In this document: positions 1-64,000 of the stretch, one piece after another
Layout of the letters: each line of letters begins with the position of its first letter
How positions within the stretch are numbered: the stretch's first letter is position 1
DNA from: Herpetosiphon geysericola
GTDB taxonomy: Bacteria > Chloroflexota > Chloroflexia > Chloroflexales > Herpetosiphonaceae
DNA: 64,000 nucleotides
Direction: 5' to 3'
Assembly: GCF_001306135.1 (NCBI RefSeq)
Contig: NZ_LGKP01000021.1
Location: 248,001 to 312,000 of the forward strand
The notes under the pieces: model-generated
Databases searched by the model: none
Seen by the model: the letters and a program-made list of their open reading frames with translations, nothing else
What the model was told of the DNA's origin: nothing
Program-made: the position numbers and the translations under genes

Positions 1-217
1 CAATCAGCACTGGGCCTGAGGTAATGTACGAAACCAAGCCAGCGAAGAAAGGCTTGCCTTCATGAACGCCATAGTGCTTGTGAGCCAAATCGCCACTAAT
101 TTGCGACAACTTGATGCCGATGAATTTCAAGCCGCGAGCTTCCAAACGGGTTAAAATTGGGCCAATCAAGCCACGTTGAACTGCATCAGGCTTTAAGATG
201 ATCAATGACTTTTCCAC
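1..217 (-). CDS. ndk: Nucleoside diphosphate kinase, N-terminal part (runs off the window)
   Basis: The reverse strand reads a GTG start at 217 followed by MEKSLIILKPDAVQRGLIG, the classic N-terminus of nucleoside diphosphate kinase, which moves the gamma phosphate of ATP onto other NDPs. About 72 of the usual ~140-150 residues are present; the catalytic His segment lies outside the window. The KPDAVQRG motif and the later HKHYGVHEGKPFFAGLVSYITSGP segment match the family. A GGAGG ribosome binding site lies 7-12 bases upstream of the GTG. The upstream roadblock operon ends in its own terminator, so ndk is probably transcribed separately. Confidence 0.95.
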   Translation of the reverse strand, partial: MEKSLIILKPDAVQRGLIGPILTRLEARGLKFIGIKLSQISGDLAHKHYGVHEGKPFFAGLVSYITSGPVLI

Positions 218-281
218 AGGGAAATGCCTCCATTATGCATTATTAATCAAAAAAATAGGGATCGTTGATCCGATCGTGGGC

Positions 282-287
282 ATTGTA
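282..287 (-). promoter_or_regulatory. Probable ndk promoter (-10 box)
   Basis: The minus strand has TACAAT preceded by TGC, an extended -10 element, about 65 bases upstream of the ndk GTG. No convincing -35 box is seen at 17 bases. It lies just past the upstream terminator, where a new transcription unit should start. Confidence 0.45.
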
Positions 288-307
288 GCATACTTGCAGC
301 GAGGCAT

Positions 308-341
308 AAAAAAGCGAGCCACCAGCTACGGTGACTCGCTG
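308..341 (-). terminator. Rho-independent terminator of the TPR-roadblock operon
   Basis: On the minus strand a 10-bp stem (GCGAGUCACC pairing with GGUGGCUCGC, one G-U) with loop GUAGCU is followed by a run of T. It sits 23 bases after the roadblock gene stop. Confidence 0.85.
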
Positions 342-363
342 AGCAACAAATAAGCAATTCGGC

Positions 364-711
364 CTAGATTGGCACAGCCTTGCTAATATTTTTGGCAGCG
401 CGGCGCATTTCAATCTTGACTAAACCAAGGTTGACCATGCGTTGAGTTACAACTGCCAAAATGACATCACGCGCTTCGAGCAACAGAATCGAACCATCTT
501 TTGCATCAATAATTGCATCAACCAGCGTGCCAATGCCAATGCGCTTGGTTGCTTTATCAATTTCGCCAAACACTGCTGCCGACATCGCGCCCAATACTTC
601 AGCATCTTCATCTTCGATCAAGGTGCTGGCGATAACCAAGCCGTCGCGGCCTACCAATAGGCTGCCGATAACCCCTTCAACCCGAATTAAGTCCTCAACG
701 ATATGACGCAT
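364..711 (-). CDS. Roadblock/LC7 domain protein
   Basis: A 115-residue protein that is a single roadblock/LC7 (MglB-like) domain: IEDLIRVEGVIGSLLVGRDGL-type N-terminus, central strands around IIDAKDGSILLLEARD, and a C-terminal helix. Roadblock proteins dimerise and in bacteria usually act as regulators or GTPase-activating partners of small Ras-like GTPases (MglA, COG2229). It starts 32 bases after the stop of the giant TPR gene, with an AAAGG ribosome binding site, so the two form one operon closed by the terminator at 308-341. No GTPase gene is adjacent; the only one in the window is at 57450-57968. The exact partner is unknown. Confidence 0.9.
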   Translation of the reverse strand: MRHIVEDLIRVEGVIGSLLVGRDGLVIASTLIEDEDAEVLGAMSAAVFGEIDKATKRIGIGTLVDAIIDAKDGSILLLEARDVILAVVTQRMVNLGLVKIEMRRAAKNISKAVPI

Positions 712-743
712 ACGGTCTAGCCTTTCTTCAGTCGCTTGGTGCC

Positions 744-3700
744 TTAACGACGTGGTTTATTTAGCACCCAGCCATACTCATCCATCGCTTCACGCCAGCG
801 TCCTTGCTTAGAATAGGCATCACCTAAGGCACGGTGCAGCCGTTGGAGCAAGCCTGGATCATCGTGCGACTCAATCAGATCTTGCAAATCATCAACTACT
901 TGATCCATCAGTTGATTTTGTTTAATCAGCCGTTTGTATTCGGTCAATGCCTGATCGACCGAGGCGGTTTGGCTGATCATGCGGGCCAAGGCCATTCGCA
1001 AGCCATGGTTGCTTGGATCAGCTTCGAGTTGTTGATAGTATTCGCTAAAGTCGGGACCATCGCCACTTGCGCCGCCGCTGGTTACAGCTGGGCTAGCGCT
1101 CGGTTGTGATGTTTGGGCAACCACTGGCTGGGCTTCGACCGCTGGCGTTTCCGTCACTGGTTTTGGCTCAGGCCGTGGCGAGACGTTGTATAAGCGATCG
1201 CGTGGCCGTTGATCTTCTTCGCGTGGGCGAGGCGAAACCGGATACAACGGTGCGCGTTTGGTCTCTGGTTCTGGCTCAGCCTTTGGTGCAGGCGTTTCAG
1301 CAATGATTGGCTGAGTTGGCACGACAACTGGCGCAATTACCACTGGCGCAGCCTCAACGACTGGCTCGACCGGAGCTTCAATCGAAGCAATTTCATCATC
1401 GCTCAAGCCAAGATCTTCCCACGAGAATGGGGTCATCTCTGGCTCGGCGGGAGCTTCAGCAACGACTGGCTCTGGTTCTGGCTCGGCGCTTGGCAAAGCA
1501 AAATCGATGCCCATCAATTCTTCTTCGCTAAGCTTCAAGCTACGATCATCGTCGCCTTGTTGCAACGAAGCAATTTCTTCTTCATTCAAGCCAAGGTCGG
1601 CCAACGAGAATGGCGTTAGATCAGGCTCTAGCTCATTCGTCGTTTCAGGTGCTGGTGCATCAGTACCTTCCAAGGCGGCAATTTCTTCAGCGGTTAGCCC
1701 CAATTGGTCGAAGGTAAACGGCGACATATCTGGCTCATCGGCTTCGATTTCAGTTGTAGGCGCGCTCGGAGTGCCTTCCAAGCTTGCGATTTCGTCGTCG
1801 CTCAAGCCCAAATCCGTCAACGAGAACGGCGTCATTTCTGGCTCGGCCTCGTTGGTCGTTGTGCTGCTTGGTGCTTCAAACTCAAAGTTATCAAAACCAA
1901 AGCGTGATGGTTCTTCGGCAGCTGGTTGGCTGCTTTCATCGTTGAGCATGGCAATTTCTTCGGCGCTCAAGCCCAAATCCGTCAACGAGAACGGCGTCAT
2001 TTCTGGCTCGGCCTCGTTGGTCGATGGCGTATCAAGCTCGAAATTGTCGAACGAGAATAGCGCTGGCTCGGCGGCTGGCGTTTCTGCCGTGTCGCCGTTC
2101 AACATCGCAATTTCTTCGGCGCTCAAGCCCAAATCCGTCAACGAGAACGGCGTCATTTCTGGCTCAGCCTCGTTGGTCGTTGGCGTATCCAGCTCGAAAT
2201 TGTCGAACGAGAATGGCGCTGGTTCTTCAGCAGCGGTTTCTGCCGTGTCGCCATTCAGTTGGGCAATTTCTTCCGCGCTCAAGCCCAAATCCGTCAACGA
2301 GAACGGCGTCATTTCTGGCTCGGCTTCGTTGGTCGTTGGCGTATCCAGCTCGAAATTGTCGAACGAGAATGGCGCTGGTTCTTCAGCGGCGGTTTCGCTG
2401 GTTTCGCCATTCAGCATCGCGATTTCTTCCGCGCTCAAGCCCAAATCCGTCAACGAGAACGGCGTCATTTCTGGTTCGGCTTCGTTGGTCGTTGGCGTAT
2501 CCAGCTCGAAATTATCGAACGAGAATGGCGCTGGCTCGGCGGCTGGTTCTGCCGTGTCGCCGTTCAACATCGCAATTTCTTCGGCGCTCAAGCCCAAATC
2601 CGTCAACGAGAACGGCGTCATTTCTGGCTCAGCCTCGTTGGTCGTTGGCGTATCCAGCTCGAAATTATCGAACGAGAATGGCGCTGGTTCTTCAGCAGCG
2701 GTTTCTGCCGTGTCGCCATTCAGCATCGCAATTTCGTCGTCGCTCAAGCCCAAATCCGTCAACGAGAACGGCGTCATTTCTGGTTCGGCTTCGTTGGTCG
2801 TTGGCGTATCCAGCTCGAAATTATCGAACGAGAATGGCGCTGGCTCGGCGGCTGGTTCTGCCGTGTCGCCATTCAGCATGGCAATTTCTTCGGCGCTCAA
2901 GCCCAAATCCGTCAACGAGAACGGCGTCATTTCTGGCTCGGCCTCGTTGGTCGTTGGCGTATCCAGTTCGAAATTATCGAACGAGAATGGCGCTGGTTCT
3001 TCAGCGGCGGTTTCGCTGCTTTCGCCATTCAACATCGCGATTTCTTCCGCGCTCAAGCCCAAATCCGTCAACGAGAACGGCGTCATTTCTGGCTCGGCTT
3101 CGTTGGTCGTTGGCGTATCCAGCTCGAAATTATCGAACGAGAATGGCGCTGGTTCTTCAGCGGCGGTTTCGCTGCTTTCGCCATTCAGTTGGGCAATTTC
3201 TTCGGCGCTCAAGCCCAAATCCGTCAACGAGAATGGAGTCATTTCTGGCTCCAAGTCAATTGATTGTTGGTTGTAGCTCACAGGCTGATCGAAATCGCTA
3301 GCAATGAAGTTGGCAAGTGGTTCTTCGGCTTCGTAGGCATCGGCCTCATCACCAGAGAACTCCTCATCCATATTAATAACTTCATCGCCATCGCGAATTT
3401 GGATGCCATTATCGTGTAAAGCCAAGGCGATGCGGTCGATTTCCTCGGTTTGCGATTCAGGATCATCAAATTGATTGATGATATCAGTCAAATCGACATA
3501 GCCTTGGTGCTGACCAATGCCCAACAGGTTATCAAAAATTGGGTCATCGCTTTGATTTTGGCCAGCTTGCTCGATGGCAGCAATTTCTTCCGCCGACAAG
3601 CCAATATCATTCAAGGAGAATGGTTGTGAGCTATCGCTTAGCTCACGGACTGGCTCCTCGTAGGCTTGTGGCTCTTGATCGAAGCCCAAATCGTCGAGTG

Positions 3701-6041
3701 AGAAAGGCTGCAAACCACCATCGAAATTGAATTCATCATCGGAGGCTGGCGCTTGATTCATGGCTTCGAATTGGGCAATTTCATCAGCATCGAGGCCCAA
3801 ATCGGTCAAGGAGAAGGGAGTCATATTTGGCTCTTCTTCGACCTTGGGCGCAGGCTCGGCTGCTGGGGTTTGGTTGAACTCGCCTGAGTAAAGCGCTTGC
3901 TCATCAGCATCAAGCCCCAAATCGTCGAGCGAGAAGGGAGTGATATTTGGCTCATCGAAGCTAAATGCTTGCTCATCGCTAGCGTCGGGAGCATCGAAGC
4001 CAAATTCATTCAACGAGAACGGAGTTAAACCTGATTCATCGTTGGTAGGGTCAGTTGGCAAGGCGCTATCGTCGCTGGCTTGCAATTGGGCAATCTCATC
4101 GTCGCTCAGCCCAAGCTCGGCCAACGAGAATGGTTTGATTTCCAATTCTTCATCGGCTTGGGTTTGCGGTTGGTCGAGGTTGCCCATTGCGTTGTAATCG
4201 GCAATTTCGGCTGCATCTAAGCCCAAATCAGTTAATGAGAATGGCGTGATTGCTGGCTCAGTATCTGCCGTGTGCAAATCATGCTCATCATAATTGCGCA
4301 AATCGACGTTATCATTCGAGAAGAAGTTCATCGCTTCGTCGTCTGAATCGCTTGGATCGTAGACTGGCTCGACCAATGGTGGCAAGGTTTGAGTTTGCTT
4401 CTTGATCACCATGCGATTGAAGATTCCAGCATCATCTTCTTCGTCTTGGTTGAACTCTGGTTCAGGTTGGGCGCCGAAGATTGAGCGTGAGCGCGAGCGT
4501 GGTTGTTGCCAGCTAAAGCCAGTTGATTCTTCCTCGCTATCAGGATAGCGTGGTAAATCGCGGCTAAATGGCATGCTTGGCTCTGATGGGGTGTCGATTT
4601 CGTCGAAGCTCAGTTCATCAAGCGAGAACGGCTTTAAGGTATTCGGCAACACAACGTCATCATCTTGGGCTTTGGTGCTAGTTTCTGGTTGCACATCATC
4701 AAAATTTTCCAAGGAGAAGGGCTGCAATTGTTCTGGCAACTTGCCAGTATCCGAGCCAGTGCCTGGAATATCATCGATGTCGCTTTCGTCCCAATCGCCA
4801 AAACTGAATGGCGTGAGATCGCTTGGCAACTCAAAATCATCAGGATCAACCGTGTTTGCCACGCCTGGTGCTGGTTCTGGTTGGCTGGGGGCAACCACTG
4901 GTTCTGAGGCAGGTGTTGGAGCTTTATTGCTGAAGGGGTCGGTTTCATCGACCTCATCAAGCGAGAAGGGTTGAATATCCAAGCCCAAATCGTCGAGATT
5001 GAAATCGACATCGTAGGCTGGTTCGGCGCTGGTGGTTTGGGCGGGCGGGTTCGCAGGCGCGGCCCCAAAATCGCCAAACAACAAACTGCGCAAGAAATCA
5101 TCATCGCCATGGGCAGCAACCCCAACCGCGACCGGTTCAACTTCGACTTCGGCCAGCCAAGAGGCGGCAGGCGCTTTGCTTGCTTGTTCGGCGGCCAAGC
5201 GCTCGCGTTCAGCTTGTTCGACTGCTTCGCGGGCAAGTCGTTCTTTCTCGGCCTTTTTGGCCTTCCAAGCAGCTTCGTCAAAGGCTTCAATTTTGGTATC
5301 GGGGGCTTCGACTGGGGGGAGCATTCCATCGAACAAGGCATAGGCCACGCCTTGGCTAGGGTCGAGCTGCTGGGCATGTTGCCACAACTTACGGCCCTTG
5401 GGATCACCAGCGGACAACAGGTGATAGCCCAAAATCAGATTGGCCTTGAGCATATCGGGATAGTCGCGCAGAATATCACTGGCGACTTCGGCGGCCTCGG
5501 CCTCTTGGCCATTGCGCCAAAGCGCTTCGGCGAGCGCAACTGCAATATCAACCCGTTTGGGATCATCGGCCAGAACATCGTTAAATTCTTGAATCGCCTT
5601 ATCGAAGCGTCGTCCGCGCACATACATGCGCCCGAGGCCTGCTTTTTTCAGCAGAATGCGAGCGTTTTCACTGCCCCATGCTTCGGTATACAAACGCAAG
5701 ACTTGCGAACGCAACTCGGGCAAATCGGGCTTAATTTCAAAAGCTTGCTCAAATTCGCGGATAGCCGCTGCGAGATTGCCTTGGCGCTCATAAGTTACCC
5801 CCAAGCCAACATGGACAGGGATATTTTCGGGGTCAGAACGTAAGACCCGTTCAAAAGCTTCGACGGCTTTGGCTAAATCTTGGCGGTTGAGATATGATTC
5901 GCCGAGGATACGGTACGCTTCAAGATAATAGGGAAACGATTCAAGCAGATGCTCACTCGCACCTATGGCACGCTCCTCCTTCCCTGTTTCGAGAGCAGAC
6001 CGTGCTTCATCGTAGAGTGCTTGGATCGTGGTGAGAGCCAT
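744..6041 (-). CDS. Giant TPR protein with repeated PFSL-x-DLGL motif array
   Basis: A 1765-residue protein. Residues ~1-240 are tetratricopeptide repeats (for example AVEAFERVLRSDPENIPVHV); then a charged KAKKAEKERLAREAVEQ helix; then ~1350 acidic, low-complexity residues with about 25 copies of a motif like TPFSLTDLGLSAEEIA; then TPR-like helices to the C-terminus (residues ~1650-1765). Nine central copies form near-identical 52-residue tandem units. The start at 6041 is chosen for its GGGAGGAG site 4 bases upstream; an upstream in-frame ATG at 6095 lacks one. No signal peptide or membrane segment, so probably a cytoplasmic scaffold. The roadblock gene follows in the same operon. Function not known; inferred to be a multivalent docking platform. 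Confidence 0.88.
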   Translation of the reverse strand: MALTTIQALYDEARSALETGKEERAIGASEHLLESFPYYLEAYRILGESYLNRQDLAKAVEAFERVLRSDPENIPVHVGLGVTYERQGNLAAAIREFEQAFEIKPDLPELRSQVLRLYTEAWGSENARILLKKAGLGRMYVRGRRFDKAIQEFNDVLADDPKRVDIAVALAEALWRNGQEAEAAEVASDILRDYPDMLKANLILGYHLLSAGDPKGRKLWQHAQQLDPSQGVAYALFDGMLPPVEAPDTKIEAFDEAAWKAKKAEKERLAREAVEQAERERLAAEQASKAPAASWLAEVEVEPVAVGVAAHGDDDFLRSLLFGDFGAAPANPPAQTTSAEPAYDVDFNLDDLGLDIQPFSLDEVDETDPFSNKAPTPASEPVVAPSQPEPAPGVANTVDPDDFELPSDLTPFSFGDWDESDIDDIPGTGSDTGKLPEQLQPFSLENFDDVQPETSTKAQDDDVVLPNTLKPFSLDELSFDEIDTPSEPSMPFSRDLPRYPDSEEESTGFSWQQPRSRSRSIFGAQPEPEFNQDEEDDAGIFNRMVIKKQTQTLPPLVEPVYDPSDSDDEAMNFFSNDNVDLRNYDEHDLHTADTEPAITPFSLTDLGLDAAEIADYNAMGNLDQPQTQADEELEIKPFSLAELGLSDDEIAQLQASDDSALPTDPTNDESGLTPFSLNEFGFDAPDASDEQAFSFDEPNITPFSLDDLGLDADEQALYSGEFNQTPAAEPAPKVEEEPNMTPFSLTDLGLDADEIAQFEAMNQAPASDDEFNFDGGLQPFSLDDLGFDQEPQAYEEPVRELSDSSQPFSLNDIGLSAEEIAAIEQAGQNQSDDPIFDNLLGIGQHQGYVDLTDIINQFDDPESQTEEIDRIALALHDNGIQIRDGDEVINMDEEFSGDEADAYEAEEPLANFIASDFDQPVSYNQQSIDLEPEMTPFSLTDLGLSAEEIAQLNGESSETAAEEPAPFSFDNFELDTPTTNEAEPEMTPFSLTDLGLSAEEIAMLNGESSETAAEEPAPFSFDNFELDTPTTNEAEPEMTPFSLTDLGLSAEEIAMLNGDTAEPAAEPAPFSFDNFELDTPTTNEAEPEMTPFSLTDLGLSDDEIAMLNGDTAETAAEEPAPFSFDNFELDTPTTNEAEPEMTPFSLTDLGLSAEEIAMLNGDTAEPAAEPAPFSFDNFELDTPTTNEAEPEMTPFSLTDLGLSAEEIAMLNGETSETAAEEPAPFSFDNFELDTPTTNEAEPEMTPFSLTDLGLSAEEIAQLNGDTAETAAEEPAPFSFDNFELDTPTTNEAEPEMTPFSLTDLGLSAEEIAMLNGDTAETPAAEPALFSFDNFELDTPSTNEAEPEMTPFSLTDLGLSAEEIAMLNDESSQPAAEEPSRFGFDNFEFEAPSSTTTNEAEPEMTPFSLTDLGLSDDEIASLEGTPSAPTTEIEADEPDMSPFTFDQLGLTAEEIAALEGTDAPAPETTNELEPDLTPFSLADLGLNEEEIASLQQGDDDRSLKLSEEELMGIDFALPSAEPEPEPVVAEAPAEPEMTPFSWEDLGLSDDEIASIEAPVEPVVEAAPVVIAPVVVPTQPIIAETPAPKAEPEPETKRAPLYPVSPRPREEDQRPRDRLYNVSPRPEPKPVTETPAVEAQPVVAQTSQPSASPAVTSGGASGDGPDFSEYYQQLEADPSNHGLRMALARMISQTASVDQALTEYKRLIKQNQLMDQVVDDLQDLIESHDDPGLLQRLHRALGDAYSKQGRWREAMDEYGWVLNKPRR
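1840..3255 (-). repeat. Nine ~156-bp in-frame tandem repeats
   Basis: Each unit encodes 52 residues (51 in two copies, slightly longer in the ninth): a P-E-M-T-P-F-S-L-T-D-L-G-L block, a variable LNG-D/E-T/S-A-E linker and a PAPFSFDNFELDTPTTNEAE block. DNA identity between units is very high, so the array probably expands and contracts by recombination. More diverged single copies lie on both sides. Confidence 0.9.
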
Positions 6042-6155
6042 GCCGCTCCTCCCTGCGCTGTGCATCCAGCGCATCTGATAATCCGTGTCGATCACTGAAT
6101 GACGATCGTGGATTTGGGCGAATTGCTAAAGAATAATGGCGTAAAATGCGAAAGT

Positions 6156-6184
6156 ATTATAGCGTACCCACCGATGCTATGCAA
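6156..6184 (-). promoter_or_regulatory. Promoter of the TPR-roadblock operon
   Basis: On the minus strand TTGCAT (6179-6184), a 17-base spacer and a perfect TATAAT (6156-6161). Predicted start near 6149, giving a leader of about 108 bases to the chosen ATG at 6041. Confidence 0.7.
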
Positions 6185-6249
6185 GCAGAAACAGCATTAC
6201 AGTGCGCTAATTCGCATTTTTAGGCCAAATTAACTACGGCTTTTTGTCG

Positions 6250-6642
6250 TTAGACCACCACTTGCCAAAGTGGCGCGACCCGACTCATCGCCTGGCGCAA
6301 TTCATCAAGCGTAAATGGTTTGGGTAAAATCACAGTTAATGGGTCAGCATTCAGCTGGGCTTCTTGATGCACAATACTATTAATTGCAGCAGTGCAGACG
6401 ATGACTGGCAAGCTTTTGGTCGTGGGCTGAGCCCGTAACTCCCGCCACACATTCAACCCATCCATCCCCGACATCATTACATCAAGAATCAGGAGTTCTG
6501 GCGGATTTTGGATCAACTTTGGCAACGCTTCGACGCTCGAAGCCCAGTGGTGAATTTCGCGAATTCCAATATATTGCAACATCACATCAATTAACTGTTG
6601 AAATTCACTCGAATCATCGACCACTGCAATGCGCTGTAACAT
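6250..6642 (-). CDS. Single-domain response regulator
   Basis: A 130-residue receiver domain with no output domain. The acidic pair is D9-D10, the phosphoacceptor is D54 in LLILDVMMSGMDG, the Thr switch residue is in VIVCTAA, and the conserved Lys is in LPKPF. It should accept phosphate from a histidine kinase and signal by protein contact, like CheY or SpoIIAA-type relays; no kinase is encoded in this window. AAGGAG lies 7 bases before the ATG. The HNH gene upstream ends only 11 bases away and has its own promoter, so the two are probably co-transcribed. Confidence 0.9.
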   Translation of the reverse strand: MLQRIAVVDDSSEFQQLIDVMLQYIGIREIHHWASSVEALPKLIQNPPELLILDVMMSGMDGLNVWRELRAQPTTKSLPVIVCTAAINSIVHQEAQLNADPLTVILPKPFTLDELRQAMSRVAPLWQVVV

Positions 6643-6653
6643 ACCACAACTCC

Positions 6654-7187
6654 TTATTGATCGTCCTCCACTGTTTGAAAGGACGCAGGCAGAAACTTAC
6701 GCCATTCTTCAAGACCGAGCCCATGCATTCGGCGTTCGATTAAATAGTATGGGCTTGCAAACGGGCGAAAGGGTGGCCGAATTAAGCGCATTCGTGCCTC
6801 CTCAGGAGTACGCCCACCCTTACGATGATTGCACGTGCGGCAGGCGCTTACCAGATTTTCCCAGCTATGTGCGCCACCGCGGTGACGGGGCAACACATGG
6901 TCAAGCGTAAGATCAGCACTGATCCGGTTGCAGTATTGGCAGGTGTAGTGATCGCGACGGAAAATTTCACGGCGAGAAAGCTTGACGTTTGGCAAGGGAC
7001 GACGAATCATATGGCCCAATCGGATGACCGACGGACAGGCAATCGTGTCGTTGGTCGTGTGCAACACGGCGTGGTTGTGTTCCAACACTTCGGCTTTACC
7101 ACCCAACACAAGCATCAAGGCACGGCGTGCAGAGCAGATATTGAGTGGCTCGTAATTATGGTTGAGGACGAGTACGGGAGAGTTCAT
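6654..7187 (-). CDS. HNH endonuclease family protein
   Basis: A 177-residue protein of the common bacterial HNH group that begins MNSPVLVLNHNYEPLNICS. The nuclease core is CQYCNRISADLTLDHVLPR followed by GGAHSWENLVSACRTCNHRKG: two CxxC zinc pairs and the catalytic His-Asn-His. Such stand-alone proteins are widespread in Cyanobacteria and Chloroflexota, and their biological role is not settled. The start at 7187 is preferred over 7265 because AAGGAG lies 10 bases upstream and the promoter at 7237-7265 would fall inside the longer frame. The response regulator follows after 11 bases. Confidence 0.88.
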   Translation of the reverse strand: MNSPVLVLNHNYEPLNICSARRALMLVLGGKAEVLEHNHAVLHTTNDTIACPSVIRLGHMIRRPLPNVKLSRREIFRRDHYTCQYCNRISADLTLDHVLPRHRGGAHSWENLVSACRTCNHRKGGRTPEEARMRLIRPPFRPFASPYYLIERRMHGLGLEEWRKFLPASFQTVEDDQ

Positions 7188-7236
7188 CGCGATCAGACTC
7201 CTTCGAAATGGAAGATGCGATGTAGTTGCCCGTGGT

Positions 7237-7265
7237 ATTGTATCATTGCCCCTACGCCTTGGCAA
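7237..7265 (-). promoter_or_regulatory. Promoter of the HNH / response regulator pair
   Basis: Minus-strand TTGCCA (7260-7265), exactly 17 bases, then TACAAT (7237-7242) with an extended TGA before the -10. Predicted start near 7230, about 43 bases before the ATG at 7187. Confidence 0.75.
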
Positions 7266-7322
7266 CGGTTCGCAGCAAAAACCAAGCTTACGATGCAGCC
7301 ACGTCGGCCATCCGAATGCTAC

Positions 7323-8300
7323 TTAGACGTTCTCCCAAGCACTTAGGTTGTCTAAAGTTGCCCGATCTTCGGCACTGAGTTCAAATTCGGCAGCGCCCAA
7401 GGTATCTTGGAGTTGTGCGCTACTGGTTGCCCCAATAATTGCCGAGGTAATCGCTGGGGCACCAGTGACCCAAGCAACCGCCAGTTGGGGAATGGTTTTC
7501 TGATGCTTTTCAGCTAACACTTCGAGCTGATCGATCAATTTCCACAGTGGCTCGCCCAAGCGTTTGTCATCACGGCCACGTTCAGCAACGCGCGTGCCCT
7601 CAGGAATTGGCTGCCCCCGCCGAAACTTGCCAGTCAACAAGCCGCCAGCCAGCGGGCTATAGACAATCACGCCAACGCCATATTTCAAACACACTGGTTG
7701 CAGTTCGCGTTCAAATTCTTCGCGATTGAGCAAATGATAGTGTGGTTGCAACGAATCGTAGCGAGCAAGATTCAGTTTATCGCTGGTCCACAGGGCTTCC
7801 ATCAATTGCCATGCCCGATAATTCGAGCAGCCAACGTAGCGCACTTTGCCAGCTCGCACCAAATCATCAAGCACGCGCAGGGTTTCTTCGATTGGCACTT
7901 CGCCATCGGGAAAATGGGTTTGATAGAGGTCGATGTAATCGGTTTGCAAGCGCCGCAAGCTAGCATCGACCGCCGCAATAATGTGCTTGCGCGAAAGCCC
8001 TTGGTCGTTTGGTTGGTCGCCCATTTGGCCACGAACTTTGGTTGCCAACACAACTTTATCACGCCGACTTTGATCTTCGGCCAGCCAACGCCCGATAATT
8101 TCCTCGGTTTTGCCTGCATACGAGCGCGGGTCCCAACGCGAATAGACATCGGCAGTATCGAAGAAGTTAATGCCTGCATCAAGTGCTTGGCTCATAATGG
8201 CAAACGATTCTGGCTCTTCGACACTCCAGCCAAAAGTCATCGTGCCCAAACACAATTCAGAAACTTTGAGTCCCGTTCGGCCTAGTTTGCGATACCGCAT
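7323..8300 (-). CDS. Aldo/keto reductase
   Basis: A 325-residue NADPH-dependent oxidoreductase of the AKR superfamily (YajO/Tas-like). It starts MRYRKLGRTGLKVSELCLGTM. The catalytic tetrad is visible as Asp and Tyr in INFFDTADVYS, Lys in VVLATKV and His in LYQTHFPDG; the NADP-binding end is around TSAIIGATS. Family members reduce aldehydes or ketones; the substrate cannot be told. GGAGG lies 7 bases before the ATG at 8300. An in-frame extension to 8411 would translate an intergenic CACGAAG-type repeat and is rejected. Confidence 0.92.
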   Translation of the reverse strand: MRYRKLGRTGLKVSELCLGTMTFGWSVEEPESFAIMSQALDAGINFFDTADVYSRWDPRSYAGKTEEIIGRWLAEDQSRRDKVVLATKVRGQMGDQPNDQGLSRKHIIAAVDASLRRLQTDYIDLYQTHFPDGEVPIEETLRVLDDLVRAGKVRYVGCSNYRAWQLMEALWTSDKLNLARYDSLQPHYHLLNREEFERELQPVCLKYGVGVIVYSPLAGGLLTGKFRRGQPIPEGTRVAERGRDDKRLGEPLWKLIDQLEVLAEKHQKTIPQLAVAWVTGAPAITSAIIGATSSAQLQDTLGAAEFELSAEDRATLDNLSAWENV

Positions 8301-8319
8301 TCTGCTTCCTCCAAACAAA

Positions 8320-8400
8320 CTATTGATCCACGAAGAACACGAAGGACACGAAGCTTGCAACCGCGAAGATCGCAAAGGTTGCTTTCTTAGCCTCGCGCTT
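8320..8400. repeat. CACGAAG-type intergenic repeat, copy 1
   Basis: Runs of CACGAAG-N-ACACGAAGGA followed by ACCGCGAAGATCGCAAAGG. The same periodic words recur at about 21376, 24425, 26285, 40620 and 52680. It lies between the start of the aldo/keto reductase and the divergent lipoprotein gene. Confidence 0.75.
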
Positions 8401-8499
8401 TGAGCCTTCATTCTTCGCTATTCAGTGTACTATCATTAAACGAACCATGAATGGTGTATTTTGGCTGGTAATCACTGCTTAATTGATAAGGAGTAGCTG

Positions 8500-9150
8500 A
8501 TGAGATGGAAACGCTTGGTTGGTAGCCTTAGTCTCCTAGTTTTTCTTGCGGCCTGTAACACAACGCTGAATCACGACGAGCGCGATGCGATTGCGCCCAG
8601 GGTGTTGGATCTAGAGATTAATGATTGTAGTATTTCCCCAAGCCGAGAATATGCGCTGATTGTACAGATGAATCGCCCTGCCGCTGAGCAGTATCAAATA
8701 TATTCCCTAATCACAAAACAACCAATCGTCCTTCCTGAGGCCGATAAGCATGCCTATGGAGATCCAATGGATTGGATGCTTGGGGCAAGCAATGATGTTT
8801 TGATCGTCATGCCGCATTGGCTGATTGATCTATCGACAAAGGTGGTTACTGATACGCGAAAGACTGATCCACATAAGACGAGTCCATGGTGGACAACGGG
8901 ACTACGGTTTATTGATAACAGTGTCTCACCTAATGGCCTGTATAACATCGGACAAGGAACCGTCTGGTTTGTGCCAACACCAGGCGCATCACCGCTGACT
9001 CCAACAATCGTTTCGGTTGAAAATCCTGTTGCTAGATTATGTGGCAATGCATGGGAACCAGATAGCCGTGGGCTGTATTTTTTGGACTATGGTTATCACG
9101 CTCGCTCAACATCGCCAGGGCCGCTACGTTTTTTGGAGATCAACCCTTAA
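8500..9150 (+). CDS. Putative lipoprotein of unknown function
   Basis: A 216-residue protein with a classic lipoprotein signal: MRWKRL, a hydrophobic stretch and the lipobox LAAC with Cys at residue 19. The mature part holds segments such as DLEINDCSISPSREYALIVQM, GDPMDWMLGASNDVLIVMP and PDSRGLYFLDYGY, which resemble the blades of WD40/TolB-like beta-propellers, but the protein is too short for a full propeller. AAGGAG lies 6 bases before the ATG. It is probably anchored to the outer face of the cytoplasmic membrane. I do not recognise a named family. Confidence 0.8.
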   Translation: MRWKRLVGSLSLLVFLAACNTTLNHDERDAIAPRVLDLEINDCSISPSREYALIVQMNRPAAEQYQIYSLITKQPIVLPEADKHAYGDPMDWMLGASNDVLIVMPHWLIDLSTKVVTDTRKTDPHKTSPWWTTGLRFIDNSVSPNGLYNIGQGTVWFVPTPGASPLTPTIVSVENPVARLCGNAWEPDSRGLYFLDYGYHARSTSPGPLRFLEINP

Positions 9151-9290
9151 TCAGTCAGCATGCTGAGCAAATTGAGAGTGCGAATAATTCGGGGCTTGCA
9201 GAATTCTTCTTGCCCAAACACCAAACTTCATTGATAATAGGCACTAGAAAAGCGACCTAGAGTAGTTGCAGCGATGAAAGGATGACGGCG

Positions 9291-9935
9291 ATGAGCCAAA
9301 ACCGCTTTCGTCCCTATGACCGTCAAGATGACGAAACCAGCCCAACCGCCCCTACCCGTCGGATTGACCCAGCCGAGTTGCGCAAAGATGATCAGTCGTG
9401 GCAAGGCATGGTTAACAATGATTGGCGCTCAGAGCGCCGCCGCGTCAACACCAGCCGCACCAGCCCAATCGACACATTCAATACCCAAGGTGTCGCCTCG
9501 TGGCTTAGCAAAGGTGGCTATCGCTATGTTGTAATCGCCACAGTTGTGGTGATTGTGCTGATTATTTTCATCTTATATTCGAATCGGCCTGGCAAAACTG
9601 AAGATCCCAATAACAACCAAGGCTTGAATCTCGCCAACCAACCAACTTCGGGAATTATCGTTGGGCCATCACCAACCCCAGAGGGCTTGATTCCGCCCGA
9701 TAACGGGACAATTCCCAGCGAAGGCCCAGTTTTTGCGGTCACTGGCACTGGCAGCGATGGCTTGTTCCTTCGCGATCAGCCTGGTGGAAATATTGTCAAA
9801 ACCATGCCTGAGGGAACTCAATTAACCAAGCTCTCCGAGCAAAATATTGAGGGGACGTTGTGGTTCCAAGTGCGTGAGGTTCAGACACAAGTTGAGGGGT
9901 GGTGTTCGGCGCAGTTCTTAGTGCCAACCCAATAA
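9291..9935 (+). CDS. Membrane-anchored SH3-domain protein
   Basis: A 214-residue protein: an Arg-, Pro- and Thr-rich cytoplasmic part (residues ~1-75), one membrane helix (YVVIATVVVIVLIIFILYS), a Pro/Asn-rich linker with PSPTPEGLIPPDNG, and a C-terminal bacterial SH3 domain beginning near FAVTGTGSDGLFLRDQPGG and ending GWCSAQFLVPTQ. The topology suggests an extracellular SH3 domain that may bind cell wall peptides. The start at 9291 has AAAGG nine bases upstream; the ATG at 9282 would abut that site. Confidence 0.8.
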   Translation: MSQNRFRPYDRQDDETSPTAPTRRIDPAELRKDDQSWQGMVNNDWRSERRRVNTSRTSPIDTFNTQGVASWLSKGGYRYVVIATVVVIVLIIFILYSNRPGKTEDPNNNQGLNLANQPTSGIIVGPSPTPEGLIPPDNGTIPSEGPVFAVTGTGSDGLFLRDQPGGNIVKTMPEGTQLTKLSEQNIEGTLWFQVREVQTQVEGWCSAQFLVPTQ

Positions 9936-9949
9936 GGCCCTAAAAACAC

Positions 9950-9989
9950 GAACGGCACGAGGCAATTGATCTTGCAACTCGTGCCGTTC
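9950..9989. terminator. Convergent terminator hairpin
   Basis: A 12-bp perfect stem (GAACGGCACGAG and its complement), plus an inner GCAA/TTGC pair, between the SH3 gene and convergent mgtE. On the minus strand it is followed by GTGTTTTTAGG, so it works best for mgtE but may serve both. Confidence 0.75.
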
Positions 9990-10029
9990 TACTGGTCTGG
10001 CGGGTCGTTATCGGTAGGCATAGACGCTC

Positions 10030-11388
10030 CTAGATTAAATAGCGAATTAAGATTGTAGCTAAGCCAAGCAGGCAGCTATAGCCCGTTACATCGGTTACGG
10101 TGGTCACTATCACGCCCGAGGCCAAGGCTGGGTCAACCCGAAATAGCTTGAGGGTCAAGGGCACAACCGTGCCAGCAATCGCCGCCGAGACCAAATTCAG
10201 CAACATTGCACAGCCTGCAACCACGCCCAACATTGGCTTGCCCTGCCACAACCACCCAAGCAGGCCAATGGCGCTACCAAATGCTACACCATTGATAGCC
10301 CCAATGCCAACCTCGCGACCTAAGGCCCGAAATCCTTGGCCAGTTGCCACTTCACCCAACGCAATCGAACGCACAATCAAGGTCAGGGTCTGAATTCCTG
10401 CGTTACCGCCCATGCCCGCAATAATTGGCATAAATGGCACCAGCGCCGTTACTTTTTCGACCGTACCATCAAAGTTGCTCACCACCCAAGCCGCCAAAAT
10501 GGCCGTTGGCAAATTGACAAACAACCAAAATAAGCGCCGTCGCGATGAACGAAACAACGAATCTTCAACATCTTCGTCTTGTGGCAGGTTGGCCAACAAG
10601 TACATATCTTCGGTGGCTTCTTCTGCGATCACGTCGATAATATCGTCGGCAGTAACCGCGCCGACAATCCGCCGTTGCGCATCAACCACCGGCAAAGCCA
10701 ACAAATCGTAACGAGCAAGCAAGCGCGCACATTCTTCTTGGTCGGTTGCAACGCTGGCCGTAATCACGTTGCGATCCATAATGTCGCTGAGCTGGGTTTG
10801 GGCTGGCGCCATCACCAACGAGCGCAAACTGACCACCCCAACCAAGGCATCGTTGGCATCGACCACATACAAATAGTAGACCGACTCATCTTCTGGCTGC
10901 AAACCGCGCAGCAAATCGATTGCCTGTTGGGTGCTCAAGCGGTCGCGCAAGGTCACAACATGCGAGGTCATCAAACCGCCGGCACTCTCCTCGTCGTGCG
11001 CCATCAGTTGACGCACATCGTCGGAATCTTCTGGGTCCATGGCGGCCAAGGTGGCAGCAATGTGGGCTGGCTCTAACTCGACCAAGACATCAGCTGCATC
11101 ATCTGGCTCCATTTGCTCAAGCAAATCGGAAAGCTGATCACTGGTGAGGGTTTCGGCAAGCTCCACTTGCGAATCGGTATCAAGCTCAATTAAGACATCT
11201 GCGCCATGTTCAAGATTAAGCCGGGCAAACACTTCGTACAGCTCGTCGGATTCGAGTTCATCGAGGATGGCTGCTGCATCGGCAGCGTGTAGGTTGGCAA
11301 CCAGTTGACTTGCTTGGTCGATTGCGCCAGCATCGAGCGCAGCCCGCACGTCTTCTAAGGTTGGCCGAATATCGAGGATTTTGGTCAT
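10030..11388 (-). CDS. mgtE: Magnesium transporter MgtE
   Basis: A 452-residue protein with the full MgtE layout: an N-terminal superhelical domain (residues ~10-130, with LLEQMEPDDAADVLVEL), two CBS domains (~130-255; LMTSHVVTLRD and IMDRNVITAS), a connecting helix, and five membrane helices (~285-452) with the conserved GMGGNAGIQTLTLIVRSIALGE pore region. MgtE is a Mg2+ channel that the cytoplasmic domains close when Mg2+ is plentiful. GGAGG lies 6 bases before the ATG at 11388. The transcript leader contains a mini-ORF and a strong hairpin, suggesting a second layer of control. Confidence 0.95.
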   Translation of the reverse strand: MTKILDIRPTLEDVRAALDAGAIDQASQLVANLHAADAAAILDELESDELYEVFARLNLEHGADVLIELDTDSQVELAETLTSDQLSDLLEQMEPDDAADVLVELEPAHIAATLAAMDPEDSDDVRQLMAHDEESAGGLMTSHVVTLRDRLSTQQAIDLLRGLQPEDESVYYLYVVDANDALVGVVSLRSLVMAPAQTQLSDIMDRNVITASVATDQEECARLLARYDLLALPVVDAQRRIVGAVTADDIIDVIAEEATEDMYLLANLPQDEDVEDSLFRSSRRRLFWLFVNLPTAILAAWVVSNFDGTVEKVTALVPFMPIIAGMGGNAGIQTLTLIVRSIALGEVATGQGFRALGREVGIGAINGVAFGSAIGLLGWLWQGKPMLGVVAGCAMLLNLVSAAIAGTVVPLTLKLFRVDPALASGVIVTTVTDVTGYSCLLGLATILIRYLI

Positions 11389-11414
11389 CGGACACCTCCA
11401 TGTGGCAAACACAC

Positions 11415-11438
11415 AACGAGCGGGAATTCCCGCTCACT
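11415..11438 (-). promoter_or_regulatory. Hairpin in the mgtE leader, possible attenuator
   Basis: GAGCGGGAATTCCCGCTC (11418-11435) is a perfect palindrome; with two G-U pairs and one A-U the RNA stem reaches 10 bp around an AAUU loop. It begins 3 bases after the mini-ORF stop and ends 26 bases before the mgtE start. The following GTTGTGTGTTTG is only weakly T-rich, so it could be a poor terminator or could block or expose the ribosome site. Confidence 0.55.
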
Positions 11439-11441
11439 GGT

Positions 11442-11507
11442 CTAGCCAATCAGAGGTAATTCCGCTTGCTGTGGGTCATCTTCGGTTGTAGAACCATCAG
11501 TACTCAT
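11442..11507 (-). CDS. Mini-ORF upstream of mgtE (possible leader peptide)
   Basis: An ATG at 11507 opens a 21-codon frame on the mgtE strand that ends in TAG at 11442. The peptide is acidic and holds prolines: MSTDGSTTEDD, then PQQAELPLIG. The predicted start of transcription from the extended -10 box at 11517-11525 falls 2-5 bases before this ATG, so translation would have to be leaderless; no Shine-Dalgarno site exists. Acid/proline-rich leader peptides upstream of Mg2+ transporter genes (mgtL of enterobacteria) sense Mg2+ through ribosome stalling or destabilisation. The parallel is an inference; the frame could be chance. Confidence 0.4.
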   Translation of the reverse strand: MSTDGSTTEDDPQQAELPLIG

Positions 11508-11516
11508 ACGTCGGGC

Positions 11517-11525
11517 AGTATACCA
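11517..11525 (-). promoter_or_regulatory. mgtE promoter, extended -10
   Basis: Minus-strand TGG-TATACT, a TGn extended -10 element, lies 9 bases before the mini-ORF ATG. No good -35 box is found at 17 bases, as is usual for extended -10 promoters. Confidence 0.6.
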
Positions 11526-11826
11526 CGATTTATTTGGCTACTAGAGCGGCCCTCTGTCAGCAAGCAAACTCACCACATGGGTTATGACTTTGGTACTGTC
11601 TTAAGCACGCGAATGTACTACGTGACCTAGTGTACAATAGGCCATAGTAATTAAAGGCTTTAACCAATGCTTGGCTAAAAGCTAGGCTAGGCCATTTTTT
11701 TGGCCGCAATCAGTGGTATGAAGCCTGCTTTAGTTCAGTAAAGCTGCCAAGCCGAGCAGCTTAGGCGCTTGCATGGTAGGCTACAATACAGCCATGAGAA
11801 GAGCTGCGATCGCCGATGGACATTCA
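11526..11826. other. Intergenic region between mgtE and the diguanylate cyclase
   Basis: About 300 bases between divergent promoters. It holds two TACAAT words (near 11635 and 11782), the second followed by an ATG that opens an 11-codon frame (11794-11829), and a short GGCCA-T5-TGGCC palindrome near 11700. I see no convincing gene or known riboswitch; a GEMM (cyclic di-GMP) motif is not evident. Confidence 0.5.
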
Positions 11827-11856
11827 TAGACAAGCAGAAAATCAAACTGTTATAAT
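11827..11856 (+). promoter_or_regulatory. Promoter of the diguanylate cyclase
   Basis: TAGACA (11827-11832), an 18-base spacer and a perfect TATAAT (11851-11856). The predicted start is about 11863, only some 5 bases before the GTG at 11868. Confidence 0.7.
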
Positions 11857-11867
11857 AGGCCACAACG

Positions 11868-14057
11868 GTGTTTACTAATCGCACAAAACGACCTGGACGC
11901 GACATGACCAAGCGACGACCCGTGCTACGGCTTTCTTCGCGGCAACGAACTCACTTTCAAGCCAATCCTTTGCGAATTCGACGCATGATTACCGAGTTGC
12001 ATGCGCTCCACGAGATTCGCCATGCGATTAATCAAGCCTTGGATTTGGATACGGTGCTCGAGGAGATTTATAGTCAAACATCGCGATTAATGGATACCCG
12101 CCAGTTTTATTTGGCGTTATACTCGCCTGAGTTGCAATTGATCGAATTTGCCTTGGCGGTCGAAAACGGCCAACGGATGTCGTGGCCCTCACGCCCCTAT
12201 GCAGATGGCCTCACCGAATGGATTTTGCAGCATCGGCGACCGCTCCGAATTAACGACCATGATCACAATGCAACGGTTGCCCCGATTATTGTTGGCCAGC
12301 CAATGCAATCATTTTTAGGGGTTCCAATTGTGCTTGGCGAGCAGGTGCTTGGGGTCATTAGCGTTCAATCGGTCGAACGCGTTGAGGCCTATTCTTCCCA
12401 CGACGAACAAATTTTGAGCATGATCGCTGATCAAGCAGCAGTGGCAATCGCCCACGCCAAACGCTTTGCAGCGGTTGATCAACAGCTCCAAGCCCGCGTG
12501 GCTCAACTCGAAACCCTCGAAGCAACCATCCGCGATTTAAACGAAACCCTCGATGTGGATACGATTCTCAATCGCTTGCTCGCCCGCATTCAGCCAATCA
12601 TGCACGCTGATGCTGGCATGGTGTGTTTGCTCGATCCTGAGCAGCAGCGCTTGTATATTCGGGCGATTCAGGGCTATCCAGCTGAGGTTCGGCGCTTTCA
12701 ATTCGAAGGCTGGCCGATTGATCGTGGGATTGCTGGCTTAGTTGCCCGTACTGGACAGCCCGATTGGACTGCTGATATTCGTAATTCTGGCTATTATGTT
12801 AATTCACGACCAACCACATTAAGCCAAATGACAGTGCCAATTGTGCATAGTGGCAAGGTTTTAGGCGTGATGATTTTGGAAAGTGATCGAGTTGGTACAT
12901 TTAATCAGGATACAACCCGTTTTGTTAGCCAAATTGCTGATCATGCGGCGCTTTCGATTCATAATGCGCATATTCATCAACAAGCGGTTGAGCAACAAGC
13001 CTTGTTGGCCCAACGATCACAACAACTCAATGAAGTGTTACGGATTAGCCAAGCATTAAGCGCAAATCTCAATTTAAATGATTTGCTGCCAGAAATTGTG
13101 CGTGCAATTCAAGCCAGCTTAGGCTTTAATATCGCCTTGCTCAGTTTAGTCGATCAAGAGCGACCAAGTTTTATGCGGCGGCGAGCAGTGGCGGGCGTGC
13201 CTGATGAGCGTTGGTTTGAATTACGTGATCAATTAGTGCCAATTGATTGGTATCGCAGCGTGATGCGCGAGGAATTTCGCATTAGTCGCTCATATTATAT
13301 TCCACACAGCCATACCAGTTATACTGCAATTTGGGGCAACAGCGATGATACCTATCGCGCTGATTTGGGCGAGCGTCGGCCACATGAATGGCATCAAGAT
13401 GATGCGCTCTTCGTGCCATTGTACGATTCAGATAATAATTTAATTAGTATTCTCTCAGTTGATGATCCGCGCGATCGGCGCAAACCTTCGTTTGAATCAG
13501 TGCAAGTGCTCGAAATTTTTGCAACTCAAGCAGCAATTGCAATTGAAAATGCCCATCTATATACGATTACGCAGCAATTGGCCATCACCGATGGCTTGAC
13601 TGGTTTATTTAATCAACGCCATTTTATCACAATGCTTGATCGTGAAGTTGCCTTAGCCTATCGTTACTCCTATCCATTATCATTATTGGCTTTGGATATT
13701 GATTATTTTAAGCAATATAACGATAACTATGGCCATTTGGTTGGAAATGTGCTGTTACGTGATTTTGCGCGCTTGGTTTGTGATAATGTGCGCGATGTTG
13801 ATATTGTTTCGCGCAATGGCGGCGAAGAATTTACCATCATCCTGCCAAAAACAGACCAAGAAGGCGCGGTGTTATTGGCCGAACGCCTGCGCACCTGCAC
13901 TGCTGAGCACCTTTTTGGCCAAGGCCATATTACGGTCAGCATCGGCGTGGCCACCCTCAACAACAATTGGGATGCGCATACCCTGCACGACCAAGCCGAC
14001 CAAGCCTTGTATCGGGCAAAAAACTCCGGACGTAATCTGGTTATCAGCGTCCCATAA
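11868..14057 (+). CDS. Triple-GAF diguanylate cyclase (GGDEF)
   Basis: A 729-residue protein with three GAF sensor domains (roughly residues 45-195, 205-365 and 395-555) and a C-terminal GGDEF domain (~565-727). The active-site loop is RNGGEEF at ~650, an active variant, and the metal/substrate segment ITDGLTGLFNQRHF is intact, so it should make cyclic di-GMP from two GTP. No RxxD inhibitory site is seen directly before the GGEEF. No signal peptide or membrane helix, so a cytoplasmic sensor. The GTG at 11868 has no ribosome site and would be leaderless; an ATG at 11904 is the alternative start, also without a clear site. Confidence 0.9.
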   Translation: MFTNRTKRPGRDMTKRRPVLRLSSRQRTHFQANPLRIRRMITELHALHEIRHAINQALDLDTVLEEIYSQTSRLMDTRQFYLALYSPELQLIEFALAVENGQRMSWPSRPYADGLTEWILQHRRPLRINDHDHNATVAPIIVGQPMQSFLGVPIVLGEQVLGVISVQSVERVEAYSSHDEQILSMIADQAAVAIAHAKRFAAVDQQLQARVAQLETLEATIRDLNETLDVDTILNRLLARIQPIMHADAGMVCLLDPEQQRLYIRAIQGYPAEVRRFQFEGWPIDRGIAGLVARTGQPDWTADIRNSGYYVNSRPTTLSQMTVPIVHSGKVLGVMILESDRVGTFNQDTTRFVSQIADHAALSIHNAHIHQQAVEQQALLAQRSQQLNEVLRISQALSANLNLNDLLPEIVRAIQASLGFNIALLSLVDQERPSFMRRRAVAGVPDERWFELRDQLVPIDWYRSVMREEFRISRSYYIPHSHTSYTAIWGNSDDTYRADLGERRPHEWHQDDALFVPLYDSDNNLISILSVDDPRDRRKPSFESVQVLEIFATQAAIAIENAHLYTITQQLAITDGLTGLFNQRHFITMLDREVALAYRYSYPLSLLALDIDYFKQYNDNYGHLVGNVLLRDFARLVCDNVRDVDIVSRNGGEEFTIILPKTDQEGAVLLAERLRTCTAEHLFGQGHITVSIGVATLNNNWDAHTLHDQADQALYRAKNSGRNLVISVP

Positions 14058-14078
14058 TCGTCAGCTTTTTTGCGGTCG

Positions 14079-14087
14079 TGCTAGAAT
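14079..14087 (+). promoter_or_regulatory. Possible promoter for the C26 hydrolase / murI operon
   Basis: TGC-TAGAAT, an extended -10 element, in the 60-base gap after the diguanylate cyclase; predicted start about 14095, 23 bases before the next ATG. Confidence 0.5.
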
Positions 14088-14117
14088 GGCAAGAGCAACA
14101 CAATCAAGGAGTGTCCT

Positions 14118-14879
14118 ATGCCATCACGCTTGCCGATTATTGGGATACCGTGCGCAACGTATGCCCGTCCGCATCCCTACCCTCTCGCTCATGGCAACAA
14201 TCAAACCTATATTCGCGCAGTTGAGGCCGCTGGTGGCGTGCCGCTTTTGATTCCGTTGGTGGAGCACGAGGCAGCGTTATTTGCGGCATTTCAGGCTGTC
14301 GATGGATTATTATTCGCTGGTGGCGTTGATCTTGATCCTGCCTACTACAGCGAGGAGCCACACCCCGCGCTTGGCACGGTCAACCGCGAGCAAGATCGGG
14401 TTGAGATGCAGTTGTTGGCGTGGGCCAAGCACTATCACAAGCCAGTTTTTGCGATTTGTCGCGGTTTTCAGTTGTTGAATGTGGCCTATGGCGGCACGCT
14501 CTACCAAGATTTACCCTCGCAATACCAGCCCACGCTCAACCACGACGAGTCATTTGCACGCCAACAACGCGATTTACCAGCCCATGAACTGCGCCTCAGC
14601 GACGATTCAAAATTGGCTGAATTGCTTGGCACAACGCCATTTGCGGTCAACACCATGCACCACCAAGGAGTCAAAGATTTAGGCGCTGAGCTTCAAGCAG
14701 TTGGTTGGTCGGATGATGGCCTGATTGAAGCGGTCGAAGATCCGCAACGGCCTTGGGTTGTTGGCGTGCAATGCCACCCAGAAGAACTGGTGCTCGGCGA
14801 AGATTTACGCTGGCAAGCGATTTTTTCGGCCTTTGTTGAGGCTGCCCGTGCCAACCGCAACGAGGCGATTCAGGCATGA
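14118..14879 (+). CDS. Class I glutamine amidotransferase-like hydrolase (peptidase C26)
   Basis: A 253-residue protein of the gamma-glutamyl-gamma-aminobutyrate hydrolase (PuuD) family. It begins LPIIGIPCATYARP, has the oxyanion region LLFAGGVDLDPAYY, the nucleophile Cys in FAICRGFQLLNVAYGG, the HDE segment, and the His-Glu pair in VGVQCHPEEL. Such enzymes hydrolyse gamma-glutamyl amides; the true substrate is not known. AAGGAG lies 6 bases before the ATG. Its stop overlaps the start of murI (ATGA), so translation is coupled and a link with glutamate or cell-wall metabolism is likely. Confidence 0.9.
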   Translation: MPSRLPIIGIPCATYARPHPYPLAHGNNQTYIRAVEAAGGVPLLIPLVEHEAALFAAFQAVDGLLFAGGVDLDPAYYSEEPHPALGTVNREQDRVEMQLLAWAKHYHKPVFAICRGFQLLNVAYGGTLYQDLPSQYQPTLNHDESFARQQRDLPAHELRLSDDSKLAELLGTTPFAVNTMHHQGVKDLGAELQAVGWSDDGLIEAVEDPQRPWVVGVQCHPEELVLGEDLRWQAIFSAFVEAARANRNEAIQA

Positions 14880-15640
14880 AACAGCGACCAATTGGCATGT
14901 TCGATTCAGGGGTTGGCGGCTTATCGACCTTGCGCGATGTGCGCGCGCTCTTGCCAAATGAAGATATTATCTATTACGCTGATACAGGCAATTGCCCGTA
15001 TGGCGGGCGTTCGCACGCAGAAATTGTGGCCTTGGCCGAGCGCGTTACCCATGTTTTGCTCGAACGCGAGGTTAAAATTATTGTTGTAGCCTGCAACACT
15101 GCAACCCTGCATGCCGTTGATTACCTACGCGAACATTTCAGTATTCGCTTTGTTGGCATGGAGCCAGGCATCAAACCAGCAATCGCCCAAACCAAAACAG
15201 GCGTAGTTGGCGTGATGGCCACCCAAGCCACCGTCGCAGGTGAACGATTTCAGCGCCTGATTGCCCGTTATGCAGGCGATGTTCAGGTTGTGCCACAAGC
15301 ATGCCCTGGCTTAGTTGAATTAATCGAGGCTGGCGAATTGCAAAGTGCCACAACTCGCGATGCTGTGGCGCGCTATGTTGAGCCATTGCTCAAGGCAGGC
15401 GCTGATACGATTGTCTTGGGCTGCACCCATTATCCATTTTTGCGCCCCTTGATTGCCGAGGTTGCTGGGCCAAACATTGCCTTGCTTGATACTGGCGCAG
15501 CCGTGGCGCGCCAAACCCAACGCCTACTTGCCACCGATGAGCTGCTTAATTCCCAAAGCGCAGTAGGCAGCATCGAATGGCTCACCAGTGGCGATCCAGC
15601 AGATTTTGCCAAGCTTCGGCAATGTTTAGAAATCGAGTAA
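14876..15640 (+). CDS. murI: Glutamate racemase
   Basis: A 254-residue enzyme that converts L- to D-glutamate for peptidoglycan. It shows IGMFDSGVGGLSTLRDV at the N-terminus, the first catalytic Cys in VVACNTATLHAV, and the second in VLGCTHYPFLRPLI. Length is typical. It overlaps the C26 hydrolase by four bases and is followed after 4 bases by a VWA gene, whose ribosome site lies inside the end of murI, so murI may be read together with the VWA/PP2C cluster. Confidence 0.95.
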   Translation: MKQRPIGMFDSGVGGLSTLRDVRALLPNEDIIYYADTGNCPYGGRSHAEIVALAERVTHVLLEREVKIIVVACNTATLHAVDYLREHFSIRFVGMEPGIKPAIAQTKTGVVGVMATQATVAGERFQRLIARYAGDVQVVPQACPGLVELIEAGELQSATTRDAVARYVEPLLKAGADTIVLGCTHYPFLRPLIAEVAGPNIALLDTGAAVARQTQRLLATDELLNSQSAVGSIEWLTSGDPADFAKLRQCLEIE

Positions 15641-15644
15641 GCCT

Positions 15645-17012
15645 ATGACGAGCTTAGATCTCAGGCTCACCCTTTCACGCAGTAGCGTACCTGCCAACAC
15701 GGGCGAGCAAGTGTTGTATGTGTTGGCCGAAGTGCTTGGCCAAGGCAAGGCCAATCAACGCATTCCGGTGCACTGTGTGTTATTGGTCGATTGTTCGCCT
15801 TCGATGCGCGTGCCAATTGCCGATAGCACGCTGTTTCGCGAATTAATGCGCCGTGGAGCCGCCCACGAAGTGATGCTCGATGGCGTGCCAGTTTGGAAAA
15901 TTCGCGACGATTTGATGGATGAAGTGCGGCGACGAGCACAAAGCCCCAGCCGTTGGCTTGGCCAAGCAGTGCGCGGAGCCGCCGAACGGCTGAATTCCGA
16001 TGATCAGCTTTCGATCATTGGCTTTGCTGAAAAAGCGCATGCAGTGCTCAAAGCCAAATCGCCAAGCGATGTGGTGCGGCTTGAAGGCGCGGTCGCCATC
16101 CTCGAACGTGGCGATCTTGGGCGTAGCACCCGGCTAGCCCCAGGCTTGCGCAACACGATTGAGCTACTCGATAGCATGCCAAGCACGGGCATTTCGCAAC
16201 GAATTGTGCTGCTTACCGATGGCTTTGTTGAAGATGATGAGCAAGCGTTGGCCTATGCGCGGCATCTGGCAGCCCGTTCAATTCCAGTCTCGACAATTGG
16301 CTTGGGAGTCGAGTTTCAAGAGCAATTGCTGATGAGTTTTGCTGATCAGAGCGGTGGTCAGTCGAGCTTTATCACCGACCCCAGCGACTTGCCCAATTTG
16401 CTAGACCTCGAATTTGGCCGAGCGCATGCGATTATTGCTCAAAAGGCGCGGCTTGATTTACGTTTGGCCCACGATGTGCAAATCAGACGGATTTTGCGCA
16501 TTCGGCCAGCCCTGGGCGAAGTGCCAATACCCGAGTTCGAGGCTGGTTCTGGGAGTTTAAGCTTAGGCTCAATCGAACAACGCGCCAAAGCAGCCTGGCT
16601 GCTTGAACTACGAATTCCTGACCATGTGCCAAATATTTATCGCTTGTTGCGGCTTTCGTTGCAGGCCGACGATCCGCAAGGCCAAGGCTTGGAGCCAATC
16701 AATCGCGATGTGGTGATCGAATATCATCCACGGGCTGACCAAGCGCTCAACCCAGAGATTGTGGCAATTTTGGAGCGGGTGACGGCATGGCGCTTGCAAA
16801 ACAAAGCCCTTGAGCAAGCAGCCCAAGGCGATCAAGCAGGAGCGACCCGTCAATTACAAGCGGCAGTAACTCGTTTGGTCGATTTGGGCGAGCATGAATT
16901 GGCCGAACAAGCCGCCGCCGCCCAGCAAACCCTCCAAGAAACTGGCCAAATTGACCCAGAGCAAACCAAAATCTTGCGCTATGCAACCAGAAGATTGACA
17001 GAAGAACGATAA
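15645..17012 (+). CDS. VWA-domain protein 1 of the VWA/PP2C cluster
   Basis: A 455-residue protein. The von Willebrand A domain (about residues 45-235) has the metal site DCSPS in LLVDCSPSMRVP, a STRLAPGL Thr segment and LLTDGF. It differs from its two paralogues by an insert of ~50 residues after the first motif (MRRGAAHEVMLDGVPVWKIRDDLMDE). A beta-rich middle region follows, then a C-terminal helical hairpin (IVAILERVTAWRLQNKALEQAAQGDQAGATRQLQAAVTRL) that recurs in the other two. No signal peptide, so cytoplasmic. VWA domains of this type bind protein ligands through Mg2+. Ligand unknown. Confidence 0.88.
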   Translation: MTSLDLRLTLSRSSVPANTGEQVLYVLAEVLGQGKANQRIPVHCVLLVDCSPSMRVPIADSTLFRELMRRGAAHEVMLDGVPVWKIRDDLMDEVRRRAQSPSRWLGQAVRGAAERLNSDDQLSIIGFAEKAHAVLKAKSPSDVVRLEGAVAILERGDLGRSTRLAPGLRNTIELLDSMPSTGISQRIVLLTDGFVEDDEQALAYARHLAARSIPVSTIGLGVEFQEQLLMSFADQSGGQSSFITDPSDLPNLLDLEFGRAHAIIAQKARLDLRLAHDVQIRRILRIRPALGEVPIPEFEAGSGSLSLGSIEQRAKAAWLLELRIPDHVPNIYRLLRLSLQADDPQGQGLEPINRDVVIEYHPRADQALNPEIVAILERVTAWRLQNKALEQAAQGDQAGATRQLQAAVTRLVDLGEHELAEQAAAAQQTLQETGQIDPEQTKILRYATRRLTEER

Positions 17013-17092
17013 TCAGAAACATTCGGATAAGCTTATTCGTCCAAGAACAAGGAATTTTTTGTTGTTCTAGACCTATTCAGAGGAGTTGACCT

Positions 17093-18739
17093 GTGTCTGA
17101 GCCGACTGAACCAATGACTGGTGGAACCCAACCCCTCAATCCTGCCAACCTGTCTGAGGAGAACGAACCCTTTGCAATTGGCACGATTTTGAAGGATGTG
17201 TATCGGGTAACCGCCTTGTTGACCGATACGCCAACCCTGCGCGTGTACCGGGTTGCGCTGCTGGAACCATGGGATCATTGCGCTCGCTGTGGGGCGGCCC
17301 TGCAAGCGAACGATCAGTTTTGCGAGGAGTGCGGGTCGCAGGTCGAAGAACAAACTGCTCTGTTGCAAGAAACTCCCGCCGCCCAGCCAATAGGCGCAGC
17401 CTTGCTCGATGATTTACCAGATGATCCTGCGCGCTCAGTGTTACCAACGGTACGCGAGGTCTTTGTGGGCGAAGATTCACGCTTTGCGGTACTGCCCGAT
17501 GGCACCAGCCTTGTGCGCTTCGATAGCTTGCTCAGCGAGCCAAATACCTTTGTTGATCAAACCGATGCCATTGAGATTGGAATTCAGGTTTCGCGTGCTT
17601 TGGCCTATTTGCACCGCAATGGTTTGGCGCTCGGCCAAGTAACCTTAGCCGATTTGGCCTTGACCAACAAGCGTGAAATTAAGCTCGCTGACGCTGGGGC
17701 AATTCGCCGCTCGCAAGGCAAAGAAGATCAGATTGATGATGTTGAGCAATTGGGCTTAGTGCTCGAAAAAATGGCTGGCATTCAGCGCCATACCCGTCGC
17801 CTCGACGATGCCAACAATCCTTCGCCGCTCGATAGTGGCTTTGCCACAATTTTGAGCGATCTGCGAGCCAAACGCATCAACGATGCCAGCATTTTGGCCC
17901 AAGCTCTCGAAACCTTATTAGCCGAACAAGCCACGCCATTGAGCTTGCGGGTGCGCACTGGCTATGCCACCGATGTTGGCATGATTCGCGACCACAACGA
18001 AGATAGCGTGCTGACCTGGGATTTGCGCCTGAACTGGGATGCCAAACCAGTCAATGTTGGCTTGTATGTGGTAGCTGACGGCATGGGAGGCCACGAAGGC
18101 GGCGAGGTGGCGAGCGGGCTGGCTATCACGACCACCGCGCAAACGCTTGTCACAACCTTGCTTGACCCGCAATTGCACAATGGCCCAGTTTCAAGCAAAC
18201 ACTTGGCCGATTTGGTCAAACAAGCTGCGTTTCAAGCCAATCAAGCGGTTTATGAAGAAAGTGTGCGCCGCAAAAACGACATGGGCACAACCCTGACGAT
18301 GGCCGTTGTGGTCGGCGATCGGGCGATTGTGGGCAATGTTGGCGATAGCCGTACCTACCTCTATCGCGATGGCAAATTGCAACGCATCAGCAAAGACCAC
18401 TCGTTAGTGCAACGCCTGATCGATATTGGCCAGCTTGATCCTGATGATATTTACAATCACCCGCAACGCAACGCAATTCTCAAATCGCTTGGCGATAGCG
18501 GCGACCCTGGCACCGACACTTTTGAGGTGCAATTGCAGCCAAACGATGCGCTGTTTCTCTGCTCCGACGGGATGTGGGAGATGGTGCGCGACCCCAAAAT
18601 GGCCGAGCTATTCGCTGAACACGCCAACCCCGCCGACCTTTGCGATGCCTTGATTGCAGCGGGCAATGCTGGCGGCGGCGAAGATAACATTAGCGTGGTG
18701 GTGGTGCGTTTTGATAGCATTCCAAGCGTTGAACACTAA
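17093..18739 (+). CDS. PP2C phosphatase with zinc ribbon and degenerate kinase-like region
   Basis: A 548-residue protein starting at GTG with GAGGAG 7 bases upstream. Near residue 63 is a zinc ribbon (CARCGAALQANDQFCEECGS). Residues ~110-270 resemble a protein kinase C-lobe (IEIGIQVSRALAYLHRNG, then LADLALTNKREIKLADAGAIRR) but lack the HRD Asp and have DAG for DFG, so it is probably a pseudokinase. Residues ~286-545 are a complete PP2C Ser/Thr phosphatase: RDHNEDS, VADGMGGHEGG, GNVGDSRTYL, CSDGMWEMV and GGGEDNISVVVV carry the metal-binding Asp residues. It sits between VWA genes, 15 bases before the second, suggesting control of a phospho-signalling complex. Confidence 0.9.
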   Translation: MSEPTEPMTGGTQPLNPANLSEENEPFAIGTILKDVYRVTALLTDTPTLRVYRVALLEPWDHCARCGAALQANDQFCEECGSQVEEQTALLQETPAAQPIGAALLDDLPDDPARSVLPTVREVFVGEDSRFAVLPDGTSLVRFDSLLSEPNTFVDQTDAIEIGIQVSRALAYLHRNGLALGQVTLADLALTNKREIKLADAGAIRRSQGKEDQIDDVEQLGLVLEKMAGIQRHTRRLDDANNPSPLDSGFATILSDLRAKRINDASILAQALETLLAEQATPLSLRVRTGYATDVGMIRDHNEDSVLTWDLRLNWDAKPVNVGLYVVADGMGGHEGGEVASGLAITTTAQTLVTTLLDPQLHNGPVSSKHLADLVKQAAFQANQAVYEESVRRKNDMGTTLTMAVVVGDRAIVGNVGDSRTYLYRDGKLQRISKDHSLVQRLIDIGQLDPDDIYNHPQRNAILKSLGDSGDPGTDTFEVQLQPNDALFLCSDGMWEMVRDPKMAELFAEHANPADLCDALIAAGNAGGGEDNISVVVVRFDSIPSVEH

Positions 18740-18754
18740 GTTGAGGACCAAATA

Positions 18755-20002
18755 ATGACTGAACCTGTAGCACTTTCAGCAGTTTGGAGCCGCGAACCAT
18801 TGCCAAGCGGCACAAGCCAAGTTAATTATGTTTTGATTCAGGCCAAGCCCGACCATGTGCCGACTGTACAAGCGGCTCCGCCACTCAATTTCTGTTTGGT
18901 GCTCGATCGCTCTGGCTCGATGGCTGGCGATAAAATTCAACATTTGCGCGAAGCTGTGCGCGAAATCGTGGCTAATTTGCGGCCAATCGATGCAGTCAGC
19001 ATTGTGCTGTTCGATGATACGCTCGAAGTGTTGGTGCCAGCCCGTTTGGCCGACGACGTACCAGCCTTGCAAAACGCCATCGAATCGATTGGCGAGCAAG
19101 GCGGCACTGCCATGTCGTTGGGCTTGCAAGCTGGCCTCACCGAGTTGCAAAAATTCCAAGCCGCCGATCGGGTTGGGCGGGTGTTGCTCTTGACCGACGG
19201 CCAAACTTGGGGTGATGAAGCTACCTGCCGCGATCTGGCCAAGCAAATTGGCGATCTCGGCGTTTCAATCACGGCGCTCGGCTTAGGCACCGAATGGAAC
19301 GAAGCTTTGCTCGACGATTTGGCCGCCGCATCCAACGGCGAATCGGATTATATTGCCGACCCCAGCCAAATTAGCAAGTATTTTCAACAAACCTTGCAAA
19401 GCGCCCAAACTACCACCGTGGTCAACGCGCGCTTGTTACTGCGCTTGTTGCCCGGGGTCACGCCACGAGCGGTCTATCGCGTCCAGCCAAGCATCGCCAA
19501 CCTTGGTTATAAGCCAATTGGCGAGCGCGAAGTCACGGTCAGCATCGGCGAAATTGCTGGCGATGGCGCAAGCGTCTTGGTCGATTTGATGCTGCCAGAG
19601 CGTGAAGCAGGCACATTTCGCATTGCCCAAGCAGAATTACAATACGATGCGCCAGTGCTGGGCATTAAAGAAGCCAAGCTCAAAATCGATATTCCATTGA
19701 GCTTCAGCGTCGATCCCAAGGCCAGCGTGGTTAATCCGCCAATTATGAATACGGTCGAAAAAGTTACCGCCTTCAAATTGCAAACCCGAGCGCTTTCCGA
19801 GGCCGAGGCGGGCAATATTGGCAGCGCAACCCAAAAATTGCGGGCTGCAGCAACGCGCTTGCTCGATTTGGGCGAAACTGAATTAGCCCAAACGATGGAG
19901 CAAAGCGCCCAGCAGCTTGAGGCTGGTGGTCAAATTGATGCCGCCGATCAAAAAGCCCTGCGCTACGCCACCCGCAAACTAACCCAAAAACTCGAAGATT
20001 AA
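18755..20002 (+). CDS. VWA-domain protein 2 of the cluster
   Basis: A 415-residue cytoplasmic protein. The VWA domain (~40-210) has a perfect MIDAS: DRSGS in VLDRSGSMAGDK, GGTAMS and LLTDGQTWGDE. Next come a beta region (VNARLLLRLLPGVTPRAVYRV) and the shared C-terminal helical segment VEKVTAFKLQTRALSEAEAGNIGSATQ with ATRKLTQKL at the end. Starts 15 bases after the PP2C stop with a GAGGA site, so translation follows directly. It is closely related to VWA 3 throughout and more distantly to VWA 1, indicating local duplication. Confidence 0.88.
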   Translation: MTEPVALSAVWSREPLPSGTSQVNYVLIQAKPDHVPTVQAAPPLNFCLVLDRSGSMAGDKIQHLREAVREIVANLRPIDAVSIVLFDDTLEVLVPARLADDVPALQNAIESIGEQGGTAMSLGLQAGLTELQKFQAADRVGRVLLLTDGQTWGDEATCRDLAKQIGDLGVSITALGLGTEWNEALLDDLAAASNGESDYIADPSQISKYFQQTLQSAQTTTVVNARLLLRLLPGVTPRAVYRVQPSIANLGYKPIGEREVTVSIGEIAGDGASVLVDLMLPEREAGTFRIAQAELQYDAPVLGIKEAKLKIDIPLSFSVDPKASVVNPPIMNTVEKVTAFKLQTRALSEAEAGNIGSATQKLRAAATRLLDLGETELAQTMEQSAQQLEAGGQIDAADQKALRYATRKLTQKLED

Positions 20003-20005
20003 CGC

Positions 20006-20093
20006 AGAACAAAGAGCATAGAGCATAGAACATATTAAACGTAGGATCGCAAACACGCACTATTTATGTTCTATGCTCTTTGTTCTATGTTCT
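20006..20093 (+). repeat. Long inverted repeat between VWA 2 and VWA 3
   Basis: Arms 20006-20034 and 20065-20093 are near-complementary over 29 bases, both made of AGAACA / GAGCATAGAACATA words, with a 30-base loop. In the operon mRNA they would form a long hairpin that ends 4 bases before the VWA 3 ribosome site. The same words recur singly near 26131, 41111 and 45727. Confidence 0.8.
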
Positions 20094-20109
20094 CTATAAG
20101 GAGATCACC

Positions 20110-21375
20110 ATGGCTGGTGAAGTTCAATTGACTGGTACGTTGGCTCGTCCGGCGTTGCCAGCCCTCCCAACCCAGCAGGTTGTCTATTTGCTGCTGGATA
20201 TTACGGCAACGCCAGCGGTTGCCCACGTTCAAATGCCGGTTAATGTGGGCTTCGTGCTCGACCATAGCGGCTCGATGAAGGGCGACAAAATGCGCTGTGT
20301 ACGCGAAGCTACTCAACGCGCCTTGGGCCTGATGGGGCCACAAGATATTGTCTCGGTCGTGATTTTTGATCATCGCCGCGAAACCATTATCAGTGCCCAG
20401 CCAGTGCATAACGTGGCAGCACTGCAAGCAGAAGTTGGCAAAATCAAGGATGCAGGCGGCACGAAAATCGCGCCTGCGCTTGAGGCAGCCTTAAACGAAG
20501 TGCGGCGCAGCCAAAATACCAACACAATTAGCCGCATTATTTTGCTAACCGACGGCCAAACCGAGGGCGAACGCGATTGTTTGCGCTTGGCCGAGGAAAT
20601 TGGCAAGGCCAACGTGCCCCTAACCGCGCTTGGGGTTGGCGACGATTGGAACGAAGATCTGTTGATTGAAATGGCCAATCGTTCGGGCGGGGTCGCCGAG
20701 TATTTCAGCAATCCCAACGATATTGCTTCGTTCTTCCAAGGTGCGGTGCAGCAAGCCCAATCGGCAGTGGTGCAAAACGCCGCTTTGACCTTGCGCTTCG
20801 TGCAGGGCGTTGAGCCACGGGCGCTGTGGCAAGTAACGCCATTAATCCAACAATTAGCCTATCGCCCAATTAGCGATCGCGCGGTTGGCGTGAGCCTTGG
20901 CGACGTTTCCAAAGACGAACATCGCATGGTGCTGATCGAAATGCTGGTTGATCCCAAGCAGGCTGGCCAATATCGGTTGGGCCAAATCGAGGTCAACTAC
21001 GACATTCCCCAAATGCAAATTGTGGGCGAAAAAGCCCGCTACGATGTGATGTTGAATTTTGTGGCCGACCCAACCCAAGCAACTACCGTTGTACCGCAAG
21101 TGATGAACATTGTCGAAAAAGTCAGCGCCCACAAGCTGCAAACCCGCGCCTTAGAAGATTTGGCCGAGGGCAACATTGGCGCAGCGACCCAAAAGTTACA
21201 AGGCGCGGTCACTCGCTTGCTCAACCAAGGCGAAACCGACCTCGCCCAAACCATGCAGCAAGAAATCGAAAACTTGCAACAGAATGGTCAAATGACCTCA
21301 GCAGGCCAAAAAACAATCAAATTTGGTACCCGCAAAACCGTGCGGCTCAGCGATTTGGATCTCCCAAAAAGCTAG
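20110..21375 (+). CDS. VWA-domain protein 3 of the cluster
   Basis: A 421-residue cytoplasmic protein. VWA domain (~40-205) with MIDAS residues in VLDHSGSMKGDK, GGTKIAPAL and LLTDGQTEGE, then a beta region (LTLRFVQGVEPRALWQV) and the C-terminal segment VEKVSAHKLQTRALEDLAEGN shared with VWA 2. The start at 20110 has AAGGAG 6 bases upstream; the ATG at 20080 lies inside the right arm of the inverted repeat and is rejected. It is the last gene of the cluster and is followed by another inverted repeat facing the convergent TspO-like gene. Confidence 0.9.
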   Translation: MAGEVQLTGTLARPALPALPTQQVVYLLLDITATPAVAHVQMPVNVGFVLDHSGSMKGDKMRCVREATQRALGLMGPQDIVSVVIFDHRRETIISAQPVHNVAALQAEVGKIKDAGGTKIAPALEAALNEVRRSQNTNTISRIILLTDGQTEGERDCLRLAEEIGKANVPLTALGVGDDWNEDLLIEMANRSGGVAEYFSNPNDIASFFQGAVQQAQSAVVQNAALTLRFVQGVEPRALWQVTPLIQQLAYRPISDRAVGVSLGDVSKDEHRMVLIEMLVDPKQAGQYRLGQIEVNYDIPQMQIVGEKARYDVMLNFVADPTQATTVVPQVMNIVEKVSAHKLQTRALEDLAEGNIGAATQKLQGAVTRLLNQGETDLAQTMQQEIENLQQNGQMTSAGQKTIKFGTRKTVRLSDLDLPKS

Positions 21376-21455
21376 GAACCGCTAAGATCGCGAAGAGCAC
21401 GAAGGATCTTCATGCAAAGATTTCTTCGTGCTCTTCGTGTTCTTCGTGGTTTCAA
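21376..21455. repeat. CACGAAG-type repeat in inverted form, copy 2
   Basis: ACCGCTAAGATCGCGAAGAGCACGAAGGA faces its imperfect complement (TTCTTCGTGCTCTTCGTG then TTCTTCGTGGTTT), arms of about 30 bases around a 16-base loop. It fills the gap between two convergent genes and could act as a bidirectional terminator. Confidence 0.75.
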
Positions 21456-22229
21456 TTACGCTAACGCTTTACGACCTTGGGTTGGTAATTTACGAATCAC
21501 AGCCAGCACAATCAACACTGCAATAGCCACAGCCGCGACGATTGCTGCACCCATCACGACCGGAAACGCTGCTTGTTTGACCGCAATCCCGATAAAGGCC
21601 CACAACAACACTGCATCATAGGCAACATCGCGTTGGCGCAAGGTGATGAAGGCTGCCAAACAGACCCCAATCACCAACAAAATCACCGTCCAAACTGAAT
21701 CGCTGAGCGGGCCACCGCGCCAACCAGCATCATAGAGCGCAATTGTGGCGTTGGCGATGGTTGCGACCGTGGCCCAACCCAGATAGATTGAAAACGGCGT
21801 GTGAATCAACCAGCGATCAGCGTTGCTGGCATTGGCGCGCAGGCTGCTCAAACGGCGGTAAATCGTAATCAACGACACCAGCAAGCCCACAATCAACACG
21901 ATCGTGAGGGGGAATTGCAAATAGTGCCAGGCGAAAAGCCAGCTGCAATTAAACGCACACGAAGCCACAAACCACCAGCCAATTTTGGCCACAGCAGGAT
22001 TATTGGCCTGCTTGGGCAGCGCTTGGTAAATTGCAAACGCACTGAGGCCCAAATAAATCAAGCCCCAAATGCTGAACACATAGCCAGCAGGCACAAACCG
22101 CACCGGAAAACCATCGGAGATCGAGCCAGTGTCAAGGCCATTAAACGGCAGGATGTTGGCCAAAGCGTTGACAATGATTGTGGAAATAATCGCCGCAACA
22201 TTGGCAAAGCGCAAAACTTTGCTGTTCAT
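21456..22229 (-). CDS. TspO/MBR-like (tryptophan-rich sensory protein) membrane protein
   Basis: A 257-residue membrane protein with about seven hydrophobic helices. The segment FVPAGYVFSIWGLIYLGL matches the PPxxVFxxVWxxLY-type signature of long TspO-related proteins, and later helices hold NCSWLFAWHYLQF, FSIYLGWATVATIANAT and similar Trp-rich parts. TspO proteins bind porphyrins or sterols, but this long branch is poorly understood. AAGGAG lies 6 bases before the ATG. It diverges from the acyl-CoA carboxylase genes and converges on VWA 3. Confidence 0.82.
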   Translation of the reverse strand: MNSKVLRFANVAAIISTIIVNALANILPFNGLDTGSISDGFPVRFVPAGYVFSIWGLIYLGLSAFAIYQALPKQANNPAVAKIGWWFVASCAFNCSWLFAWHYLQFPLTIVLIVGLLVSLITIYRRLSSLRANASNADRWLIHTPFSIYLGWATVATIANATIALYDAGWRGGPLSDSVWTVILLVIGVCLAAFITLRQRDVAYDAVLLWAFIGIAVKQAAFPVVMGAAIVAAVAIAVLIVLAVIRKLPTQGRKALA

Positions 22230-22303
22230 CAGAGACTCCTTATTTCGTTATTTTCTACTTGCTCTGATTACTTCAACGCAAAGGCTGTGCCATTGGATGT
22301 ATA

Positions 22304-22332
22304 TTGGCAGCGTCCGCCGAGTGCAGTATAAT
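22304..22332 (+). promoter_or_regulatory. Promoter of the acyl-CoA carboxylase operon
   Basis: TTGGCA (22304-22309), exactly 17 bases, perfect TATAAT (22327-22332). Only 6 bases separate the -10 box from the ATG at 22339, so transcription should begin at or next to the A of the start codon. Confidence 0.8.
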
Positions 22333-22338
22333 AGCCCT

Positions 22339-22596
22339 ATGAAGATGATTGTGACAAGCGCAACAATGCCTAGCGATGAAGAACTAGCGGCACTCAGTGT
22401 GGCCGTTGTGAGCGTTTTGGCCGCTGCTGAAGCCGAGCCTGCGATTGCAATCGCGGCCAATACGTGGCATGCCTCAGCCAAACTTTCACGCCAAGGCCTA
22501 CGTCCTGCTCGCACTGGGGTTCAACCACGCTGGGCCACGATCGAACGCCTGCGCCGCCGCGCAGCAGGCGGTTTTTACGGCATTACGGGGCTCTAA
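22339..22596 (+). CDS. Small acyl-CoA carboxylase epsilon-like subunit
   Basis: An 85-residue protein. The part MPSDEELAALSVAVVSVLAAAEAEP matches the opening of actinobacterial acyl-CoA carboxylase epsilon subunits (GNPTxEELAALxAVL), and a downstream NTWHASAKLSRQGLRP plus W resembles their WaxxxR tail. Such small proteins tether or activate the carboxyltransferase. The next gene encodes the biotin carboxylase/BCCP subunit, which supports this. No ribosome site is present; the promoter predicts a leaderless mRNA starting at this ATG. The alternative start is the internal ATG at 22366. Family assignment is moderate because the proteins are short. Confidence 0.65.
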   Translation: MKMIVTSATMPSDEELAALSVAVVSVLAAAEAEPAIAIAANTWHASAKLSRQGLRPARTGVQPRWATIERLRRRAAGGFYGITGL

Positions 22597-22653
22597 TTTC
22601 GCATACGGCAATGATTAAAGACTTGCCATAGCACAATGGAGTTGCAACGGCAT

Positions 22654-24417
22654 ATGAGTTTCGATACAGTGCTGATCGCCAATCGTGGCGAGATTGCCCT
22701 GCGCGTGATGCGGGCATGCAAGGAATTAGGTTTACGCACCGTCGCCGTCTATTCAGAAGCGGATCGCGATGCGCTTCACGTTCGCTATGCAGACGATGCG
22801 TTTTTGATCGGCCCCCCGCCAGCAGTTCAAAGTTATTTGCAAACTGAAACTATCCTCGATGTGGCGCGACGCAGTGGCGCTGGCGCGATTCACCCTGGCT
22901 ACGGCTTTCTCTCGGAAAATACCGATTTTGTGCGCACTTGTGATGCGGCGGGCATTGCCTTTATTGGGCCAACCGCTGATGCCATGGATTTGATGGGTGG
23001 GAAGATTCACGCTCGTCAAGTGGCTTTGCGCGCTCATGTGCCGCTGGTGCCAGGCACAACCGAAGCCGTCGAAAGTGTCGCTGAAGCCTTGCGCCTTGGC
23101 GAAGAATATGGTTATCCGATTGCGATCAAGGCCAGTGCAGGCGGCGGCGGGCGCGGCTTGAAAGTCGCCTACAGCGCCGAAGAAGTTGAATTTGCCTTTG
23201 AAAGCGCTCGTCGTGAAGCAGAAGCAGCCTTCAAAAATGGCGAATTATTTGTTGAAAAATATGTGCTTGATCCCCGCCACATTGAAATTCAAGTGCTAGC
23301 CGACCAATATGGCAATGTGGTCTATCTTGGCGAGCGCGATTGCTCGGTGCAACGGCGCCACCAAAAATTGATTGAAGAAACGCCCTCGCCAGCGGTTTCG
23401 CCCGAATTGCGTAGCGCCATGGGCGAATGTGCCTTGCGTTTGTGCCGCGAAACCAAGTATGTTGGCGCTGGCACATTGGAGTTTTTACTTGCTCCCGATG
23501 GTCAATTTTATTTCCTTGAAATGAACACACGGATTCAAGTTGAGCATACTGTGACCGAAATGGTGACGGGCATCGATTTAGTGCAAGCCCAGATTCGCAT
23601 CGCTCAAGGCGAAAAGCTCTGGTTCAGCCAAGAAGAAATTCAGTTACGCGGCCATTCGATCCAATGTCGAATCAACGCCGAGGATGCGGCTGCTGGCTTT
23701 CGGCCTGCGCTGGGCACGATTAGCGCCTACAACGAGCCAAAAGGCTATGGCGTGCGGGTTGATGCTGGGGTTGAGCAAGGCACAGTCATTCCGCCATATT
23801 ATGATTCGATGCTGGCCAAATTGGTGACGTGGGGTGCAACCCGCAGCGAGGCCTTGCAACGCATGCGTCGTGCGCTCAACGATTACACCATCGAAGGCAT
23901 TACCACGGTGATTCCGTTTCATAAATTGGCCTTGGCCGAGCCAGCCTTTGAGCATGGCGATGTGACGGTGAGCTTTATTCCGCGCTATTTGGAAGAAAAA
24001 CTCAAGCAATTGCCAAGCGCAACGCCAAGCGCAACCGAGCCAGCAAGCGAGCAACCAAGCCGCGAACTGACGGTTGAGGTCAACGGACGGCGCTTTACGG
24101 TGCGAGTTGCTGGCGAAGGCTTGAATGCGCCTGTTGCCAACACCAAAGCGGCTGCACCAACGCGGCGAAGCGTCAACAAAAAGCGCGAAGTTGCGACAGA
24201 TCCCAATGCAGTGATTTGCCCAATTCAAGGTACAATTGTGGCGATTAAAACCAGCGTTGGCGCAACCGTCGAGGCTGGCCAAGTGGTGTTTGTCGTCGAA
24301 GCAATGAAGATGGAGAACGAAATCGCAACGCCACGGGCTGGGACAATTGCTACACTGAATGGCGAGGTCGGCAAGAGCATCGAAGCAGGCAGCGTTCTCG
24401 CAACACTTGAAGCATAA
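22654..24417 (+). CDS. Acetyl/propionyl-CoA carboxylase alpha chain (biotin carboxylase + BCCP)
   Basis: A 587-residue protein. Residues ~1-450 are biotin carboxylase: FDTVLIANRGEIALRVMRACKELG, HPGYGFLSEN, the ATP-grasp loop KASAGGGGRGLK and EMNTRIQVEHTVTE. After an Ala/Pro/Ser linker comes a biotinyl domain with EAMKMENE, the Lys (~552) being biotinylated. It carboxylates biotin with bicarbonate and ATP; a separate carboxyltransferase, not in this window, then makes malonyl- or methylmalonyl-CoA. It may serve fatty acid synthesis. The start at 22654 fits the family; an ATG at 22636 would add MELQRH. GGAG lies 12 bases before 22654, so the start is uncertain. Confidence 0.92.
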   Translation: MSFDTVLIANRGEIALRVMRACKELGLRTVAVYSEADRDALHVRYADDAFLIGPPPAVQSYLQTETILDVARRSGAGAIHPGYGFLSENTDFVRTCDAAGIAFIGPTADAMDLMGGKIHARQVALRAHVPLVPGTTEAVESVAEALRLGEEYGYPIAIKASAGGGGRGLKVAYSAEEVEFAFESARREAEAAFKNGELFVEKYVLDPRHIEIQVLADQYGNVVYLGERDCSVQRRHQKLIEETPSPAVSPELRSAMGECALRLCRETKYVGAGTLEFLLAPDGQFYFLEMNTRIQVEHTVTEMVTGIDLVQAQIRIAQGEKLWFSQEEIQLRGHSIQCRINAEDAAAGFRPALGTISAYNEPKGYGVRVDAGVEQGTVIPPYYDSMLAKLVTWGATRSEALQRMRRALNDYTIEGITTVIPFHKLALAEPAFEHGDVTVSFIPRYLEEKLKQLPSATPSATEPASEQPSRELTVEVNGRRFTVRVAGEGLNAPVANTKAAAPTRRSVNKKREVATDPNAVICPIQGTIVAIKTSVGATVEAGQVVFVVEAMKMENEIATPRAGTIATLNGEVGKSIEAGSVLATLEA

Positions 24418-24424
24418 ATACCCA

Positions 24425-24560
24425 TAACCGCGAAGAGCGCGAAGAACATGAATCGAGATCAGGGGTCAGGGGTTAAGAATCAGGAGCGATAATCCAAATG
24501 GCCAACCTAAAACTCTGTGCCAAATAAACCTTCGTGCTCTTCGTGTCCTTCGTGGTTAAA
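24425..24560. repeat. Intergenic repeat mosaic, copy 3 (inverted pair)
   Basis: ACCGCGAAGAGCGCGAAGAACATGAA (from ~24428) faces CTTCGTGCTCTTCGTG-TCCTTCGTGGTT (~24531-24556); between them is a GATCAGGGGTCAGGGGTTAAG word. It separates the carboxylase gene from mdh. Confidence 0.7.
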
Positions 24561-24584
24561 TAAAAAATCGGTTAAGGAGCAAGC

Positions 24585-25599
<1,015 letters not shown>

Positions 25600-25618
25600 T
25601 CGGTCGTTTGCTTACAAG

Positions 25619-25651
25619 CAGCGCTGTGGCTAAAAACCACAGCGCTTTTTT
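25619..25651 (+). terminator. mdh terminator
   Basis: AGCGCTGTGG / CCACAGCGCT, a 10-bp perfect stem with a 7-base loop and a run of six T, 20 bases after the mdh stop and 3 bases before the next ATG. Confidence 0.95.
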
Positions 25652-25653
25652 AA

Positions 25654-26100
25654 ATGATGAAGCTCGAAACTGCCCAATCAGCCCGCGTGCGTGGCGATTA
25701 TGCCAGCGCTATGCGAATTTTGAATCAATTACTCGCTGCCGATCAGGCCGATCTTGCGGTGCTAGTTGAGCGTGGGCGGGTCTATGCAGAATTAAACGAT
25801 CGCGAACAAGCCCAAGCGCATTTTGAACAAGTATCGTTCGCCGACCCCAATGGCGAGCTTGGTGATGCAGCGCGAACTGAATTATTGCGTTTGCTGGCTC
25901 CGCCCAAAGTGCTGTTTGCGCCACGCCGCAGCCAGCCAACAGAAGTCAAAACCCCGCCCAACCCATGGGCCTTGCGCCTTGTGCTCGTTTTAGTCTTGAT
26001 TAGCATGCTTTGCTCGATTGCAGGCATTGGCCTCACCCGCAAGAATGTGCAACAACGCTTTATTCAACCTACGCCCAGCCAAATGATGATAGATCGATGA
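25654..26100 (+). CDS. Small TPR protein with C-terminal membrane anchor
   Basis: A 148-residue protein. The N-terminal ~75 residues form two TPR-like helical pairs (SARVRGDYASAMRILNQLLAADQADLAVLVERGRVYAEL), followed by a Pro-rich stretch, one membrane helix (ALRLVLVLVLISMLCSIAGIGL) and a short tail. It starts directly after the mdh terminator with no ribosome site, so expression may rely on read-through or on a promoter I do not see. Function unknown; likely a tail-anchored cytoplasmic protein. Confidence 0.7.
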   Translation: MMKLETAQSARVRGDYASAMRILNQLLAADQADLAVLVERGRVYAELNDREQAQAHFEQVSFADPNGELGDAARTELLRLLAPPKVLFAPRRSQPTEVKTPPNPWALRLVLVLVLISMLCSIAGIGLTRKNVQQRFIQPTPSQMMIDR

Positions 26101-26523
26101 ATTATGAAGGATGAATTATGAGGGATGAAAGAACAGAGAACATAGGGAAAGGAGATAAGGTGTTGGGGATTGGGGATCGGACTATGGCCTAGCGGAACAA
26201 TGATTGGCATTTTCAAGCATCATCCGCCAGCCCAAAGCCTACAGTATAGCCCGGATTCCTCTGCGCCTCTGCGTTACATTAATTGATCCACGAAGCGCAC
26301 GAAGGAAGAAACCGCGAAGCACGCGAAGAGCGCCAAGATTAAGTTTTTTCGCCACAGATTGCCACAGATTGATTTGATTATGCTTCTATATCTAACGCCC
26401 ATAACCCCCAGCCCTGATTCCTCTGCGTTAATCGTCCTTTCCACCAAATCTCAGCTCGCCAATAGCCTACAAGCCCAACCCCCAACCCCTGCCTCCCAAC
26501 CCCTAGCCCCTGATCCCCGAACC
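26101..26523. repeat. Gene-free repeat mosaic, copy 4
   Basis: About 420 bases with no credible gene. In order: an AGAACATAGGGA word, GGGGATTGGGGATC words, CTCTGCGCCTCTGCGTTA, CCACGAAGCGCACGAAGGA plus ACCGCGAAGCACGCGAAGAG, GCCACAGATTGCCACAGATT, and a CCCCAACCCC-rich stretch near 26480-26520. The same words recur in other gaps. Confidence 0.75.
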
Positions 26524-27708
26524 CTACTCATGGTTGATTGATTGATTCGCAAGCAACTGTTGATAGAGCGTCTGATGCAATTGGGCAATCGTTTCCCAGC
26601 GGAATGAGCTAGCGATCCGTTTGCCTGCTTGGCTCAGCTGTTGGCACAATTCAGGGTTGGCGGCAAGTTGCTCAACCGCCAAAGCCAGATTAATCGCATC
26701 CTCTGGCTCGACCAAGAGCACATCGCGTTCGTGGCGCAGCGACGGATCGATCGGCACATGCGGCGGCGTGGTAATTGTCGGCACACCATGGGCCAACATC
26801 GCCAACAAACTGCCGCGCCGATACGATGCACCATCGCTAAATGGCAATGCTGCGCAATCCAAGGCCTGCAAAGTGCGCGAAACCTCGCCCGCGCTCAAAT
26901 AGCCCGTCCAATGGATACGTTGCTCTAGTTCGAGACGGCTAATGGTGGCGCGTAATTGCTCGGCGTAGGCTTCATCTTCGGACGAGCCTGTGCCACCGCC
27001 GATAATGACCAAGCGGGTTGTGGCTGGCAAATATTGCAAGGATTCAACGATCGTATGCACGCCCTTGGTGCTGTTGAGCAAGCCAAAATAACCTAAAAGC
27101 ACGGTTTCGGCGGTGGCTCCCAATTGTTGGCGCAGCTGCTCGCGGTCGGCCAAAGGCGCAACTTCAATATTTGCACCAATTGGAATCAAGTGGGCAGGCG
27201 GCTCCAATGGCTGGGTCAAGGTATAAATATCGGGATTACTGCTGGGTGCATCGCCAGCGAGGCGTGATTCATCCTCTGCATTGGTAACGACCACTGCATT
27301 GGCATTTTCAATCAACAAGCGGGTGACGTAGCGGCGCAATGGGGCAACTTTGGGAGCCAAATAGGGCATACGCAAATCGTGCAAGGTAACCACGGTTGGC
27401 TGCGAGAGGGCCGCGGGCAGCAAATTAACCGCTGGTTTCATGGCATAGGCGCCAGTCTGATATTGAATATGCACAATATCAGCCTCGAACTGCTTGGCTG
27501 CATTGCGCACATCTTGATGGAGCTTACGACCCCAACCGCGCACCCGCCGCCAAACCAGCCAAGGTTCGGTTTGTTCTGGGCCTTCGCCAGCAGTTAATAC
27601 GCACACTTGGCAGCCGATTGCAGTCAAGGCTTCGGCCAATTTGGCAGTGTAATCGCCTACGCCCCCAGGTTGGGGCAGATATTCGGCGGTAAGCAACAAA
27701 ATTCGCAT
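26524..27708 (-). CDS. Glycosyltransferase family 4 (GT-B fold)
   Basis: A 394-residue protein beginning MRILLLTAEYLPQPGGVGDYTAKLAEAL, the glycine-rich acceptor loop of GT4 enzymes. The C-terminal half has LGYFGLLNSTKGVHTIVESLQYL, RLVIIGGG and the donor-binding GASYRRGSLLAMLAHGVPTITT with ERDVLLVEPED, matching Glycos_transf_1. It transfers a sugar from an NDP-sugar to an unknown lipid, glycan or small acceptor. No clear ribosome site; ATG at 27717 (MIM-) is an alternative. It follows the polyprenyl synthase by 94 bases on the same strand. Confidence 0.88.
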   Translation of the reverse strand: MRILLLTAEYLPQPGGVGDYTAKLAEALTAIGCQVCVLTAGEGPEQTEPWLVWRRVRGWGRKLHQDVRNAAKQFEADIVHIQYQTGAYAMKPAVNLLPAALSQPTVVTLHDLRMPYLAPKVAPLRRYVTRLLIENANAVVVTNAEDESRLAGDAPSSNPDIYTLTQPLEPPAHLIPIGANIEVAPLADREQLRQQLGATAETVLLGYFGLLNSTKGVHTIVESLQYLPATTRLVIIGGGTGSSEDEAYAEQLRATISRLELEQRIHWTGYLSAGEVSRTLQALDCAALPFSDGASYRRGSLLAMLAHGVPTITTPPHVPIDPSLRHERDVLLVEPEDAINLALAVEQLAANPELCQQLSQAGKRIASSFRWETIAQLHQTLYQQLLANQSINHE

Positions 27709-27802
27709 CATAATCATCGGTGGCTATCAGCAAGGCCATAGCCCAACCCTTACTCCTTGGTTAGCAGATTGCTGGGCTAAACCAGCCTTGCCGTTCGCCC
27801 AA

Positions 27803-28822
27803 CTATTTCACTCGTCCCAATAATTGCTTGGTCAAGCCATGCAACTCGGCAATTGGCTCGGCCTCACCTTGTAAATCGGCCAAGGCTGCCAAGGCTTGCT
27901 CGTGATAGAACTTGGCCACACCAGCAGTATAGCCTTGCGAGCCAGTACGCTCTAAAATCGCCAACACGGTGGGAATATCGCTGGCTTCAAGCTCGCTTTT
28001 TTGGTAGATTGCGGCCAGCGTTTTGCCATCATCTGCATCGGCGTGAGCCAAAGCATGGATAATCGGCAAGCTCTTTTTACGGCCCCAAATATCGTGAGCA
28101 TCGGGCTTGCCAGTAACCGCTTCTGCGCCCCAAATGCCCAGCATATCGTCTTCGATTTGGAAGGCCAAACCAAGTGCTTCGCCCCAATTATACAAGGCCG
28201 TAGCTTGTTCGCGGTTGGCATTGCCTAAAATTGCCCCCAAACCAGCAGCAGCAGCAATTAATGCAGCAGTTTTGCGGCTAATCATCGCCAAATAATCGGC
28301 TTCGCTAATATCGAGGCGCTGCTCAAACGACATATCGAGATATTGGCCTTCGCACAAACGAATGATCGTTTGATTGAAGCGGCGCGCAATTTCAACCACA
28401 ACTGAGGCTTCGACCCCAACGTCAGATAAGCGAAAGAGCGAAAGCTGAGCAAGGGTAAACATGCCATCGCCAACGTTAATCGCCTGTGGCACATCCCACA
28501 ATTTCCAAACCGTTTCGCGGCCACGGCGGGTTGGGCTGTGATCCTCAATATCGTCGTGGATTAACGAAAAATCGTGTAGCAGCTGAATCGCGGCGGCCAA
28601 TGGCGCTGCTTGCTCTGGGTTGCCACCAACTGCTGCACAGGCCAGCAAACAAAAGCGTGGGCGCAGCAATTTGCCACTATCGGCGTGGGTCGGCGCAAGC
28701 TGCGCATCGCGCCAGCCAAGATGATATTCCTGCATCTCATAAAACAGGCTGACCCGAGCATCGGCAGCGGGGAAGGCTTGCTGCATCGCTTGGCGAATCG
28801 ATTCATCAGAAATTTGTTTCAT
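27803..28822 (-). CDS. Polyprenyl (farnesyl/geranylgeranyl) diphosphate synthase
   Basis: A 339-residue trans-isoprenyl diphosphate synthase. The first Asp-rich motif is LIHDDIEDHSPTRRG; the second region is FQIEDDMLGIWG, with the DDxLG form found in many actinobacterial and Chloroflexota members. It condenses isopentenyl diphosphate with an allylic primer; chain length cannot be set with confidence. GAGGT lies 5 bases before the ATG. Products may feed carotenoids, quinones or lipid carriers used by the downstream glycosyltransferase. Confidence 0.92.
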   Translation of the reverse strand: MKQISDESIRQAMQQAFPAADARVSLFYEMQEYHLGWRDAQLAPTHADSGKLLRPRFCLLACAAVGGNPEQAAPLAAAIQLLHDFSLIHDDIEDHSPTRRGRETVWKLWDVPQAINVGDGMFTLAQLSLFRLSDVGVEASVVVEIARRFNQTIIRLCEGQYLDMSFEQRLDISEADYLAMISRKTAALIAAAAGLGAILGNANREQATALYNWGEALGLAFQIEDDMLGIWGAEAVTGKPDAHDIWGRKKSLPIIHALAHADADDGKTLAAIYQKSELEASDIPTVLAILERTGSQGYTAGVAKFYHEQALAALADLQGEAEPIAELHGLTKQLLGRVK

Positions 28823-28951
28823 AGTAACCTCGTACTACGTAATGTCTTTGTAATCTTCAGCTCTAGCACCAATTCTTGCAAGGGCGTACACTCAAAGCAG
28901 CTAAGAACAACCAGTTGCATCACATCTCGCTAAAAAATAAGGAGCCTGCTG

Positions 28952-29374
28952 ATGAGTTTGAAAATGCGCTTTCGTTTCAGCCCAACCCAAGATGGCTTGG
29001 TTAAGGTGCTTGGCCCGTTGGAAACCGAAATTATGGAATTGTTATGGAAAGAAACTCAAGGCACAGTTAAGCAAATTCATCGTTCGTTGCAACATCGCCG
29101 CGATATTGCCTACACCACGGTGATGACCACGATGAGCCGCTTGGCCGAAAAAGGTATTTTGCACCGCACCCGCGATGGCTTGGCCTACGTTTACAGCCCT
29201 GAATTGAGCCAAGATGAGTTTGTGCAAATGGTTGTGCAACAAGTGCTCGATGGCTTGCTTGATGATTATCCAGATATGACCCTGAGCTATGTAGTTGACT
29301 ATTTGGCTCGCAACGACCCAACCCAACTCAAGCAACTCAGCCGCGATGCTCAAAATCGCTATGCACGGGTCTAA
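28952..29374 (+). CDS. BlaI/MecI/CopY-family transcriptional regulator
   Basis: A 140-residue winged-helix protein. LGPLETEIMELLWKETQGTVKQIHRSL and DIAYTTVMTTMSRLAEKGILHRTRDGLAYVYSPELS are the DNA-binding signature of BlaI/MecI repressors, which dimerise through the C-terminal helices. Relatives repress resistance or proteolysis genes until a BlaR1 membrane peptidase cleaves them; no BlaR1 (M56) gene is adjacent here, so the signal must differ. AAGGAG lies 7 bases before the ATG. Target unknown. A terminator follows at once. Confidence 0.9.
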   Translation: MSLKMRFRFSPTQDGLVKVLGPLETEIMELLWKETQGTVKQIHRSLQHRRDIAYTTVMTTMSRLAEKGILHRTRDGLAYVYSPELSQDEFVQMVVQQVLDGLLDDYPDMTLSYVVDYLARNDPTQLKQLSRDAQNRYARV

Positions 29375-29389
29375 AACCCCTCACCCCAA

Positions 29390-29423
29390 CCCCTCTCCCA
29401 CCTTGGGAGAGGGGCTTTTTATT
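29390..29423 (+). terminator. Terminator of the BlaI-like gene
   Basis: CCCCTCTCCCA / TGGGAGAGGGG, an 11-bp stem with a 3-base loop, then CTTTTTATT. This is also the widely seen CCCTCTCCC-type intergenic palindrome. Confidence 0.9.
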
Positions 29424-29435
29424 GTTCTGCTAAAA

Positions 29436-30845
29436 CTAGACGATTTCGCCCCACAGGTCGTAATCGGTGGCCTTGTTGATTGATACATTAGCAAATTGGC
29501 CAACTTCGGCAGCGCCGTAGCCAAACACCAAGCCATCAACTTCGGGCGCATCGCGATACGAACGCCCAACCACAATCTCCCGTCCATCATCATCGGTGCC
29601 AGTGCCTTCGACCAACACTTTCATAGTTTGGCCAACAAAACGGGCCGTGCGTGCGCGTGAGATCACTTGTTGCACTGCCATGGCTTCGTTCCAGCGCCGC
29701 TCTTTGACCCGCTCGGCAACTTGGTCGGGCAATTCGCCTGCAACCGTGCCTGGCTCCAACGAGTAGCGGAACATGCCAACCCGATCGAATTGCATTTCTT
29801 CGAGGAATTCGATCAAGGCTTTGAATTCGTCGCGGGTTTCGCCTGGATAGCCCACGATAAACGTGGTGCGCAACGACAAATCGGGCATGGCTTGGCGCAA
29901 CGAATGCACAATCGCCTTGGTTTTGTCGGTATCAGGTGGGCGGCGCATGCGGCGCAAGGTATCTGGGTGGGCGTGCTGCAACGGCATATCAACGTAGTGG
30001 CATAATTGGGGCAGCCGCGCCATGGTTTCAACCAAGTCAGGCGTAACCGATTGCGGATAGGCATACATCAGCCGAATCCAGCGATCGGCGGGCACAACGT
30101 TGGCCAATTCTTCGAGCAAAACCCCAAGGCCATTTTGTTTCATGCCCAAATCGCGGCCATAATCGGTCAGGTGTTGAGCAACCAAGATAATTTCTTGGAC
30201 TCCAGCCTCGACCAACTCGCGGGCTTCGCCTAAAATCGAGCCAACTGCTTTCGAGCGCATATCGCCTTTGAACGAAGGAATGGTACAGAAGGCACAGCGC
30301 AAATTACAGCCATCGGAAATTTTGAGATAGGCCGAGGGGCCACGTTTGTTACGTTTGATCGCGGTCGTGCGCCAATCGCCATACGCGCCAAGGCTATCGC
30401 CAGTTGATGAAGGCGTGAGGCTCAGATTCAGCCCAGTTGTGGGAATTGCAGTTGGGGCGCCGCCCAGCAAGGGAATGCCAAAGCCAGTGGTTTTGCTTGG
30501 TGCAGTGCTACCAGCAACGACCGAGCCAATCCGCATCCATTCTTTGGTGCTGAGGGTGGCATCGAGCATGGGCACGCGCGAACGCAGCACATCGCCATGG
30601 CTTTCGGCCATACAGCCAGCAGCAATTAATTTTTGGCCAGGCGCTTTGTTGTTGGCCAACTCTTGCAACACGCCAACGGTTTCTTCGCGGGCGGCGTTGA
30701 TAAACGAACAGGTATTGACAATCACCACATCAGCACCAGCGCTGCTATCAACGGCGGTGTGGCCTTCGCGCGTTAGAATGCCATGCATGCCTTCGCTATC
30801 GACGGTATTTTTCGGACAACCTAAAGTAATGATATGAAACTTCAT
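29436..30845 (-). CDS. rimO: Ribosomal protein S12 methylthiotransferase RimO
   Basis: A 469-residue radical SAM enzyme that methylthiolates an Asp of ribosomal protein S12. The N-terminal UPF0004 domain has the three cluster Cys in LGCPKNTVDSEGM, NTCSFI and AAGCMAES; the radical SAM motif is ISDGCNLRCAFCTIP; a TRAM domain closes the protein. Between the first domain and the SAM core lies an unusual ~45-residue Ser/Thr/Pro/Gly linker (GAPTAIPTTGLNLSLTPSSTG), making it longer than the usual ~440. No clear ribosome site precedes the ATG. A GAGGC-AA-GCCTC palindrome (30864-30875) lies 18 bases upstream. Confidence 0.95.
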   Translation of the reverse strand: MKFHIITLGCPKNTVDSEGMHGILTREGHTAVDSSAGADVVIVNTCSFINAAREETVGVLQELANNKAPGQKLIAAGCMAESHGDVLRSRVPMLDATLSTKEWMRIGSVVAGSTAPSKTTGFGIPLLGGAPTAIPTTGLNLSLTPSSTGDSLGAYGDWRTTAIKRNKRGPSAYLKISDGCNLRCAFCTIPSFKGDMRSKAVGSILGEARELVEAGVQEIILVAQHLTDYGRDLGMKQNGLGVLLEELANVVPADRWIRLMYAYPQSVTPDLVETMARLPQLCHYVDMPLQHAHPDTLRRMRRPPDTDKTKAIVHSLRQAMPDLSLRTTFIVGYPGETRDEFKALIEFLEEMQFDRVGMFRYSLEPGTVAGELPDQVAERVKERRWNEAMAVQQVISRARTARFVGQTMKVLVEGTGTDDDGREIVVGRSYRDAPEVDGLVFGYGAAEVGQFANVSINKATDYDLWGEIV

Positions 30846-30949
30846 GTGTTGTATAAACTCGATGAGGCAAGCCTCGTTGATAAATAGTTAAGATCGATGT
30901 GTCTATTGTACCAGCAAGTTTCAGTCAAATACGCAGCATCGGAGGCTTT

Positions 30950-31501
30950 ATGCCCGAATTACGCTTGCGGCCACTGAATTGGCCCCACGATCAAGCAGCG
31001 ATTTGCGCACTCGACACAGGGTTTAGCACCACGACAATCTATCAAGTGCAGCAAACTGAATTAAGCATCGCATTGGTTTTGGGCGAAATAGCCCAGCCAT
31101 TTGAAAAACACTATGCTTTGAGCGCGGATTGTGAGCGTTTAGCACAACTCACTTGGGTAGTGGTGGCCGAGGATCAAGGCCAGCTGGTGGGTTTGGCGGC
31201 ATTGGAATATCAGCAATGGAATCGGCGGGCGGTGCTTGAGCATTGTTATGTTGCTCGGGGCTATCGCGGGCAAGGCTTAGGCCGACAATTGCTCACAGCA
31301 GCGCTTGAAGCAGCGCGGCAATTATCGGCTCGGTGTGTCTGGCTCGAAACTCAAACGACCAATCCAGCAGCAATTGAGTTTTATCGAACAGTCGGATTCC
31401 GTTGGTGTGGCATCGATATGCAATTGTATGATCCTGCAACACTTGATCCGCGTGAGATTGCCTTATTCTTCAGCTACGATCTCACGGAGATTGGGCTATG
31501 A
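30950..31501 (+). CDS. GNAT-family N-acetyltransferase
   Basis: A 183-residue acetyltransferase. Acetyl-CoA binding motif A is HCYVARGYRGQGLGRQLLTAAL, followed by VWLETQTTNPAAIEFYRTVGFRWCGIDM, typical of the C-terminal GNAT half. The substrate is unknown. The start at 30950 has GGAGG 4 bases upstream; the longer frame from 30899 is rejected. Its last 6 bases overlap the end of the convergent MBL-fold gene. Confidence 0.88.
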   Translation: MPELRLRPLNWPHDQAAICALDTGFSTTTIYQVQQTELSIALVLGEIAQPFEKHYALSADCERLAQLTWVVVAEDQGQLVGLAALEYQQWNRRAVLEHCYVARGYRGQGLGRQLLTAALEAARQLSARCVWLETQTTNPAAIEFYRTVGFRWCGIDMQLYDPATLDPREIALFFSYDLTEIGL

Positions 31502-32122
31502 TGGGTCGTCGGGGCAAAGTTTGACCTGTTGGCTGACGTAAATCAGTGGGCGCATCGGGCCATGGCCTGGGTACATCCATTCAACGCCACGCTCGCGCAA
31601 GGCCTGAAAACTACGTTCGACCAAGGCTTGGCTTTCATCGTCGGCGGCGTAGGGTTGCAAATCGCCAGTGAAGGCAATGCCCTGATCAAGCACCAAACTA
31701 ATGCTATCGGCAGAATGGCCAGGTGTGTGGATAATCTCGCCAGCCAGCGCCAACGAGGCCAACCATTCGCGGCTTTGGGCGGTGGTAATTACGCGGGTGT
31801 TATCGGGAGTAATTGGCTGATAGTTGTATTCGGGCTTGATCAAGCTTTTGAGCAAGGGAATCGCTGGTTGCTGTTCTGCGACAACAATCAACTCAATTCC
31901 TTTGGCCTTGAGTTCTTGCACCAAGCCCGCGTGATCAGGATGATAGTGGGTGATCAACATCGAATGAATTTGATCCAAATCAATATCATTGCGTTTGAGC
32001 ACCGCCAGCAATTTGCCCCATGTGCCAGGCCAACCAGCGTCAATCAGCAAAAAGCCAAAGGTCGAGCCAACCAGATAATAATTGGTTGAATCGTAGCCAA
32101 CATTGAGAATTCCAAACGGCAT
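31496..32122 (-). CDS. MBL-fold metallo-hydrolase 1
   Basis: A 208-residue metallo-beta-lactamase-fold protein. Metal ligands: LITHYHPDHAGL (HxHxDH), a downstream His in HTPGHSADSISLVLD, the bridging Asp in AFTGDLQPY and a final His in YPGHGP. Such enzymes hydrolyse thioesters, lactones or similar bonds; substrate unknown. GGAGG lies 6 bases before the ATG. A close paralogue follows upstream on the same strand (32218-32802). Confidence 0.9.
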   Translation of the reverse strand: MPFGILNVGYDSTNYYLVGSTFGFLLIDAGWPGTWGKLLAVLKRNDIDLDQIHSMLITHYHPDHAGLVQELKAKGIELIVVAEQQPAIPLLKSLIKPEYNYQPITPDNTRVITTAQSREWLASLALAGEIIHTPGHSADSISLVLDQGIAFTGDLQPYAADDESQALVERSFQALRERGVEWMYPGHGPMRPLIYVSQQVKLCPDDPS

Positions 32123-32217
32123 TGCTTGCCTCCATTCAAATAGTTGGATCTAGATTAACCCAAGAATGAGCTGATTAACTCGGCCCTCGGGCTTATTTGC
32201 GCTCGGGCATTTGCTGA

Positions 32218-32802
32218 TTAAAACAACGGACGACAGCCACCATGACCGGGATAGACCAAAGTTACGCCGCGTTTTTGCAATTCCTGCCAGCTTTGTTCAA
32301 TCAAGGCTGGGTCTTCCGTATAGCTCGCATACGGATGCAAATCGCCGATAAAAGCGATGCCATTATCCAAAATCAAGCTAACGCTATCATCGGAATGGCC
32401 AGGCGTGAGGATAATCTCGCCAGCGATGCCAATTGAGGCCAACCATTGACGGGTCGCCTCAACCCGCAGCACGATCGTTTGATCAAAGGTAATTTCTTGG
32501 TACTGGTACTGCGGCTTGATATAGGTTTTGAGAATCGGAATTGCCGCACGTTGCTGTTCGATCACCACCAGTTGCACGCCGTGGGCCTTGAGTTCCTGCA
32601 CTAAGCCAGCGTGATCAGGATGATAATGGGTGACCAGTAAATAGCGAATTGTCGTTAATGCGATAGCTTGGCGTTTGAGTTGGGCAAGTAATTTGGCCAA
32701 CGTTCCAGGCCAACCAACATCGAGCATTAAAAAACCGTCAGTCGCTCCAATCAGGTAATAATTGGTTTCATCGTAGCCAACATTGATAATCGTGGATGTC
32801 AT
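32218..32802 (-). CDS. MBL-fold metallo-hydrolase 2
   Basis: A 194-residue paralogue of the neighbouring gene: both start with (I)NVGYD-TNYYL and share LVTHYHPDHAGLVQELKAHG, LTPGHSDDSVSLILDNGIAFIGDLHPYA and YPGHGG. The start at 32802 is set by that alignment, as no strong ribosome site is seen; the frame continues in-frame to 32862. The pair is a tandem duplication separated by 95 bases; different loop residues suggest related but not identical substrates. Confidence 0.87.
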   Translation of the reverse strand: MTSTIINVGYDETNYYLIGATDGFLMLDVGWPGTLAKLLAQLKRQAIALTTIRYLLVTHYHPDHAGLVQELKAHGVQLVVIEQQRAAIPILKTYIKPQYQYQEITFDQTIVLRVEATRQWLASIGIAGEIILTPGHSDDSVSLILDNGIAFIGDLHPYASYTEDPALIEQSWQELQKRGVTLVYPGHGGCRPLF

Positions 32803-32939
32803 AGTTGAATGTTCCGCTCTAGTAAGGCTACTCACCACACGCACATCACCATAGTAGCGCATCCAAACGCTTATGCAGACAGCCGCAAGATTGATTTAAT
32901 CGGTAACTAAACCATAACCATGGGTCGTATGAATATTCC

Positions 32940-32969
32940 TTGCCAGAGCGAACCTGATAGTGCTAGGAT
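32940..32969 (+). promoter_or_regulatory. pfkA promoter
   Basis: TTGCCA (32940-32945), an 18-base spacer ending in TGC, and TAGGAT (32964-32969). Predicted start about 32976, some 50 bases before the ATG. Confidence 0.6.
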
Positions 32970-33027
32970 AGCCATAATTAATCATGTTTGATCTGAATGT
33001 AGATATAGATAGTTAAGGAGTTGAGCC

Positions 33028-34119
33028 ATGGCGATTCGCAAAGTTGCAATTTTGACCAGTGGTGGCGATGCCCCCGGCTTAAACGGGGTTATTCGAGCAT
33101 TTGTAAAATCGGCAGTTATTGAACATGGCTGGGAAGTAGTTGGCATTGAAGATGGCTTTGAGGGTTTGGTTGGCAAGCCGCGCCTGCGGCCTTTGGGGTT
33201 GAAAGAAGTGCGTGGCCTGCTTGGGCGCGGCGGTACCATCTTGGGCAGCACCAACAAAGGCAATTTTGGCTGGCGTAAAAATGCCCAAGGCGAGTTGGAG
33301 CGCAACGATGCAGCATATCAAGAGTTTGTGGCCAATGCCAAGGCCGAAGGCATCGATGCAGTCGTCGTGTTAGGTGGCGAAGGCAGTCAATCGATCGCCC
33401 ACGATTTGGGTAATTTTGGCTTGCCTGTGGTTGGTGTGCCCAAAACCATCGATAACGATTTGGTTGGCACCGACCAAACCTTCGGCTTTGATACCGCCAT
33501 TGGAGTTGCGACCGATGCCTTAGATCGTTTACACACCACCGCCGAGAGCCACGACCGCGTGATGGTGCTTGAAGTGATGGGGCGCCACGCAGGCTGGATC
33601 GCTTTGCACGCTGGCTTGGCAGGCGGCGTTGATGCAATTTTGATTCCTGAAATTCCGTTTGATTTACGCGCCTTGGCCCACAAAATTAACGAACGGGATT
33701 CGGTTGGCTCGTCGTTTAGCATCATTATTGTGGCTGAAGGCGCAATGCCAACCGGCGGCGAGGCGATTTACCAACGTGAAGGCTTGCTTGGCGGGATTGG
33801 CTATTATGTTGCTAACCAATTAGCTACATTAACCGACAAAGATACGCGGGCAGTGGTGTTGGGGCATATTCAACGTGGCGGATCGCCAACCCCAATCGAT
33901 CGCATTTTGGCCTCGCGCTATGGAGTTGGCGCGGTTTGGGCCATCTCGCAAGGTCGCTTTGGGCAGTTGGTTGCAATCCAAAACGATCAATTGATTACCG
34001 TGCCATTGCTGGAATGTGCCAATAAAATTAAGCCAGTGCCAGTTGATGGTCAAATGGTGCGCACCGCCCGTTCGTTGGGCGTGGTTTTTGGCGATGAAGA
34101 ACACCGCATCAACCAATAG
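33028..34119 (+). CDS. pfkA: 6-phosphofructokinase
   Basis: A 363-residue phosphofructokinase making fructose 1,6-bisphosphate. ILTSGGDAPGLNGVIRAFV binds nucleotide, GGEGSQ replaces the usual GGDGS, PKTIDNDL carries the catalytic Asp and a Lys in place of Gly, and VMGRHAGWIAL and IQRGGSPTPIDRI bind substrate. The Gly in GGEGS points to ATP, while the Lys in PKTID is typical of the group III (actinobacterial/PPi-like) branch, so ATP is likely but PPi cannot be excluded. AAGGAG lies 7 bases before the ATG. It is ~40 residues longer than E. coli PfkA, as group III enzymes are. Confidence 0.94.
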   Translation: MAIRKVAILTSGGDAPGLNGVIRAFVKSAVIEHGWEVVGIEDGFEGLVGKPRLRPLGLKEVRGLLGRGGTILGSTNKGNFGWRKNAQGELERNDAAYQEFVANAKAEGIDAVVVLGGEGSQSIAHDLGNFGLPVVGVPKTIDNDLVGTDQTFGFDTAIGVATDALDRLHTTAESHDRVMVLEVMGRHAGWIALHAGLAGGVDAILIPEIPFDLRALAHKINERDSVGSSFSIIIVAEGAMPTGGEAIYQREGLLGGIGYYVANQLATLTDKDTRAVVLGHIQRGGSPTPIDRILASRYGVGAVWAISQGRFGQLVAIQNDQLITVPLLECANKIKPVPVDGQMVRTARSLGVVFGDEEHRINQ

Positions 34120-34129
34120 CTGCATTAAA

Positions 34130-34160
34130 CTCCCCTCGCTCGTAGCATGAGCGAGGGGAG
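34130..34160. terminator. Convergent terminator after pfkA
   Basis: CTCCCCTCGCTC / GAGCGAGGGGAG, a perfect 12-bp stem with a 7-base loop, between convergent genes. No long T run on either side, but the stem is very stable. Confidence 0.65.
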
Positions 34161-34166
34161 CTTACA

Positions 34167-35129
34167 CTACAAAATCCCGTAGCGAGCGCGCCAAAAATCG
34201 AGCACTTCTTGGACGATTTGCTCCATGCCAATGTGTGGCTCCCAGCCAGTCGCATCGCGCAACTTGCGATTATCGCCCTGCAAAATTGGCTCATCGACAG
34301 GCCGCAAACGGCTTGGATCGAGCCTGACTTCGATTGGCACGCGGCCAAAACGCCGCACCAACTCAACAATATCGCCAATCCGCGTTGCCACGCCAGAACA
34401 AAGATTATAGACCTCGCCAGCTGGGGCTTTTTCGAGCAGCAACCACAAGGCCCGCGCCACATCGCTGAAATGGCTAAAATCGCGCTGCGGCTCCAAATTG
34501 CCAACATGCATCACTGGCTCGCTCTGGCCCGCTTCGATTGCCGCCATTTGCTGGCAAAAAGTCTGAATCGAACAGCGATCGCCTTGGCGTGGCCCAACGT
34601 GATTGAATGAGCGGGTGACAATCACATGCAAGCCATACGATTGATGATATTGCAAGCCCAACATTTCGGCGGCGGCTTTGCTCACGCCATACGGGCTGCC
34701 TGGGCGCAATGGGTGGCTCTCTTTAATTGGCACATCAGCAGGATTAACGATGCCATATTGGGCGCTGGTGCAGGCAATGTGCAAACGAGCTTGGGGTGCG
34801 TTGGTGCGCAAGGCCTCTAAAATGTTCAACGTGCCTTCGGTGTTGGCCCGCAAGGTGGTGACTGGCGCATCCCACGAGGCGCTGGGGTAGCTTTGCGCCG
34901 CAAGGTGAAACACCCGATCTGGCTGAACGCGGCGGATCAGGGTTGCCATCGAAAAACTATCTTCAATATCACCTTCGTGCAAGGTTACGTTGCCCTGCAA
35001 ATGCTCAATCGGGCGTGGATCAGAGCGCCAACGCTTGAGCGCATGAATTTCAAGATCGGGCAAGGTTAATAAATAATCTGCCAGAAAACTACCAACTGGC
35101 CCAGTAATGCCAGTAATTAAAACACGCAT
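34167..35129 (-). CDS. NAD(P)-dependent nucleotide-sugar epimerase/reductase (GDP-mannose pathway)
   Basis: A 320-residue extended SDR. MRVLITGITGPVGSFLADYLL is the Rossmann loop, the catalytic triad is SAQYG and YGVSK, and NLEPQRDFSHFSDVARA plus RLRPVDEPILQGDNRKLRDATGW match GDP-mannose 4,6-dehydratase / GDP-6-deoxy-mannose reductase (Rmd) proteins. Its start overlaps the ManA stop by one base. Together with ManA this points to GDP-rhamnose or a related deoxy sugar for surface glycans. Whether it acts as dehydratase or reductase cannot be fixed from sequence alone; the short length favours the reductase. Confidence 0.85.
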   Translation of the reverse strand: MRVLITGITGPVGSFLADYLLTLPDLEIHALKRWRSDPRPIEHLQGNVTLHEGDIEDSFSMATLIRRVQPDRVFHLAAQSYPSASWDAPVTTLRANTEGTLNILEALRTNAPQARLHIACTSAQYGIVNPADVPIKESHPLRPGSPYGVSKAAAEMLGLQYHQSYGLHVIVTRSFNHVGPRQGDRCSIQTFCQQMAAIEAGQSEPVMHVGNLEPQRDFSHFSDVARALWLLLEKAPAGEVYNLCSGVATRIGDIVELVRRFGRVPIEVRLDPSRLRPVDEPILQGDNRKLRDATGWEPHIGMEQIVQEVLDFWRARYGIL

Positions 35130-36100
35130 CAGAGTTCCTCAGTAGGTACGTAACAGCGCAGCAAGGTCACTGAGTTGGCAACTTCGTAGGTGTATGCGCC
35201 CAAGCTTGCTGGCAAAACCAAGGTTGTGCCCAGCGTTAGCTCCCAAACCCCGTGGAATGAGCGCAAGGTGGCCGAGCCATCGATCACGGTGATAATTTCA
35301 AAGCTGGTTGGCAGGGTCGCCGAATCGGCCCGCCCATGCAATTGCCAACGCTCCATGGCAAAGTAGCGACATTTAACCAACAGGGTGCGGCGCGAATCAA
35401 GCTGGGTTGGCGGGGTTTCAGCAGGCTCAGCGGCGCGATAATCGAGCACATCAAGCGCCCGTTCGATGTGCATTTCCCGTGGTCGGCCATAATCGTAAAT
35501 CCGATAGGTCAGATCGGAGGTTTGCTGAATTTCAAACAGCATCACGCCAGCATTAATTGCGTGGATCGTACCAGCAGGCACAAAAATCGTGGTTCCGGCG
35601 TGGGCTGGCACCGAGCGCAACAGTTCGGGCAAGCGCTCAGCTTCGATCAATTGGTTGCATTCTTCGCGGCTGGTTGCGCGCTTAAAGCCATGAATCAACT
35701 GAGCGTTGACTTCGGTTTGCAGCAAATACCAGGCTTCGGTTTTGCCGTTGAAGCCAGTCGCGGCCTCGACCGTATGGGCATACTCATCGTCGGGATGCAC
35801 TTGCACCGACAGATGATCGGCGGCATCGATAAATTTGGCTAGCAGTGGAAACTGGCTGCCTGAGCGCTCAAATGAGACGCTACCAAGCAACAATGCGCCG
35901 TATTGCTCGGCCACAGCGGCCAAGGTTTGGCCTTGTAGTGGGCCATCAGCGATGCGATTTTCTGCATAGACCAACCAAATTTCGCCGAGTGGGCTTGGGG
36001 CAGCGGGCAAATTCAGCCATTGAGCCAAGCGATTGCCGCCCCAAACACGGCTATCGTAGCGGGCTTCAAGTTGGAGAGGTGGTAAAGTTTTGGCTTCCAT
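35129..36100 (-). CDS. manA: Mannose-6-phosphate isomerase, class I
   Basis: A 323-residue cupin enzyme converting fructose 6-phosphate to mannose 6-phosphate. Zinc ligands appear in LSVQVHPDDEYA and IHGFKRATS / PAGTIHAINAGVMLFEIQQTSDLTYRIYDYGR. This short form lacks the C-terminal extension of E. coli ManA and matches the Bacillus type. It begins the two-gene unit that continues with the GDP-sugar reductase. The ribosome site is weak (AGAAG). Confidence 0.92.
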   Translation of the reverse strand: MEAKTLPPLQLEARYDSRVWGGNRLAQWLNLPAAPSPLGEIWLVYAENRIADGPLQGQTLAAVAEQYGALLLGSVSFERSGSQFPLLAKFIDAADHLSVQVHPDDEYAHTVEAATGFNGKTEAWYLLQTEVNAQLIHGFKRATSREECNQLIEAERLPELLRSVPAHAGTTIFVPAGTIHAINAGVMLFEIQQTSDLTYRIYDYGRPREMHIERALDVLDYRAAEPAETPPTQLDSRRTLLVKCRYFAMERWQLHGRADSATLPTSFEIITVIDGSATLRSFHGVWELTLGTTLVLPASLGAYTYEVANSVTLLRCYVPTEEL

Positions 36101-36176
36101 AATTTAATACTTCTTCGCGATCGCAACGACGCTGAGGATCACCCCAGCGCCGCTCCTGAGATCAATCGTGATAATG

Positions 36177-37262
36177 CTAGCGATGAATAAAACTTGTCCA
36201 AGTGCGATATTCGCGGCCTTCAAACGTCGCAACAACTTCAACCGGAATCGTGCCAATTGGCAGATCGCGCACATGGAACACAAAACTGGCAGTGCCATCA
36301 AGCCCGGTTGTATGGCCAGTGCCTGGAATCCGTTCGTTGCCAATATAGCGGTAGATATTGACAAACGCTGGGTGCGCAGCCTCGCCATTGACAATCAGGC
36401 GCACACAAACAACTTCATCTTCTGGCGGGCTAACTTCAGGCAAGGTTGCCCAGGCTTGAATGCCTTCAACAGGCGCTGGCACATTGATATGACAAGGCCG
36501 ATCTGGGAATGGCACATTGATAGGTATTGGCAAGACTGCTGTTGGAATGGCGGTTGGTTGAATTGGCTCTGGCGTCGGTGGGATTGGCACAACTGGCGTC
36601 GCGGTTGGCCGTGGTTGTTGCTCGCGATTGCGATATTCGACCCCCACCAAACCCAAAACAATCAAGTTGCTTTGGTGCAATTCCATGCGCCCGCGCTCAA
36701 ACCATTGAAACGAAATAGGATTACCCGCCGAATCGCGCCCAATCAAAAGCGGACTAATTGGCAAGCCATAAATTTCGAGGCTGGTTGCGCCTGGCGTTGT
36801 GCCAACAGTTTCCCATTTGGTGCGAAACGGCTCACACACATTGAAGCCAGTGCGCTCAAAATAGCGGCAACCAGCCCGTGCAGTTTCGCGCTCGTGGCGC
36901 ACAAGATACAGCTCTGCGCCTAAGCGACCAAGCTCGACTTCAAATTGGCGCGAGTGCTCAGGATGATATTCAAAGCGGGCACGCTCAAAATATTGCGCTG
37001 TAAAAATGCCATTACTGGTTGTTTCGCGAATTTCAGCAGTAATTGGATAGCCGAATTGACTTAGACCGCCGTTGGTCTCCCAATAGCGCCGAAATGCCCC
37101 ATTGATACAAAAGCCTGTTGTCGAAAAACAGAGCGGTTGTTCAACTGCAGGCGGATTATCATCTTCGGGATTTTGGGCGGCAACTGGTTGCCAGCGCCAA
37201 CTTGCCACACTGATACAGATGATCATCAAGCCTAGCCCAAAGGCGAGCCGCCAACGGTGCAT
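36177..37262 (-). CDS. Secreted protein with two LGFP-like modules
   Basis: A 361-residue exported protein: signal peptide with cleavage near PVAAQ, then CFSTTGFCINGAFRRYWETNGGLSQFGYPITAEI and a second related module (CRYFERTGFNVCEPFRTKWETVG... YGLPISPLL) typical of Chloroflexota surface proteins, a Thr/Pro linker, and a C-terminal Ig-like part. LGFP-like modules are thought to bind the cell surface. AGGGGG lies 8 bases before the ATG. It starts 17 bases after the stop of the cNMP-binding gene, so the two are one unit. Confidence 0.8.
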   Translation of the reverse strand: MHRWRLAFGLGLMIICISVASWRWQPVAAQNPEDDNPPAVEQPLCFSTTGFCINGAFRRYWETNGGLSQFGYPITAEIRETTSNGIFTAQYFERARFEYHPEHSRQFEVELGRLGAELYLVRHERETARAGCRYFERTGFNVCEPFRTKWETVGTTPGATSLEIYGLPISPLLIGRDSAGNPISFQWFERGRMELHQSNLIVLGLVGVEYRNREQQPRPTATPVVPIPPTPEPIQPTAIPTAVLPIPINVPFPDRPCHINVPAPVEGIQAWATLPEVSPPEDEVVCVRLIVNGEAAHPAFVNIYRYIGNERIPGTGHTTGLDGTASFVFHVRDLPIGTIPVEVVATFEGREYRTWTSFIHR

Positions 37263-37279
37263 ACGTCAATCCCCCTCAA

Positions 37280-37783
37280 CTATGGTTGGCTTGTTTGGAC
37301 ACTTAATGTTGTCAGGCGGGCGCGTAAGGCCAGCATTGCAGCTAAATTGCGCATCAAACGATAGCCAAAAATTGGATCGTGCTCACAATAATTCAGAATC
37401 TCAGTCTGTGAGATGCAAATCACCCGCACGCCTGCATCGCCTGCTTGGAGACGGGCCGAACGCACCCCGCCATCGACCAGCGCCAATTCGCCGGCAATTT
37501 CATCGGCAAACAAGGTTGCCAATTTGCGCTCTGGCCCTTCCGACCCAATCGTTTTTGGGTCGAGCCAAACTTCCAAATGGCCCCGAATCACCACATACAG
37601 ATCGTTTTCGCTGGCTTGTTGCGCCGAAAGCACAACCGCAGGGTCGAATTGCTGAATCTGGGCGTGATGAGCCAAAAAATCAAGATCAGCGGGGCGCATT
37701 TGTTCAAATAACGGAACATCGGCCAAGCGCTGGGCGATTTCGGCTGGGGTTGGTTGCTCAGCTGAATCTGGGAGAAGTGCCAT
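37280..37783 (-). CDS. Cyclic nucleotide-binding domain protein
   Basis: A 167-residue protein with one CNB domain: PLFEQMRPADLDFLAHHAQIQQF, VVIRGHLEVWLD, the phosphate cassette region FADEIAGELALVDGGVRSARLQAGDAGVRVICI, then a C-terminal helix. There is no helix-turn-helix, so it is not a Crp-type regulator; the usual Arg of the binding cassette is present as VRSARL. Ligand binding is plausible but unproven. GGAGG lies 6 bases before the ATG. First gene of a two-gene unit with a secreted protein. Confidence 0.87.
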   Translation of the reverse strand: MALLPDSAEQPTPAEIAQRLADVPLFEQMRPADLDFLAHHAQIQQFDPAVVLSAQQASENDLYVVIRGHLEVWLDPKTIGSEGPERKLATLFADEIAGELALVDGGVRSARLQAGDAGVRVICISQTEILNYCEHDPIFGYRLMRNLAAMLALRARLTTLSVQTSQP

Positions 37784-37811
37784 ATGGCCTCCAAACTAGG
37801 TTCATGCCTGT

Positions 37812-37840
37812 ATTCTAGCGGTTCTTGCAGCGATCAGCAA
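37812..37840 (-). promoter_or_regulatory. Promoter of the cNMP-binding / secreted protein unit
   Basis: Minus-strand TTGCTG (37835-37840), exactly 17 bases, TAGAAT (37812-37817). A perfect CGCCAATTTTGGCG palindrome (37846-37859) lies just upstream and could be an operator. Confidence 0.7.
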
Positions 37841-38059
37841 CATTGCGCCAATTTTGGCGTACAATGCTGATAGACCATTGTTCATCCCCCCATATTGGCA
37901 CCAAAATATGTTAATATCCCCATACTGCCGATTTTGGTGGGACTCTCGAACTATATCATGCGGCGCGATTATGGCATAGTCTGTGCTTTATAGCTAGCCA
38001 TACACACAATTGGATTTAAAGAGACACAGTACAAACAACTAAAAATAGGAGGTCACAGG

Positions 38060-38284
38060 GTGCACTGTCCTCATTGTAACGCACCCTGTCGCTACATAGG
38101 TGAGCAACGGGGCGCAGAAAAATATAGTCGTGGCCGGAAGATGTTGTTGTGGACGTGTGTTGCCTGTGGTTCAACATTAAGCCAATTAGTCGATAAAGAC
38201 ACGCCGATTCCGGCGGTTGGCACGCTTTCCTCACAGCAACAAACCAAAACAACCGTCGTTAGTGGTCGCTCTGCACGAGACTAA
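38060..38284 (+). CDS. Small zinc-ribbon protein
   Basis: A 74-residue protein starting at GTG with GGAGG 7 bases upstream. HCPHCNAPCRYIG and WTCVACGS give two CxxC pairs for one zinc ion; the C-terminal 30 residues are Ser/Thr/Gln-rich and probably unfolded. Function unknown. Its last 26 bases overlap the end of the convergent ABC ATPase gene. Confidence 0.75.
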   Translation: MHCPHCNAPCRYIGEQRGAEKYSRGRKMLLWTCVACGSTLSQLVDKDTPIPAVGTLSSQQQTKTTVVSGRSARD

Positions 38285-39299
38285 GTTGCTGGGCATCAAA
38301 TGTTAGGTCGAGAGTTTGGCCTTGGCTCAATTGATAGCTGCTTGGTACATCAAGCTGGAGCAATCCATGCTGATAGCGCCAATCGATTCGTTGATAACTG
38401 CCACGGAAACTCCGCTCAACAACTTGGCCTTGAACACTTGCGCTTGCTGGTGTGGCGATTTGGGCTGCTTCAGGCCGAATCAACAAATAAGCGGCATTGG
38501 TTTGCGAGCTTTGAATTTGGAATGGGCCTAAGTTGGTTTCCACCACTTGCAATTCAGGTCCGAGGCTGGTTTGCTGCTCAATTGGCAACAAATTGGTTAG
38601 GCTCAGAAAACGAGCAACAAAGGCGGTTTTGGGCTGCTGATAGATCGCTTGGGGTGTAGCAAGTTGGACAATCTGGCCTGCATTCATCACTGCCAAGCGA
38701 TCAGCAACCACAAAGGCCTCGTTCTGATCATGAGTCACATAGATCGCCGTAACCTCTGCTGCCTTGATAATCTGGCGCAATTCCTCGGTTAAGCGTTCGC
38801 GCAAGGTTCGATCCAACGATCCCAATGGTTCATCGAGCATCAATAATTGTGGGCGGGGCGCTAACGATCGGGCCAAGGCTACACGCTGGCGTTCGCCACC
38901 AGATAATTCCAACACTGAACGCCGTTGATAACCCACCAAGCCCACTAGTTCCAACATTTCGGCTACCCGTTGTTGACGCTGGGCTTTGGCCATGCCTTCC
39001 ATGCGCAAGCCAAATTCAATATTCTCGCCAACATTGCGATGTGGAAAGAGCGCCCAATCTTGAAACATGAGGCCAAAATTGCGCCGATGGATTGGAATGG
39101 GGTTGAGTGGCTGGCCATGCAACAACAACTGGCCTTGATCAGCAAATTCAAGGCCAGCAATAATCCGTAAGAGGGTTGATTTACCACAACCGCTGGGGCC
39201 AAGCAAGGCTAGAATTTCACCCCGATTGAGCGTTAGTTCAACATCACGTAAGACAAGTGTTTGTTCAAATTGCTTACGAATGCCTTGCATATGCAACAT
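38259..39299 (-). CDS. ABC transporter ATP-binding protein (Fbp/Pot type with TOBE domain)
   Basis: A 346-residue ATPase. Walker A GPSGCGKST, Q-loop MFQDWALFP, signature LSGGERQRVALARS, Walker B LLMLDEPLGSLD and the switch His in VTHDQNEA are intact. The C-terminal ~110 residues form the TOBE/regulatory part common in iron, thiamine, spermidine and sugar importers. No permease or binding protein is encoded nearby; instead the gene follows the DUF11 surface-protein gene by 7 bases. Its transport partner must be elsewhere. Confidence 0.9.
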   Translation of the reverse strand: MLHMQGIRKQFEQTLVLRDVELTLNRGEILALLGPSGCGKSTLLRIIAGLEFADQGQLLLHGQPLNPIPIHRRNFGLMFQDWALFPHRNVGENIEFGLRMEGMAKAQRQQRVAEMLELVGLVGYQRRSVLELSGGERQRVALARSLAPRPQLLMLDEPLGSLDRTLRERLTEELRQIIKAAEVTAIYVTHDQNEAFVVADRLAVMNAGQIVQLATPQAIYQQPKTAFVARFLSLTNLLPIEQQTSLGPELQVVETNLGPFQIQSSQTNAAYLLIRPEAAQIATPASASVQGQVVERSFRGSYQRIDWRYQHGLLQLDVPSSYQLSQGQTLDLTFDAQQLSLVQSDH

Positions 39300-39306
39300 A
39301 GTTTAT

Positions 39307-40539
39307 TTATCCACGACTGCGTTGAGTAAGGCCAATACCGAGCAGCAGTATAGCAAGAATCGCCGCACCAAGCCACCACGTGTTTTGCGAATTTGGGCCA
39401 GTGCTGGTATCTGGCAAGACTGCGGGAATAACCGTTGGCGTGGCGGTACTGCCGTTGCCTTGTTCTGGGGTAAGCGTAGCAATCGCCTCAATCGTAGCAG
39501 TGCTGCTAATTACAATCGTGGGAGTCGTAATCACCACTTCGGTAGCACTTACCACGCTAGTCGCAGTTGCTTGATTAATTGCAGTGGCTGCTGGGGTCGG
39601 GCGCGGCGTGCGGGTTGGGGTTGCGGTAGCAGGCCCAGCAATAATTCGAATTGGCACATCGTCGGCAGCAGGCGCAAGATTGTTGCCAAAGCTATCGCCA
39701 GCACCAACTACCCGCGCGCTGTTGGTGGTTTGTTCAATGCCTTTCAGCGCAGTAAAGACTGTCGTGATTGAGATAAATTCGTTGGGTGGCAGGCGAACTG
39801 GGCGCGGCGGTGTCAGCAGATTAGCCCAGGTTAATTTGCCTGGCTCAAGCGTATCGGGCATTGGCTCCGAGGCGATAAATTGCAGCGCAGTTGGATCAAA
39901 CGTATCTTCCAATGGCAAGCTCACCACATCAACGAGGCCAGCATTTTGCACGCGAATCGTGAAGGTGATGCGTTGGCCAGCTTGCGGCAACACGCCTGCA
40001 TCGAGGGTTTTTTCGAGCGGTGTTTGGCCGCCAACCGCTTCATTATCGTGCTCGGCCTCGCCATCGCCCACCAAATTGCCTAATGAATCGTAGGCATCGT
40101 GGGTTGCAGCGTGGTTAACCACCCGTGGCGAGGGGTGTTCAGCAGTAAAGCGCACCAAAATCACTACTTGCTCACCTGGCGCCAGCGGCCCTGTGGTTGC
40201 CAAAATATTATCCCAATTGATCACACCAGTGCTGGGGCTGTGGCTATCTTCTGCTGGCGTAGCGTTGATATAGGCCAAAACCGAGCGATCGTAGGTATCG
40301 ACGACTGGCAAGGTGATGACAGTAGTATGCCAGTTATTGGTAATGGTGATTGCAAAGGTCAGGGTTTCGCCAACCATCACCACATTGCTCGATTTGAGCA
40401 AAGTTTTTTCAACTCGCAAGCCATTGCTTTGGGCAGCCGCGGGGCGTACCGAACCTCCAAAAAACAAAACTCCGACTACCAACAGAAAAAGTGCGGTCGT
40501 GATGGCCAACAATAATCCAAGTATGCGCGAACGAAGCAT
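39307..40539 (-). CDS. DUF11-repeat surface protein with LPDTS-type C-terminal anchor
   Basis: A 410-residue exported protein: N-terminal membrane/signal helix (LGLLLAITTALFLLVVGVLFFGGSVRPAAAQ), two DUF11 beta-sandwich repeats (VEKTLLKSSNVVMVGETLTFAITITN and LEKTLDAGVLPQAGQRITFTIRVQN), a Thr/Pro/Val stalk, and a C-terminal VLPDTSTGP, hydrophobic helix and RSRG tail. The tail looks like a sortase or similar surface-anchor signal, with Ser for the usual Gly. It precedes the ABC ATPase in one transcription unit. Confidence 0.85.
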   Translation of the reverse strand: MLRSRILGLLLAITTALFLLVVGVLFFGGSVRPAAAQSNGLRVEKTLLKSSNVVMVGETLTFAITITNNWHTTVITLPVVDTYDRSVLAYINATPAEDSHSPSTGVINWDNILATTGPLAPGEQVVILVRFTAEHPSPRVVNHAATHDAYDSLGNLVGDGEAEHDNEAVGGQTPLEKTLDAGVLPQAGQRITFTIRVQNAGLVDVVSLPLEDTFDPTALQFIASEPMPDTLEPGKLTWANLLTPPRPVRLPPNEFISITTVFTALKGIEQTTNSARVVGAGDSFGNNLAPAADDVPIRIIAGPATATPTRTPRPTPAATAINQATATSVVSATEVVITTPTIVISSTATIEAIATLTPEQGNGSTATPTVIPAVLPDTSTGPNSQNTWWLGAAILAILLLGIGLTQRSRG

Positions 40540-41137
40540 ACGTTTGCTCCTTGGCGAGAATTAAAAAGTGGTTAAATACTACCATAGAACGTATCTGGTG
40601 ATGTTGGGGTGAGGAGATTGATCCACGAAGCGCACGAAGGACGGAAACCGCGAAGGACGCGAAGATCGCGAAGTTAAGTTTTTTCGCCACGAATTGCACG
40701 AATGATGATTGTTGTAGCCACAGATTAGCACAGATTATTGTTCCGATAGCCAATAGACTATAGCTTCCTATAGCCCTAATTTTTCTGCGCCGCTGCGTTA
40801 AAAGCTTGATCTACGAACCGCACGAAGCTATATTTTTTAGCCACAGATTGCACAGATTCCACAAATGATTATGTTCACCACCCTTCCGTCCCGCCTCAAG
40901 GCGGGAGACGCAGGGGGTTTTCAGCCCCCTGCACCCCCAAATATTTACTTTTTGGATTATCTGTGTTTGTGCCAATGAGACAATATTTGCTCTACTCCGC
41001 TGCGTTAAAACCTAAGCCATGATTTTTGAGCCACAGATTGCACAGAATATTCAGATTATTGTTCCTATAGCCCACAGCCTATAGCCTGATCCCTCATCCA
41101 TAATCTATATGTTCTCTGTTCTATGCTCTATGTTCTG
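40540..41137. repeat. Gene-free repeat mosaic, copy 5
   Basis: About 600 bases with no credible gene: CCACGAAGCGCACGAAGGA with ACCGCGAAGGACGCGAAGATCGCG (40620-40672), TTTTTTCGCCACGAATTGCACGAATG, repeated GCCACAGATT-GCACAGATT words, CAATAGACTATAGC words, CTGCGCCGCTGCGTTAAAA, the GC-rich element at 40876-40932, and near 41111-41137 a GTTCTCTGTTCTATGCTC word. Confidence 0.8.
40876..40932 (+). repeat. Two-hairpin GC-rich element, copy A
   Basis: CACCACCCTTCCGT, then hairpin CCCGCCTCAAGGCGGG, then AGACG and a second hairpin CAGGGGG / CCCCCTG. An inverted copy with 42 identical bases lies at 45880-45932. Confidence 0.85.
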
Positions 41138-41147
41138 ACTACCCTTT

Positions 41148-41176
41148 TTGACATTCATCCGTGAGACGGGTAGAAT
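41148..41176 (+). promoter_or_regulatory. purL promoter
   Basis: Perfect TTGACA (41148-41153), exactly 17 bases, TAGAAT (41171-41176). Predicted start about 41183, some 30 bases before the GTG. Confidence 0.85.
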
Positions 41177-41214
41177 CGCGATAGCCTACGAGTTCACTCG
41201 AACAGGAGTCAATT

Positions 41215-44094
41215 GTGTCCGCATATTTGGTCACTGTTTGCCCACGCGAGGCCGACAACCACGAACGGCTGTACCTTCTCGCTGGCGATCTTTCCTCAGA
41301 AGATGTCCAACGCCTGACCCTCGAATTATTGCATGATCCCGTTGCTCATACTGCTACTTGGCAAGCGCTCGACGCTGAGCTTGCTGCGCCCAACGCTGGA
41401 GCATTGGTGGAGATTGCCTTTCGTCCAGGCGTGACCGATAACGAAGCTGAGACGATTTTAGTTGGCGCGCGCCATATTGGGATTACTGGCTTGAAACAGG
41501 CCAAAACCCTGCGCCGCGTCTATGTGTCCGCTGGCCAAGACGAAGCTGTTTTGCGTCAATACGCTGGTGAACATCTTTTAAATGATTTGATTGAAACTGC
41601 TTATATAACGCTTGAAGCTCGTAGCGCTGAACGCTTGCAGTTTTATCAACACTTATTGCAACTTCCTGCGCCACACACGCCCACGGTCACTCGCGTGGCT
41701 TTGCGTGGCGTCAGCGATAGCGAACTCGAACGGATTAGCCGTGAAGGTATTTTGGCCTTGAGTTTGGCCGAAATGCAGGCAGTTCGCGATTATTTTGAAG
41801 ATTTGGGCCGCGACCCAACTGATGGCGAGCTTGAAACCCTAGCCCAAACATGGTCGGAGCATTGCCGCCACAAAACCTTCCGCGCCACAATTAGCTATCA
41901 ACAAACTGGCTCTGATGGTGCGATTGACCCAGCTTTACACCCAGCCTTGGCCGAACTCAACGCTACCAACGGCGCGACGATCAATGGCCTGCTTAACCAT
42001 TATTTGCGCAGCGCCACCGATGCAGTCAGCAATGAGGCCTTGCTCTCGGCGTTTGTCGATAATGCAGGCATCGTTGCCTTCGACGAGAATTATGAAATTT
42101 CCTTCAAGGTCGAAACCCACAATCACCCTTCAGCGCTTGAGCCGTTTGGCGGCGCAAATACTGGGGTTGGTGGGGTTGTGCGCGACGTGTTGGGGGTTTC
42201 TGCTAAGCCTATCGCCGTGACCGATGTGCTTTGTTTTGGCTACCCCGACTTGCCAGAAAGCGAGCTTTCGCAAGGCGTGCTGCACCCACGGCGGATTCGC
42301 GAAGGCGTGGTGGCTGGGGTGCGCGATTATGGCAACAAACTTGGCATTCCCAATGTCAACGGGGCAGTTTGGTATGATCATGGCTACACCGCCAACCCGT
42401 TAGTCTTCTGTGGCACGCTGGGCATTGCGCCCCGTGGCAGCCACCCACGCGGCGTTCAGCCTGGCGATGCAATTGTCGTAATCGGCGGACGCACAGGCCG
42501 TGATGGCATTCACGGCGCAACCTTCTCGTCGGTGGAATTGACCCACGATACTGCCGAAACTGTTGGTGCTGCGGTACAAATTGGCGATCCCGTCACCGAA
42601 AAAACCGTAATCGATGTGTTGTTGCAAGCCCGCGATTTGGGCTTGTACAGCGCAATTACCGATTGTGGCGCTGGCGGGCTTTCCTCGGCAGTTGGTGAAA
42701 TGGGCGAAGAAACGGGCGCAGTTGTTGAATTGCGCGATGTGCCGCTTAAATATGCTGGCCTGCAACCTTGGGAAATTTGGATCTCCGAGGCTCAAGAGCG
42801 CATGGTCGTCTCCGTGCCGCCGCAGAATGTCCAAACCCTGCTTGATCTTTGCCGTGGCGAAGATGTTGAGGCCACCGTTATCGGCCACTTTACTGCCGAT
42901 GGCGTGTTGACCGTTAAACACAACCAATTAACCGTGGTCGAGCTTGATATGGCGTTCTTGCATAGCGGTGGGGTGCAGTTTAAGCTGAATGCTGATTGGC
43001 AGCCAGCAGCAGCGCCAGCAGCAACGCCAGCCACTATCGATCACAATGCCTTGCTCAAGGCAACCTTGGGCCAGCCAATTGTGGCCAGCAACGAAAACAT
43101 TGTGCGTACCTACGACCATGAAGTGCAAGCAGCGACGGTGCTCAAGCCTTTGGTTGGCGTAGATGAAGATGGCCCAGGCGATGCTGGGGTGTTGCAACCA
43201 TTGGTCGATTCACGCCGTGGCGTGGTGCTTGGCTGTGGCCTGAATCCGTTGTATGGCAAAATCGATCCCTATTGGATGGCCTTGGCGGCGGTTGACGAAG
43301 CCTTGCGCAACATCGTAGCTGCTGGCGGCGACCCAGAACAAACTTGGATTTTGGATAACTTCTGCTGGGGCGACCCTAAATTGCCTGACCGTTTGGCGGG
43401 CTTGGTGCGCGCTTCTGCTGGTTGTCACGATGCAGCCTTGGCTTATCGCACGCCCTTCATTTCGGGCAAAGATTCGCTGAACAACGAATATCGCGATGCA
43501 GAAGGCAAGCGGGTGGCGATTCCACCAACCTTGCTCATTTCGGCCATGGCCTTAGTACCCGATGTGTTGCAAACAATCTCGATGGATGCCAAAGCCGCTG
43601 GCAATGCGATTTATGTGGTTGGCTTGACCCACGATGAACGCGGCGGCGCGGTCAGTGGCTTGGTTGGCGGGATTGATAATGGCGCTGTGCCCAAAGTCAA
43701 TTTGGCCACCGCCCCAAGCGTGCATAAAGCTGTGCATGCGGCAATTCGCGCCAACAGCGTGCGCGCCTGCCACGATTTGAGCGAAGGCGGTTTGGCGGTT
43801 GCAGCTGCCGAAATGGCATTTGCTGGCGGGTTTGGCTTGAACTTAGAATTAAGTGCCATGCCAACATCAACAGGCTTAAGTGCTGAGGCCTTGTTGTGGA
43901 GCGAATCGGCGACCCGTTTCTTGGTTGAAGTTGCCCCCGAGCAAGCAGCCACGTTTGAAGCGCAACTCGGCAGCATTGCCTATGCCAAAATCGGCCAAGT
44001 GCTGGCTGAACCACGCTTGATCATCAACGATTTGGCTGGTCAGCCGATTATTGACAGCGATTTGGCAGCACTCAAGGCTGCATGGCAAGCGTAA
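41215..44094 (+). CDS. purL: Phosphoribosylformylglycinamidine synthase, PurS-PurL fusion
   Basis: A 959-residue enzyme that makes FGAM from FGAR, glutamine and ATP in purine synthesis. Residues ~1-170 precede the PurL core and include two PurS-like alpha-beta halves (VEIAFRPGVTDNEAETILVGARHIGITGLKQAKTLRRVYV). The PurL core shows TLAQTWSEHCRHKTF, FKVETHNHPSALEPFGGANTGVGGVVRD, DYGNKLGIPNVNG, GGRTGRDGIHGATFSS and ISGKDSLNNEY. Usual small PurL proteins have ~740 residues. There is no glutaminase domain; purQ lies 2 kb downstream. GTG start with AGGAG 6 bases upstream; a strong terminator follows. Confidence 0.95.
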   Translation: MSAYLVTVCPREADNHERLYLLAGDLSSEDVQRLTLELLHDPVAHTATWQALDAELAAPNAGALVEIAFRPGVTDNEAETILVGARHIGITGLKQAKTLRRVYVSAGQDEAVLRQYAGEHLLNDLIETAYITLEARSAERLQFYQHLLQLPAPHTPTVTRVALRGVSDSELERISREGILALSLAEMQAVRDYFEDLGRDPTDGELETLAQTWSEHCRHKTFRATISYQQTGSDGAIDPALHPALAELNATNGATINGLLNHYLRSATDAVSNEALLSAFVDNAGIVAFDENYEISFKVETHNHPSALEPFGGANTGVGGVVRDVLGVSAKPIAVTDVLCFGYPDLPESELSQGVLHPRRIREGVVAGVRDYGNKLGIPNVNGAVWYDHGYTANPLVFCGTLGIAPRGSHPRGVQPGDAIVVIGGRTGRDGIHGATFSSVELTHDTAETVGAAVQIGDPVTEKTVIDVLLQARDLGLYSAITDCGAGGLSSAVGEMGEETGAVVELRDVPLKYAGLQPWEIWISEAQERMVVSVPPQNVQTLLDLCRGEDVEATVIGHFTADGVLTVKHNQLTVVELDMAFLHSGGVQFKLNADWQPAAAPAATPATIDHNALLKATLGQPIVASNENIVRTYDHEVQAATVLKPLVGVDEDGPGDAGVLQPLVDSRRGVVLGCGLNPLYGKIDPYWMALAAVDEALRNIVAAGGDPEQTWILDNFCWGDPKLPDRLAGLVRASAGCHDAALAYRTPFISGKDSLNNEYRDAEGKRVAIPPTLLISAMALVPDVLQTISMDAKAAGNAIYVVGLTHDERGGAVSGLVGGIDNGAVPKVNLATAPSVHKAVHAAIRANSVRACHDLSEGGLAVAAAEMAFAGGFGLNLELSAMPTSTGLSAEALLWSESATRFLVEVAPEQAATFEAQLGSIAYAKIGQVLAEPRLIINDLAGQPIIDSDLAALKAAWQA

Positions 44095-44098
44095 TGAT

Positions 44099-44140
44099 CC
44101 AAAGGCTTAGCGTTTTGGGCGTTAGGCCTTTGGCTTTTAA
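44099..44140 (+). terminator. purL terminator
   Basis: CCAAAGGCTTAGCG / CGTTAGGCCTTTGG, a 14-bp stem with a few G-U pairs around TTTTGGG, followed by CTTTTAACC. Confidence 0.8.
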
Positions 44141-44160
44141 CCTACAATAAGGACAAGGCT

Positions 44161-44994
44161 ATGGAAGAACGGCCACTTTTAGATCAAGAAGAATTTGGCG
44201 ATGTTGTCGAGGAACGCCTAGAGCAACTTGGCGGCATCGAAGAACTAAGCCGCGAAGGCATGGAAATTCGCTTTCGCTGGCATGGACGGGCGGTCGTTTC
44301 AGAACTAGAACATTTTTACAATGCCTATCGCCGCTCGCCAGCCCAACTCGAATCAATTTTGCAATCGCTTGAAGCAGCGGTGCGTTCGTTCGCGCCCGAT
44401 CGTGGCCAAGAACTGTGGGATGAACTCGAAGATCGGATTTACCCAATGATCAAGCCAGCCACGATGTTGCTAGAAGTTGCCGAGCGCAATTTGCCCCAAC
44501 TGGTCTATCGCCCGTTTCTGGCCGATTTGATTATTTGCTATGTGATCGACGAGCCAGAGAGTGTGGCCTACATCAACGAAGAACATCTCAAAACCTGGGG
44601 TGTGCTCGAAACCACCATCTACACCAAAGCAGTCGATAACTTGCGAACCAAAACCCTCAAGCCTGGCATGGCTCAAGTGGTGGGCGAGGGCAATCAGATG
44701 CTGTTTATCTATTCGACCAGCGATGGTTACGATGCTTCGCGGATTTTACTGACCGATGTTTTGAACGAATGGGCCGCTTTGCTGCCTGGTAATTTGGTGC
44801 TAGGAATTCCCAACCGCGATTTTTTGATTGGCTTTAGCGATGCCAACCCCGAAATTTTGCAGCGAATTGCCATGCAAATTGCCCAAGATGCCTACAAACT
44901 CGATTATGGCCTGAGCGATCAGCTTTGGACGGTCAAACAAGGCCAAATTTTAATTTACGAGTACGATTGGTCATCAAGCGAACGTAAAAATTAG
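44161..44994 (+). CDS. DUF1444 (YtpQ-like) protein
   Basis: A 277-residue cytoplasmic protein. The segment FIYSTSDGYDASRILLTDVLNEWAALLPGNLVLGIPNRDFLIGF matches the NTNDGYDASRIL core of Bacillus YtpQ/DUF1444, and IYPMIKP in the middle matches its IYPVIR part. The family's biochemical role is unknown. AAGGA lies 7 bases before the ATG. It sits between purL and purQ, behind a terminator, and 15 bases before a membrane protein gene, with which it is probably co-transcribed. Confidence 0.8.
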   Translation: MEERPLLDQEEFGDVVEERLEQLGGIEELSREGMEIRFRWHGRAVVSELEHFYNAYRRSPAQLESILQSLEAAVRSFAPDRGQELWDELEDRIYPMIKPATMLLEVAERNLPQLVYRPFLADLIICYVIDEPESVAYINEEHLKTWGVLETTIYTKAVDNLRTKTLKPGMAQVVGEGNQMLFIYSTSDGYDASRILLTDVLNEWAALLPGNLVLGIPNRDFLIGFSDANPEILQRIAMQIAQDAYKLDYGLSDQLWTVKQGQILIYEYDWSSSERKN

Positions 44995-45009
44995 TGCGAG
45001 GTTTGGTGC

Positions 45010-45726
45010 ATGGCAACAATCTTCATTGGAATTACGGTCATTTGTTATGCCGTCGCGATGTTATTGTGGCTGCGCTTTCGCTCATACCGCTATTTGCTGG
45101 TGTTGATTGCAGGCCATTGCACCATTGTAGCTGAGCCGATTTTACAACGTTTCTATAGTTTGACTTACCCTGCTGAGGTGGCGGCACTCAGCGTTTTTGG
45201 CAATCCTGTGCCAATTTATAGTGTGCTTGCCGCCAGTTGGATTGGCGCATTGCCAGTGTTGTTGATGTATTTTGGCCAGCAGCAACAGTGGTGGACGCGC
45301 CATTATCTGACAGGGTTGGTGGCCTATATTGCGCTGGTGCTCTATCACATCATCGTGCAGGGTTTGGCGGCACGCACTGGCTTGTGGCGATATAGCCAAA
45401 GTGTCGGGGCATGGGGCATTAATTTCTATCTGTTGATGGCGATTTTTGCTGGGCTAAGCTCATTATTGTTGTTCTATGCTATGGTTGCCACGCGCTATTA
45501 TGCTGCCGAAATCGCCGTGCCAACCTTATTGGCAGCCACAGTGCTCTCGCCGTTGGTTTGCTTTGGCGTGCTCGGCGCGCCATTTTGGCTACCACGGCTG
45601 ATTGGCAGCAGCAGCAATTTTACCAAGCCAGCCTTGGTAGTGATTGCAGGCTTGGTGCTGTGGGTGGTGCATTTGGCCAGCGCTGGCATCCATGCTTCAC
45701 GCCAACACCATGTGATTGAACGCTAG
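45010..45726 (+). CDS. Seven-helix membrane protein of unknown function
   Basis: A 238-residue protein with about seven hydrophobic helices (for example IFIGITVICYAVAMLLWL, VLAASWIGALPVLLMYFG, INFYLLMAIFAGLSSLLLFYAM, ALVVIAGLVLWVVHLA) and few charged loops. GAGGT lies 7 bases before the ATG. It follows the DUF1444 gene after 15 bases. I do not recognise the family. Confidence 0.75.
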   Translation: MATIFIGITVICYAVAMLLWLRFRSYRYLLVLIAGHCTIVAEPILQRFYSLTYPAEVAALSVFGNPVPIYSVLAASWIGALPVLLMYFGQQQQWWTRHYLTGLVAYIALVLYHIIVQGLAARTGLWRYSQSVGAWGINFYLLMAIFAGLSSLLLFYAMVATRYYAAEIAVPTLLAATVLSPLVCFGVLGAPFWLPRLIGSSSNFTKPALVVIAGLVLWVVHLASAGIHASRQHHVIER

Positions 45727-45879
45727 CAGAACATAGAACATAGATTAGATGTAATGGTTCATTAGGGTATCAATCGTGGCATTCCCGCACCCCAGCCGCT
45801 TCTATCGATCGGTTTTCACTGCGCACCACGCATCCGCAGGTTGATCAACACATGCGGTTTGGTCGCGGATTGTCCTTGA

Positions 45880-45932
45880 GGGGATGAAAGCCCCCTGCGT
45901 CTCCCGCCTTGAGGCGGGACGGAAGGGTGGTG
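45880..45932 (-). repeat. Two-hairpin GC-rich element, copy B (inverted)
   Basis: Reverse complement of copy A at 40876-40932: 42 identical bases from CACCACCCTTCCGT through CGCAGGGGG, then diverging. The second hairpin is damaged in this copy. Confidence 0.85.
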
Positions 45933-45982
45933 CGCAATCCATAGATGAACAACGAACCCTTGGATGGTATGGAAAGCGTATT

Positions 45983-46018
45983 GTTAATGCTACGAACCAT
46001 TACACTTAGAGCATTAAC
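45983..46018 (+). promoter_or_regulatory. Inverted repeat before purQ
   Basis: GTTAATGCT and AGCATTAAC are perfect complements separated by 18 bases. It could be a repressor operator or, if transcribed, a leader hairpin. No purine riboswitch core is recognised. Confidence 0.5.
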
Positions 46019-46056
46019 ATTTGAATAATCGACCTTCACGATAAGGAACTCTGATT

Positions 46057-46827
46057 ATGACAAAGGTATTGGTGCTGCGCGCACCGGGGATTAACTGCGA
46101 TGCCGAGGCCGCCGAAGCCCTCGAATTAGCGGGAGCGACAGCCGAGCGGGTTCACGTTAATCGCTTGGCCGAGGGCAGTGTTCAATTAGCCGATTATGGT
46201 ATGTTGCTGATTCCTGGCGGCTTTGCCTATGGCGATCATCTGGGCGCTGGGCGCATGCTGGCGGTCGATTTGATCTATCGCTTGCGCGAGGATTTGAGCC
46301 GCTTTGTGGCTGATGGTCGGCCAGTGCTGGGCATTTGCAACGGCTTTCAGGTGTTGGTCAAAACTGGCCTCTTGCCAAGCGATAACGTTGGTCAAGCAAC
46401 CTTGATCGACAATGCTAGCGGCAATTATGAATGTCGCTGGATCAAGCTCGGCCTCAACAGTGCCAGCCCGTGTATCTTTACCCAAGGCCTGAGTGGCACG
46501 CTCGATTTGCCAGTTGGCCACGGCGAAGGCCGCTTCCTAACCGATCAAGCTACATTTGAAAAACTCCAAGCCAACAACCAAATTGTGGTGCAATACCTTG
46601 ATCAAGCAGGCCAGCCAACCATGGAATATCCAGCCAATCCCAATGGCGCATTGCATGGGATTGCGGGCATTTGCAACCCTGCGGGCAATGTGTTTGGCTT
46701 GATGCCACACCCAGACCGCGCCTTCTTGCCCCAACATCATCCGCAATGGCGCCGCCGTGGCCTCGATAAAGAAGGCCCAGGTATGGCGATTTTCCGCAAT
46801 GGAGTGCGGGCAATGGCTTTAGTTTAA
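46057..46827 (+). CDS. purQ: Phosphoribosylformylglycinamidine synthase, glutaminase subunit
   Basis: A 256-residue class I glutamine amidotransferase that supplies ammonia to PurL. It shows VLVLRAPGINCDAEAAEALELAGA, PGGFAYGDHLGAGRM, the nucleophile Cys in LGICNGFQVLVKTGLLP, and the His-Glu end GLMPHPDRA. AAGGAA lies 8 bases before the ATG. It is split from purL by two unrelated genes and a repeat-rich gap, so it probably has its own promoter. Confidence 0.95.
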   Translation: MTKVLVLRAPGINCDAEAAEALELAGATAERVHVNRLAEGSVQLADYGMLLIPGGFAYGDHLGAGRMLAVDLIYRLREDLSRFVADGRPVLGICNGFQVLVKTGLLPSDNVGQATLIDNASGNYECRWIKLGLNSASPCIFTQGLSGTLDLPVGHGEGRFLTDQATFEKLQANNQIVVQYLDQAGQPTMEYPANPNGALHGIAGICNPAGNVFGLMPHPDRAFLPQHHPQWRRRGLDKEGPGMAIFRNGVRAMALV

Positions 46828-46833
46828 CTTACG

Positions 46834-46864
46834 ATGGCGCAATAGCAAACATCTATTGCGCCAT
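46834..46864 (+). terminator. Hairpin after purQ
   Basis: ATGGCGCAATAG / CTATTGCGCCAT, a perfect 12-bp stem with a 7-base loop between convergent purQ and the ankyrin gene. The tail ATTTCGCTTC is weakly T-rich. Confidence 0.65.
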
Positions 46865-46883
46865 ATTTCGCTTCAATTAAATT

Positions 46884-48461
46884 TTAGAGCGTAGCCACTT
46901 GGTTGCGCGGCGAGCCACCCCAATTATCTAATGCATCAATATCCGCCCCGCTGGCAACCAGCATGCGCGCCGCCGCCGCTTGCTCGTGCCACAGCGCCAA
47001 GGTCAGTGGCGTGCCACCATCAGAGCCACGCGGCTCCAAGCCAGCTCCCTGCTCAATCAGATATTCGAGCGCCACCAATTGCCCAGCTTTACTAGCCCAA
47101 TGCAAGGCCGTATAGCCCCACTGATCGCGCTGATGCAATGCACGGCGCTCAGCTTCGACTAAGGCTTTAACTCGCGCAAGATCGCCCATGCCTGCAGCTA
47201 GCCAAAGGTCGGGCTTAACTCCATGCGCCAGCAAAAGCTCAACAACTGCCGAATGATCGCGCTCAACTGCTAGCCGCAATGGCGTGCGACCATAGCGATT
47301 GGGTGTATTGCCAGCTTCAGGATTCTGCTTCAGCAAAGATTCTAAAAGATCGACGCGCCCAAGCATGGCAGCACTCAATGCATCAGGCGTTGCCCCATGA
47401 TTCAACAAAAGCTCGGCAGTTGAATTGTGACCATAGGCAATTGCGAGTTGCAGCGCCATCTGATTACGGTTGGTTTGAGCCTCAACATCTGCTCCATGGG
47501 CCAATAAGATTGCTACAGCAGCTTCATTGCCATTCCATGCTGCCAAATGCAAGCCAGTATGCCCGCCCTGATCGCGAATGTGGACTTGCCCTGCATCGCG
47601 AGCCAGCAGATCTTCCAAGGCTTGTTGGTCGCCAAGCAAACTAGCAGCCACGATCGGCGCTGCATAGCTATGGCCCAACAAGCGGGCTGCTAGCTCAGGC
47701 GTTGCTTGGGGTTTACGAGTTCCAGCGGCGTGGGCCGCCAAATATAGCGGCAGGCGACCATGAGCATCCACACTATTTGGATCGGCGCGCTGTTCTAGCA
47801 GCAGCTCAGCCATAACCAAATTGCCGCGATCAGCGGCGACATGCAAGGGTGTAGCCGCTGGCGGATGGGTCTGATTGCCACTGGTACGGGCGTTAACTAA
47901 GGTCGGGTCGTTTTTGAGCAACGTAGCGGCCTGTTCATGCAAATCAAGAATAATGGCTGAGAAAATATCGACCGTTGCTCCCTGCGCAATCAGAAAATTG
48001 GCCAAATCGCGATGATTGCCCCATTGATGACCAGGGCGGCGAATGCAACTAGCAGCCAAGTGGAGCGGAGTCTGATTCGCAGCATCAACAGCGTTGATCT
48101 CAGCGCCATGTTCAAGTAAGGTGCTAATAATGTCGGGGCGCGTGACCCAGCGCACCATCGCATGCAGAGGAGTCGCGCCATAGAGATCGCGGGCATTTGG
48201 GTCAGCTCCCAACTCAAGTAACTGCTTGACCAAACGCAGCTCGCCATTCCAAGCAGCAAGGTGCAGTGGCGTTTGGCCAAGCCGCGCATTCGCATATTGC
48301 TCAGGATGGGCAGGCATAACAGCCTCAACAGTTACTGGCTTAGTGGGCTTGAAACTGGTGGTTGCTAGCGCTGGCTGGGCCGCCAGAATTACGCTAACAT
48401 TTGAGCTTTGACCTGAACCAAGGGCCTCGAAAAGCTGCGCTTCGATCGTCAAATTATCCAT
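46884..48461 (-). CDS. Ankyrin-repeat protein
   Basis: A 525-residue protein made almost wholly of ankyrin repeats, at least thirteen units of the form G-TPLHLAAxxGxxxxVxxLLxxGAD (for example GQTPLHLAAWNGELRLVKQLLELGADPNARD). No signal peptide, membrane helix or catalytic domain, so a cytoplasmic protein-binding scaffold. AAGGAG lies 5 bases before the ATG and a good promoter precedes it. Partners unknown. Confidence 0.93.
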   Translation of the reverse strand: MDNLTIEAQLFEALGSGQSSNVSVILAAQPALATTSFKPTKPVTVEAVMPAHPEQYANARLGQTPLHLAAWNGELRLVKQLLELGADPNARDLYGATPLHAMVRWVTRPDIISTLLEHGAEINAVDAANQTPLHLAASCIRRPGHQWGNHRDLANFLIAQGATVDIFSAIILDLHEQAATLLKNDPTLVNARTSGNQTHPPAATPLHVAADRGNLVMAELLLEQRADPNSVDAHGRLPLYLAAHAAGTRKPQATPELAARLLGHSYAAPIVAASLLGDQQALEDLLARDAGQVHIRDQGGHTGLHLAAWNGNEAAVAILLAHGADVEAQTNRNQMALQLAIAYGHNSTAELLLNHGATPDALSAAMLGRVDLLESLLKQNPEAGNTPNRYGRTPLRLAVERDHSAVVELLLAHGVKPDLWLAAGMGDLARVKALVEAERRALHQRDQWGYTALHWASKAGQLVALEYLIEQGAGLEPRGSDGGTPLTLALWHEQAAAARMLVASGADIDALDNWGGSPRNQVATL

Positions 48462-48504
48462 TGAAACTCCTTTTCTGCTCGATCCACCAATTTTGGGGAG
48501 TTCA

Positions 48505-48533
48505 ACTATACGCGATCAATATACGCACGTCAA
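48505..48533 (-). promoter_or_regulatory. Ankyrin gene promoter
   Basis: Minus-strand TTGACG (48528-48533), exactly 17 bases, TATAGT (48505-48510). Predicted start near 48498, 37 bases before the ATG. Confidence 0.8.
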
Positions 48534-48570
48534 AGCCTAGTTTTGCCATGCTTGGCCCTTGGTTAAGCTT

Positions 48571-48610
48571 AAAAAACGGCCTTGATCAATCAGCTCGATC
48601 AAGGCCGTTT
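48571..48610 (-). terminator. Terminator of the prenyltransferase-repeat gene
   Basis: On the minus strand AACGGCCTTGATC and its complement form a 13-bp stem, followed by TTTTTT. It lies just after the stop at 48617. Confidence 0.9.
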
Positions 48611-48616
48611 GGCAAT

Positions 48617-49708
48617 TTACGCCAATTTGCGCAGGCGCAGGCCAACTAAGACACAGGTGGCAAGCCCACCAAGAATAATCGGCAAAGCAAGGTCTGAGTC
48701 TGAGCCAGCATCTGGCAGCATAATCGGCAGCCCAGGCTGAGGAATGGGCGTAGCCGTTGCACCGTCGCTTGGAACCAAGGTTGGAGTAAGCGTAATTCCA
48801 ACCTGCGCAAGCTCAATCAATGGATAGGTCGTATGCAGCAAGGCAGGGATAGCCGAGCAGGTTGAAATCGTATCTGGCTGTGGAGTCGCTGAATCATGGA
48901 CAAAGCCACCATCTCCCATCTGCAAGCGACTCAAGGCTTTGAATGGATTCGAGTTTGCATCGGCCCATGGTGCTTCATTGGGGTTGCCGCCGGTCGCCAA
49001 AATCGCTTGGATGGCCAAGGCGGTTGAAACAGCATCTTTAAACGCCGCTGGGGGAAAGTTGCGATTCTGCATAAACCCACGATCACTATCTTGTTGGGTT
49101 TGTAAGTAGGCCAAACCACGGGTAATCGCAGCGGATTGCTGTTGATCAGCGGCAACTAAGGCTTGAATCAGCAAGGAGGTGGTTTGGGTATTTGTAGCCC
49201 ATGCCCCGTCGGCAGCCTGCTTATCGAAGATCGTTTGAATTGCTTGGGGTTCGATCTGCTCACCAGCTGCGTTCAACGCCAAGATTGCTAAGCCATGGGC
49301 GGTTAAATTTTCGCCATACATTCCCGTAGTTGGATCGTAGTGATTAACGATCGCAGCCACTAAATCAACGCCCGCAACAGAGCGCGGATTATGGCCGGTG
49401 AGTAATTGGGCCATCACAAATGCGGCAGCTTTATCAGGATCGTTTGCATAGTTGGCAGCATTTTGCTCAATAAATTGCTGGGTTGCTGGCGCAAGTTGAT
49501 AGCCTGCGGCCTTCAAGGCATACACCGAGCATGCCGTTGGATCAACGGGATAGAAATAATACGAACTAAAACTACCGTCTGCCTGCTGTTGGCGCTGGAG
49601 CCAATCTGCACCGCGATTGTTATTTCGCGTTTGCGCAGCAATTGGGACCGCTACCAAGAAACCGATTAAGGCCAACAGCCAACGATAACGAACCATAGTT
49701 TGAAGCAT
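48617..49708 (-). CDS. Secreted prenyltransferase/squalene cyclase-repeat protein with LPDAG tail
   Basis: A 363-residue exported protein: signal peptide (WLLALIGFLVAVPIAAQT), then QW-like alpha/alpha-barrel repeats such as GADWLQRQQQADGSF, GLAILALNAAGEQIEPQAIQTIFDKQAADGAWATN and ALSRLQMGDGGFVHDS. The C-terminus is MLPDAGSDSDLALPIILGG, a hydrophobic helix and RKLA, a sortase-like anchor. These repeats form toroid folds in terpene cyclases and in binding proteins; no catalytic DxDD is seen, so a binding role is more likely. The start at 49708 has AGGAGG 7 bases upstream. Confidence 0.8.
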   Translation of the reverse strand: MLQTMVRYRWLLALIGFLVAVPIAAQTRNNNRGADWLQRQQQADGSFSSYYFYPVDPTACSVYALKAAGYQLAPATQQFIEQNAANYANDPDKAAAFVMAQLLTGHNPRSVAGVDLVAAIVNHYDPTTGMYGENLTAHGLAILALNAAGEQIEPQAIQTIFDKQAADGAWATNTQTTSLLIQALVAADQQQSAAITRGLAYLQTQQDSDRGFMQNRNFPPAAFKDAVSTALAIQAILATGGNPNEAPWADANSNPFKALSRLQMGDGGFVHDSATPQPDTISTCSAIPALLHTTYPLIELAQVGITLTPTLVPSDGATATPIPQPGLPIMLPDAGSDSDLALPIILGGLATCVLVGLRLRKLA

Positions 49709-49845
49709 GCCAATACCTCCTAGAACACACAGCTCAGCCAAGAAGCAGGGCCAGATTCTCAATTCTTGGGCTGATTGCTTTATTATGGAAAACAAATGCC
49801 TAGCTAGGTATAGGACTAAGGTCATGGTTTTTTAAGTATTAAACC

Positions 49846-49882
49846 AAAAAGACCCTTGATGCTTGATTGGCACCAAGGGTCT
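49846..49882 (-). terminator. lysC terminator
   Basis: Minus-strand AGACCCTTG / CAAGGGTCT stem with a T5 tail, 22 bases after the aspartokinase stop. Confidence 0.85.
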
Positions 49883-49903
49883 GATTTCGATGCGGTGTTG
49901 TAC

Positions 49904-51340
49904 CTACTCGCAGGGAGCGCGATGTTGCGCATTGATCGTTTCGCGGTAGGTCAGGGCATGAATTGCCCGCACCCCAGCTTTGGCGCTATCGCCAGAAACC
50001 ACCAAGCTAATCGCACATTCTGATGAGCCTTGGGCAATCGCAATCACATTAATTTCTGCATCGCCGATTGCGCTAAATACCCGTTTGGCCACCCCAGTTG
50101 TGCCGCGCATGCCAGCGCCAACCGCAGTGATGATTGAAACGCCTTCTTCAAGCGCAATTGTGTCGATGTCGCGGCGCTCTAATTCGACCGCCAGCTCTTG
50201 ATTGAGCGATTCAACAACTCGTTTTGCGCCGCCATCGGGAATCACAAAACAGATGCTCTGCTCGGAAGAAGCCTGCGAAATCATCAAAATGCTAGCATCT
50301 TCACGAGCCACAGCGCCAAATGTACGGGCTGCGATGCCAGGCACACCCAACATCCCGCGCCCTGCAACCGTAATCATGGTCAGGTTGTGAATTGCCGTGA
50401 CTGCTTTGATGGCGCCAACAATTGGCGCAGTCTTGCCGACGATCACCGTACCAGCATGGCTAGGATTGAAGGTATTTTTGACCCGCAAGGGAATGCCGCG
50501 CTCAACCACAGGCCGAATTGTTTTGGGATGCAGCACTTTTGCGCCATAGTAGGCCAGTTCACTAATTTCGTTGTAGGAAAGCGTGCTAATCACATGGGCA
50601 TCTGGGGCAATTCGTGGGTCGGCGGTCATCACGCCATCAACATCGGTATAAATCCACACTTCACTGGCTTCGAGGGCTGCGCCCAAAATTGCCGCGCTCC
50701 AATCGGAGCCGCCACGCCCAAGCGTGGTTTTGACCCCAGCCAAGGTCGCGCCAATAAATCCGGTCACAACTGGGGTGATGCTTTGTTCCAAAATCGGGCC
50801 AAGAGTTGCGGTGGTGCGCTCGGTGGTTTCGGCCATCAACGGCGAAGCATCTTGATAACGATCATCGGTAACGATCAAATCGCTTGCATCAAAATGCTGA
50901 GCTGGCACACCTTGGCTACGCAAGGTTGCGGCCACGATACGGGCGCTCATCCGCTCGCCCAAACCAGCAATTGCATCGAGGGTACGCGGCGTTAATTCGC
51001 CCAAAACCCGCACACCTTCGCACAAACGGGCGCATTCAGCAAGCAAGCCATCAATTTCAGCTTGGATGGCAGCTTGTTCTGCATCAAGTAATTCGCCAAT
51101 AACCGTATGATGACGTTGGCGCAATTCCTCATGCAAAGTAGCGACCGCCACAGCATCGCCCGTCGTTTGGGCAACCCGTACAATATTCAACAATTTATCG
51201 GTGACACCGCTGAGGGCCGACACCACCACAACAACATGATCCCATGTAGTGCGATTAGTGGTAGTGATTGCAGTTAAGCCACGAATAGCTTCGGCTGAAC
51301 CGACCGACGTACCACCAAATTTCGTCACTAACAAACGCAT
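49904..51340 (-). CDS. lysC: Aspartate kinase
   Basis: A 478-residue enzyme phosphorylating aspartate, the first step to lysine, threonine and methionine. It has MRLLVTKFGGTSVGSAEAI, the ATP/aspartate loop GRGGSDWSAAILGAALEASEVWIYTDVDGVMTADPR, and two C-terminal ACT domains (MITVAGRGMLGVPGIAARTFGAV and VSIITAVGAGMRGTTGVAKRVFSAI) for feedback by end products. The start at 51340 has GGAG 6 bases upstream. It lies 145 bases after thrC on the same strand. Confidence 0.95.
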   Translation of the reverse strand: MRLLVTKFGGTSVGSAEAIRGLTAITTTNRTTWDHVVVVVSALSGVTDKLLNIVRVAQTTGDAVAVATLHEELRQRHHTVIGELLDAEQAAIQAEIDGLLAECARLCEGVRVLGELTPRTLDAIAGLGERMSARIVAATLRSQGVPAQHFDASDLIVTDDRYQDASPLMAETTERTTATLGPILEQSITPVVTGFIGATLAGVKTTLGRGGSDWSAAILGAALEASEVWIYTDVDGVMTADPRIAPDAHVISTLSYNEISELAYYGAKVLHPKTIRPVVERGIPLRVKNTFNPSHAGTVIVGKTAPIVGAIKAVTAIHNLTMITVAGRGMLGVPGIAARTFGAVAREDASILMISQASSEQSICFVIPDGGAKRVVESLNQELAVELERRDIDTIALEEGVSIITAVGAGMRGTTGVAKRVFSAIGDAEINVIAIAQGSSECAISLVVSGDSAKAGVRAIHALTYRETINAQHRAPCE

Positions 51341-51485
51341 AACATGCTCCAAATGAAAAATTGAATCCACCGTGCAGGCGAGCAACAACTCAACAACTTT
51401 TTGCCCCCAGCAATTCAGTTGCTGCTCAAACGCCAGCATGTGGCTAAATCAATAGCGTCAAAACCAACTCGCTCTCACCGCGCCA

Positions 51486-52559
51486 TTACAAATTTAAGGC
51501 TGCCACCACGGCACTCAATTCAGCAGGAATCGCCTGCGGAACCGAGAACTGTTCGACGGCCAATTGTGGATCTTTCAAGCCGTGGCCAGTAATTACCGCC
51601 ACAAACCGCCCATTGGGATCGATGCTGCCACTCGCCAAGAGCTTGCGAATGCCTGCAACCCCCGCAGCCGAAGCTGGCTCGCAGAAAACACCTTCGAGCG
51701 CTGAAAGGTCGCGCCATGCAGCCAGAATTTCTTCATCGCTGACATGATCGATCGTGCCTTCCGATTCATCGCGAGCATTGACGGCCAAATGCCACGAAGC
51801 TGGATTACCAATCCGAATCGCGGTTGCCACTGTTTCGGGATAGGCAATTGGCTCACCACGCACGATTGCTGCTGAACCAGTGGCTTCGAAGCCCAAGATT
51901 TTGGGCAAGCTTTCGGAGCGATGCGCTTCGTAATAGCGTTTGAAGCCCATCCAATAGGCCGAAATATTGCCTGCATTCCCAACTGGCAAGGCCAAATAAT
52001 CGGGAGCATCGCCGAGCACATCGCAAATTTCATAGGCGGCAGTTGCTTGGCCTTCCAAGCGATAGGGGTTGACCGAGTTAACCAAGGTAATTGGATGTTG
52101 TTCGGCCAAAACGCGCACCATATCGAGAGCTTGGTCGAAATTACCTTCGATGACCAGCAATTTGGCGCCGTACATCAAGGCTTGAGCCAATTTACCCAAG
52201 GCGATTTTGCCTGCTGGCACGACGACCACGCATTCCATGCCCATGCGGGCGGCATAGGCAGCGGCGGCAGCACTGGTATTGCCAGTTGAGGCACAAACAA
52301 CAGCTTTGCTGCCAGCTTCTAAAGCCTTGGCAATTGCCATCACCATGCCGCGATCCTTGAATGAACCAGTTGGATTCATGGATTCGAGTTTGAGCCACAA
52401 TTCGCGCACACCCAAATGGGCTGCCAAACGAGGCACGTTGATCAACGGAGTGTTGCCTTCGTGCAAGGTAACAATCGGAGTTTGAGCGGTGATCGGCAAA
52501 AATTGACGGTAGCGTTCGAGTAACGGCACCGCCGAAGCATGGGTGGTTAGCTGACTCAT
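51486..52559 (-). CDS. thrC: Threonine synthase
   Basis: A 357-residue PLP enzyme converting O-phosphohomoserine to threonine. The PLP Lys is in [37 protein letters not shown]-type ASTGNTS and the phosphate loop [13 protein letters not shown] are present. It is of the short, bacterial/archaeal class. Only a weak AGGA precedes the ATG; instead a terminator-like hairpin and a mini-ORF whose stop overlaps this ATG occupy the leader, suggesting attenuation. lysC follows downstream. Confidence 0.95.
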
Positions 52560-52612
52560 AGCTGGTGTATCCTACAAAAAAAGCCCCTTCCCAATGCGGA
52601 AAAGGGCATCAT
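52556..52612 (-). CDS. Mini-ORF in the thrC leader
   Basis: ATG at 52612 opens an 18-codon frame ([18 protein letters not shown]) that runs through the terminator hairpin and ends in TGA overlapping the thrC ATG (ATGA). It has no Thr codon, so it is not a classic threonine leader. The predicted transcript start lies only a few bases before it. Translating ribosomes would unfold the hairpin and could restart at thrC. Confidence 0.35.
52576..52607 (-). terminator. Terminator-like hairpin in the thrC leader (attenuator)
   Basis: GCCCUUUUCC / GGGAAGGGGC pair over 10 bp (two G-U), loop GCAUU, followed by UUUUUUU, all between the thrC promoter and start codon. Because the promoter lies upstream of it, it is not simply the end of the previous gene. 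Confidence 0.8.
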
Positions 52613-52626
52613 CGCCGATAGCGCTG

Positions 52627-52635
52627 ATTATAGCA
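52627..52635 (-). promoter_or_regulatory. thrC promoter, extended -10
   Basis: Minus-strand TGC-TATAAT. Predicted start near 52620, giving a leader of ~60 bases that is almost all hairpin. Confidence 0.7.
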
Positions 52636-52674
52636 TATTTAGATTATTGTTGAGTTAGTTACTGAAGATTGACC

Positions 52675-52960
52675 ACTTTTTTAACCACGAAGAGCACGAA
52701 GGATAGGAACCGCGAAGGCCGCCAAGATCGCGAAGGCTTTTTTAGCCACGAATTCCACGAACAATGTTTCGCTAGCCAAAAGCCCATAGCCTTCGTTCCT
52801 CTGCACCTCTGCGTTAAAAGTTTGATGCAGAAAGGCCGTTTTTAGCCACGAATTCCACCAATTTCACGAATAAACTTCCGCTAACCCATAGCCAATAGCC
52901 ATGCTTGCTCTGCGCCTCTGCGTTGATCGTATTTCCCAATAGCCTATAGCCTACAGCCCA
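52675..52960. repeat. Gene-free repeat mosaic, copy 6
   Basis: ACCACGAAGAGCACGAAGGA, ACCGCGAAGGCCGCCAAGATCGCGAAGG, two TTTTAGCCACGAATTCCAC words, CTCTGCACCTCTGCGTTAAAA and CTCTGCGCCTCTGCGTTG, and CAATAGCCTATAGCCTACAGCCCA-type words. No gene seen. Confidence 0.8.
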
Positions 52961-52976
52961 TTTTTGTGCTTATCCA

Positions 52977-53339
52977 TCAACGTAGGATCAGATTGCGCAC
53001 CAACCCGACTGCCAATAAACCAACAACTTGGCAGCCAACAATCAGCCAAAAGCCTTGCAAAAAGCTGGTTTTTTGTGATTTATGCCGAAAAAACCAGATG
53101 CCAATCACCGCCCCCAAGGTTCCGCCAAAGGCAACAAACCACAACAATGTGCGCTCGGCAATGCGGCGACTGCGGCCTTGCGATTTTTGCTTATCAAGAA
53201 TAAAGGCAATTAGGGTGATAAATGAAATAACGATTAGCCCAATTAAGCCATAACTATAGCCCAAATTAAATGCAGCACCCACACCAAAGGCCACCAAAAA
53301 ATGACCTAAACCTGCTGGAATTCGCCCACGTTGCGCCAT
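52977..53339 (-). CDS. DUF1294 membrane protein
   Basis: A 120-residue protein with four hydrophobic helices and the DUF1294 signature: AFILDKQKSQGRSRRIAERTLLWFVAFGGTLGAVIGIWFFRHKSQKTSF. The family's function is unknown. GAGGT lies 6-7 bases before the ATG and a TATAAT box (53371-53376) stands 30 bases upstream. Confidence 0.88.
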   Translation of the reverse strand: MAQRGRIPAGLGHFLVAFGVGAAFNLGYSYGLIGLIVISFITLIAFILDKQKSQGRSRRIAERTLLWFVAFGGTLGAVIGIWFFRHKSQKTSFLQGFWLIVGCQVVGLLAVGLVRNLILR

Positions 53340-53370
53340 TGTTCAACCTCAATCACAAACGATGCAGGCT

Positions 53371-53376
53371 ATTATA
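53371..53376 (-). promoter_or_regulatory. DUF1294 gene promoter (-10)
   Basis: A perfect TATAAT on the minus strand, directly after the upstream terminator; no clear -35 box. Confidence 0.5.
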
Positions 53377-53380
53377 ACGA

Positions 53381-53421
53381 AAAAAGGTGGTGCTTCGGGA
53401 AATATCTGAAGCACCACCTTT
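53381..53421 (-). terminator. Terminator of the PT-rich secreted protein gene
   Basis: AAAGGTGGTGCTTC pairs perfectly over 14 bp with its complement around an 11-base loop; on the minus strand it is followed by TTTTTTCG. Confidence 0.9.
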
Positions 53422-53443
53422 GAAACAGTTAGTCGATTGTGAA

Positions 53444-54733
53444 TTAGTTACAGTGGCCTGGGCCAATCAAACCGTTGTTGTAGCGATCTAATTGGGTAGC
53501 GTAGCTGTTGCCAGTGCTGGCGGCTGCGCCACTTGGCTTGCTGCCCAATGGATATTGTTGCAACCAAGCATCGGCGGCGGCAATCGTTGCATTGATCGTG
53601 CTGCCATTGGCACCTTGAGCGGTATTCAACTTAGCAGCAATCAATTGATGGATCAAGATATAGGTTGTGTCGCCACGTGGTGACGTGTTGAAGATGGCCA
53701 TCAATTGGCTTTGGTTGTAGGTTACGCCACCAACAACCAAGGTCGTTACTGGCCAAGCACTTGGGTGGTTCTTCCAATAGCCTTGGGTATAGCTACAATC
53801 CTTGCCAGCAGGTGTGCTGGTTGCGCTTGGAACTGGTGTTTTGGTCGCCGTTGGAACTGGTGTTTTAGTTGCGGTTGGCGCTGGCGTGTTGGTCGCCGTT
53901 GGCGCTGGCGTATTGGTTGCGGTTGGCGCTGGCGTATTGGTTGCGGTTGGCGCTGGCGTATTGGTTGCGGTTGGCGCTGGCGTGTTGGTCGCGGTTGGCG
54001 CTGGCGTATTAGTTGGCGTTGGATATGCCGTTGGCTCAAGTGTTGGCTCAAGTGTTGGCTCAACCGTTGGAACCGTAGTTGGTTCTGGAGTTGGCTCAAG
54101 CGTTGGTTCAAGCGTTGGTTCTGGAGTTGGCTCAAGCGTTGGAACCGTGGTTGGCTCGACCGTTGGAATTACACCACAATAGTTGGTGCCACCAGTGTGG
54201 CGAGCAGTGATCAAGCGATCGCCATAGCGCTGGCCATCGAGTGAGTGCAAGACTCCGCCATAAAACAAATCGATTTGGGCGGCACATGCAGGTACACCAA
54301 CACTCAAGGCCAAAATTGAGTTTGGCCCAACTTGGCCAGTAGCCCACGAATAAATCACTTGATGATCAATCACTTCATCCATTTTTTCATATGAAGCCAT
54401 GCCCACATTGTAGGAACATGTGGTTGATTTATTCTGAATTTTGCCAACTGAATTGCTTGAGAACCAGCCCGAAAGATCAACTTTTGGGTTACAGACTGGC
54501 ACAGCAGTTGGGGCGGTGGTTGCGGTTGGGGCAACCGTTGGCGCTACTGTTGGCTCGGCAGTTGGCTCTGCTGTAGGTTCGGCGGTTGGCTCAAGCGTTG
54601 GCTCGGTTACTGTCTCAACGCTGGCGGTTTCGGCTTTGCTCACGTTAGCAAACGTGGCGCTTGGCCCACCGACAGCCAAAATTGTTGCAAGTAGTACAAC
54701 CCGTGTTGTCCATCGTCGCAGTGTCGGGGTCAT
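53444..54733 (-). CDS. Secreted Pro/Thr-rich protein with YTQGYWKNHP domain
   Basis: A 429-residue exported protein: signal peptide (VVLLATILAVGGPSATFA), an EPTAEPTAEPT stretch, a domain around residues 80-190 (CNPKVDLSGWFSSNSVGKIQNKS), a long EPT/TPAPTATN stalk with about six APTATNTP units encoded by 24-bp DNA repeats, and a C-terminal domain with CSYTQGYWKNHPSAWP ending in GPGHCN. The YTQGYWKNHP domain occurs in many secreted proteins of environmental bacteria with unknown role. AAGGAG lies 6 bases before the ATG. Confidence 0.85.
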   Translation of the reverse strand: MTPTLRRWTTRVVLLATILAVGGPSATFANVSKAETASVETVTEPTLEPTAEPTAEPTAEPTVAPTVAPTATTAPTAVPVCNPKVDLSGWFSSNSVGKIQNKSTTCSYNVGMASYEKMDEVIDHQVIYSWATGQVGPNSILALSVGVPACAAQIDLFYGGVLHSLDGQRYGDRLITARHTGGTNYCGVIPTVEPTTVPTLEPTPEPTLEPTLEPTPEPTTVPTVEPTLEPTLEPTAYPTPTNTPAPTATNTPAPTATNTPAPTATNTPAPTATNTPAPTATNTPAPTATKTPVPTATKTPVPSATSTPAGKDCSYTQGYWKNHPSAWPVTTLVVGGVTYNQSQLMAIFNTSPRGDTTYILIHQLIAAKLNTAQGANGSTINATIAAADAWLQQYPLGSKPSGAAASTGNSYATQLDRYNNGLIGPGHCN

Positions 54734-55234
54734 AGGAACTCCTTACAATAAAAAAATAGTTAAAAAAATAATAAATTACTTAAAACAATCCAGATAACAT
54801 ACGCTACTAGCTAGTATAATGTCATCGATTTGTAATATCTAGTTCAACATGAGCGTGATCTTTTTGTAATAAGGGGACTATGTTTAAGCAGTACTAGTGC
54901 TATTTTTATTCGTAAGGTTCTTCGTAAGGTTCAATTAATTAAAAAACTATTCTATTGATAGAATAGTCATGAAATTAACTATTTAAAACAATTATTTCTG
55001 TTTTTATGTACAAAATAGTTAATTTATCCACATATAAGTACTAAATCATGATCCTATTTATCGATTAAACCCATTAATTCAATTGGCATGCAACTGATTT
55101 AATCGCGCAACAGGTACTAATCAAAAAAACCGTTGTTACTCACCCCGTTGCTAGGAGTTTGAAACAACCGTTTGCGCTGAATCAGCTCCGTTAACTATGG
55201 AGGCGTTCGATTCCAAAACTTCTGGCGAATGCTC
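54734..55234. other. AT-rich intergenic region with tandem and inverted repeats
   Basis: About 500 bases, clearly more AT-rich than the rest, between divergent genes. It holds ACTAGCTAGT (near 54806), a tandem 12-base repeat TTCGTAAGGTTC x2 (54909-54932), and a hairpin ACTATTCTA-TTGA-TAGAATAGT (54946-54967). I find no gene; the composition suggests a regulatory or acquired segment. Confidence 0.7.
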
Positions 55235-55240
55235 TATAAT
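55235..55240 (+). promoter_or_regulatory. Promoter of the membrane glycosyltransferase-like gene (-10)
   Basis: A perfect TATAAT about 34 bases before the ATG; the -35 region is not convincing. Confidence 0.5.
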
Positions 55241-55273
55241 TGGCTGCTAGCTTAACTTGTTGATAGGTGGATT

Positions 55274-57448
55274 ATGCTGCTTGGTTTGCGCTCGCGTTGG
55301 GGAAGTTTGTTGCCATTACTGCTGTTATGGCTAATTATTGGCTGGTGGGCCAATGCCCAGCCAACGCGCCAGGCAGATGTTTTGCAGCATAGCTCAACCA
55401 GCGTTGGCGGCTTGTATGGCCTTGAACAATCGAGCACGTTGCCAGGCGCAAGCGGCCCAACTAGCCGCAGCTATCGTTGGAGCAATGGTAATTTGCAGGT
55501 GCCACTTTGGCCGAATGGGTCGCATTCGCGAATGATGCAGCTTGAATATTTGGCCCCATTCAGCCCCACAATGCTGCAATTTGAGCAAACCCAAGCCTTG
55601 AGTTTGCCAATGCAACCTGAACTACGCCAACTCAGTATATTTGTGCCAGCAGAGGTCAAGCACGTTAACGCGATCAATCAGCCCAACGAGCAAAATGGAC
55701 GGCCTTTGGGTTTATTATTGAGCAACCTCAATTGGCAAGAGCTTGGCGCAACTGGCTGGGCTAACTTGCGCACTGCCACACCATTTAATCCTAGTAATTT
55801 GCTGCTGCTGGGTGGTGTGGCACTTGTGCTGAGCCTTGGGCTGGCACGCCATTGGGTTGCCCTGTTTGGCACAGGTTTGAGCCTTGGGTTGGCAGTTCTC
55901 GCATGGTCGGGCAACTGGCTCAATCGGGCGGCAATCAACAGTTTAAGCCAATTGGTGTTGGTCGCAGCCCTCGCGGCAGGAGCATGGTATGGCTGGCAGC
56001 GCTGGCAACGCCCAATCAATTGGCGTTGGCTGCTGGTGGCAATTTGGCTGATTACGACCGTTTGTTTGTGGACGCCAACTGTTCAATATGATGGCGTGGG
56101 TTATTATGCCTATCTGCGCTCAGCGGGGATTGACCACGATTTTGATTTTAGTAATGAGTTCAGCCAAACTCCGCTAGAACTCAACACAGGCGTGAAAATC
56201 ACCAAAACTGGCTATGCTGCCAACCCGTGGAGCGTTGGGCCAGCTATGGCTTTTGCGCCGCTGTGGTGGTTGGGCCATGGCAGTGCGCTGCTCGGCGGTT
56301 GGCCAAGCGATGGCTATAGCCAACCCTATTTGGCCCTCACCACTTGGGGCAGCGCCTTAGCAGGCTTGATCTTTATCTTGAGCTGCGAAGCACTCTTGCG
56401 CCGCCAATTTAGCCCCAAAATTGCCGCCTTGGCAACCATCAGTGTCTATCTTGCCAGCAATTTGCTCTACTACAGCTTATTTCAAGGAGCCTATGCCCAT
56501 AGCCTTTCGGCAGCTTGCGTGAGCCTGATGGCGCTAGCGAGCGTGCGCTTGCGCGAACAACCAAGCCTTGGGCGTTGGGCGCAACTTGGCCTAACCATGG
56601 GCGCAACAATCGTCAGCTATTGGATTGGTGCGTTGGTGCTGATTTTGCCAGCGCTGATTATTTGGCCGTTGCTGGTTGGCAAACACCGCCGCGCATGGCC
56701 AGATTTACTCAAAGGCTTGTTGCTTGCAGCGCTTACTGGGCTGCTGATCGTGTTGCCGCAGTTGGCAATGTGGAAGCTGCTCTATGGCTCATGGCTGACG
56801 ATTCCGCAGGGTGGAAATTTTGCCACGCCGCGTAGCAGCCAGCTTTGGCCGATGTTGGTTGGCTCGCTTTACGGCATGCTTTGGTGGACCCCAATCTATG
56901 TGCTTGGGTTGCTTGGGCTTGGATTAAGCGTGCGCCAGCGCCAAGCTTGGCCCTATCTGGCAGCAGTCATTATCTATCTGGTGTATATTTCGCGCTTGCC
57001 GGATTGGCATGGCAGCGGAGCCTTTGGCTTGCGCCGCTTGACCACAATCGCGCCATGTTTGGCGTGGGGCGTGGCTGCATTGTTGCAACGCTGGCGGCGC
57101 TGGCCGGGCGCAGCAATTGGCCTGCTTGCAAGTTTCGGATGCTGGAATCTAGCTCTGATGGCGCGGTATATCACCTATGCGATTCCGCGTGGCTATCCGG
57201 CAATTGCCGAGCTACCACTGAGTGCAATTTTGCTCTCCAACGAGCCATTAGAACTATCGCGGCTGGGCATGCTGCTTGGCAACGGCTGGTTTGGCAGTCA
57301 ATTGAGTAATTTCCAAGCGCGCAGTGTATGGATCTTGCTAGGCCTGCTAGGCAGTTTAGCGGGAGTGTTGGCGCTTGGGAGTTGGTTGGGGCGGGCCAAC
57401 TCGCCCAGCCTCAATCAAGAGCCTGAGCAAGTTGGCTTGGGAGATTGA
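55274..57448 (+). CDS. Large membrane protein, GT39/PMT-like
   Basis: A 724-residue protein with an N-terminal signal helix, an outside domain of ~130 residues, and about 12 further membrane helices. The loop TVQYDGVGYYAYLRSAGIDHDFDFSNEF, with acidic residues just after a membrane helix, resembles the first outside loop of GT-C fold sugar transferases (family 39 and relatives), which use polyprenyl-phosphate sugars. No close family can be named. AGGTGG precedes the ATG. It ends 1 base before the end of the convergent GTPase gene. Confidence 0.7.
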   Translation: MLLGLRSRWGSLLPLLLLWLIIGWWANAQPTRQADVLQHSSTSVGGLYGLEQSSTLPGASGPTSRSYRWSNGNLQVPLWPNGSHSRMMQLEYLAPFSPTMLQFEQTQALSLPMQPELRQLSIFVPAEVKHVNAINQPNEQNGRPLGLLLSNLNWQELGATGWANLRTATPFNPSNLLLLGGVALVLSLGLARHWVALFGTGLSLGLAVLAWSGNWLNRAAINSLSQLVLVAALAAGAWYGWQRWQRPINWRWLLVAIWLITTVCLWTPTVQYDGVGYYAYLRSAGIDHDFDFSNEFSQTPLELNTGVKITKTGYAANPWSVGPAMAFAPLWWLGHGSALLGGWPSDGYSQPYLALTTWGSALAGLIFILSCEALLRRQFSPKIAALATISVYLASNLLYYSLFQGAYAHSLSAACVSLMALASVRLREQPSLGRWAQLGLTMGATIVSYWIGALVLILPALIIWPLLVGKHRRAWPDLLKGLLLAALTGLLIVLPQLAMWKLLYGSWLTIPQGGNFATPRSSQLWPMLVGSLYGMLWWTPIYVLGLLGLGLSVRQRQAWPYLAAVIIYLVYISRLPDWHGSGAFGLRRLTTIAPCLAWGVAALLQRWRRWPGAAIGLLASFGCWNLALMARYITYAIPRGYPAIAELPLSAILLSNEPLELSRLGMLLGNGWFGSQLSNFQARSVWILLGLLGSLAGVLALGSWLGRANSPSLNQEPEQVGLGD

Positions 57449-57449
57449 G

Positions 57450-57968
57450 CTATTTATGGGCATCGCGCAGAAAGCGCCGCACCACTTCGCGCACCGAATT
57501 TTTATCTGTCGCCGTGCATAAGTAAATATGAATTTCGGGCGAAAGATTCAACTGTTGGCGCAGATCAGTTTGGCTGATCACAGTGTTTAAATCGCTTTTG
57601 TTGGCCACAACTGCGTATGGTACCTCGCCGTGGTCGCGGAATTGGGCCAAAATTGTTGCTGCCTCGTCGATCGTTGCAGGCTGTGAAAGATCGACGAGCA
57701 CCAAAAAGCCGTCCATGTTTTTGGCCAAAATATCGCGCATAAAGTCGAAACGGGTTTGGCCGGGCGTACCAAATAATTGCAACGTATAATCGTCGAGCCT
57801 CACGCGGCCATAATCCATCGCAACAGTCGTATTAGCTTTAATCCGCTGCTCGTCGGGCGATGAGGTGGCTTTATCGGTATTAACAGCATTAATATCCGAT
57901 AATGATCGAATAAAGGTGCTTTTGCCCGTGTTAAAGGCTCCGGTGATCACGAGCTTAAATGGTTCCAC
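57450..57968 (-). CDS. COG2229-type small GTPase
   Basis: A 172-residue Ras-like GTPase. G1 is GAFNTGKST, G2 Thr is in ANTTVAMDYGRV, G3 is the family form FGTPGQTRF (Gly replaces the usual Asp of DxxG, as in COG2229), G4 is NKSD and G5 is CTATDKN. Family members partner with roadblock proteins. The GTG at 57968 is chosen: AAAGGAG lies 7 bases upstream and it removes an overlap with glgA that a start at 58007 would cause. It follows glgA after 17 bases, so the two are co-transcribed. No roadblock gene is adjacent. Confidence 0.92.
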   Translation of the reverse strand: MEPFKLVITGAFNTGKSTFIRSLSDINAVNTDKATSSPDEQRIKANTTVAMDYGRVRLDDYTLQLFGTPGQTRFDFMRDILAKNMDGFLVLVDLSQPATIDEAATILAQFRDHGEVPYAVVANKSDLNTVISQTDLRQQLNLSPEIHIYLCTATDKNSVREVVRRFLRDAHK

Positions 57969-57985
57969 AGGAATGCTCCTTTCAT

Positions 57986-59368
57986 TTAGCGCAAGCTCAG
58001 CGCCCAACGGTACACATCTTCATAACGCGTTGCGGCGGTATCCCAGCTAAAATCGTGGCTCATAGCGCGCCGCATAAAATAGCTCCAATCATTCGGGTAG
58101 CGATAGGCGGCCAAGGCGCGGCCTAAAGCATGCAGCATGGCCTCGACGTTGTAGTCGCTAAAGACCACCCCAACGCCTTCTGGTTGGCTCATATCGGGCA
58201 CGGTATCGACCAAGCCGCCAGTTGCCCGCACCACCGGAATCGTGCCATAGCGCATGGAAATCATTTGGCTCAAGCCGCAAGGCTCAAAGGCCGAGGGCAT
58301 GAGAAAAATATCGGCCCCAGCATACACCCGTTGTGCTAAGGGCGCATTAAATCCAATATAATTTGCGACCCGATCAGGCGCATAGCGGCTGGCATCGCGA
58401 AAGGCATCTTCGTAGGGGCCATAGCCCGAGCCAAGCACCATCAATTGAGCATCGGTGTCAGCAATAATTTGGCCCAAGCCTTGCACAATCAGATCAATCC
58501 CTTTTTGGCTATCGAGCCGCGAAACAACCGCCACCAATGGTACATCAGCGCGCTCTGGCAGGCCAACCTCACGTTGCAGCGCTGCCTTACACACCGCCTT
58601 GCCAGCCAAATCATCAAGGCTAAATGGCTGGGCAATATGCTGGTCGGTTGCTGGGTCAAAGTGCCGTGGATCGATCCCATTCAAAATCCCAATTAAGCGA
58701 TCAGAACGCTCGCGGAGCATGTGGTCTAGCCCAAAGCCATATTCAGGCCGCTTAATTTCCTCGGCATAGGTTGGGCTGACGGTCGTAATCACATCGCTGG
58801 TATACAGCGCTTGCTCCATCAAATTGAGATCGCCAAAGGCATCGTAGACCCCAACCAAGGGCCAAGCGTCGTTGGCAAAGCGTCCTTGATGAGCCAAATT
58901 GTGAATTGTAAAGACCAAGGCAGGCCGCGCAGCGTTGCCCCAAGCAATCCGAATGGCGGCGGCGGCATGCCAATCGTGGGCATGAATCACATCGGGCCAC
59001 CAATCCATTTGGCGGCAAGCTTCGAGCGCTGCGTGGCAAAAGAGGCCAAAACGCACATCATCATCGCCATGGCCATAAATCGTGGTGCGCGAGCCAAAGA
59101 AATATTGATTTTCAATAAACCAAGTATGCTCATCAGCAGTGGCCCAAAGTTGACATTCTTCCGTGCGCCAATCCAAACGAACTGGGAAATTATCGCGTAA
59201 CTGCCCCAAATTCCAGCGCAAAGGGTCGATCGTACCATAGCGTGGGATCACGAGCCGAACATCAAGCCCCCGGCGACGAAGTGCCTCTGGCAATGCACCC
59301 GCCACATCGCCCAACCCCCCAACCTTGACAAATGGAACGCTTTCCGCTGCCAGAAACAAGACCTTCAT
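57986..59368 (-). CDS. glgA: Glycogen synthase
   Basis: A 460-residue GT5 enzyme that extends alpha-1,4-glucan from ADP-glucose. It begins MKVLFLAAESVPFVKVGGLGDVAGALPEALRRRG, with KVGGLGD the ADP-glucose site, and has HAHDWHAAAA, TIHNLAHQG, GILNGIDPRHFDP, SRLDSQKGIDL and PSAFEPCGLSQMISMRYGTIPVVRATGGLVDTV. Length is normal. AAAGGGG lies 6-7 bases before the ATG. The GTPase gene downstream suggests a regulatory link, unproven. Confidence 0.95.
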   Translation of the reverse strand: MKVLFLAAESVPFVKVGGLGDVAGALPEALRRRGLDVRLVIPRYGTIDPLRWNLGQLRDNFPVRLDWRTEECQLWATADEHTWFIENQYFFGSRTTIYGHGDDDVRFGLFCHAALEACRQMDWWPDVIHAHDWHAAAAIRIAWGNAARPALVFTIHNLAHQGRFANDAWPLVGVYDAFGDLNLMEQALYTSDVITTVSPTYAEEIKRPEYGFGLDHMLRERSDRLIGILNGIDPRHFDPATDQHIAQPFSLDDLAGKAVCKAALQREVGLPERADVPLVAVVSRLDSQKGIDLIVQGLGQIIADTDAQLMVLGSGYGPYEDAFRDASRYAPDRVANYIGFNAPLAQRVYAGADIFLMPSAFEPCGLSQMISMRYGTIPVVRATGGLVDTVPDMSQPEGVGVVFSDYNVEAMLHALGRALAAYRYPNDWSYFMRRAMSHDFSWDTAATRYEDVYRWALSLR

Positions 59369-59418
59369 GGTTGCCCCTTTGCGCTCGCAACAGGAAAGGG
59401 CATCCTGTGCTTGCCTGC

Positions 59419-59447
59419 ATTATACTCGTTCAGTTGGCTTGATAGAA
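59419..59447 (-). promoter_or_regulatory. glgA promoter
   Basis: Minus-strand TTCTAT (59442-59447), 17 bases, perfect TATAAT (59419-59424). Predicted start near 59412, 44 bases before the ATG. Confidence 0.6.
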
Positions 59448-59472
59448 GATCGCGTTTGTTGACGGTTGGAAC

Positions 59473-62286
59473 TTAGCAATTAACCGCCTGGACTAATGAC
59501 GGACGATCCCAACGAACAACAGCAAATGGTTGATGCATCTGCAACACTCGTTGCTGCACGCTCGCAGTATTGGGTGCGTTCAATTGAGTTTCGGCCACAA
59601 TTCGATAGTATTCATAGCCAGTGATTGCTGCTCGCTGAGCCAGTTGCTGCCATTCACGCTGGGCTGTTGCTCGCTCGCCAATTGCTTCGCTAATCAGCGC
59701 CGCCAAACAGGCATAATCCAGGGCAGCTTCGCCATTACCTGTTGGCGGCAAGGTTTGGTTCATGAGGCTATAAGCCTGCTCAGCACCGTCGTCGAGCAAA
59801 CTCAAGAGGAGGGTATGACGTTGCCATGCGATCTGCAAGCCGCTATTCTTTTGGCCATTTGCCAGCGCCGCAAGCTGCTCAAGGCCTTGGCGCGCTGCTG
59901 CAAACTCAGCCCGCAAAAGCCAACACAGCACCGCTGTATCGAGCATTGCCCCGCGAAATAGTGGCTCGCCACTAGCCCCAAGCAGCTGCAAATTTTGGAT
60001 AATCATGTGTTGTGCTTGTTCAGTTTGGCCTAAGGCGAGCAAGGTAATCGCCGTTTGGTTGCGCGAATTGAACCAGCCTTGTTGATCGGCGATCTGTTGT
60101 TTGAGCGCACAGGTTTGTTCGAGGGTTGTTAAGGCAAGCTGAGGCTGACCACGCATCAACTGAATAATGGCTTGGGTGTGTTGCATCCGTGCTTGGGCAT
60201 AGCGATCGCCAATTTGGATTAAGCCAGTTACTGCCTGTTCAATCGTCGCTTCTGCCTGTTTCAAATCGCCTTTGGTATAGTAAATATTAGCGAGGTTGGC
60301 CAAGGCCCGCGGGCGCACCCGATCCAAGCGAGCAAGCTTGGTTTGGGCCAACACATCGTGCCAGGTTTGAATACTGGCCTCGATTTCGCCAGTATATTGC
60401 TGCACAATCGCTAAGGTTCCGCCAGCCCGTGCCCGAATTTCGGCCAGCGTTGTAATGTGGGTCGCATCAAGTTGGTTGGCCAACCCAATTGCATGTTCGG
60501 CGGCTACCCGGGCAGGGCCAAATTGCGATTGCAGCAACAGGGCCTTGCTGAGGGCCATCTGCAATAAGCCATGTAAGCGAATTTCCTCAGCATCAAGGTT
60601 GGCAAGTGTTTGTTCGAGCACGCTTTGGGCAGCAGCAGCCTGATTGAGATGGAGCATTGCGCCAGCTAAGCGCCAAACCAAATCCGCTCGTTGGGTTGGT
60701 TGCCATGCCACAACCAAGGCTTCGCGATAGATTGCCTCGGCGGCGCTGGCTTGGCTGGTTGCCATTAAAAACTCGCCATAGGTTTGGAGCCATTGCAATA
60801 AGCAGCCTGGATGCTGCTGCTCCACACTTGAGCGAATGGTTTGCAACATTTCAGCAGCAGTGCTAGCCAAACCTTGCTGAATCAGCCGATCGCGGTGTTG
60901 CTGCAAACAATCCAAGGCAGCTGGAATAGCGGCGGCAGCGATCGCATGCTGGGCGGCACGAATCGGATCAAGTGCTTGTAAGGCATTGGCTAATTGATGG
61001 TGCAAGCCTTTGCGGCGTGCAGGTTGACTACGCAGTTGGGAATCCATATAATCTTGAACCAATGGCAAAACAGTGGCATGGCTCGGCGTATCAATCAACT
61101 GACGGCGGGTCAAATCGCTCAGCGCTTGGTGCCATTGATATGGCCCATCGACCGCAAAGCTACACTCCATCGGCCATTCAGCGTGCAAATTCAGTGGCTG
61201 AGCAGCAACCGCCAAAAGCGTCAGCAAGCGTTCGCTACTACTTGGTAATTGACGAAGCATCTGTTCAAGCACAAAACTGGCAATCTGTGGCTCATCAATC
61301 AAATGCTGCAAGCCGGCAGCGTCAATCCCATCAACCAATAAGCCAATCGTTAACCGCAATAACCCAGGATTTGCCTGGGTGCGTTCGATCACATGCTGGC
61401 TTGTTTCAACGCCATAATGCTGGAACAACGCTCGAGCCTCAGCAGGCTCAAATCCATGCAAGCCCCAATAATGAAATCCTTGCAAATTGAATTGCTCACG
61501 GCTCAGCACCAGCATGTGGCTGTTGGTTTTTTGGGCTAGCTGCTCAAGCATCAGGCGTAGTTGGGGCTGATCGATCAAAAGTTGGGCATTATCAAAGCAC
61601 AGTAAGGCCGGAATCTGGTGCAAGCCATGGATTAATAGCCCTAGTTGGCGCTCAAAACTCAAGCCAAGCTCGCCATCGTTGGGCAGATGCAGCAATGGTT
61701 CAACTTGGCTAGCACCATGGCTCAGCAAAAAAAGTGCCAATTGGCAGATCAAAATCTCGCTTGTAAGGTTAATGGTGGCGGTGAAACTAAACCAAAAGCA
61801 GCGCTCGCCCCAACGTTGTGCCAGCTGGCTGGCGATCACCGTTTTGCCAACCCCAGCCAGCCCATTCACCATCAAACAGCGTTCGCTGGCTAAACGTTGC
61901 TGAAGTTGACTGGTGGCCTTGCGCTCAATCAAGCAGTTTGGCAACGGTGGCGGTAGCTCAAGCAAACCAAGCTCGCTCTGCTGCTGCTCGATTTTTCTGC
62001 TTAGCGTGACATTTGCCCCAACCAATGGCTCGCCGCGGGCTGCCGCTGCTAGCTCCAACAAACGCGCCACACTCGTTGGATCATCATTCAGATCAAGGGC
62101 TGGCACTATTAATGCTACCACGCTGGTTAGGTCGGGCAAGCGTTGATTATTTTCCAAGCGCGAGATATGGGCCTCGCTATAGCCCGTCGCAATTGCCAAA
62201 TCGCGCTGAGTGAGTCGCGCTCTGCGCCGCAGAAAATGGAGCAGTGCTCCGAACGTCGCAAACGAATCGAGCTTAACTGCTGACAT
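59473..62286 (-). CDS. XRE-type HTH / STAND NTPase / TPR regulator
   Basis: A 937-residue protein. Residues ~10-70 are an XRE helix-turn-helix (ARLTQRDLAIATGYSEAHISRLENNQRLPDL); ~120-400 an NB-ARC-like STAND NTPase with P-loop GLAGVGKT (~142-149) and Walker B LLCFDN, followed by a winged-helix part; ~430-937 TPR-like helical repeats (LANIYYTKGDLKQAEATIEQAVTGL). Such regulators bind a ligand on the repeats, then oligomerise with ATP; some act in secondary metabolism, others in phage defence. No effector gene is linked here. The start at 62286 has GAGGAGG 6 bases upstream. Confidence 0.9.
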   Translation of the reverse strand: MSAVKLDSFATFGALLHFLRRRARLTQRDLAIATGYSEAHISRLENNQRLPDLTSVVALIVPALDLNDDPTSVARLLELAAAARGEPLVGANVTLSRKIEQQQSELGLLELPPPLPNCLIERKATSQLQQRLASERCLMVNGLAGVGKTVIASQLAQRWGERCFWFSFTATINLTSEILICQLALFLLSHGASQVEPLLHLPNDGELGLSFERQLGLLIHGLHQIPALLCFDNAQLLIDQPQLRLMLEQLAQKTNSHMLVLSREQFNLQGFHYWGLHGFEPAEARALFQHYGVETSQHVIERTQANPGLLRLTIGLLVDGIDAAGLQHLIDEPQIASFVLEQMLRQLPSSSERLLTLLAVAAQPLNLHAEWPMECSFAVDGPYQWHQALSDLTRRQLIDTPSHATVLPLVQDYMDSQLRSQPARRKGLHHQLANALQALDPIRAAQHAIAAAAIPAALDCLQQHRDRLIQQGLASTAAEMLQTIRSSVEQQHPGCLLQWLQTYGEFLMATSQASAAEAIYREALVVAWQPTQRADLVWRLAGAMLHLNQAAAAQSVLEQTLANLDAEEIRLHGLLQMALSKALLLQSQFGPARVAAEHAIGLANQLDATHITTLAEIRARAGGTLAIVQQYTGEIEASIQTWHDVLAQTKLARLDRVRPRALANLANIYYTKGDLKQAEATIEQAVTGLIQIGDRYAQARMQHTQAIIQLMRGQPQLALTTLEQTCALKQQIADQQGWFNSRNQTAITLLALGQTEQAQHMIIQNLQLLGASGEPLFRGAMLDTAVLCWLLRAEFAAARQGLEQLAALANGQKNSGLQIAWQRHTLLLSLLDDGAEQAYSLMNQTLPPTGNGEAALDYACLAALISEAIGERATAQREWQQLAQRAAITGYEYYRIVAETQLNAPNTASVQQRVLQMHQPFAVVRWDRPSLVQAVNC

Positions 62287-62493
62287 GAGAAGCCTCCTCA
62301 ATGGTGTGGAAAGTGTTCAGGTCACCAAATCGTCATTCATGTGGCATTAAGAGGAGTACGTACTGCGAGTATTTCTCGTTACTTGCTTGAATAAAGGGCA
62401 GCTATTTGGCAAGAATTGTCATATTTTGCAGCGTGAAGTTTGCTATGCTAACGCGCAAACAAGCTTGAGCAGCTAAACCAAAGGAGTTGCCCA

Positions 62494-62697
62494 ATGCGCC
62501 GAATTGTGCGCCGCACAGTAACCACGGTTACAACAATTACCACGACCATCACGTGGCAAGAAACTGCGACCGATCAAGCAAGCAAGCCTGAAATAAGCCC
62601 TGAGCAGCCGCCTAATTTTGAGCAGAGCATTCAAATCGTAAGCAATCACGCAAATTCGTTTGGCCCGCTTGAGGCCGAGCCAAACCCAATTGGGTAA
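62494..62697 (+). CDS. Small Thr-rich protein
   Basis: A 67-residue protein with a strong AAAGGAG site 7 bases before the ATG. It starts MRRIVRRTVTTVTTITTTITW, a basic head and a Thr-rich beta-like run, then a Pro/Glu/Gln-rich tail. No membrane helix or known motif. It diverges from the STAND regulator gene and precedes the PQ-rich membrane protein by 56 bases. Real gene status rests on the ribosome site. Confidence 0.55.
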   Translation: MRRIVRRTVTTVTTITTTITWQETATDQASKPEISPEQPPNFEQSIQIVSNHANSFGPLEAEPNPIG

Positions 62698-62753
62698 TTC
62701 GTAGCAAGGTCTAGTCGATTGAACAACTAGACGTTATCGATGGAGAACATTCC

Positions 62754-63425
62754 ATGAGCAACGATCAATATTCCAACCAACCACCAGTTGATCCCAATCA
62801 ACAACCATATCAGCCCTATAACCAAGCGCCGCCAAATCAGCAGCAACAGCAACCATATCAGCCCTATAATCAACCACCACCAGACCAACAACAACCGTAT
62901 CAACCCTACCAGCCTTATAGCCAAGGGCCACAAACCCAACCCCAAGGCCAATTTGTCGTGCCCAGTAGCGATCAATTAGTAAGTGGCTTTAAGGGCTTAT
63001 CGCAAGGGCGGCGCTTGGCAATTGGCGGTGGTCTCGTAGCGTGGATTAGCTATTTCTTGCCCTGGTATCATGTGCGATCAACCCTTGTTAATGTCAATGA
63101 AACAGTGAATGGGATAACTGGTTTCTTACCATCGCTTGGCTTTCTCCTGCTCAGTGCTATCCTCGCTAGCTTAATTGCGCCGCTTTTTGGCAAACATATT
63201 TATCCGCTAATCCAACGCACTCTTAATCTAACATTCGGTAAAGCAGTTTTTCTTGCCAATGCAGCAGTCTTGGCTATGGCCTTAATTGGTGGCTTGATCG
63301 CGAAGCCAGATAATAGTGGCTTTGCAGAGATTGATGCTGGCTTCAGTTTTGGCTTCTATTTGGCAATTTTGGCCTTGGGTGCAGCCACAGCTGGCGGCTG
63401 GATGATGCAACAAAATCGCGAATAA
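62754..63425 (+). CDS. Membrane protein with Pro/Gln/Tyr-rich N-terminus
   Basis: A 223-residue protein. Residues ~8-65 are QPYQPYNQPPPDQQ-type low complexity; four hydrophobic helices follow (LAIGGGLVAWISYFLPWY, FLPSLGFLLLSAILASLIAPLF, FLANAAVLAMALIGGLIA, FGFYLAILALGAATAGGWMM). The disordered head is probably cytoplasmic. GGAG lies 8 bases before the ATG. Function unknown; the fold recalls DUF-type four-helix proteins of actinobacteria. Confidence 0.78.
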   Translation: MSNDQYSNQPPVDPNQQPYQPYNQAPPNQQQQQPYQPYNQPPPDQQQPYQPYQPYSQGPQTQPQGQFVVPSSDQLVSGFKGLSQGRRLAIGGGLVAWISYFLPWYHVRSTLVNVNETVNGITGFLPSLGFLLLSAILASLIAPLFGKHIYPLIQRTLNLTFGKAVFLANAAVLAMALIGGLIAKPDNSGFAEIDAGFSFGFYLAILALGAATAGGWMMQQNRE

Positions 63426-63459
63426 CCCTCAATAGCGTTTAATCGATTACATTAATCGT

Positions 63460-63502
63460 ATGCCCCAGCCATACTGCAAATACTTGGCTGGGGTATTTGT
63501 TT
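63460..63502 (+). terminator. Terminator after the PQ-rich membrane protein gene
   Basis: GCCCCAGCCA / TGGCTGGGG(T) form a 9-10 bp stem around a ~13-base loop, followed by TATTTGTTT. It also lies just before the end of the convergent gene. Confidence 0.7.
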
Positions 63503-63509
63503 AATCAAT

Positions 63510-63995
63510 TCACGGCTTGGTCTTTTCAGCAAACCCAGCATGCTCGGCATTGGGCAGGCCTAAAAAACCATTGACGGTTGCTGGTCGCCAGGGCAGCCGA
63601 AAAGTGCGCAGAATTCGTTCGAGTGCAGCTCGATCTTGTTTGGTAGTTGTGAATAGTTGCTGACCAATCCAGAGCACCACTTTTGCGTGAATATCTGCAC
63701 GCTCAATCGTCGATTTCTTATAGCGCAAAGCGCCCAAGGCCAGCATTAAGAGTGCTGCAACATCGTAATCGTTCAAGGCTGCATCTTGGCCTTCAAGGTA
63801 GGCAAGGCATTGCTCAGCAAGCTGAATGCGCTCACTCAACGGTCGCCGATACAGCATCAAGGCACAATCGAACCAATAGCTATGGGCTAGCCCAAGCGCA
63901 TTATAGGTTTCAATCAGGCGCAGATTGTTGACGCTGACGGTAGCAATCAGCCATGCATACATTGTTTCAGGAACCTGCTGCGCAGTTTGGGTCAT
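63510..63995 (-). CDS. Hypothetical helical protein (start near or beyond the window edge)
   Basis: At least 161 residues, mostly helical (for example ERIQLAEQCLAYLEGQDAALNDYDVAALLMLALGALRYKKSTIERADIHAKVVLWIGQQLF), with no signal peptide or known motif. The ATG at 63995 is only 5 bases from the window end, so its ribosome site cannot be checked and the protein may be longer. Function unknown. Confidence 0.6.
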   Translation of the reverse strand: MTQTAQQVPETMYAWLIATVSVNNLRLIETYNALGLAHSYWFDCALMLYRRPLSERIQLAEQCLAYLEGQDAALNDYDVAALLMLALGALRYKKSTIERADIHAKVVLWIGQQLFTTTKQDRAALERILRTFRLPWRPATVNGFLGLPNAEHAGFAEKTKP

Positions 63996-64000
63996 AACGA

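Follow-up and report, generated by a model that had tools for sequence, protein, structure and literature searches.

The 64,000-nt stretch of the Herpetosiphon geysericola genome analysed here, hereafter the window (contig NZ_LGKP01000021.1, positions 248,001 to 312,000), carries at its left end a giant TPR/PFSL-motif scaffold gene, a small Roadblock/LC7 gene and ndk, all on the minus strand. The giant ORF can be read from a GTG (744-6095, 1,783 aa) or from an ATG (744-6041, 1,765 aa). Since 27 aligned orthologues all have the ATG at residue 19 (position 6041), 744-6041 is the better gene call and the start chosen in the original prediction was right; scaffold residues are numbered throughout from the GTG (position 6095). 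The product is an uncharacterised protein of the gliding, filamentous Chloroflexales. The Roadblock/LC7 gene (364..711, minus strand, 115 aa) starts 32 bp downstream of the scaffold and was recognised by Pfam PF03259 (60.1 bits against a cut-off of 23) and by its adjacency in orthologues; its product has the same sequence as its counterparts in H. giganteus and H. llansteffanensis (100% identity) and shares 99% identity with the one in H. aurantiacus DSM 785. As an MglB equivalog it scored 16.5 bits against a cut-off of 200 (NCBIfam NF052242, the only family returned, so that the protein may still belong to another MglB clade), and none of the matches listed reached an NCBIfam equivalog cut-off. 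The third gene, ndk (nucleoside diphosphate kinase, 1..217, minus strand, translation VEKSLIILKPDAVQRG...), is cut by the window edge, its 5' end lying inside the window. Upstream of the scaffold lies an HNH endonuclease gene (6654-7265, minus strand), and a similar protein (PVLVLNYNYEPLNIC) is encoded upstream of the scaffold at locus L050 (12510-13085). Further away, the window holds a 942-aa HTH/STAND-type NTPase with TPRs (59473-62301, minus strand) and a Ras-like small GTPase (57450-58007, minus strand; PF00071, 52.7 bits), which is located about 51 kb from the roadblock gene, adjoins a glycogen-synthase-like gene and is a candidate partner of a roadblock protein.

The scaffold is flanked by TPR domains at both ends, as had been proposed from its sequence. 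Pfam TPR families match residues 27-250 and about 1678-1771 above their cut-offs, and both regions are predicted to adopt the TPR fold with pLDDT >90, the C-terminal one in an orthologue (about 93). The N-terminal domain (5331..6026, minus strand, residues 24-255) has TPR proteins as structural matches (Z about 13), many of them peptide-bound, and the alignments listed span residues 19-149; the C-terminal domain (747..1064, minus strand) covers residues 1678-1783. The sole match in a PHROGs comparison likewise falls in the TPR region. In the middle of the protein (331-1640), E and D are the commonest residues and the spacers are modelled at pLDDT of about 30-50, bearing out the acidic and disordered character ascribed to it. 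At its start lies a short acidic helix motif, DDDFLRSLL (5061..5105, minus strand, residues 331-345, predicted helix 333-340), which is conserved among orthologues as DD(D)(F/L)LxxLL.

The middle is filled by a motif array, with 31 PF[ST][LFW] cores against a maximum of 3 (mean 0.23) in 1000 composition shuffles. Twenty of these cores are canonical, fitting P[FL][ST][LFWM]xxhGh, so that the earlier estimate of about 25 copies was a fair one; the full canonical form is PFSLx[DE]LGLSxEEIAxL and a representative 25-residue sequence is EPEMTPFSLTDLGLSAEEIAMLNGD. Following the protein from its N-terminus, degenerate (type II) PFSL/PFSF motifs (4596..4982, minus strand, residues 372-500) precede a first canonical block of seven motifs spaced by 28-40 residues (3561..4259, minus strand, residues 613-845), a tandem array of nine units of about 52 residues plus one longer unit (1776..3248, minus strand), and three last, irregularly spaced motifs (1371..1733, minus strand, residues 1455-1575). 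The nine near-identical units that had been noted are real, with nine canonical motifs at a spacing of 51-52 residues and a tandem period of 156 bp x 9.4 copies in the DNA (TRF), but each was found to be composed of two elements, the canonical PFSLTDLGLSAEEIA, present in every unit of the array, and a shorter type II motif, PFSFDNFELD, present in eight. A second copy of the array was not found in the H. geysericola genome. Two plus-strand ORFs (1507-3276 and 2024-3301) run antisense to the array and are read as its shadows. Elsewhere in the window, tandem repeats of 24 bp and 12 bp occur at 53818-54168 within a 429-aa ORF (53444-54733, minus strand).

The central array is not continuous, since it is interrupted by a folded domain that the original prediction missed. 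This segment (3360..3545, minus strand, residues 851-912; match at residues 855-924) scores above the Pfam cut-off for Sigma70 region 1.1 (PF03979), more clearly when tested alone, and the family is matched by 12 of 12 orthologous segments, whose own profile finds sigma factors as its best PDB profile matches (E 2e-4). It is modelled at pLDDT 85-90. The likeness to Sigma70 region 1.1 is confined to the family match, as the domain is embedded in a TPR scaffold and regions 2-4 are absent, PF03979 being the sole sigma family in a Pfam scan of the scaffold. Most Chloroflexales orthologues carry this domain, and it also occurs in genome G057, which has neither motifs nor roadblock. One would not expect to meet a sigma-1.1-like domain in a protein other than a sigma factor.

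Conservation within the array is concentrated in the motif. Among the repeats of the window, pN/pS is 0.19 in the cores and about 0.35-0.38 in the spacers, and the type II element shows zero non-synonymous differences; compared with H. aurantiacus, identity is 99% in the N-terminal TPRs, 94% in the cores and 79% in the spacers. An information profile of 460 sites from 36 genomes, each genome weighted equally, yields about 20-22 conserved columns (E-P-E-L-T-P-F-S-L-x-[DE]-L-G-L-S-x-[ED]-E-I-A-x-L) with flanking columns close to background. The flanks are thus free to vary, as had been claimed, but the conserved element comprises about 20 residues and not a 9-residue core. The unit amplified around it differs by lineage, with 52 residues in Herpetosiphon, 33 and 39 in other Herpetosiphonaceae, about 30-37 in Chloroflexus, 37 in Chloroploca and 53 in AL-N1, an overall range of about 30-57 residues around an unchanged core, which argues that the arrays were amplified repeatedly and independently. 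Copy number varies between lineages too. In six Chloroflexales genomes, a 25-position profile of the motif matched a single ORF in each genome at any E-value <0.05, and in the reduced genome G078 it found no match. A retained core, different amplified units and a single ORF per genome point to selection on a ligand-like element rather than to drifting repeats. The array could also be a passive acidic spacer with a ligandless motif multiplied by slippage, which would agree with the recent duplication evident from the near-identical tandem DNA units and with the different copy numbers among lineages; yet units that are unrelated and of different length share the 20-residue core, as do single copies scattered elsewhere, while the spacers are free to change, and this explanation, already disfavoured, is in our view very improbable. 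Many copies, a conserved short core and a disordered, variable setting are the marks of a multivalent short-motif scaffold, and we consider it probable that the protein is a multivalent docking array in this general sense.

The predicted structure of the motif fits such a role. In AlphaFold models of window residues 1-961 and of the C-terminal half of an orthologue, canonical motifs reach pLDDT of about 55-86 and are mostly modelled as two short helices joined by an LGL(S) turn inside disorder. The SxEE at the start of the second helix would fit a helix N-cap, and the modelled motif looks as might be expected of a docking element that folds upon binding. A relationship to half of a sigma-1.1 domain was rejected (probability 1% in profile comparison), and the best match in solved structures, a 12-residue stretch of topoisomerase V at E 0.005, was taken as chance. 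As TPR grooves commonly accommodate short peptides, and as many structural matches of the N-terminal domain are peptide-bound, the motifs could instead bind the protein's own TPRs, in cis or in trans, and assemble a network or condensate, with the roadblock protein bound elsewhere, for instance at the C-terminal TPRs. TPRs and motifs do always share one chain. However, the motifs modelled beside the N-terminal TPRs (pLDDT about 55-76) are no better ordered than those in a construct without this domain, genus g34 retains both TPR domains with zero motifs, and in other classes the TPRs are found beside linker repeats of another kind, which makes self-binding improbable. A model of five motifs fused to the C-terminal TPRs and the roadblock protein, taken from an in-frame read-through at locus L108, left the roadblock poorly folded (pLDDT about 32-70) with an alignment of 17 rows.

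Gene order also bears on the question of the partner. A class-wide protein search (E 1e-10) matched scaffold orthologues in 106 of 158 genomes, in many of them with distinct matches to the N-TPR and to the C-TPR. Nearly all canonical orthologues on uncut contigs have the roadblock gene 3' of the scaffold, in the same orientation and mostly at a distance of about 25-250 bp; the three larger distances (L114, L117 and L148) come after ORFs without a C-terminal TPR domain, which look like interrupted scaffolds, the ORFs at all fetched loci having been called mechanically, without a gene finder. With ndk as third gene, also found downstream in other classes, the order scaffold, roadblock, ndk recurs in most loci from other Chloroflexota classes (L192 is without such a scaffold), and this phylum-wide arrangement strengthens the roadblock protein as the partner originally suggested. 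An earlier description of this Chloroflexota TPR-roadblock-ndk locus was not found in the literature searched. In the other classes, TPRs and roadblock are kept, the PFSL motif is absent and other hydrophobic elements occupy the linker. Homologues with intact TPRs and no motif core, which the original prediction had regarded as evidence against it, therefore do exist outside the class, and the TPR-roadblock pair can do without the motif; since the frame is shared and the linkers differ, the PFSL array is what the Chloroflexales have placed in an older TPR-linker-TPR frame. One such orthologue (L190, 4659-8393, plus strand) has a linker of about a dozen EEPDWMKQI repeats, and its relatives have a single WPEWLKSLGA-like segment. 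The proteins of families f13 and f11 (L072, 412-3279, and L077, 310-3189, plus strand) carry linker repeats of the form PSDEELxxARP...GYTxxLDSLxAxGxEPFD beside divergent roadblock neighbours with 34-41% identity. Strong conservation of the roadblock protein itself (about 82% against 66-71% for ndk) was considered as a sign of many ligands and discarded, as another paralogue reaches 84-85%.

Lineages that have lost the roadblock offer a second line of evidence. In genera g34 and g27 of family f4 (four genomes), no PF03259 protein was found, and their TPR proteins persist with zero PFSL cores; at loci L062 and L066 the TPR gene is directly followed by ndk. In genome G050 (family f3), the roadblock gene of the locus is lost and the TPR gene is likewise followed by ndk, but three canonical motifs are retained; this genome keeps one other roadblock protein. 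Mapped on a tree of the N-terminal TPRs, the loss requires at least two changes, which corresponds to about two independent losses. The co-loss of motifs and roadblock supports a link between the motifs and the roadblock/GTPase system, with few events, the partial exception of G050 and a confounder, as the g34 genomes are also without PF00437 (T2SS/Tad-type) ATPases and the co-loss may be part of a general reduction. The proposal of the roadblock as partner is thus favoured by the synteny across the phylum and by the disappearance of the motifs where all roadblocks are lost, and weakened by the three motifs of G050; that it is the direct ligand of the motifs is a possibility that we put forward with reserve. 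The same losses might indicate a third partner, namely the Ras-like GTPase itself or a component of the surface, the gliding machinery or transcription. Judged by open-frame lengths, no stand-alone Ras-like GTPase was found among the PF00025 matches of G057 and of the 3-Mb genus g34, so that these GTPases are absent where the motifs are; the T2SSE-family ATPases are missing from g34 as well, and for gliding in Chloroflexales, Tad pili have been proposed as the motor (PMC7332563). A transcription component is suggested by the genuine sigma-1.1 domain within the array, but G057 retains that domain without motifs. Moreover, fixed synteny with the scaffold is seen for the roadblock gene and for the gene of none of these candidates, and we regard a third partner as unlikely.

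A comparable architecture is known from Myxococcus xanthus, and the following comparison is based on the descriptions of SgmX in parts of three papers (PMC7519303, PMC7668184, PMC11580455). SgmX is there a large cytoplasmic protein with TPRs at either end of a middle without recognised domain, an arrangement that the scaffold shares, and as the effector of MglA it binds MglA-GTP (PMC7519303) via its C-terminal TPRs (PMC7668184). It belongs to the polarity system of the roadblock protein MglB and a small GTPase, and the present scaffold adjoins a roadblock gene. On the other hand, SgmX is elsewhere described as having 14 TPRs throughout, and in those parts neither a repeated motif array nor a sigma-1.1 domain is reported. 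It acts on type IVa pili, and the retraction ATPase PilT (TIGR01420, E 1e-60) was found in none of 24 Chloroflexota genomes and in 5 of 14 controls. A type IVa pilus function of the scaffold was therefore rejected, nor is it expected to function directly as SgmX does; Chloroflexales filaments glide, and the pili that they carry are of the Tad and not of the type IVa kind (PMC7332563). In our best reading, the scaffold may work in a manner like that of SgmX. The GAP activity of MglB in Myxococcus is raised by the low-affinity partner RomY (PMC9481161), which would resemble the model proposed here in that a roadblock dimer regulates a Ras-like GTPase through a second, weakly binding partner. However, RomY has one conserved N-terminal domain, and the candidate partner here is a long multivalent protein.

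The original interpretation is supported in part, and within it the reading as an array of docking motifs is well supported by the invariant core, the free spacers, the independent amplifications and the single protein per genome. With the same motif re-amplified in every lineage and the gene placed beside a small G-protein regulator, the scaffold probably clusters this regulator or its partners, and we tentatively propose, at somewhat less than even confidence, that it is the multivalent docking scaffold of a Chloroflexota roadblock/small-GTPase module. Each element would fold as a short helix-turn-helix upon binding one site of the partner, most likely the homodimer of the co-encoded roadblock protein. 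Many weak sites could raise the local concentration of this regulator and thereby of its Ras-like GTPase, and the terminal TPRs might tether the assembly to other proteins, e.g. of the surface or gliding machinery.

A polarity or signalling module known to control Chloroflexales gliding was not found, and the locus is a conserved and testable candidate, with a single-gene scaffold beside a roadblock gene in the culturable Herpetosiphon aurantiacus and Chloroflexus islandicus. In a broader and more doubtful reading, the phylum might share an undescribed module of TPR-linker-TPR protein, roadblock and ndk, whose linker, carrying a sigma-1.1-like domain, would be an evolvable slot in which each lineage amplifies a hydrophobic docking motif of its own, namely PFSLxDLGL for the Chloroflexales, EEPDWMKQI for one of the other classes and SLDAxGxEPFD for a further family, and thereby assembles numerous molecules of a G-protein regulator on one scaffold. 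If this holds, bacteria would possess a multivalent hub of G-protein signalling. A single 20-residue element that was re-amplified again and again also constitutes a clear natural experiment on the evolution of multivalent docking arrays.

Follow-up and report, generated by a model that had tools for sequence, protein, structure and literature searches.

In Escherichia coli and Salmonella, the mgtL leader is a short ORF ahead of the Mg2+ transporter gene mgtA. Full translation of mgtL turns transcription off and early drop-off turns it on, and the early acidic residues Glu2 and Asp4 matter (PMC11282234). In E. coli the drop-off occurs at an EPDP stretch, and EttA counteracts it (PMC11282234). 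This control is Rho-dependent and lacks an intrinsic terminator (PMC11282234, PMC3641672). The mgtQ ORF of the Salmonella mgtCBRU operon is intergenic, has eight codons, with acidic residues among codons 2–5, and alternative stems, and acts on the translation of mgtB, for which its Asp2 and Glu5 are required (PMC8092293). Two further RNA leaders, one of them a candidate, lie upstream of mgtE. The M-box (ykoK) riboswitch, RF00380, is a 169-position aptamer without an ORF, while the structured mgtE motif, a candidate leader reported only from Thioalkalivibrio, contains the start codon of the gene (PMC11109978). In mycobacteria, a leaderless short ORF gates downstream expression in the polycysteine attenuators (Canestrari 2020, as cited in the review PMC9031893), where Cys codons sense cysteine.

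Here we describe the leader of mgtE in Herpetosiphon geysericola. It resembles mgtL in having a short ORF in front of the gene for a Mg2+ transporter, in its early acidic residues and in its predicted polarity. Unlike mgtL, whose peptide has EPDP and Pro codons, it has no EPDP and no Pro run; it also has a start predicted to be near-leaderless, precedes mgtE, has a terminator-like hairpin and shows no sequence relation to mgtL that we could see. It shares a very short ORF with acidic early codons and, by prediction, alternative stems with mgtQ, a putatively leaderless ORF with the mycobacterial attenuators (it has no codon run of the kind noted there, and a Mg2+ transporter gene lies downstream), and a predicted terminator/antiterminator pair with trp-type attenuators. 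Judged by its sequence, it is a member of neither the mgtL family nor the M-box. A search of open-licence papers found no Chloroflexota leader of this kind, and the mgtE leader is real, conserved and undescribed in the literature searched. The proposed architecture of an attenuator has good support from sequence comparison and from folding. We consider it fairly probable that the leader is a ribosome-gated transcription attenuator with a leaderless ORF, which is on when ribosomes fail early. In Herpetosiphon and its relatives, ribosome progress along a tiny ORF at the start of the mgtE message would probably decide whether an RNA stop signal arises and whether MgtE is produced.

The window, the whole 64,000-nucleotide stretch of H. 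geysericola DNA that was analyzed, carries the leader and mgtE on its minus strand. An extended −10 promoter element, TGG-TATACT (TGG at 11525–11523, TATACT at 11522–11517), is followed after 9 nt by the ATG (11507–11505) of a 21-codon ORF (11507–11442, TAG at 11444–11442) encoding MSTDGSTTEDDPQQAELPLIG, in which Asp, Glu and Pro account for 7 of the 21 residues. As judged from the −10 element, transcription is predicted to start at about 11511–11509, 1–4 nt before the leader ATG, so that 70S ribosomes would be expected to enter at the 5' end, unaided by a Shine-Dalgarno sequence. The ORF is followed by an inverted repeat of 11 pairs, CAGTGAGCGGGAATTCCCGCTCGTTG (11439–11414), which forms a terminator-like hairpin. 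Its core, GAGCGGGAATTCCCGCTC (11435–11418), is a perfect 18-bp palindrome in Herpetosiphon. Directly 3' of the hairpin lies a conserved U/G-rich tail, TGTGTTTGCC (11404–11413), which reads TTTTGTGTG or TTTTCTTG in relatives. The Shine-Dalgarno sequence of mgtE, GGAGG (11395–11399), is kept across the aligned leaders, G006 excepted, and a quick look within the window found Shine-Dalgarno-like sites before most genes. The mgtE gene (10033–11388, ATG at 11388) encodes a full protein of 452 aa, with MgtE_N, two CBS stretches and the MgtE domain in a domain search, and the same mgtE occurs at 96–98% identity in H. giganteus, H. llansteffanensis and H. aurantiacus. The original prediction had named the extended −10, the 9-nt gap, the ATG, the 21-codon Asp/Glu/Pro-rich frame, its stop and the mgtE ribosome site, all of which read at the positions given; its hairpin is also present, with the size corrected from 10 bp to 9–11 pairs.

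Two observations concern the DNA beside the leader. An intergenic block of about 80 nt at 11580–11670, carrying TACAATAGGCCAT on the plus strand, is nearly invariant in six Herpetosiphon species, with diverging flanks, and is unique in the genome. Perhaps it serves a divergent GAF-GGDEF gene as promoter or operator, or else encodes a small RNA. That gene has a TATAAT 11 nt upstream of its GTG start (11851–11868, plus strand) and, from this spacing, may itself be near-leaderless.

All nine genomes of family f1, the family of Herpetosiphon, contain mgtE, which is also present across the order. The leader layout was found upstream of mgtE in all nine of them and in five of six in the sister family, f2. 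The f2 leaders comprise four complete ones and one cut by a contig end, giving 13 complete leaders over both families. Each of the 13 has TATACT or TACAAT 8–11 nt ahead of the leader ATG, and in f2 TACAAT is additionally preceded, at a distance of 17 nt, by TTGC(C/G)(A/G). We searched 82 genomes of the order with a covariance model built on ten leaders. In each of 14 genomes, all from f1 and f2, a single strong site was recovered, in every case in front of mgtE (E = 5e-27 to 3e-13). Ten of these 14 loci were inside the model, so their recovery was expected; the informative part is the absence of other matches, as the remaining ones in the 82 genomes had E values of 0.006 or worse. The single strong site per genome rules out a multi-copy genomic element. 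The exact start pattern likewise occurs nowhere except before mgtE, and inspection by eye of Chloroflexota mgtE orthologues outside f1 and f2 revealed no such leader. The original prediction had staked itself on conservation of the frame and hairpin among relatives, and in the alignment of f1 and f2 the frame start and the hairpin are both conserved. The f2 leaders L022–L025 carry two extra hairpins: CCGCA..TGCGG lies within the ORF, and GCAT..ATGC precedes the terminator. They also have a CTAG loop that could base-pair with the TAG stop codon of the leader ORF.

The ORF start reads M-[SN]-x-D-G across f1 and f2. Differences in codons 2–5 of the 13 leaders are distributed 64:29:15 over codon positions 3:2:1, and codon 4 encodes Asp in 12 of them through GAT/GAC changes. 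This third-position bias and the retention of Asp through synonymous changes speak for translation of the leader start. Either Asp4 or Glu5 is present in every leader (13/13); mechanisms of the mgtL/mgtQ type likewise have an acidic residue by codon 5.

The remainder of the peptide is not conserved between genera. The Herpetosiphon peptides (MSTDGSTTEDDPQQAELPLIG, MSTDGSTTEDNTKQAELPLIG, MSTDGSTTKDDTEQAELPLIG, MSIDGSTTKDDTEQAELPLIG and MSIDGSTTEDDTEQAELPLIG), those of other f1 genera (MSTDGPIIYSTT, MSTDGPTYQHRLIR and MSNGESQPIQLMA) and those of f2 (MNADGDPRQAWPWGQAITKQHRYPQQG, MSTDEHSSYRIRLRTG, MNADGHSSNRIQLRQG and MNADGHSSNRIRVRQD) include unrelated bodies without EDDP, namely PIIYSTT, PTYQHRLIR and HSSNRIQLRQG. 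In the f2 bodies, changes do not favor the third position (7:6:6). The original prediction took EDDP as the sensing element, which is not supported: codons 9, 11, 12 and 13 are those that change within Herpetosiphon, each at codon position 1, and EDDP is therefore not kept. Pro12 is replaced by Thr in four of the six species, E9K and D11N also occur, and the exact EDDP is limited to H. geysericola and its nearest relative, G003. Over the leaders of f1 and f2 there is no EPDP, and Pro is as unconserved as EDDP, so that a peptide of the mgtL family was not found. These substitutions, and the bodies of other genera that lack the stretch, weigh against a nascent-chain sensor like mgtL or mgtQ, in which EDDP would destabilize the ribosome at low Mg2+. 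Such a sensor has precedents in the mgtQ Asp2/Glu5 requirement (PMC8092293) and the drop-off at the EPDP of MgtL (PMC11282234), and two adjacent acidic residues do occur at codons 9–11 in all six Herpetosiphon species, just before the predicted switch codon 12. Overall, we regard it as unlikely. Over the 83 nt that run from codon 14 (CAAGCGGAATTACC...) up to the ATG of mgtE, the six species do not differ by a single substitution; codons 9–13 diverge, and divergence is strong in the spacer that precedes the promoter.

In an alignment of ten sequences, the hairpin was 98.9% paired, and four of its nine pairs were changed on both sides. The covariation score was 0.368; shuffles gave 0.157 (0/500), and the signal was lost when the partner was shifted. 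The outer pairs include G-U, and the loops are asymmetric in relatives. Covariation that includes G-U pairs fits an RNA rather than a DNA operator. An operator at GAGCGGGAATTCCCGCTC, bound by a regulator, would account for the perfect 18-bp palindrome in Herpetosiphon; considering the G-U outer pairs, the asymmetric loops and a location some 75 nt downstream of where transcription is predicted to begin, we find it highly improbable. Similarly, a new riboswitch that binds Mg2+ directly, with an incidental ORF, might be read from the additional hairpins in f2. However, no Rfam family matched the H. geysericola leader or the scanned f1 and f2 leader loci, and one hairpin and an ORF start, the parts common to all leaders, are too little for an aptamer, which makes this idea very unlikely as well. 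In our reading, the hairpin is a putative GC-rich terminator at which transcription would end.

The U tract is interrupted by a G in most leaders and is weak in G006. Such imperfect tracts, together with two leaders that lack a predicted antiterminator, would suit a hairpin that is a constitutive mRNA stabilizer or partial terminator, with the ORF as a by-product of a promoter near an ATG. This explanation is in conflict with the third-position bias of the first codons, the concordant position of the pairing element described below and the 83 nt unchanged across six species, and we consider it doubtful.

A candidate antiterminator element, AAGCGGAATTA (11457–11467, corresponding to leader nt 41–51), can pair with the 3' arm of the hairpin and with its loop side, and is free of substitutions in the six Herpetosiphon species. 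This segment, a newly found part of the leader, is proposed from folding, position concordance and conservation in the genus. In five lineages the best partner of the hairpin 3' arm had its midpoint at nt 42–51, a range of 8.5 nt as compared with 47 in shuffles (p = 0.0017). The free RNA of H. geysericola was predicted to form the antiterminator with a probability of 0.79; when the sequence upstream was shuffled, the value was 0.01 (p = 0.01). For six lineages together, the Fisher p value was 0.001 at 37 °C; at 30 °C, with the predicted 5' end and tail included, it was 0.0004. Several statistics were applied to the same set of leaders, and these partition-function and positional tests came after a first duplex test that was weak (single-sequence p values of 0.02–0.78). 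One antiterminator pair is kept by a T-A to C-G double change, from GCGGAATT/AATTCCCGC in Herpetosiphon to GCGGAATC/GATTCCCGC in G008. The main weakness of the antiterminator is that folding gave none in two of eight leaders (G009 and G059) and, in G007 and G018, gave it chiefly when the ribosome stood at certain codons (10–12 and 6–7, respectively). Translational control, in which the leader would pair with the Shine-Dalgarno sequence of mgtE, was rejected, as the complementarity noticed by eye in some species is not common to the others.

We masked the ribosome footprint codon by codon in equilibrium folding, which ignores co-transcriptional kinetics. With the A site at codons 2–9 of the H. 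geysericola leader, the predicted probabilities were 0.8 for the antiterminator and 0 for the terminator, and with the A site at codons 12–21 that of the terminator was 0.96–1.0. The leaders of G008, G006 and G015 gave the same polarity, with a switch at codons 9–12. Control like that of mgtL needs a switch by codon position, and to this extent the original prediction gains support from folding. Outside Herpetosiphon, the stop codon is at or adjoining the pairing element, so that a ribosome finishing the ORF would cover the element. The Herpetosiphon stop lies about 13 nt beyond the element, where the ribosome also masks the terminator 5' arm, and the outcome predicted for a ribosome at the stop varies between folding settings.

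The −10 element, ORF start, hairpin and pairing element are conserved features of the aligned sequences, and folding supports a terminator/antiterminator switch. In the mechanism that we propose, transcription would begin 1–4 nt ahead of the leader ORF, and the leader RNA would adopt either the GC-rich terminator hairpin or a mutually exclusive antiterminator formed by nt 41–51 and the hairpin 3' arm. A ribosome running through the ORF would cover nt 41–51, allowing the terminator to form and switching mgtE off. If no ribosome loads, or if it drops off or stalls within about the first nine codons, the antiterminator would hold and mgtE would be transcribed. Low cytosolic Mg2+ is the likely signal, and it would act via early ribosome failure at the acidic codon 4/5 or via poor 70S initiation. 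The start and end of transcription, the translation of the ORF and the role of Mg2+ are presumptive steps in this scheme.

Mg2+ is a plausible signal in view of the gene identity, the conserved early acidic residues and the absence of an M-box. RF00380 had no match in the window, the listed f1 genomes, G009 of f2 or the scanned f1 and f2 leader loci. The M-box is present in 30 of 301 sampled genomes of the phylum, and it lies directly upstream of mgtE in G033–G035 and L039, which belong to other families of the same order; it could answer the same signal. The notion of a Mg2+ leader replacing the M-box is partly supported, as regards the conserved ORF with its presumed near-leaderless start, the covarying hairpin, the position before mgtE and the missing M-box, but not as regards sensing by EDDP.

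The E. coli study stresses repeats of acidic residues (PMC11282234). Several leaders of f1 and f2 carry a single acidic residue, which makes an effect of Mg2+ on leaderless 70S initiation an equal candidate. Leaderless mRNAs are bound mainly by 70S ribosomes (PMC9031893), and low Mg2+ dissociates 70S (PMC10046523). If initiation were the sole sensor, low Mg2+ would reduce the start-competent 70S, leaving the leader untranslated and the antiterminator free to form. The near-leaderless start is kept in 13/13 leaders while the peptide body drifts, and the free RNA of H. geysericola is predicted to fold as the antiterminator. The conservation of Asp4 would be left unexplained, and we think it rather improbable that initiation is the whole answer. 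The broader proposal, that Mg2+ is sensed through leaderless 70S initiation or survival through the first acidic codons and read out by an intrinsic terminator/antiterminator, with an origin in Chloroflexota independent of mgtL, is offered tentatively, as a possibility short of even chances.

Family f4 has a different mgtE group, without the full N domain, and another conserved leader (L028–L037 and L158–L166, e.g., L029). This leader has a TATAC box, a Shine-Dalgarno-like AGGA in most cases and an ORF of mostly 28–29 codons that begins with M[ED]GSHQ or similar (one M-Q). Its codons 2–6 show a codon-position bias of 64:32:30, and the ORF is followed by a GC hairpin, which in six of seven scanned leaders has a T run after it. 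No Rfam family matched it above the cut-off. It looks like an independent leader-ORF attenuator and suggests more than one origin of this type of mgtE control within the order.

Ribosome-based sensing of Mg2+ via leader peptides is known mainly from enterobacteria, where it works through Rho or translation. The proposed sensor would stand where relatives use the M-box, and the M[ED]GSHQ leader of f4 would be an unrelated parallel case. If the proposal is true, Chloroflexota would hold a second, unrelated solution, pointing to early ribosome failure as a general Mg2+ signal, and the leader would provide a small natural system, of about 125 nt, in which to study how leaderless initiation, or early elongation, comes to depend on Mg2+.
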